Source: Verrucomicrobia bacterium SCGC AAA164-M04 (GTDB lineage Bacteria > Verrucomicrobiota > Verrucomicrobiae > Verrucomicrobiales > Akkermansiaceae). Taken from it: a stretch of 21,705 nt of DNA. Shown in pieces: positions 1 to 21,705 of this stretch. The notes below the pieces were generated by a model. It was not told where the DNA came from. It worked only from the letters and a program-made list of their open reading frames with translations, and did not search any database. A program made the position numbers and the translations under genes. Every line of letters begins with the position of its first letter. Positions within the stretch are counted from its first letter, which is position 1. The DNA is taken from assembly GCA_000383735.1 (NCBI GenBank), contig KB912141.1, positions 1-21,705 of the forward strand, written 5' to 3'.

Positions 1-95
1 TGACTCGAAACGCGCTTGTAAGATTGCGAGGTTAGCGCCATGTTCCGACGAGGTTATTTTAGAGCCTTTTTTGTTTCAGATGAGTTCTCCGATTG
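1..95 (+). repeat. Left copy of 95-bp perfect inverted repeat
   Basis: Bases 1-95 are the exact reverse complement of 9093-9187. The first mismatch is at base 96 (T, where the other copy predicts C). Six more bases then match (97-102) before similarity ends. The copy contains the upstream region and first codons of the CysJ-type gene, whose ATG is at 80. The contig starts exactly where the repeat starts, which is typical of an assembly-graph branch point. A genuine short inverted repeat cannot be excluded. Confidence 0.97.
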
Positions 96-1807
96 TCATT
101 CCAGAAAATGCCCCGTTCAACGCTGAGCAACGCGCTTGGCTCAGTGAGTTTTTAACCAATGCGCTTGGTGGCGCATCAGTTGAGGTCGAGCCACCAGGGC
201 CGGCAATTCCCGTCACAATTCTGTGGGGAAGTCAGACCGGTAACTCTGAGGGCGTCGCTAAAAAGTTTTTTAAAGCTCTCAAATTAGGAAATTATGAACC
301 GCAGGTTTTTGACATGGCATCTTACGACAAGAGCAAGTTGCCAACCGAGAAAAATCTCCTCATAATTACGAGTACTTACGGTGACGGGGAGCCGCCCGAT
401 AATGCCTCTGACTTTTATGAATATCTCATGGGAGAGACGGTCCCTAGCCTCAAAGAGGTTAATTACTCAGTCTTTGCACTTGGTGATAGCGAATATCCTG
501 ACTTCTGTCAGTGCGGCATCGAATTTGACCAGCGTCTCGAGGCCTTTGGCGCGAAGCGCATGTTCAAGCGAATCGACTGTGACGTCGACTACGACGAGCA
601 ATTTGCAGAGTGGAAGCAAGGTGTTATGACGGCTATGGGCGGCAGCGGCAGGATAACGGAGGTCGAGGAAGTCGTTGCGGAGGAACCTTTCGGTAAAAAG
701 AACCCCTTTCCTTCGCCTCTGCTGAATTCTTTCGATCTAAACAAGGAGGGATCGGCACGTGAAACCTATCATGTGGAGCTTTCTCTCAAGGATTCAGGCT
801 TAGAATATCAGGTTGGCGATGCCCTTGGCGTGCTTTCTCACAACCCAGCCCAAGTTGTGGACGAGATGCTTCCTCTCCTTCCTTTTAATGTGAAGGATTT
901 TGTGCCACTCCCAAGCGGAGCTGAGGTTTCGCTCCGCGAGGCTTTGATTACTTCTTATGACATTCGTAGTCTCAATAAGAGGCTTCTAAAGGCTTGGTCG
1001 GAGCGATCTGGTTCGCCTTTTCTGCGCGCGCTTGTCGAGAGCGGGAGCCGAGAAGAGATCGAAGAGTTCTGTTGGGGCCGGGAATTGATTGACTTGATAA
1101 ATGATCATCCGGCCGACTTCGCAGATGGCGAAGAATTTGTAAGTGTGCTCAAGAAATTACAACCACGTCTTTACTCAATTGCCTCCAGTCCAAATGCCCA
1201 TCCTAGCGAGGTTCATTTGACTGTAGCAATTGTTCGCTACAATTCTTACGGTCGTGATCGGGGCGGGGTTTGCTCCACTTACCTTTCGGATAGAGTCGGT
1301 GATGTTTGTTCTGGGGTTTTTGTTCACAACAACAAGGCTTTTCGGCTACCCGAAGATCATTCTAAGGATATTATTATGGTGGGACCAGGGACTGGAATTG
1401 CTCCGCTCCGCGCCTTCCTTGAGGAACGCGAGTTTTCGAAGGCAAACGGCCGTAATTGGCTTTTCTTTGGTAACCCTTGCCGGGCCACCGACTTTATCTA
1501 TGAGGACGAAATCAATGCTTGGGTGGATAACGGCACCTTAACCAAGCTTGATTTGGCCTTCTCTCGTGATCAGGAAAACAAAATCTACGTTCAGGATCGA
1601 ATGCTTGAAGCTGGAGCCGAACTTTGGGACTGGCTGCAGGGTGGCGGATATTTCTACGTTTGTGGCGATGCTTCCCGGATGGCAAAAGATGTGGATAAAG
1701 CTCTCCAGACAATTGTGAAAACACACGGTGGTTTGAGCGATGAAGAGGCAATAGACTATCTCAAAAAACTCAAAAAAGAGAAGCGCTACGCTCGCGACGT
1801 TTACTAA
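80..1807 (+). CDS. cysJ: Sulfite reductase flavoprotein subunit (CysJ-type diflavin reductase)
   Basis: A soluble diflavin reductase of 575 residues that would pass electrons from NADPH through FAD and FMN to a sulfite-reductase hemoprotein. Domain order: an N-terminal extension typical of the group (IPENAPFNAEQRAWL), a flavodoxin domain with the FMN loop WGSQTGNSE near residue 50, an FAD domain with RLYSIASSP and GGVCSTYL, and an NADPH domain with GPGTGIAPLRAFLEER and YVCGDASRMAKDV. It ends RYARDVY, the usual CysJ-like terminus. The ATG at 80 is chosen over an in-frame TTG at 71 because MSSPIVIP is a credible start. No clear Shine-Dalgarno sequence is seen. The start codon lies inside the inverted repeat, so the sequence upstream of the gene may be lost. 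No hemoprotein gene (cysI) is in the window, so assignment to assimilatory sulfite reduction is by family only. Confidence 0.9.
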   Translation: MSSPIVIPENAPFNAEQRAWLSEFLTNALGGASVEVEPPGPAIPVTILWGSQTGNSEGVAKKFFKALKLGNYEPQVFDMASYDKSKLPTEKNLLIITSTYGDGEPPDNASDFYEYLMGETVPSLKEVNYSVFALGDSEYPDFCQCGIEFDQRLEAFGAKRMFKRIDCDVDYDEQFAEWKQGVMTAMGGSGRITEVEEVVAEEPFGKKNPFPSPLLNSFDLNKEGSARETYHVELSLKDSGLEYQVGDALGVLSHNPAQVVDEMLPLLPFNVKDFVPLPSGAEVSLREALITSYDIRSLNKRLLKAWSERSGSPFLRALVESGSREEIEEFCWGRELIDLINDHPADFADGEEFVSVLKKLQPRLYSIASSPNAHPSEVHLTVAIVRYNSYGRDRGGVCSTYLSDRVGDVCSGVFVHNNKAFRLPEDHSKDIIMVGPGTGIAPLRAFLEEREFSKANGRNWLFFGNPCRATDFIYEDEINAWVDNGTLTKLDLAFSRDQENKIYVQDRMLEAGAELWDWLQGGGYFYVCGDASRMAKDVDKALQTIVKTHGGLSDEEAIDYLKKLKKEKRYARDVY

Positions 1808-1851
1808 AAGTCGATGCTGGTTTTTTGAAACGGAGGGTTAAGACTTGGGGT

Positions 1852-2316
1852 ATGAGTGGATTGGTGCGTGTCGAACCTGTTGCGCTTCTGCCGACCCCGG
1901 CGGGATGCGCTGTTTTTTTGGGTGACGGTAAGAAAGTAATCGTTTTTTACATTGATCCAGCGATCGGAGCTTCGATTAACGCGGTTTTAGCGGGGACAAT
2001 TCCCCCGCGCCCTCTCTCGCATGATCTCTTTTCGCAAACGCTCGAGGCGTTTGGTGCGGAGGTCCTTCACACCACCATTGTGAAGCAGGAAGGGGAGGTC
2101 TTTTTCGCACGTTTAATCATTAAAGCTGAGAACGAGATTATGGAGAAAAAAATCGTGGAGCTTGACGCTCGCCCAAGCGATTGCCTTGCTCTTGCGGTGA
2201 GGCATGAGGCGCCTGTTTTTGTGGTCCCGGATGTTTGGGAAAAGCTAGAGGATATGAGCGAAACTCTCGATAGTTTGAGAAATCAGGAGAATCCGCCCGA
2301 GGGTTTCGGAGTCTAG
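1852..2316 (+). CDS. Bifunctional nuclease family protein (BFN/DUF151)
   Basis: A small cytosolic protein of 154 residues from the DUF151 (bifunctional nuclease) family. Seen in the sequence: a strand-rich N-terminal half with GCAVFLGDGKKVIVFYIDPAIG, then RPLSHDLF, then the family signature ELDARPSDCLALAVR, followed by the VFVVPDVW stretch. The in-frame frame is open back to a TTG at 1825, but the ATG at 1852 is preferred: it starts just before the conserved domain and has GGAGG at 1832-1836, though at a long 15-nt spacing. It lies 44 nt after the flavoprotein gene on the same strand and may be co-transcribed. Some family members are reported to have DNase and RNase activity, but the role of bacterial members is poorly defined, so no substrate is assigned. 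Confidence 0.85.
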   Translation: MSGLVRVEPVALLPTPAGCAVFLGDGKKVIVFYIDPAIGASINAVLAGTIPPRPLSHDLFSQTLEAFGAEVLHTTIVKQEGEVFFARLIIKAENEIMEKKIVELDARPSDCLALAVRHEAPVFVVPDVWEKLEDMSETLDSLRNQENPPEGFGV

Positions 2317-2369
2317 CTGATTTTAAAAGATCACTTGCGAGACTAATAAGGGGCTCTAAACTTTCGCAA

Positions 2370-3587
2370 ATGAGCACACCATCTTATTTAAAGGAGACAA
2401 TCCTCTTGAATCCCGAAAAGCGCGTCTTCCCTACGTTTGATTTAAGCCACCTGCTGGATACTGTTTTTGCTCCAACTCAAGGTTGTCGTGTATGTGTCCT
2501 AGTGGACTTTGAGTCTCCTTTGACGTGGATCAAAGATTTTGCATTTCGTGATCAGGATGAGTTTGAGGTCCAGAACAACGCATATCATTATTTTTATGAG
2601 AGGCTTCAGAGTGGAGTGCTCGAGGAATTAGGCATGAGTGGCGGCGAGATGTTTGCTTATAAGTATACCTACGGTTCAAATCTCGATCTAAGTGACGAAG
2701 TCTGGGATACCGATGGGAATCAGCTCTCATTGGATCGCGATATCTACTCGAAATACGACATTATTCTTTGTATTTCCACTTGGTCTGCGACGGCTCCGCT
2801 GACTGCCAAGTGTAAGCAATTCGACTTTCGTGGGGCAACAATGCACGGAATGAATGACATTATTTTGAGTTCAGGTCTCGCTGTAAATTACCAAGAGGTT
2901 TCCGATGATGCTGAGAAAATGCGAGCAGCGCTAACAGGCGCCGAATCGGTGGAGATCGATTTTGAACTCGAAGACGGTGTGATCCTTACAGCATGGCTAG
3001 GCCTCGGCGGACAGGAAGCGCAGAAGTCACATGGTCTTTGTCGAGGAACAAAACCAGACATCGCTAATCTTCCGGCGGGCGAGGTTTATTTTGTCCCTCA
3101 GGACGCTCGTGGAAAGTTCCCGATGAAGTATGAAGACGGGACCCTTGGGGTCTTAGATGTGGTGAATCGTGATGTTGTGAAGTCTACTCTTATAGAAGGT
3201 AGTCAAGCCACGATTGACGAGCACAACGCTCGCCTTGCTGATGATCCGATGACTGGAACTCTAGGTGAACTTGGATTTGGCACGCAGGTTTTGCCGGTCT
3301 CATACCAAGATATTCAGGATGAGAAAGTCTTAGGGACTTGTCATCTTGCGACAGGTCGTGACGACCATTTAGGTGGCGATATTATCCCTGAAATGTTCAA
3401 AAAGCATGAGAACAGCACTCATGACGATATTTTGTTTGCGCCTCACAAAACACCAAACTTCAACGTGAAAGAGGTGCGTATGAGCTGGGGGGATCGTAGT
3501 GAGGTGGTGATCGAAAACTTTCGACCTAGCGCTTATGTGATGAAGGCCCTTTGCGAGAAATCGCTTGGAGAATTAGTTCCAGCTTAG
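2370..3587 (+). CDS. M29-like metallo-aminopeptidase
   Basis: A cytosolic protein of 405 residues resembling the M29 (aminopeptidase T/AmpS) thermophilic-type metallopeptidases. The C-terminal half carries the family landmarks: GEVYFVP (Glu238), GELGFGT (Glu300), GTCHLATG (His325) and HDDILF (His351 and Asp353). These match the two-metal ligand pattern E, E, H, HxD. The Tyr that M29 enzymes have shortly after the GTxH motif is not obvious here, since GRDDHLGG occupies that stretch. No signal peptide is seen. The gene follows the DUF151 gene by 53 nt, with AAGGGG at 2348-2353 upstream. The N-terminal half is diverged from what I know of M29, so aminopeptidase activity is an inference and a catalytically altered relative is possible. 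Confidence 0.62.
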   Translation: MSTPSYLKETILLNPEKRVFPTFDLSHLLDTVFAPTQGCRVCVLVDFESPLTWIKDFAFRDQDEFEVQNNAYHYFYERLQSGVLEELGMSGGEMFAYKYTYGSNLDLSDEVWDTDGNQLSLDRDIYSKYDIILCISTWSATAPLTAKCKQFDFRGATMHGMNDIILSSGLAVNYQEVSDDAEKMRAALTGAESVEIDFELEDGVILTAWLGLGGQEAQKSHGLCRGTKPDIANLPAGEVYFVPQDARGKFPMKYEDGTLGVLDVVNRDVVKSTLIEGSQATIDEHNARLADDPMTGTLGELGFGTQVLPVSYQDIQDEKVLGTCHLATGRDDHLGGDIIPEMFKKHENSTHDDILFAPHKTPNFNVKEVRMSWGDRSEVVIENFRPSAYVMKALCEKSLGELVPA

Positions 3588-3604
3588 GTCATGGTTTTGC
3601 GATG

Positions 3605-3639
3605 GTGAGTATCTGAGTTACTGTTTTTATAATACTCAC
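3605..3639 (+). terminator. Hairpin after the M29-like gene, possible terminator
   Basis: GTGAGTAT at 3605-3612 pairs perfectly with ATACTCAC at 3632-3639 across a 19-nt loop that contains a T5 run. The hairpin starts 18 nt after the stop codon, as a terminator would. The 3' arm is followed by TTAATTG and not by a U tract, so intrinsic termination would be weak. It could instead be part of the control region of the sigma gene. Confidence 0.3.
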
Positions 3640-3640
3640 T

Positions 3641-3651
3641 TAATTGAAACA
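3641..3651 (+). promoter_or_regulatory. TAATTGAAACA element upstream of the sigma gene
   Basis: This 11-base string recurs identically at 4265-4275, just upstream of the next gene. GAAACA resembles the AAC-containing -35 element of many ECF sigma promoters, and the site lies 50 nt before the sigma start. No convincing matched -10 is visible. It is proposed as a candidate autoregulatory promoter element only. Confidence 0.25.
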
Positions 3652-3701
3652 ATTACTCTAATTTACAACGCTTTTCCTTTAGATTACAAGAAGGCGTGAA
3701 T

Positions 3702-4259
3702 TTGGAACCCCAGCAAAACAAGAGCTCATCACAATTTCGTCCGTGGCTGGAAAAGCACGGCTCGAAGTTCCTGTTGTTTGCAAGACAGCAGACGCGAAGT
3801 ATCGCGGATGCTGAAGATGTTTTACAGGACGCTCTTGTGAAGTTGGCTCGCAAGGTCGAGGAGGGCTCGTTTGTAGGGGGACAGGATGCTTGGATCGCCT
3901 TCATTTACACCCAAATTCGCCGGGAGGCAATTGACCTTGGTCGGAAAGATGACCGACGGAGAAAGCGCGAGGAAAATGTCATCAAGGATGATCGGTCTCT
4001 TGGGCGTGACATCGAGATGCCTCTTTTTGAAGGAGGGGCAAGTCAGGAGGAAACCCGCCAGATTCTTGCTGAGGGCATGAAGACACTTCCCACAAAGTTT
4101 TCCGAAGTAATTAGCATGAAGCTGTGGGGTGAGCGGACTTTTGCGGAGATCGGTGAAGCCCTAGAAATTTCGCTCAACACGGCGGCTTCAAGATATCGAT
4201 ACGGAATAGAGGCTCTTAGAAAACAACTCGCTACGGCACGCTTGAATGATGATATTTAA
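3702..4259 (+). CDS. ECF-type RNA polymerase sigma factor
   Basis: A sigma-70 family factor of 185 residues. Region 2 includes FLLFARQQTRSIADAEDVLQDALVKLARKV near residues 24-53. The C-terminal region 4 reads LPTKFSEVISMKLWGERTFAEIGEALEISLNTAASRYRYGIEALRKQL, a typical helix-turn-helix with a TAASR recognition segment. The frame is open back to a GTG at 3696, but AAGAAGG at 3688-3694 lies only 1 nt before it. It lies 7 nt before the TTG at 3702, so TTG is the better start. The following two genes, a membrane protein and a PDZ protein, look like its regulatory partners, which suggests response to an envelope signal. Confidence 0.88.
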   Translation: MEPQQNKSSSQFRPWLEKHGSKFLLFARQQTRSIADAEDVLQDALVKLARKVEEGSFVGGQDAWIAFIYTQIRREAIDLGRKDDRRRKREENVIKDDRSLGRDIEMPLFEGGASQEETRQILAEGMKTLPTKFSEVISMKLWGERTFAEIGEALEISLNTAASRYRYGIEALRKQLATARLNDDI

Positions 4260-4264
4260 GAAGC

Positions 4265-4275
4265 TAATTGAAACA
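4265..4275 (+). promoter_or_regulatory. TAATTGAAACA element upstream of the anti-sigma-like gene
   Basis: Second identical copy of the 11-base element at 3641-3651. It is 37 nt before the ATG at 4312, inside the short gap after the sigma gene. Two copies in front of neighbouring genes fit autoregulation by the ECF factor, but no clear -10 element is seen and chance in A/T-rich spacer remains possible. Confidence 0.25.
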
Positions 4276-4311
4276 CGTAAAAACTAACAGTTCTTCGATT
4301 AAGATTAAATT

Positions 4312-4975
4312 ATGGATATGGACTCCAGCACCCTAGAAAGCGAACTCAAGAAATTGGTTCCAACTCCATTGCAAGACTCTCTGCTTGATCAACTAGATGA
4401 TGCGATGGCAGCTGCGGGAAATGAAGTGTCCCCTTCAAATGAAAAGATTATAGTTACCGCATTAGACACCGATCTTTCGGATCTTGAAGAAAGCCTTCGG
4501 AGACTTGTTCCTTACGGTGTCCCGGAAAATTTGATTTCCAGACTGGATGACGCGATGGCGCGTTGGCATGAGGAGGTTCCGGTTGATGAGAAAATTGTGG
4601 AGATTAACCGGGGTGTCAAAAGGGGGGGGGGCGTCGTTTTCTGGCATTCGATCGGTGGCAGCAGTCGCCATTCTTGGCGCAGCAGCTGCAGTTTTTTCGA
4701 GCAATCTTTTTTCTGAACCTGATCGAGTTGCGGAGCGGATCCCAGACCTCACTAACGGGCTCACCGCGCCAGTTGTTTTTATCCCGAAGGATGCGCGAGC
4801 TTCGGTGGTTTCGGCAAAAGATCATGGAGTGGTTTGGACTAAAGGCGGGCAACCGCTCCGCTGCCTAGAGGTCCACGTTAATAATAAGCTGCAGTTCGTC
4901 AATGAGCGTGGTGAAAAGTTAATTATTGAGCAGCCCAAAAGAGAGGTGACTTTTACGCCAGTTAAATTCGATTAA
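4312..4975 (+). CDS. Probable anti-sigma membrane protein, frameshifted in a G10 run
   Basis: Read with one G removed from the ten-G run at 4622-4631, this is a single protein of 220 residues. The first 104 residues carry a tandem duplication of about 50 residues: ELKKLVPTPLQDSLLDQLDDAMA from residue 11 and SLRRLVPYGVPENLISRLDDAMA from residue 61, each followed by an (N/D)EKI segment. After the G-run come a basic linker, one membrane helix (SVAAVAILGAAAAVFSSNLF) and an outside domain ending TFTPVKFD. With ten G the frame runs into a stop at 4716 and loses the helix. The downstream part stays open from 4547 to 4975 in the other frame. Position after the ECF gene, a cytoplasmic N-terminus and a single helix suggest an anti-sigma factor, but I recognise no named anti-sigma domain. 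The run may be a sequencing error or phase variation. Confidence 0.6.
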
Positions 4976-5009
4976 ACAAATTTTTTGAGCCAAACCGCTT
5001 AACTTTTAA

Positions 5010-6020
5010 ATGATGGGTCCTGACATTAAAATTACGACAATCGGATTGGTTGCTCTCTTTGGTTCGTTTCTTGATCTTCCGGCGATTGAGCGGCCAGATG
5101 GAGATGGCAGTAATGAAAAAATACCAGCGCAACCCAAGGGGGGCATTCTCAAAGATGATCAGAAAGGAGCTGCTGGAGCTAAAGCTGCGCCGAAACCAAT
5201 GCCAGTCAACAAGGTTGCTTATCTTGGAGTTCGTGGGGACGAATCAAGCGAAGCTCTTCGTTCGCACCTTGAATTTGAAGGGGGGCTCCTTCTCAGCACA
5301 GTGAAGCCCGCCAGTCCTGCTGGTCTTGCCGGTCTTAAGCGATTGGATGTTATTGTGTCTGTTGACGGTAACAGCCTCACTGATCAGGACTCACTTCGCA
5401 ACGTGATCACTAGCTATAACCCTGGTGACGAGGTGACGCTTAAAATTGTTCGTCGGGGAAAGAAAATCGAACAAAAGGTAACGCTTGGTGAAGCTCCTGA
5501 AATTCAGAATCTACCTCTTCAAGCGATCATTCCAAACCCTGCCGCTGATATGAATCGCTTGCTTAACCAGCAGCTTGAGAATGCTTTGGGTGGCCTCGGC
5601 GATGACAAATTGCAGAAAGAGATGATGAGGCAGCTTGAAAAGGCTCTTGGGAACGATGGGGCTGGCTTCAAGCAATTTAAGTTTAACCTCGGTGGGAATA
5701 TGCTTGAGGAGAAGGATTTAAAACTAGGATTCCGTGGGATCGGTTCAATGAAGTTTGTCGATGAAGAGGGTTCGATAGAAATGAAGATGACTGATGGTCA
5801 GCGGGAGCTTTCGATCCGAGACAAAGAGGGTAAACTTCTTTTTGAAGGACCTTACGATAACGATATCGACAAGGCGGCGGTGCCTGAGGAATATCGCGAG
5901 CGGGTTGAAAGAATCGATAGTAGCGGTGATGAAAATGGATTCCGCCTGAGGTTTAATGGGAATTTTCTCCAGGAACAGAGAGAGGGCAGGAAAGATATTC
6001 CCCAGAAAAATGGTGAGTAA
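5010..6020 (+). CDS. Secreted or membrane-anchored PDZ-domain protein
   Basis: A protein of 336 residues with a hydrophobic N-terminus (IGLVALFGSFLDLPA) that could be a signal peptide or anchor, then a Pro/Lys/Ala-rich linker. A PDZ domain follows at about residues 69-160, with YLGVRG, the core SPAGLAGLKRLDVIVSVDG and PGDEVTLKIVRRGK. The rest is charged and has no catalytic Ser/His/Asp set visible, so this is a PDZ protein and not a full HtrA-type protease. It follows the anti-sigma-like gene by 34 nt on the same strand, so it may sense or scaffold envelope events for the sigma module. That role is inferred from position. The start is one of two adjacent ATG codons. Confidence 0.72.
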   Translation: MMGPDIKITTIGLVALFGSFLDLPAIERPDGDGSNEKIPAQPKGGILKDDQKGAAGAKAAPKPMPVNKVAYLGVRGDESSEALRSHLEFEGGLLLSTVKPASPAGLAGLKRLDVIVSVDGNSLTDQDSLRNVITSYNPGDEVTLKIVRRGKKIEQKVTLGEAPEIQNLPLQAIIPNPAADMNRLLNQQLENALGGLGDDKLQKEMMRQLEKALGNDGAGFKQFKFNLGGNMLEEKDLKLGFRGIGSMKFVDEEGSIEMKMTDGQRELSIRDKEGKLLFEGPYDNDIDKAAVPEEYRERVERIDSSGDENGFRLRFNGNFLQEQREGRKDIPQKNGE

Positions 6021-6075
6021 CAAACTCGTGGTTCTCGAAACCTTCTGAAGGACCTAGATGGTGAAAAGCTTCATC

Positions 6076-6621
6076 CTAATCCATTTCTAATCGATAGCGG
6101 GGAATTGAGTGATCAACTTCCTTGGCGTAGCGGTCAATGCCGCCGTCAACTCCGAAGGTATCGGGTAGACCGTGTCCTCGGAACCACGCGCAATGGTCTA
6201 GAACGCTCCGACCTTGATGGTCAATTAGAACCACTTTCTGATAATCGTTCTTCTCAGCAAACAAGCTAGTTTGTAGCTCTTGGGTCATTAATTGTGCGCC
6301 CGGCAGAGTGATCGCCTCGAATTCTTCGCGAGTGCGAGTGTCCAGCAGAATGAATGACTCCATTTTATCAAGTAAGGCTTTCAGCTCGGTGGGCGAAATC
6401 AGCATACTGGCGTCGTGTTTTTGACTTTCGGCTAGACATCTGATGGCGCCGTCCAAATCGATGCTATGACTTTTGCAAACCTCCTCGAGCGTTTCTTCGA
6501 GCTCATAGGCACAGGATTGGCACCCTCCAATGTGAAAGGCGGAGAAAAGTGCTCTCCGAGCCCCCGGATACTGATCTAGGAGAGATTTCATAGAAAGGTC
6601 GGCGTGCAGCTCAGTCGGCAT
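6076..6621 (-). CDS. DUF1858-rhodanese fusion lacking the catalytic Cys
   Basis: A cytosolic protein of 181 residues, convergent with the PDZ gene. Residues 8-65 resemble DUF1858: a short helical domain with FHIGGCQSCAYELEETLEEVCKSHSID, including a CxxC pair at Cys34 and Cys37. Residues 73-181 form a rhodanese domain with LLDTRTREEFEAITLPGA and GVDGGIDRYAKEVDHSIPRY. The active-site loop reads VVLIDHQGRS, so the usual Cys is Asp134 and sulfurtransferase chemistry by the standard Cys persulfide is not expected. A TTG at 6627 would add two residues, but the ATG at 6621 is preferred. It may bind rather than transfer, or use the CxxC pair of the first domain. This is the only minus-strand gene in the window. 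Confidence 0.8.
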   Translation of the reverse strand: MPTELHADLSMKSLLDQYPGARRALFSAFHIGGCQSCAYELEETLEEVCKSHSIDLDGAIRCLAESQKHDASMLISPTELKALLDKMESFILLDTRTREEFEAITLPGAQLMTQELQTSLFAEKNDYQKVVLIDHQGRSVLDHCAWFRGHGLPDTFGVDGGIDRYAKEVDHSIPRYRLEMD

Positions 6622-6716
6622 GGCCAAAAGATGACAGATAATCTGTTGGGGGAAAGAGGTGAGTTGAGTCTTTCCAAGGCCTAAGACCTTTGACAGGTTA
6701 GAAGGTGCAACGACTT

Positions 6717-7515
6717 ATGGGACAAGAAGACCAAGAACCTAAAATTTATCTCCTGCCGAATTTAATGACGGCCGGTAATCTTTTGTGTGGATTCTTAGCG
6801 ATCTTGACGATTTTTAAAGGGATGCAGGCTGATGATCTGCTTGGGGCGAAGGATTATTACCAAACGGCGATGCTTTATATATTTGGATCGTGTTTTTTTG
6901 ATTTGCTTGACGGTCGGTTGGCCCGGCTTGGGGGGGCAGGAATCTCCTTTTGGTCAGGAGTTTGACTCTCTTGCTGATATGGTATCGTTCGGGCTTGCGC
7001 CCGCTATGTTAGTGTCTCGGGCGGTTCTCGCCGATTTACAGTTACCTGAGATTTTCGATCCCAACGGCACTAAAGAGCGTGGTTTGACGTGGGCGATTGC
7101 CTTTATTTACCTACTCTGTGGGGGGATCAGGTTAGCACGATTTAACTGTCTCGCTCGAATTGGATCCACGAGTGGAGACTTTCGGGGGATTCCTATTCCA
7201 ATGGCCGCGGGATTTATTGCTTCGCTCACCTTTGTTATGATTAGCTTGGCTGAAAATGATCGATCGTTGGGGCTTTGGTCTTTTGTTTTAGCCGGGATGA
7301 TACTCGGGGTTTCGGTTTTGATGGTGAGTAATGTTCGCTATCCAAGTTTTAAAAAGATTGATCTAAAGACTAAGGCAAATGTTTGGAGCCTTTTGGGGTT
7401 TGCTCTCCTTTTGGGGCTCATTGTGAAGTGGACAATCTATACTCCAGCTGCAATTTTCGTCGTTTATTTGGTGCTCCCACTCTTCATTGGTAGGAAGAAA
7501 AAGGCTAAAGGTTAA
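6717..7515 (+). CDS. pssA: CDP-diacylglycerol-serine O-phosphatidyltransferase, frameshifted in a G7 run
   Basis: An integral membrane enzyme that makes phosphatidylserine from CDP-diacylglycerol and serine. With one G removed from the seven-G run at 6930-6936, it is one protein of 265 residues. The repaired frame gives the complete CDP-alcohol phosphotransferase motif DGxxARx8GxxxDxxxD as DGRLARLGGQESPFGQEFDSLAD. As written, the upstream frame hits TGA at 6963-6965 and the motif is broken. The N-terminus IYLLPNLMTAGNLLCGFLAI is typical of PssA, and several hydrophobic segments follow. The ATG at 6717 is chosen with AAGG at 6702-6705 upstream. A GTG at 6705 is possible. The perfect motif on repair makes a sequencing or assembly error the likeliest cause. 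Confidence 0.88.
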
Positions 7516-7591
7516 CTTAGCAAGAGTATTAAGGTTTTATGAAAACTTGGTTGACTTGACTAATAAATGAGAATAAGTGTTCTCAAGTTTT

Positions 7592-8386
7592 ATGTTTAGT
7601 GGTGTCTTTTTTAAGAAGTCTCTGATTGGCGTTTTTGTCGCCGCATTTACCTGCGGATTGGCAATGGGGCTGACCCACAAAGTTAAGAAAGCTGAGAATC
7701 TCTATCGTATTGCGCTAAAATATGGAGTCTCAATAGATCGCCTTGCGGCGTTTAATGGGATTAAGGATAAGAACAGCCTCGGTGTGGGGCAGGTGTTAAA
7801 AATTCCTTCGGGTAAGGTTGCCTCTCCGGCGACAAAGGTTCGGAGAACGCCAAAATCTTTAAGGGTCATCATTGATGCCGGCCATGGTGGCAAGGACCGC
7901 GGCGCAGTCTGGGGTGGCGTCCGAGAATCGGATCTCAATCTAAAAGTTGCTCGTCGCGTCGAGGCTTCCCTGAAAAGTAGGGGATACTCGGTGACAATGA
8001 TTCGCCGCAGCGATGTTTTTGTTGATCTGCGTCGTCGGTCACAAATTTCAAACCGATATCGCAACTGTATTTTTATTAGTATTCATTTTAATGCGACTTC
8101 TCACACGGGAGTTAGGGGGGTGGAAACTTTTTATGTCGGTAAGCGTGGCAGATTTCTGGCTAAGACGATCCAAAGTCATTTGGTCAGCAATCTCAAAGTG
8201 CGTGACCGTGGATACAAATTCAAAAGGTTTTCGGTGCTAAATGATACCCTGTGTCCCGCTGTCTTGGTGGAATGTGGATTTATCAGTAATTCTTACGAGC
8301 GTGCCCGTTGCAATTCATCGAGTTATCAAGCGGCGGTGGCCCGCTCGATCGTTTCGGGAGTAGATGGCTACGATCGCGCTTATTAA
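7592..8386 (+). CDS. N-acetylmuramoyl-L-alanine amidase (Amidase_3) with LysM domain
   Basis: An exported, zinc-dependent peptidoglycan hydrolase of 264 residues that cleaves the bond between N-acetylmuramic acid and L-alanine. It has a signal peptide (FKKSLIGVFVAAFTCGLAMG), one LysM peptidoglycan-binding domain at about residues 28-73 (KAENLYRIALKYGVSIDRLAAFNGI) and an Amidase_3 domain from about 90 to the end. Zinc ligands and catalytic residues are visible: His98 in DAGHGG, Glu112 in RESDLNLKVA, His165 in SIHFNA and Glu227 in ECGFISN. The frame is open to a GTG at 7577, but the ATG at 7592 sits better before the signal peptide. It follows pssA by 76 nt and probably acts in cell-wall remodelling or daughter-cell separation. 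Confidence 0.92.
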   Translation: MFSGVFFKKSLIGVFVAAFTCGLAMGLTHKVKKAENLYRIALKYGVSIDRLAAFNGIKDKNSLGVGQVLKIPSGKVASPATKVRRTPKSLRVIIDAGHGGKDRGAVWGGVRESDLNLKVARRVEASLKSRGYSVTMIRRSDVFVDLRRRSQISNRYRNCIFISIHFNATSHTGVRGVETFYVGKRGRFLAKTIQSHLVSNLKVRDRGYKFKRFSVLNDTLCPAVLVECGFISNSYERARCNSSSYQAAVARSIVSGVDGYDRAY

Positions 8387-8522
8387 GATACCCTGAAGAC
8401 ATATTTTTTTCATAATCATCCTGAATTTTGGTCAGAAGAATTTGGTGATAGGTCAAATCTTTCGGACGTAAAAAGTAACTTTGTCGGATTGGCTAAGTCA
8501 AAGTCGCTGATAGTGTTAAGCC

Positions 8523-9134
8523 ATGACCAGTAGGATGAAGCGAAAGTCAAGAGCAGGAAAGGCGCAAAGTCGGAAGTCTCGAAAGAGGGGGTCGATGAAG
8601 TGGTTCTATTACACTGGAGGTGTCTTGGCGTTTACGGTTTTGGTGGGGTTGGTCGTTGGTTACAATTCAGTGCGAAGCTATCTTCGTAGTGATGAATTCA
8701 GACTAAAACTTGGAGATGAGGTGGGGTATGAACTTAATGGCGACGCTGAGTTGTCAATTTTCGAATGGGATGGTTGGAGCGTGAAGACTGATAATTTTAG
8801 TTTCAAGGAGCTGAATGGATTTCAGAATATTAAGGCGCGTGGAATTGATGCTGAGGTCGATATCGGAGCCATTTGGAGTGGGGTTTATCGTATCGAAAAT
8901 GTGCACCTTCGTGAGCTTGAATTCACTGGTGACTTTCGAGATGATCCCAGCCGAGAAATTCTTATAAAAGAACGTCCAGTGGAGGAAAAAAGCTTCTGGG
9001 ATCCTTTCTTGCCGGACTCTCTTGAAGTAATTGGAATCGATATCGCTTCCGTGCAGGGATCAGCTAAGTTGGACAACGGGGAGTGGGAATGGCAATCGGA
9101 GAACTCATCTGAAACAAAAAAGGCTCTAAAATAA
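8523..9134 (+). CDS. AsmA-like single-pass membrane protein, probably truncated at the inverted repeat
   Basis: As written it encodes 203 residues: a very basic N-terminus, one membrane helix at about residues 26-50 (WFYYTGGVLAFTVLVGLVVGY), then a repeated beta-strand pattern (SIFEWDGWSVKTDNFSF, IDAEVDIGAIWSGVYRIENVHL) like the start of AsmA/DUF748-type envelope proteins, which are usually much longer. The last 13 codons and the stop lie in the inverted repeat (9093-9187). They are therefore the reverse complement of the region around the CysJ start, so the true C-terminus is probably missing. The family call rests on strand pattern and topology only. No enzymatic motif is visible. Confidence 0.6.
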   Translation: MTSRMKRKSRAGKAQSRKSRKRGSMKWFYYTGGVLAFTVLVGLVVGYNSVRSYLRSDEFRLKLGDEVGYELNGDAELSIFEWDGWSVKTDNFSFKELNGFQNIKARGIDAEVDIGAIWSGVYRIENVHLRELEFTGDFRDDPSREILIKERPVEEKSFWDPFLPDSLEVIGIDIASVQGSAKLDNGEWEWQSENSSETKKALK

Positions 9135-9187
9135 CCTCGTCGGAACATGGCGCTAACCTCGCAATCTTACAAGCGCGTTTCGAGTCA
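9093..9187 (-). repeat. Right (inner) copy of 95-bp perfect inverted repeat
   Basis: Exact reverse complement of bases 1-95. It covers the last 13 codons and stop of the AsmA-like gene and the start of the gap before the FG-GAP gene. GGAATG at 9086-9091 just outside it also matches the other copy (bases 97-102), with one mismatch at 9092. The shared stretch around the switch therefore reads as imperfect microhomology. G-rich composition on the + strand to its left changes to C-rich on its right. Confidence 0.97.
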
Positions 9188-9270
9188 TCCTCACTCTAAC
9201 TTTTCAAACCTTTCATGAAGTATGCTCCAGACTGGACAACTCTCGAGAGCCACAACAACCTGATCCAGTG
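9188..9270. other. Short gap before the FG-GAP selenoprotein gene
   Basis: There is no gene in these 83 bases. If the left block is really inverted, this stretch is the native upstream region of the CysJ gene and hence a divergent promoter region between cysJ and the FG-GAP gene. It contains the palindrome CTCTCGAGAG at 9240-9249. No convincing -35/-10 pair or dif-like site was seen. Confidence 0.35.
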
Positions 9271-12200
9271 ATGAAAACAGCGGTTATCGGCATAATATCG
9301 ACCCTCGTAACGATGGTTTTTGGTCAATTCGAAGCAACATCTCCAAATCCCGGACTGAAAAATCGGCAATATCAGCAGGAACTCGCTGATGCTTACGAAC
9401 GCATCGATCCCACGAAAGACGGATGGGGATCCGAAGCCCAGTCATCAGAATACCAAATAGTCCTCGAAAATTTCCTCGATAGCCTCCTCCACCAGCGAGA
9501 AACCAAGCATATTACGCCAAATTTTTCATCCGCGCAGCTCCTCAAGCCTCAAACCAATATCGTCTTTGAAAACGCCGGGCTCATCGTTCGTAGAATTTTT
9601 AAAGATTCGGTCAAAATACCTTATTCCGCAATCACATCACGCACGGAACCTGAGTTCAAAGCAAAGGTTAAGATGATTTCGGTTACCTCCAAAACCTCAG
9701 ACTCACTCGTTACCCTCAAATCCCCCCTCCTCCAAATCAACGCCCTTTGGTCCTGTAGTTGGACAGAAACCTCTCCCCCTAAATTAGAGGCCATCACCCT
9801 CAAGGAATTTGAAGAAGTCGAGCAGACCGGACCTCACCAACTCCTTACCGACGTCACAGCTTCCGCATTCAATCAAAATCCTTCTTATCAATCCCAGCTT
9901 CTCCGCTCAACCGACCACTGGCGCAGCCGTATCCCCCGCGATTTCGGACTCGATTCCGCTGCAAACCACGGCCTCGCTCTAGCCGACGTAAATGGCGACG
10001 GTCTCGAAGATCTTTACCTTTGTCAACAAGGCGGCCTCCCCAACCTTCTCTTCTTACAAAATCTTGATGGCACGCTCACCGATTTCTCCGTCGAATCAAA
10101 AACTAATTGGCTCAATTATTGCGCCGCCGCCCTCTTCCTTGACTTCGATAACGACGGTGATCAGGACCTCGTTATCTCGCAGGATTTTAAAATCCTTTTC
10201 ATGGACAACATCGATGGTCAAGGCCACTTCGAACTTGCCTTTGGTCGCTCCACCAAAGCTCAGTCCTTCTCCCTCACCTCCGCTGATTTCGATCAAGACG
10301 GCTTCGTCGATGTTTATGTTTGCGGCTACAACCCCTCGGCATCTTCAGCACGGGCCGGAGCCCTCGCCGAGCCCGTTCCATTTCACGACGCGAACAACGG
10401 AGGCCAAAACATTCTTTGGCGAAACAACGGCGACTGGACCTTCAACGACGTCACCGAACAAACGGGTCTCAACCAAAACAACACCCGCTTTTCTTTTGCC
10501 GCTTCGTGGGAAGACTACGACCAAGACGGAGACCTCGACCTTTACATAGCCAATGACTTTGGCCGTAACTGCCTCTACCAAAACCAAGGGATCGAACCTG
10601 GAAAGCTCCCTTCCTTTATCAACATTGCCGGCCCTCTTGGTATCGAAGACTCTGCCGCCGGCATGTCAACCAACTGGGGTGACTTTAATAGGGACGGTTG
10701 GATGGACCTCTACGTTTCTAATATGTTTTCAAGTGCTGGTAGCCGAGTCACGGGACAAAATCGCTTTCTTAAGAAACTTGAGCACGACAATGATACGGCC
10801 AGCACCTTCCAACGGATGGCTCGCGGAAACTCCCTTTTCGCCGCCAACCGAAAAGGTGGTTTTACCGATGTCTCGATTCAAACAAAAACCAACATGGCAC
10901 GCTGGTGCTGGGGATCTACCTTTGCAGATCTTAATAATGACGGGTGGCTCGATATTCTCGGTGCAAACGGCTTTATCACTGCCGAAGACACAGCTGATTT
11001 ATGAAGTGTCTACTGGCGACAGGTCGTGTCGCAATCACCTACCGATCCCCAGAATGATAACCTGAGCCTACAATCCTACCGTCAGGGTTGGCAGGCTCTC
11101 AATCGTCTTCTTCACGAAAACAAATCGTTTTCTGGACGCGAAACAAACAACGCCTTCCTCAATTGCGGCAAGAATACTCCCTTTGCTGACGTTTCCAGCA
11201 CTATCGGCTGGGATTTTTCCGACGACGCCCGTGCCATCGGACTGATTGACTACGATCACGATGGCGATCTTGATCTTTTTGTCACAAACCGCACTGCTCC
11301 TCGTGTCCGGCTCCTACAGAACAATCTCAGATCTGAATCCAACTTTCTCTCACTTCACCTCACCGGCTCTGCCAAAACAACCCCGCGAGATGCCATTGGA
11401 GCTCGTGCCGAAGTCCATCTTAAAGAACAATTAGTCCCTCATCTCCGCACCCTCCACGCCGGCCAATCTTTCTTAGCCCAATCCTCCCGTTGGCTACACT
11501 TTGGCCTTGGTAAAGATGCCATTATCGAAAAAGTCGTCATTCACTGGCCCGGCTCGAAATCTCAAATCTTCACAGGCATCAAGGCCAACCAACAACTCCA
11601 TCTCACCCAAGGTATAGCAACCGCCACCCCTCGCAAAACCCGCCGAAATTCCACTCTCATAGAAACACCACACCCGATCCCCGAAAAAAGCTCGGCCGCG
11701 CGCATCATTCCCCCAGTAGGCCACACCTTCCCAAATATACCCACCGCTAATGGCGAGCCCCTCTCCATTTCGGAGACCACCCTAATCGCTCTTTGGAGCC
11801 GCACTTGCCCGCACTGCCAACAAGAACTCCAAAGTTGGGCCACCAAAGCTACCCAATTTAAGACGTCGAACATTAAACTCGCACTCCTCTGCACCGACCA
11901 AGAACACAACGATCAAGCCAATGCCTATCTTAAGTCTATCAATTCGTCCTTTTCCACCCGCATGGCTGGCCCCGAAGCCGTCGAGCTACTCGACGCCCTC
12001 CACGCTTCCATCATTGACCTTTGGATTCCCATTCCCGTTCCCACTAGCTTCCTAGTCTCAAAGGAAGGACAGCTCCTCGCCATTTATCGAGGTAACGCTT
12101 CAATCGAGCAAATCATTAACGACACCAAATTCGCAACAGGAACCCCCTTGGAACGTCGCTCTGCCGGCACCCCCTTCGCAGGACGCTGGACTAGCAAGCC

Positions 12201-13035
12201 CGCACCGTCTTCTCCCCAACGCACAGCTCAACAACTACTCCAACGTGCCCAGCCCAGTCTCGCTATCAACTACCTCCGCTCGGCTCTGACAAAGCCATTC
12301 TTCCAAGGCGAAAAATTCACCCGGAGCGACAATCTTTTACTTCTCGGCCAAATCTTGGGACAACAAGGCCGGCCAACCGAAGCCATTCCCGAACTCGAAG
12401 CCGCTAGAGAACTTCTCCCCAAAGATATTCGCATTCTACGCCTTCTTGCAACTGCCCACGCTGAAACAGGCAAGTTTTCAAAATCCTTCGCGATTCTCAA
12501 CGAAGCTATATCCTACCACCCTCAGAACTTAGATATCTACGATGACGCCATTGATATTGCGCGAAGGGCTAACGATCCCATCCGATTGTTAAATTACCAA
12601 AAAAAAACAGCTGACAACAACCCTGAAAATCCCAACTTAAGATACCGCCTTACCCTATCTCAACTCGAAGAAGGACAACCTTTGGACGCTATCGCCAACT
12701 GCAAAACTATTCTCCGGACTTCACCTAAATTCCTCGAAGCTGCAAACCTCCTCTCGCGCATCCTTTCCACCCATCCTAAGGAAAAAGTCCGCAGCCCGCA
12801 GGAATCTCTAGCTCTCGCCTCCCGTCTTTGCCTGATCTCCAAAAATCGCAATGCCAACCACCTCCTCAGCCTAGCCTACGCTCAAGCCAATCTTAGAAAG
12901 TTTGACGAAGCTACCAAGAAGCTCAAGCTTCTCACCAACCTCGCTCCACCTGGATCCAAGTTCACAAAGGAGGTTGAAGCCGCTCTCGTAAAAACAAAAG
13001 CCAGTCAACCCATTCGCAATATCCTCTGGAAATAA
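9271..13035 (+). CDS. FG-GAP/ASPIC-UnbV/thioredoxin/TPR protein with in-frame TGA, candidate new selenoprotein
   Basis: Reading through one TGA (11002-11004, codon 578) gives an exported protein of 1254 residues in a single frame. Order: signal peptide (MKTAVIGIISTLVTMVFGQF); an N-terminal region without a recognised domain; six FG-GAP/VCBS blades with Ca-binding-like DxNxDG loops (DVNGDG, DFDNDG, DFDQDG, DYDQDG, DFNRDG, DLNNDG); the TGA in ADL-U-SVYWRQVVSQSP; a seventh blade (DYDHDG); an ASPIC/UnbV domain with GARAEVHL, HAGQSFLAQSS and VVIHWPGSKSQ; a TlpA-like thioredoxin domain with WSRTCPHCQQE (Cys846, Cys849); and a C-terminal TPR region. A hairpin with SECIS features follows the TGA at the right distance, and the next gene is a clear selenoprotein. 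Known members bind calcium or partners outside the cell, but the function is unknown. Alternatives are a nonsense mutation or sequencing error, or two proteins (9271-11004 and from GTG 11026). The ATG at 9271 follows a GTG at 9268. Confidence 0.8.
11002..11032 (+). promoter_or_regulatory. Candidate bacterial SECIS element in the FG-GAP gene
   Basis: The TGA at 11002-11004 is followed by 17 nt, then an apical loop GGTCG (11022-11026) closed by a perfect 6-bp stem, GCGACA (11016-11021) with TGTCGC (11027-11032). Known bacterial SECIS hairpins lie just after the UGA and have a small apical loop with G in the first two positions, and this one fits. The loop shares GGTC with the GGTCT loop of the neighbouring formate dehydrogenase. 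The hairpin is inside coding sequence, so codon constraint could mimic pairing, but six perfect pairs at this exact place are unlikely by chance. Confidence 0.7.
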
Positions 13036-13098
13036 TTAAGCAACAGCGGCCGCGACACAGCCGCCACAAAATATTTTTCCACTCGTTATTTAAAAAAC

Positions 13099-13120
13099 TT
13101 CGCGCCTTTGCGCCTTTGCG
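13099..13120. repeat. Short direct repeat of CGCCTTTG, possible dispersed element
   Basis: In the 110-bp gap before the formate dehydrogenase gene, CGCCTTTG occurs twice in tandem (13103-13110 and 13111-13118) after TTCG and before CGGTAAA. The style, alternating short GCG and CTTTG blocks, looks like a dispersed intergenic repeat unit, but I see only one locus in this window. Confidence 0.35.
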
Positions 13121-13145
13121 GTAAATTCGCTCTGCACACCAGCAC

Positions 13146-15884
13146 ATGATCAACGACCCAAGCTCCGCCATCGCCTCGCAACTCGCCATCACAATTGATG
13201 GTCAGCTAACCACGTTTACCGAAGGCGAAACCATCTACCAAGTTGCCACTCGTCTCAAAAAAAACATCCCGACCCTCTGCTACGACGATCGGCTCGATGC
13301 TTTTGGAGCCTGCCGCCTTTGCGTTGTAGAAGTTAAAGGCATCCGTAATCCCGTCGCGTCCTGCACGACCAAAGCCAATGATGGGATGGTCGTTAAAACC
13401 GCCCCACCCGAAATTGAGAAGATGCGCAAAACGCTCCTCGAATTGGTCGCTTCCGAAAATCGTCAAATCGAAGTCAATCCCCTGCGTGGCCTCGCCTCCC
13501 AAGAACTATCCACCCTTGTCAACAAATACGGAGCCCGCAACGACCGCTTCAAGGGAGCAAAATCAGGCACCTCAAACCTTAAAGACGAAAACCCCTTTAT
13601 CCTCCGTGACTACGAGCAATGTATTTCTTGTTACCGTTGCGTTCGCGTCTGCGCTGAACAGGAGGGCGATTATGCCATCACCGTCGCCAACCGTGGTTTC
13701 CAAACCCAAATTACCACGGAGTTTGACAGCGACCTTCGCGATTCAGATTGCACCTTCTGCGGACAATGCATCCAAACCTGCCCCACCGGCGCTCTTGCCG
13801 ACAAGAAGGCTATCCGCGCCGAAACCCTCCCAGAGCCAGTCAAGAAGACTCGTACCGTCTGCCCGTATTGCGCCGTCGGTTGTTCTATTGATCTTATGAC
13901 CAAAGGGGACAAAATTGTCGGCGCTCAACCCGCGATGGACGGCCCGGCTAACAAGGGGGCTCTTTGTATCAAGGGTCAATTCACTTACGATTTCATCCAG
14001 CACGAAGACCGGCTCAAAAAACCACTTATTAAACAAGCCGACGGCACCTTCAAAGAGGTTGAATGGGACGAAGCACTCAAGAAAGCCGCCGAAGGATTTG
14101 CGAAAGCAAAAGCAAAATACGGCCGGCATAGTATTTTCGGCATCGCCTCCGGCCGAGCACCACATGAAGCCGCCTACTCGATGCAAAAATTTATTCGGGC
14201 CGGCTTTGGGACTCATCATATCGACAATTGTAGTCGAGCCTGACACGCTCCCACTGTGGCCGGTCTGGCCGCTCAAATAGGAAGAGGCGCAATGTCTAAT
14301 CCCCTCGCGGATATGGACAAGCCCGACACCATCTTCGCGATCGGCACCAACATGACCGAGTGCCACCCCGTCGCTGCTACCGGCCTCAAAAAAGCACTCA
14401 CCAAAGGAGCTAAACTCGTCGTCGCAGACCCGCGTAAAACCCGCCTCGCCGAACTCGCCCACCTCCACCTCCCCATCCGCGTTGGTTCCGACGTAGCCCT
14501 CCTTCTCGCAATGGCCCACGTCATCGTCCGCGATGGAATCGCCGACGAACAATTCATAGCAGAGCGTTGCGCCGACTACGAGGAATTCCAAAAACACCTC
14601 AAGGAATTCACTCCAGAGTGGGCTTCCGAAATCTGCGAAGTCCCCGCCGCCGAAATCGAAACTGCTGGCAAACTTTACGGCTCTGCCAAACTCGGCGCGA
14701 TCTATTACACGCTCGGCATCACTGAGCACATTTGTGGGGTCGACAATGTCCAGTCACTTTGCAACCTCGCACTCCTCACCGGAAACCTTGGAAAGGAAGG
14801 CACTGGCATCAATCCGATGCGCGGGCAGAATAATATCCAAGGCGCCGGAGACTGCGGAGCTGTTCCTGCCAACTACCCTGGGTTCCAGCCCGTGGCATCA
14901 GCGGAATCACATGAAAAATTCAAGGCTGCTTATCAACAGCCAGATATGGATCTTGGCAACCCAATGACCAAGGTCACAGCCCTCAATCTTTGTGGAGCAG
15001 CAGAAAACGGAATCCACGCCATGCTCATTAATGGCGAAAACACCGTTGTCACTGATCCTGACAAAAACCACTGTGAAAAGGCCCTGAAATCTCTCGATCA
15101 CCTCGTCGTCGTTGACATCTTTCTCACCGAAACCGCGCAGATGGCCGACATCGTCTTTCCAGCATCCGCCTGGGGAGAAACCGACGGCGTTCAAGCCAAC
15201 ACTGAGCGCCGCGTTCAGCGCCTTCGCAAAGCCGTTCCGAGCTACGGAGATTCAAAACCAGACTGGTGGATCATCGCTGGCATCGCCAAAGAACTTGGCA
15301 TCCCCGGTTTCGAATTTGAGAGCGCCAAAGACGTCTTCAACGAGCTCTGCTCACTCAGCCCGATCTACAAAGGCCTCAATTGGGACAACATCGGCGATGG
15401 TGTTTACCACTGGCCTGTCCCTGAAGAAGGCCACCCCGGCACCCCGCGACTTCACGAAAGCGAATTCAAAGATGGCATGCGCGGCAAATTTAAAGTTATT
15501 GGCTACCGCGACCCAGCCGAAGTGATAGACGCCGATTACCCTGTCTGGCTCACGACCGGACGACGCCTTCAAGCCTATCATACCCGAACCCAAACCGGAC
15601 GCGCTAGTGGGATCGACTACCTTCTTGCCGAAGAGACCCTGGAGATTCACCCCAAAGATGCCGAAGACTGGGGACTGATCGACGGAGCTATGGCGAAAAT
15701 GGCCAGCCGCCGCGGCGAAATCGAACTCAAGGTCGAAACTACCAGTCGCTCTCCAAGAGGCACTGTCTTTACAAGCTTCAGCTTTGCCGACACCAACGTC
15801 AACGTCCTTACCGGCTCAGGATACGATCCTGTCACCCAAACTGCTGAATTAAAAGTTTGCCCCGTGCGTATTCGCCCGGCCTAG
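13146..15884 (+). CDS. fdhA: Selenocysteine formate dehydrogenase, catalytic (alpha) subunit
   Basis: A cytosolic molybdenum- or tungsten-dependent formate dehydrogenase of 912 residues, read through TGA at 14241-14243 as Sec366, that oxidises formate to CO2 (or the reverse). Domain order: a [2Fe-2S] ferredoxin domain (LCYDD, GACRLC, ASC); two [4Fe-4S] clusters (CISCYRCVRVC and CTFCGQCIQTCP); the active-domain [4Fe-4S] motif CPYCAVGC with GALCIKGQ; the catalytic segment NCSRA-U-HAPTVAGL, which aligns with the Sec site of E. coli FdhF (CARV-U-HGPSVAGL); and a C-terminal molybdopterin-dinucleotide-binding domain (WLTTGRRLQAYHTRTQTGR). No Tat signal is present, so it is a soluble NAD(P)- or ferredoxin-linked type. 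The beta/gamma flavin subunits and fdhD are not in the window. The ATG at 13146 has no strong Shine-Dalgarno sequence. The downstream part alone (from 14256) would lack all Fe-S clusters. Confidence 0.95.
14241..14275 (+). promoter_or_regulatory. Bacterial SECIS element of the formate dehydrogenase
   Basis: The TGA is followed by 18 nt and then the loop GGTCT (14262-14266), closed by GGCC (14258-14261) with GGCC (14267-14270). The stem can be extended by T-G and G-C pairs on the outside. Loop sequence and 18-nt spacing are the same as I know for E. coli fdhF, so SelB-type recognition is expected. The bulged U of the E. coli stem is not obvious. Confidence 0.93.
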
Positions 15885-16056
15885 GTGACCCTGGTTTCCT
15901 CCTTCGTGATTTGGGGGATTTAAGCGGGAATCCTTACCAAGTCTCTTTTATCGATTTGCTTAGCTCTAAGTTTTCCCCCTTGTGGAAATTTGAGTTTTTC
16001 ATTCCTTGTTCATTGCAACGGGCCTGCCAAGACTCAAAGGCGTGACAGAGGAAGAA
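15885..16056. other. 172-bp gap between the formate dehydrogenase and HD genes
   Basis: More T/G-rich than the genes on either side. No ORF, tRNA or clear hairpin terminator was recognised. The open frame of the HD gene extends back to a TTG at 16006, but without a matching ribosome-binding site. Confidence 0.4.
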
Positions 16057-16683
16057 ATGTCAAACTGGTCGGCAATCTTTGAGTCCGCGATTGAATCAGG
16101 AGATCCTGCCCATGATCTAGAACACATCCGCCGAGTTGTTCTTAATACAAAAAAAATTGCCGCAACCGAGAATCTCTCGATGGAAGTTCTTCTGCCCGCT
16201 GCCTGGCTTCATGACTGCGTCCATGTTCCCAAGAATTCCTCCGAACGATCTAGCGCTTCTCAATTCGCAGCCGATAACGCCATCATCATCCTCAGGCAGC
16301 ATGGATATCCACAAGAACACTTCAAGGCCATCCACCACGCTATTGAGGCTCACAGTTTTTCTGCCAAAATCACCCCGTCGACCATCGAAGCAAAAGTCCT
16401 CCAAGACGCTGATCGCATTGATGCCCTTGGCGCAATTGGCCTGAGCCGATGCCTCATGCTTGGGGGACATATGGGGTCAGGCCTCTACCACTCGGAGGAC
16501 CCATTCGCAAAAAACCGTCCGCTAAACGATACCAATTACTGCATCGACCATTTTTATGCCAAACTCCTAACCCTTGAAAACACCATGCAGACAAAGGCAG
16601 GAAAAGCCTTGGCCGAAAAACGCACCAAATTTCTTAGCGATTTTCTCGAACAACTTAGAACTGAAATCCCAGATATGTCCTAA
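16057..16683 (+). CDS. HD-domain phosphohydrolase (YedJ/YpgQ-like)
   Basis: A cytosolic metal-dependent phosphohydrolase of 208 residues. The HD-superfamily pattern is complete: HDLEHIRRV with His23, LHDCVH with His52-Asp53, an AIHHAIEAHSF helix, and DADRIDALGAIGLSR near residues 120-134, which is the most family-specific segment of the YedJ/YpgQ group. Substrates in this group are uncertain, with nucleotides suggested for some members. Upstream GTG (16042) and TTG (16006) starts are in frame. The ATG at 16057 is preferred because GAGG at 16048-16051 lies 5 nt before it. It stands on the same strand as, and 57 nt before, the sugar-dehydrogenase gene but has no evident functional link to it. 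Confidence 0.85.
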   Translation: MSNWSAIFESAIESGDPAHDLEHIRRVVLNTKKIAATENLSMEVLLPAAWLHDCVHVPKNSSERSSASQFAADNAIIILRQHGYPQEHFKAIHHAIEAHSFSAKITPSTIEAKVLQDADRIDALGAIGLSRCLMLGGHMGSGLYHSEDPFAKNRPLNDTNYCIDHFYAKLLTLENTMQTKAGKALAEKRTKFLSDFLEQLRTEIPDMS

Positions 16684-16740
16684 AATGCCCTCTTGCCTTC
16701 CACCCCCCATTTCTCCAGAACTTAACATTCCCTATTCGCC

Positions 16741-19284
16741 ATGCCTTTTTTACTCCTCTTCTTACTCATTCCCTCATTCGTATCAGCGGCCGACCCCTAC
16801 CGCTTCGAAGTCAAAACCATCGCGGAGGACTTCGCGCGCCCCATGGGGATGGACCTAGGGCCTGACGGCTCAATTTACCTCATCGAACTTCAGGGCAAAG
16901 TTAACCGTATTCATCCTACAACTGGAAAGCGGACTATCCTTGCTGAAATTGAAGTTTTCGGAGAACAAGAAAATGGACTTCTCGGTATCGCTCTCGATCC
17001 CAACTTCAAGCAAAACAACCACCTCTTCCTTCTCTATTCACCAGCAAATTTTATCGGACAGCGAATCAGCCGTTTTACAATCAAAAAGGAGACTCTCATC
17101 GATGAGAAAAAAGTCATTGAATGGAATACTCAACGCCGTGAATGTTGCCACCACGGTGGCATGCTGAAATTTGGTCCGAATGGTTGCCTCTTCGCTTCCG
17201 CCGGAGACAACACTCATCCTTTTGGTGACTCAGCGTCATATGCACCCATCGACCGACGCCCCAACCGAGAACCATGGAATGCCGAAAAATCCTCCGCCAA
17301 CCCCAACGATCTTCGCGGCGGATTGATTCGTATCAAGGTGCAGCCTGATGCAAGTTATACCATACCCGAGGGAAACCTCTTCCCTCCCGGAACCAAAGGG
17401 ACACGCCCCGAAATCTACGTGATGGGCTGCCGCAACCCTTGGAAATTCTCCATCGACCCTAAGTCAGGCCACCTCTACTGGGGGGAAGTTGGACCCGATG
17501 CCGGAAAAGATGGACCTCGCGGACCCCGGGGACACGACGAAATTAACCAAGCCCGCAAAGCTGGTTTTTTCGGCTGGCCCTACTTCATCGCCGATAACAA
17601 GCCCTACTCGCGTGTCGACTTTGCCAACGGAAAAGTCGGCCAAAAGTTCAATCTTCAAAAGCCTATTAATGATTCACCTCTTAATACCGGACGAAAAGAT
17701 CTTCCCCCACCTCAGCCCGCTTTAATCTTTTATCCTTACGCAGATTCAAAACAATTTCCTGAGCTCAAAAAAGGAGGTCGCACCGCCTGCGCCGGCCCGG
17801 TTTTCCACTACAATCCTAAGTTCGAAAAAACCGGAGGTTTCCCTAAAGAATTTGATCACTGCCTTCTTTTTTGGGACTGGCACCGTCCTTTCATTAAATG
17901 GGGAAGACTTGATGAAAATGAAGATCTTGTCGGTATCGAAAACTTCTCAATTCCTGCCAAAATCAAAAGACCTTCTGACGCCCTTTTTGCACCCGATGGG
18001 ACTCTTTGGTTCATCGATTACGGAGCTACATGGGGAAACAACAAGGACGCCAAGCTTCTCCATATCAGCTATCGCCATGGGAATCTCGCCCCAGTCGCAC
18101 AATTTACAATCGACAAAAAGAATGGCCCCCTCCCGCTAAAGATAAAAGTTAATGGCTCTATTTCCAAAGACCCTGAAGGCACACTTTTAAAATTCGCTTG
18201 GCTCAAAGATGGTAAAGCTGTCTCAACTGACGCAAAAACCACGCTTATTTTCACTGAGCCCGGAGACCACCCCATCACCTTAAATGTCACAGATGCGCAG
18301 GGCGCTACCAATGAGTTCACCCAATACGTCAGCGCCGGGAACTCCCCGCCCAAACTTGCTTTTCAATCACCCCTCGACGGATCTTTTTTCACCCTAGGAA
18401 AACCTCTTAAATATCGCCTTGCGATCCAAGACAATGAGGAAGGTAATTCGAAGTTAAAGCCGAATTCCTTTGCTTCAACCGTAGTGACCCTAGCTCCTCT
18501 CGCTAAAGTCTCTCCCGGCCTCTCCGCCATTCGTGCCTCCGACTGCTTCAATTGCCACCATGCTTCGCAAAAACTGATCGGCCCCTCGTTCAACGACATC
18601 GCCAAGCGCTATAAAGGCAATGCAGCAGCCTTTGATAGCTCTGTCGAGAGGGTCATAAAAGGCTCTTCGAAAGTCTGGGGCGAAATCCCTATGCTTCCGC
18701 ACCCAAATCTTAAGCGTAACCAAGTCGCATCCATGGTTCGGTGGATCTACTCCCTCTCCGAGAAGAATACACCGCAAGTCTCTCGCGGCATTGAGGGGAA
18801 TATGACACCATCAAGTGTAAATCAATCACTCGAGCTATCCGCAAATTTCACCGACCTTGGGGCATACGAAGGCAAAGCCACTCCACTTTCAGGAGGCACT
18901 TCGATTCGACTCCACCCGCGCACCATTGAGGCTGAAAATTTTTCCTCTCACAAAGGCCCCCAAATCCTCGATGGTGATGGCTTCAAGTTCGTTGGAGCAA
19001 TTAATCACTCCCACTGGATCGAATACCCCGGATTCCGGATTAAAGACTGTAAAAACTTCACCGTCCGATACGCCTCGGGGGGCGCGGGAGCAAAGATTAC
19101 ACTCACCGCTAATGGAAAAAAGATTGCTGCCGCCGAAATTAAACCCACTGGTGGCTGGGATAAATGGAAAGAAACGACGGTCCCCCTCAGAGACCTACCC
19201 GACGGGCTCGTAGATCTTCGCCTTACCTTCACAAATCCCGGCAAACAACATCTCGTAAACCTCGACTGGATCCACTTCGAATAA
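16741..19284 (+). CDS. Secreted sorbosone-dehydrogenase-like/PKD/cytochrome c/CBM6 protein
   Basis: An exported multidomain protein of 847 residues. A signal peptide (MPFLLLFLLIPSFVSA) is followed by a six-bladed PQQ-type glucose/sorbosone dehydrogenase-like propeller to about residue 440, with RPMGMDLGPDGSIYLIE, NGLLGIALDPNF, RECCHHGGML and RNPWKFSIDP. Next come a PKD domain (about 445-530), a class I cytochrome c domain with Cys602-Phe-Asn-Cys605-His606 and likely axial Met651 (EIPMLPHP), and a C-terminal carbohydrate-binding CBM6-like domain (IEAENFSSHKG to NLDWIHFE). It could oxidise a sugar and hand electrons to its own heme while bound to polysaccharide. PQQ or another cofactor cannot be read directly. 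It ends 12 nt before the first sulfatase, so the three genes are probably one operon for sulfated glycan breakdown. Confidence 0.85.
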   Translation: MPFLLLFLLIPSFVSAADPYRFEVKTIAEDFARPMGMDLGPDGSIYLIELQGKVNRIHPTTGKRTILAEIEVFGEQENGLLGIALDPNFKQNNHLFLLYSPANFIGQRISRFTIKKETLIDEKKVIEWNTQRRECCHHGGMLKFGPNGCLFASAGDNTHPFGDSASYAPIDRRPNREPWNAEKSSANPNDLRGGLIRIKVQPDASYTIPEGNLFPPGTKGTRPEIYVMGCRNPWKFSIDPKSGHLYWGEVGPDAGKDGPRGPRGHDEINQARKAGFFGWPYFIADNKPYSRVDFANGKVGQKFNLQKPINDSPLNTGRKDLPPPQPALIFYPYADSKQFPELKKGGRTACAGPVFHYNPKFEKTGGFPKEFDHCLLFWDWHRPFIKWGRLDENEDLVGIENFSIPAKIKRPSDALFAPDGTLWFIDYGATWGNNKDAKLLHISYRHGNLAPVAQFTIDKKNGPLPLKIKVNGSISKDPEGTLLKFAWLKDGKAVSTDAKTTLIFTEPGDHPITLNVTDAQGATNEFTQYVSAGNSPPKLAFQSPLDGSFFTLGKPLKYRLAIQDNEEGNSKLKPNSFASTVVTLAPLAKVSPGLSAIRASDCFNCHHASQKLIGPSFNDIAKRYKGNAAAFDSSVERVIKGSSKVWGEIPMLPHPNLKRNQVASMVRWIYSLSEKNTPQVSRGIEGNMTPSSVNQSLELSANFTDLGAYEGKATPLSGGTSIRLHPRTIEAENFSSHKGPQILDGDGFKFVGAINHSHWIEYPGFRIKDCKNFTVRYASGGAGAKITLTANGKKIAAAEIKPTGGWDKWKETTVPLRDLPDGLVDLRLTFTNPGKQHLVNLDWIHFE

Positions 19285-19296
19285 TAAGACCCATTG

Positions 19297-20688
19297 ATGA
19301 AAATTTTTCTCCTCTTTTTCTGCATCTTCGCTTCTCTGCGCGCCGCTGACCGACCGCACATCATACTCGTTATGGCCGATGATCAAGGTTACGGGGACTG
19401 CGGATTCACCGGCCATCCCTATGTGAAGACCCCCAACCTCGACGCGATGTCTCAAAATTCGGTCATCTTCGACCGATTCTATGCTGGGGGCCCCGTCTGC
19501 TCACCCACCCGCGCTAGCGTTATGACCGGGCGCAATCCCGTCCGTGTGAACGTTCCCAACCACGGGCACTATCTCCGCCCTCATGAAACCACCATCGCCG
19601 AAGCCTTAAAAACAAACGGCTATCTGACCGCTCACTTCGGTAAGTGGCACATCGGATCAGTTCAGAAAGAGAGTCCCACCTCGCCGGGCGGTCAAGGTTT
19701 CGACCACTGGCTCACCGGCCTAAATTTCTTCGACCGGGAGCCATATCTCTCTCTCAACGGTAAGTTCCAGCAATTTCAGGGCCAAGGCACCGTCATCACG
19801 ATGGATCACGCCCTCGCCCATCTGAAATCTCACAGCTCCAAACAACCAACTTTCACCGTCATCTGGTTCCCCTCGCCTCACCTTCCCCATCAAGAGACCT
19901 CATCAAATCCCGACCTCTACAAGGGGAAGCCCCATGCCCCCTACTATCAAGAAATCACCTTAATTGACGAACAGATAGGGAGACTTCGTAAGACCCTTCG
20001 AGATCTCAAAATCGCAAACAACACTCTCCTCTGGTATACATCGGACAACGGCGGGCTCGTGAAGGAATCCTCTGGTGGTCGAGCGAAAAAAGGCTCGGTT
20101 TATGAAGGTGGGCTTCGCGTTCCATCCATCATCGAATACCCGTCTGCATTTGAACCAACCCGCATATCCGCTCCCACAAGCTCGACCGATATTTATCCAA
20201 CGCTCCTCGCCTTGACGAAGATCAAAGTTGAAAATCAAACTCCAGTTGATGGGATCAATCTTGTCCCTTTTATTAAAGGAGAAGAAAGCAAACGTTCCAA
20301 ACCTATCGGCTTCTGGCATAATTTTACCGGAGGACAATCAACCCGGAGTGACCTCATTATTAAAAAACTCATGAAAGCGCAACAGGAGGGCGAGCCGAAT
20401 CCTTTTCCAGAACGGGTTTTAAAAAACGTCAACAGTTTTCCAAAATACACTACTAACTCCCATCAAAGTGGCCACGCCGCTCTTCTCGCTTGGCCCTTTA
20501 AAATTCATGCCATTTACGGCAAGAAAAAAACCACTTGGGAGCTTTATGATCTATCAAAAGATCCCATGGAAAGCAAAACGCTCAACGAGAAAGAAGCTAA
20601 GAAATTTTCCACAATGCAGAAACAGCTCACAGCTTGGCAGAAATCAGTGCTAAAGAGCCACTCCGGCCACGATCTCCAAGATCGATAA
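19297..20688 (+). CDS. Sulfatase, Cys-type, exported
   Basis: A family S1 sulfatase of 463 residues with a signal peptide (MKIFLLFFCIFASLRA). The metal site begins at VMADDQGYGD (Asp28, Asp29). The activation motif is GGPVCSPTRASVMTGR, where Cys68 of CxPxR would be converted to formylglycine by a sulfatase-maturing enzyme. Other landmarks are HFGKWHIG, FPSPHLPH and WYTSDNGG (Asp250, Asn251), all usual. The C-terminus has WELYDLSKDPMESKTLNEKEAKK, typical of PVC sulfatases. It would remove sulfate esters from a carbohydrate outside the cell, but the exact substrate cannot be read from sequence. An in-frame TTG directly precedes the ATG at 19297. Confidence 0.95.
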   Translation: MKIFLLFFCIFASLRAADRPHIILVMADDQGYGDCGFTGHPYVKTPNLDAMSQNSVIFDRFYAGGPVCSPTRASVMTGRNPVRVNVPNHGHYLRPHETTIAEALKTNGYLTAHFGKWHIGSVQKESPTSPGGQGFDHWLTGLNFFDREPYLSLNGKFQQFQGQGTVITMDHALAHLKSHSSKQPTFTVIWFPSPHLPHQETSSNPDLYKGKPHAPYYQEITLIDEQIGRLRKTLRDLKIANNTLLWYTSDNGGLVKESSGGRAKKGSVYEGGLRVPSIIEYPSAFEPTRISAPTSSTDIYPTLLALTKIKVENQTPVDGINLVPFIKGEESKRSKPIGFWHNFTGGQSTRSDLIIKKLMKAQQEGEPNPFPERVLKNVNSFPKYTTNSHQSGHAALLAWPFKIHAIYGKKKTTWELYDLSKDPMESKTLNEKEAKKFSTMQKQLTAWQKSVLKSHSGHDLQDR

Positions 20689-20743
20689 CAATCCCCCTTA
20701 ACGAATGGAGCGACCTTACGAACAAATAACGCAACCTATCAAA

Positions 20744-21705
20744 ATGAAATCTATCTTTCTCTTGATGCTCTGCGTCTACGCGACTCTCCATGCGAATGAA
20801 CGTCCTAATATCCTCTGGCTCTCAGCCGAAGATATCAACGCCCACTTTGGCTGCTATGGTGACCCAAATGCCATCACCCCTCACCTTGATCAGCTAGCTC
20901 AAGAAGGAGTCCGTTACACCAATGCTTTCACCGCCGCTGGAGTCTGCGCACCCTGCCGATCCACCATTATCACTGGCATGTATCAAACGACCATCGGCAC
21001 CATGCACATGCGGAGTAGCGCCATCCTCCCTGGCTCTATCAAACCCTTTCCCGTCTACCTTCGGGAATCTGGCTACTACTGCACCAACAATTCAAAAACA
21101 GATTACCAATTTCAAGCACCCAAAGAGACCTGGGATGTTAGTAGCAGCAAAGCCCATTGGAAGAACTCAAAGGATAGAAAATCTCCTTTCTTTTCTGTAT
21201 TCAATTTCACTGGCTGCCATGAAAGCGGGATTGCAGGGGAATCAAAATACAGGTCCGTCACCAAAAACCTCTCGTCTGATGAAAGACAAGATCCATCCAA
21301 ATTAAAAACTCTTCCACCTTATTACCCTGACACTCCTCGGGTTCGCGAAGATTGGAAACGCAACTATGAACTCATCACCTCCATGGACGCGTGGGTGGGT
21401 TCTCATATCGCCGCTCTTAAGGAGGCCGGACTCTACGAAAACACTATTATCGTTTACTGGTCCGATCACGGCGTTGGCCTTCCCCGCGCTAAGCGCTGGC
21501 TTTACGACTCGGGGACTCGCATTCCCCTTATTGTGCGAATCCCCAAGAAATTTAGAAATCCTGGCCAAGGGGAACCAGGAACTGTCGATAGTCAGTTGGT
21601 TAGCTCCCTCGACTTTGGAAATACAGCACTCAATCTTGCGGGCCTCCCAGCTCCGCCGATCACACAAGGACGCGCTTTCCTCGGAGAGAACCTCTCCCCC
21701 CCCCC
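20744..21705 (+). CDS. Second sulfatase, Cys-type, cut by the contig end
   Basis: An open frame of 320 codons running off the right end, so the C-terminus is missing. It starts with a signal peptide (MKSIFLLMLCVYATLHA), then PNILWLSAEDINAHFGCYG with metal-binding Glu29-Asp30, and the formylglycine motif AGVCAPCRSTIITGMYQ (Cys68 of CxPxR). Later come ELITSMDAWVGSHIAALKEAGLYENT, YWSDHGVGLPRAKRWLYDSGTRIPLIVRIP and SSLDFGNTALNLAGL, all in the order expected of a heparan-N-sulfatase-like S1 subgroup common in PVC bacteria. The last codons run into ten C (21696-21705). It lies 55 nt after the first sulfatase on the same strand. Two sulfatases of different subtypes next to the CBM6 protein suggest stepwise desulfation of a polysaccharide. 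Confidence 0.93.
   Translation, partial: MKSIFLLMLCVYATLHANERPNILWLSAEDINAHFGCYGDPNAITPHLDQLAQEGVRYTNAFTAAGVCAPCRSTIITGMYQTTIGTMHMRSSAILPGSIKPFPVYLRESGYYCTNNSKTDYQFQAPKETWDVSSSKAHWKNSKDRKSPFFSVFNFTGCHESGIAGESKYRSVTKNLSSDERQDPSKLKTLPPYYPDTPRVREDWKRNYELITSMDAWVGSHIAALKEAGLYENTIIVYWSDHGVGLPRAKRWLYDSGTRIPLIVRIPKKFRNPGQGEPGTVDSQLVSSLDFGNTALNLAGLPAPPITQGRAFLGENLSPP

What the first reader, a model, noticed from the sequence alone, without database searches (positions are those of the whole stretch)
10960..11100. Candidate new selenoprotein family: FG-GAP/ASPIC-UnbV protein with in-frame TGA and SECIS hairpin
Directly seen: one frame runs from 9271 to 13035 interrupted only by TGA at 11002-11004. Domain logic continues across it, with six FG-GAP blades before and a seventh blade plus the ASPIC/UnbV domain after. 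A perfect 6-bp stem with loop GGTCG begins 12 nt after the TGA, with the loop 17 nt after it. The next gene is a certain selenoprotein with loop GGTCT at 18 nt, so this organism must decode UGA as Sec. I know of no described selenoprotein in the ASPIC/UnbV (CRTAC1-like) family. The residues around it, ADL-U-SVYWRQVV, look like a conserved motif and not degenerate sequence.
Basis: partly seen in the sequence, partly recalled or inferred. Interest (0 to 1): 0.93.

Follow-up and report, generated by a model that had tools for sequence, protein, structure and literature searches.

The report
Propeller-thioredoxin selenoprotein family in bacteria
A large bacterial gene is interrupted by one UGA codon followed by an RNA hairpin that is conserved in relatives from several phyla; the UGA is predicted to be read as selenocysteine, making a likely secreted propeller protein that would work with its own built-in thioredoxin domain, a kind of selenoprotein missing from the published lists we could read.

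Summary
In detail: one frame (9271-13035, +) is broken only by TGA at 11002-11004, with a perfect 6-bp hairpin (loop GGTCG) just after it. TGA at this site recurs in 144 distinct sequences (window included) from Verrucomicrobiota, Planctomycetota, Acidobacteriota and single loci labelled Myxococcota and Pseudomonadota. In two genome samples scanned with the codon left open, 150 of 155 matches were TGA, none TAA or TAG. The hairpin covaries, even between an Arg wobble base and the first base of the codon four further on. All 28 relatives with a TGA match carry selA, against 9 of 30 without. The modelled protein is a CRTAC1-like propeller fused to a TlpA/ResA-like thioredoxin domain and TPRs. 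The thioredoxin CxxC is kept in 63 of 68 Sec rows and 2 of 2 Cys rows but in 3 of 26 rows with Asp, Ser, Ala and the like: Sec and CxxC probably form one redox relay. Non-Sec forms rarely have Cys, which may be why Cys/TGA methods missed the family; a May 2026 table of 119 prokaryotic selenoprotein families lacks it. Selenium incorporation and substrate are untested.

The parts
9271..13035 (+). read-through gene of the predicted propeller-thioredoxin selenoprotein (1254 aa, ATG start, TAA stop)
   Evidence: homologs aligned over 1-1254 with one in-frame TGA
9271..9336 (+). hydrophobic N-terminus, probable signal peptide (by eye, no predictor was run)
   Evidence: translation
9817..11616 (+). 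CRTAC1-like region: FG-GAP propeller and ASPIC/UnbV domain
11002..11004 (+). in-frame TGA, predicted selenocysteine codon (residue 578), first residue of a predicted helix
   Evidence: helix 431-441 of the model begins at this residue
11005..11037 (+). bacterial SECIS-like element; stem 11016-11021 with 11027-11032, loop GGTCG 11022-11026
10996..11028 (+). conserved motif DL-U-SVYWRQVV
   Evidence: A1 conserved columns
11704..12135 (+). TlpA/ResA-like thioredoxin domain; CPHC at residues 846-849 (11806-11817)
   Evidence: Foldseek 1jfu, 3c71, 2h1b; profile match to TlpA and ResA; both Cys invariant in the 53 rows of A1
12319..12930 (+). TPR repeats
   Evidence: Pfam, NCBIfam
13146..15884 (+). 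neighbouring formate-dehydrogenase-type selenoprotein gene (TGA 14241-14243), used as a comparison

Best explanation
The TGA at 11002-11004 is predicted to be decoded as selenocysteine, directed by the hairpin right behind it, giving a likely secreted CRTAC1-like beta-propeller protein whose Sec would be reduced by its own TlpA/ResA-like thioredoxin domain. Shown by sequence: the open frame on both sides, the codon conserved as TGA across phyla, a covarying hairpin, co-occurrence with selA in relatives, and loss of the thioredoxin CxxC where the Sec or Cys is lost. Inferred: that SelB brings Sec-tRNA to this UGA; that Sec, at the start of a predicted helix, is the attacking residue; that the CxxC recycles it; that the reaction is a thiol or selenol oxidoreduction (peroxide, disulfide or sulfoxide) outside the cytoplasm. 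The substrate and the role of the TPRs are unknown.
For: Codon: 101 of 105 matches to a codon-blind pattern in 58 relatives' genomes were TGA, 0 TAA/TAG, and the 4 others (AGC, CCC, GCC, CGA) look like chance (counted by eye); in 392 genomes of a second phylum 49 of 50 were TGA, 1 was GAC (Asp), 0 TAA/TAG. In one search, a homology search that does not ask for TGA, the listed matches that span residue 578 contain an in-frame TGA (read by eye, its exact place not checked for each; the list is cut) and the four listed without a stop do not span it. Hairpin: 106 distinct DNA sequences of the main type, 96.2% of pair cells paired in register against 17-65% when slid by 1-3; pair 18-28 is A-T 44, G-T 39, G-C 14, C-G 2, T-A 1, T-G 1, unpaired 5, so paired in 101 of 106, reached by 0 of 10,000 shuffles (kinship not kept); the 3' arm (columns 27-31) was not part of the search pattern. 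Machinery: selA in 28 of 28 relatives with a TGA pattern match and 9 of the other 30, Fisher 4.6e-9; selB over cut-off in 24 of 27 of the genus (2 of 14 control genomes). Coding on both sides: dN/dS against 8 relatives 0.07-0.26 upstream, 0.11-0.22 downstream, 0.04-0.23 in the 100 codons after TGA (dS over 1 for three of the eight). Redox pairing: CxxC in 63 of 68 U rows with a thioredoxin match, 2 of 2 Cys rows, 3 of 26 other rows, Fisher 4.2e-14 (a cruder text search gave 58 of 68, 2 of 2 and 2 of 26). Cys occurs at the site in P0127 and P0128. Structure.
Against: No selenium incorporation, peptide or activity has been measured. The window's own assembly is not held, so its sel genes are inferred from relatives. 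In 20 further genomes with the pattern selA was over cut-off in only 13 (one more has a fragment at a contig end), and G340 had no full mark of any of the three machinery parts except a tRNA match just over its cut-off; the completeness of these genomes is not given. tRNA-Sec is a weak mark: the family also rings in control genomes (14 of 14, over cut-off in 5). Rfam does not recognise the hairpin. Of 29 non-Sec rows 27 have a residue other than Cys, unusual for a catalytic Sec. The selA and CxxC tests are not corrected for kinship: 22 of the 28 genomes are one genus, and only 3 independent pairs lie on well supported branches (2.6 on average go the expected way, none the other way, p 0.25). 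Eight of 76 U rows gave no thioredoxin match (7 had under 420 aa after the site in the open frame) and 2 with a match lack both Cys, so the relay cannot be intramolecular in all members. No distance between Sec and CxxC could be measured.
Confidence: 0.8

Rival explanations
1. The TGA is Sec, but Sec is not part of a relay with the thioredoxin domain: it serves as a metal or substrate ligand or a structural residue in the propeller, and the two features are lost together only because whole lineages relaxed.
For: Non-Sec rows carry Asp, Glu, Asn or Gln in 18 of 29 cases, residues that can bind metal; FG-GAP propellers are rich in Asp loops; some members have no fused thioredoxin match.
Against: CxxC follows the state of the site: 63 of 68 U, 2 of 2 Cys, 3 of 26 others, while a thioredoxin-profile match is kept in 26 of 27 rows with neither Sec nor Cys; Sec sits at a predicted helix start, usual for redox Cys/Sec (recalled).
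Confidence: 0.15
2. The UGA is a real stop and the locus is two genes, the second starting at GTG 11026, as the databases annotate it.
For: Of the 120 listed best hits to this part 119 lack the site, 98 of them beginning shortly before the next conserved motif; 8 of 117 proteins of the second search end in DL just before the site; TGA ends long ORFs in related loci.
Against: No TAA or TAG at the site in 155 matches; residues right after TGA (SxYWRQ) are conserved while their codons vary synonymously; unsplit homologs exist with a sense codon; the break would cut inside a CRTAC1-like fold.
Confidence: 0.03
3. UGA is reassigned or leakily read (for example as Trp) genome-wide.
For: None of 14 window genes ends in TGA.
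Against: 3 of 9 long ORFs end in TGA in a stretch of the nearest held genome; among the window genes examined only two have an in-frame TGA, each followed by a hairpin; selA tracks the TGA form.
Confidence: 0.01
4. Sequencing error or pseudogene.
For: The nearest held genome's copy is also broken by an apparent frameshift.
Against: The same TGA in 144 distinct sequences and purifying selection on both sides.
Confidence: 0.01

Closest known systems
CRTAC1 (cartilage acidic protein 1) and other FG-GAP plus ASPIC/UnbV proteins
   Different: Mouse CRTAC1 is not matched by the sequence profile over the stretch that carries the Sec motif; no thioredoxin domain or Sec is known there (recalled)
TlpA / ResA thiol-disulfide oxidoreductases
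   Same: Thioredoxin-like fold and CxxC; one PDB match is a ResA variant with the same CPHC motif
   Different: Here the domain is fused behind a propeller and the Sec lies outside it
Sec-containing TlpA-like and thiol-disulfide isomerase-like selenoproteins (PMC13188914, Table 1, read)
   Same: Sec used in connection with thioredoxin-like proteins
   Different: There the Sec motif is UGC or UxxC; here both Cys of CxxC remain and Sec is in another domain
Selenoprotein formate dehydrogenase (next gene)
   Same: In-frame TGA with a GGTCT-type hairpin loop 18 nt on (here GGTCG, 17 nt)
   Different: Unrelated protein; its Sec binds the metal cofactor (stated in PMC13188914, section 7)

Membership tests
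Bacterial selenoproteins | in-frame UGA inside one conserved protein | tested here: met
Bacterial selenoproteins | SECIS-like hairpin directly after UGA, conserved by covariation | tested here: met
   no Rfam SECIS match at this site
Bacterial selenoproteins | selA, selB, selD and tRNA-Sec in the same genome | tested here: inconclusive
   own assembly not held; in relatives selA in 28 of 28 with a TGA match, selB over cut-off in 24 of 27 of the genus, tRNA-Sec over cut-off in 40 of 58 with cross-matches in controls; selD not searched
Bacterial selenoproteins | Cys-containing homologs at the UGA position | tested here: met
   2 of 29 non-Sec rows have Cys (P0127, P0128, one clade); 27 have other residues
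Bacterial selenoproteins | selenium shown in the protein | not testable with these tools
   needs 75Se labelling or mass spectrometry
ASPIC/UnbV (CRTAC1-like) proteins | FG-GAP repeats and UnbV_ASPIC domain over Pfam cut-offs | tested here: met
   118.9 bits (FG-GAP_3) and 60.3 bits (UnbV_ASPIC)
ASPIC/UnbV (CRTAC1-like) proteins | CRTAC1 fold | tested here: met
   9etn ranks first
TlpA/ResA-like thioredoxins | thioredoxin fold with CxxC | tested here: met
   Pfam AhpC-TSA alone is under its cut-off (21.1 against 26 bits)
Described prokaryotic selenoprotein families (119 in PMC13188914, Table 1) | a listed FG-GAP, ASPIC/UnbV, CRTAC1 or propeller family | tested here: not met
   table read; it holds a few hypothetical proteins without a named domain; no NCBIfam selenoprotein model matched at E 0.001

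The most novel reading that the evidence does not exclude
A hitherto undescribed, widespread Sec-dependent beta-propeller-thioredoxin oxidoreductase family of Verrucomicrobiota, Planctomycetota and Acidobacteriota, present in up to 12 or more copies per genome, in which Sec is the old state and is replaced mostly by Asp, Ser, Ala or Glu together with loss of the CxxC partner, so that a large part of these bacteria's selenoproteome has been invisible to methods that rely on Cys homologs.
Probability: 0.65. Interest if true: 0.9.

Novelty: new variant of a known kind. Interest (0 to 1): 0.87.

Why it matters
It would add a large selenoprotein family with a fold not in the current list, in phyla that a 2026 review does not name among the selenoprotein-rich ones (PMC13188914, passages). 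It would show Sec and a fused thioredoxin acting as one unit, visible through their joint loss. Many database entries for these genes, perhaps thousands, are probably split at the UGA (the best 120 of 4041 hits were seen). It also points to a blind spot: searches that ask for Cys homologs (deep-Sep says so itself, PMC12013277, passages) would pass over families whose non-Sec forms lost the redox residue.

Tried and rejected
Rfam as a SECIS test: nothing at gathering score; at a lax threshold the only SECIS match is the neighbouring gene's hairpin. Two genes or a plain stop: rejected by the codon-blind scans. Genetic-code change: made unlikely by TGA-ended long ORFs in the nearest held genome. 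A phylum-wide sample of 288 genomes around G001 gave only G001 as a true carrier; its four other hits, in four genomes, lack the conserved codons and look like chance, so the family is patchy. A fused thioredoxin in all members: not so. Independent-pairs test: too few pairs. Record-size selenoproteome: not claimed, since the counts cover this family alone and only pattern-matching members. The first script for the covariation failed by a syntax error and was rerun.

Literature: full-text searches of the open PMC library for selenoprotein with ASPIC, selenoproteins with FG-GAP, UnbV and phylum names (20 of 30 papers listed), large bacterial selenoproteomes, selenocysteine with FG-GAP (0 papers), selenocysteine with CRTAC1, UnbV, VCBS or Roseibacillus, newer phylum names, new-family terms (20 of 28 listed) and groundwater MAGs showed no report of this family in titles, abstract starts or the passages read. 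Passages only were read of PMC4807772, PMC12013277, PMC5029168, PMC9312934, PMC2398784 and PMC8318568; of PMC13188914 the outline, passages, and parts 1 and 2 of 3 of section 7, which hold Table 1. PMC9402790 was not read (one search failed). Supplementary tables (for example S9 of PMC4807772) and the groundwater study cited as reference 66 of PMC13188914 were not read and might hold such candidates.

Full report
What is there. The frame 9271-13035 (+) is open except for TGA at 11002-11004, residue 578 of 1254. Twelve to 28 nt after it lies a perfect 6-bp stem with loop GGTCG. The read-through protein has FG-GAP repeats, a UnbV_ASPIC domain and TPRs by Pfam. The next gene is a formate-dehydrogenase-type selenoprotein gene.

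The codon is conserved as TGA. P0001 was searched in 58 relatives' genomes: 44 have a match, and the listed matches that span residue 578 contain an in-frame TGA (the list is cut, this was read by eye, and the place of each TGA was not checked). A pattern with the codon left open gave 105 matches in 30 of 58 genomes: 101 TGA in 28 genomes, 0 TAA, 0 TAG and 4 others that look like chance; the reversed control pattern gave 0. In 392 genomes of the phylum of G353 (a planctomycete by its record title, L121) a like pattern gave 50 matches in 27 genomes: 49 TGA and one Asp codon. In 288 genomes of the window's phylum only G001 was a true carrier, so the family is patchy.

Distribution. After removing repeats and two misfits (L112, cut at its start and probably genuine; L160, unrelated) 144 distinct members remained over all loci, the window's included; in this set TGA is there by construction. 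The 101 from named genomes are labelled Verrucomicrobiota 54, Planctomycetota 31, Acidobacteriota 11, no phylum 3, Myxococcota 1, Pseudomonadota 1 (MAG labels can be wrong). In 20 of these genomes the pattern is found 1 to 12 times. This is a lower bound: a sister type (USSLWRAVV) escapes it.

The hairpin. In 106 distinct sequences of the R[QE]VV type, 96.2% of the six pairs are formed; sliding the partner gives 17-65%. Pair 18-28 joins the third base of the Arg codon to the first base of the codon four further on: CGA with TCG 41, CGG with TCG 38, CGG with CCG 11, CGC with GCG 2, CGT with ACG 1, and so on. It is paired in 101 of 106, against a shuffled mean of 88 and maximum of 97 in 10,000 shuffles, which do not keep kinship; pair 16-30 is paired in 99, reached by 2 of 10,000. 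Columns 27-31 were not in the search pattern. A second type (W[RS][TSA]VV, 17 sequences) has the 3' arm moved by one base, 93.1% paired against 8-63% slid. The one Asp homolog with DNA at hand folds worse there than the window (-5.4 against -9.7 kcal/mol) and has LWSRED where the window has LWSRTCPHC.

Machinery. selA is over its cut-off in 37 of 58 relatives (1 of 14 controls): in the 28 of 28 with a TGA match and in 9 of the other 30 (Fisher 4.6e-9; 22 of the 28 are one genus). selB is over cut-off in 24 of 27 genomes of the genus. In 20 diverse carriers selA is over cut-off in 13, tRNA-Sec scores 67 bits or more in 18, and of the 7 without full selA, selB is over cut-off in 5. Of the other two, G351 has a 69-bit tRNA-Sec; G340 has a selB piece below cut-off and a tRNA match barely over it.

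Selection. Against eight relatives dN/dS is 0.07-0.26 before and 0.11-0.22 after the TGA, and 0.04-0.23 in the first 100 codons after it (dS is over 1, hence rough, for three of them).

Homologs without Sec. The databases hold halves: of the best 120 of 4041 hits to the C-terminal side 119 lack the site and one spans it (P0041, Asp). Of the 117 new proteins listed in the second search, 29 span the motif, 8 end in DL and 80 lack the motif. The 29 rows used for the tree, picked by the motif, with near copies and P0041 left out, have D 11, S 4, A 4, E 4, C 2, Q 2, N 1, T 1. On a quick tree of 76 Sec and 29 other rows, Sec versus non-Sec needs at least 9 changes, 4 forced by well supported branches; Sec rows lie on both sides of the deepest splits of the drawing, but the root is not settled, some of these are long branches, and the two kinds of row were collected in different ways. 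That Sec is the old state is therefore an inference.

Mechanism. SelB would bind the hairpin and deliver Sec to the UGA (inferred from the known bacterial pathway). The protein probably leaves the cytoplasm by its hydrophobic N-terminus (by eye). Sec would attack the substrate and the CxxC would reduce the product; the substrate is unknown. I put Sec decoding at about 0.97, the Sec-CxxC relay at about 0.8, and a specific reaction at far less.

Novelty. A May 2026 review lists 119 prokaryotic selenoprotein families or subfamilies (PMC13188914, Table 1); none is named as an FG-GAP, ASPIC/UnbV, CRTAC1 or propeller protein, though a few are hypothetical proteins without a named domain. No NCBIfam selenoprotein model matches. 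deep-Sep states that it may miss selenoproteins without Cys homologs (PMC12013277, passage). Supplements were not read, so an unnamed candidate there cannot be excluded.

Noticed in passing
L210 577-3534 (+) and 3530-5869 (-); L212 124-3498 (+) and 3256-5541 (-): Two further Sec-type members (USSLWRAVV and USCFWSTVV) lie tail to tail with overlapping open frames in related genomes; the first type escapes the search pattern.
   Followed up: partly
L027, L029, L043, L049, L066 and others: In several members of the second type a Cys follows two residues after the Sec (USC), a possible built-in resolving residue.
   Followed up: no
G001:C9:145968-149730 (L011, L217): The nearest held genome's orthologue has, besides the TGA, an apparent frameshift that splits its N-terminal part.
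   Followed up: no
window, 14 genes: None of the 14 genes checked ends in TGA (11 TAA, 3 TAG), though a stretch of the nearest held genome has 3 of 9 long ORFs ending in TGA.
   Followed up: partly
L131 / G046 contig of 253,611 bases: A MAG titled Akkermansia muciniphila has a contig of the same length as one in G046, which carries five pattern matches; the label may be wrong.
   Followed up: no
L151: A divergent acidobacterial member with DF-U-TFFWRQVVADAE; it falls on a very long branch with the myxococcal L126.
   Followed up: no
window 16741-19284: Glucose/sorbosone dehydrogenase domain with PKD and CBM6 domains.
   Followed up: no
window 14238-14296: The formate-dehydrogenase hairpin matches Rfam SECIS_3 at about half its gathering score (33.2 of 63 bits); the Rfam SECIS models may be too narrow for this phylum.
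   Followed up: no
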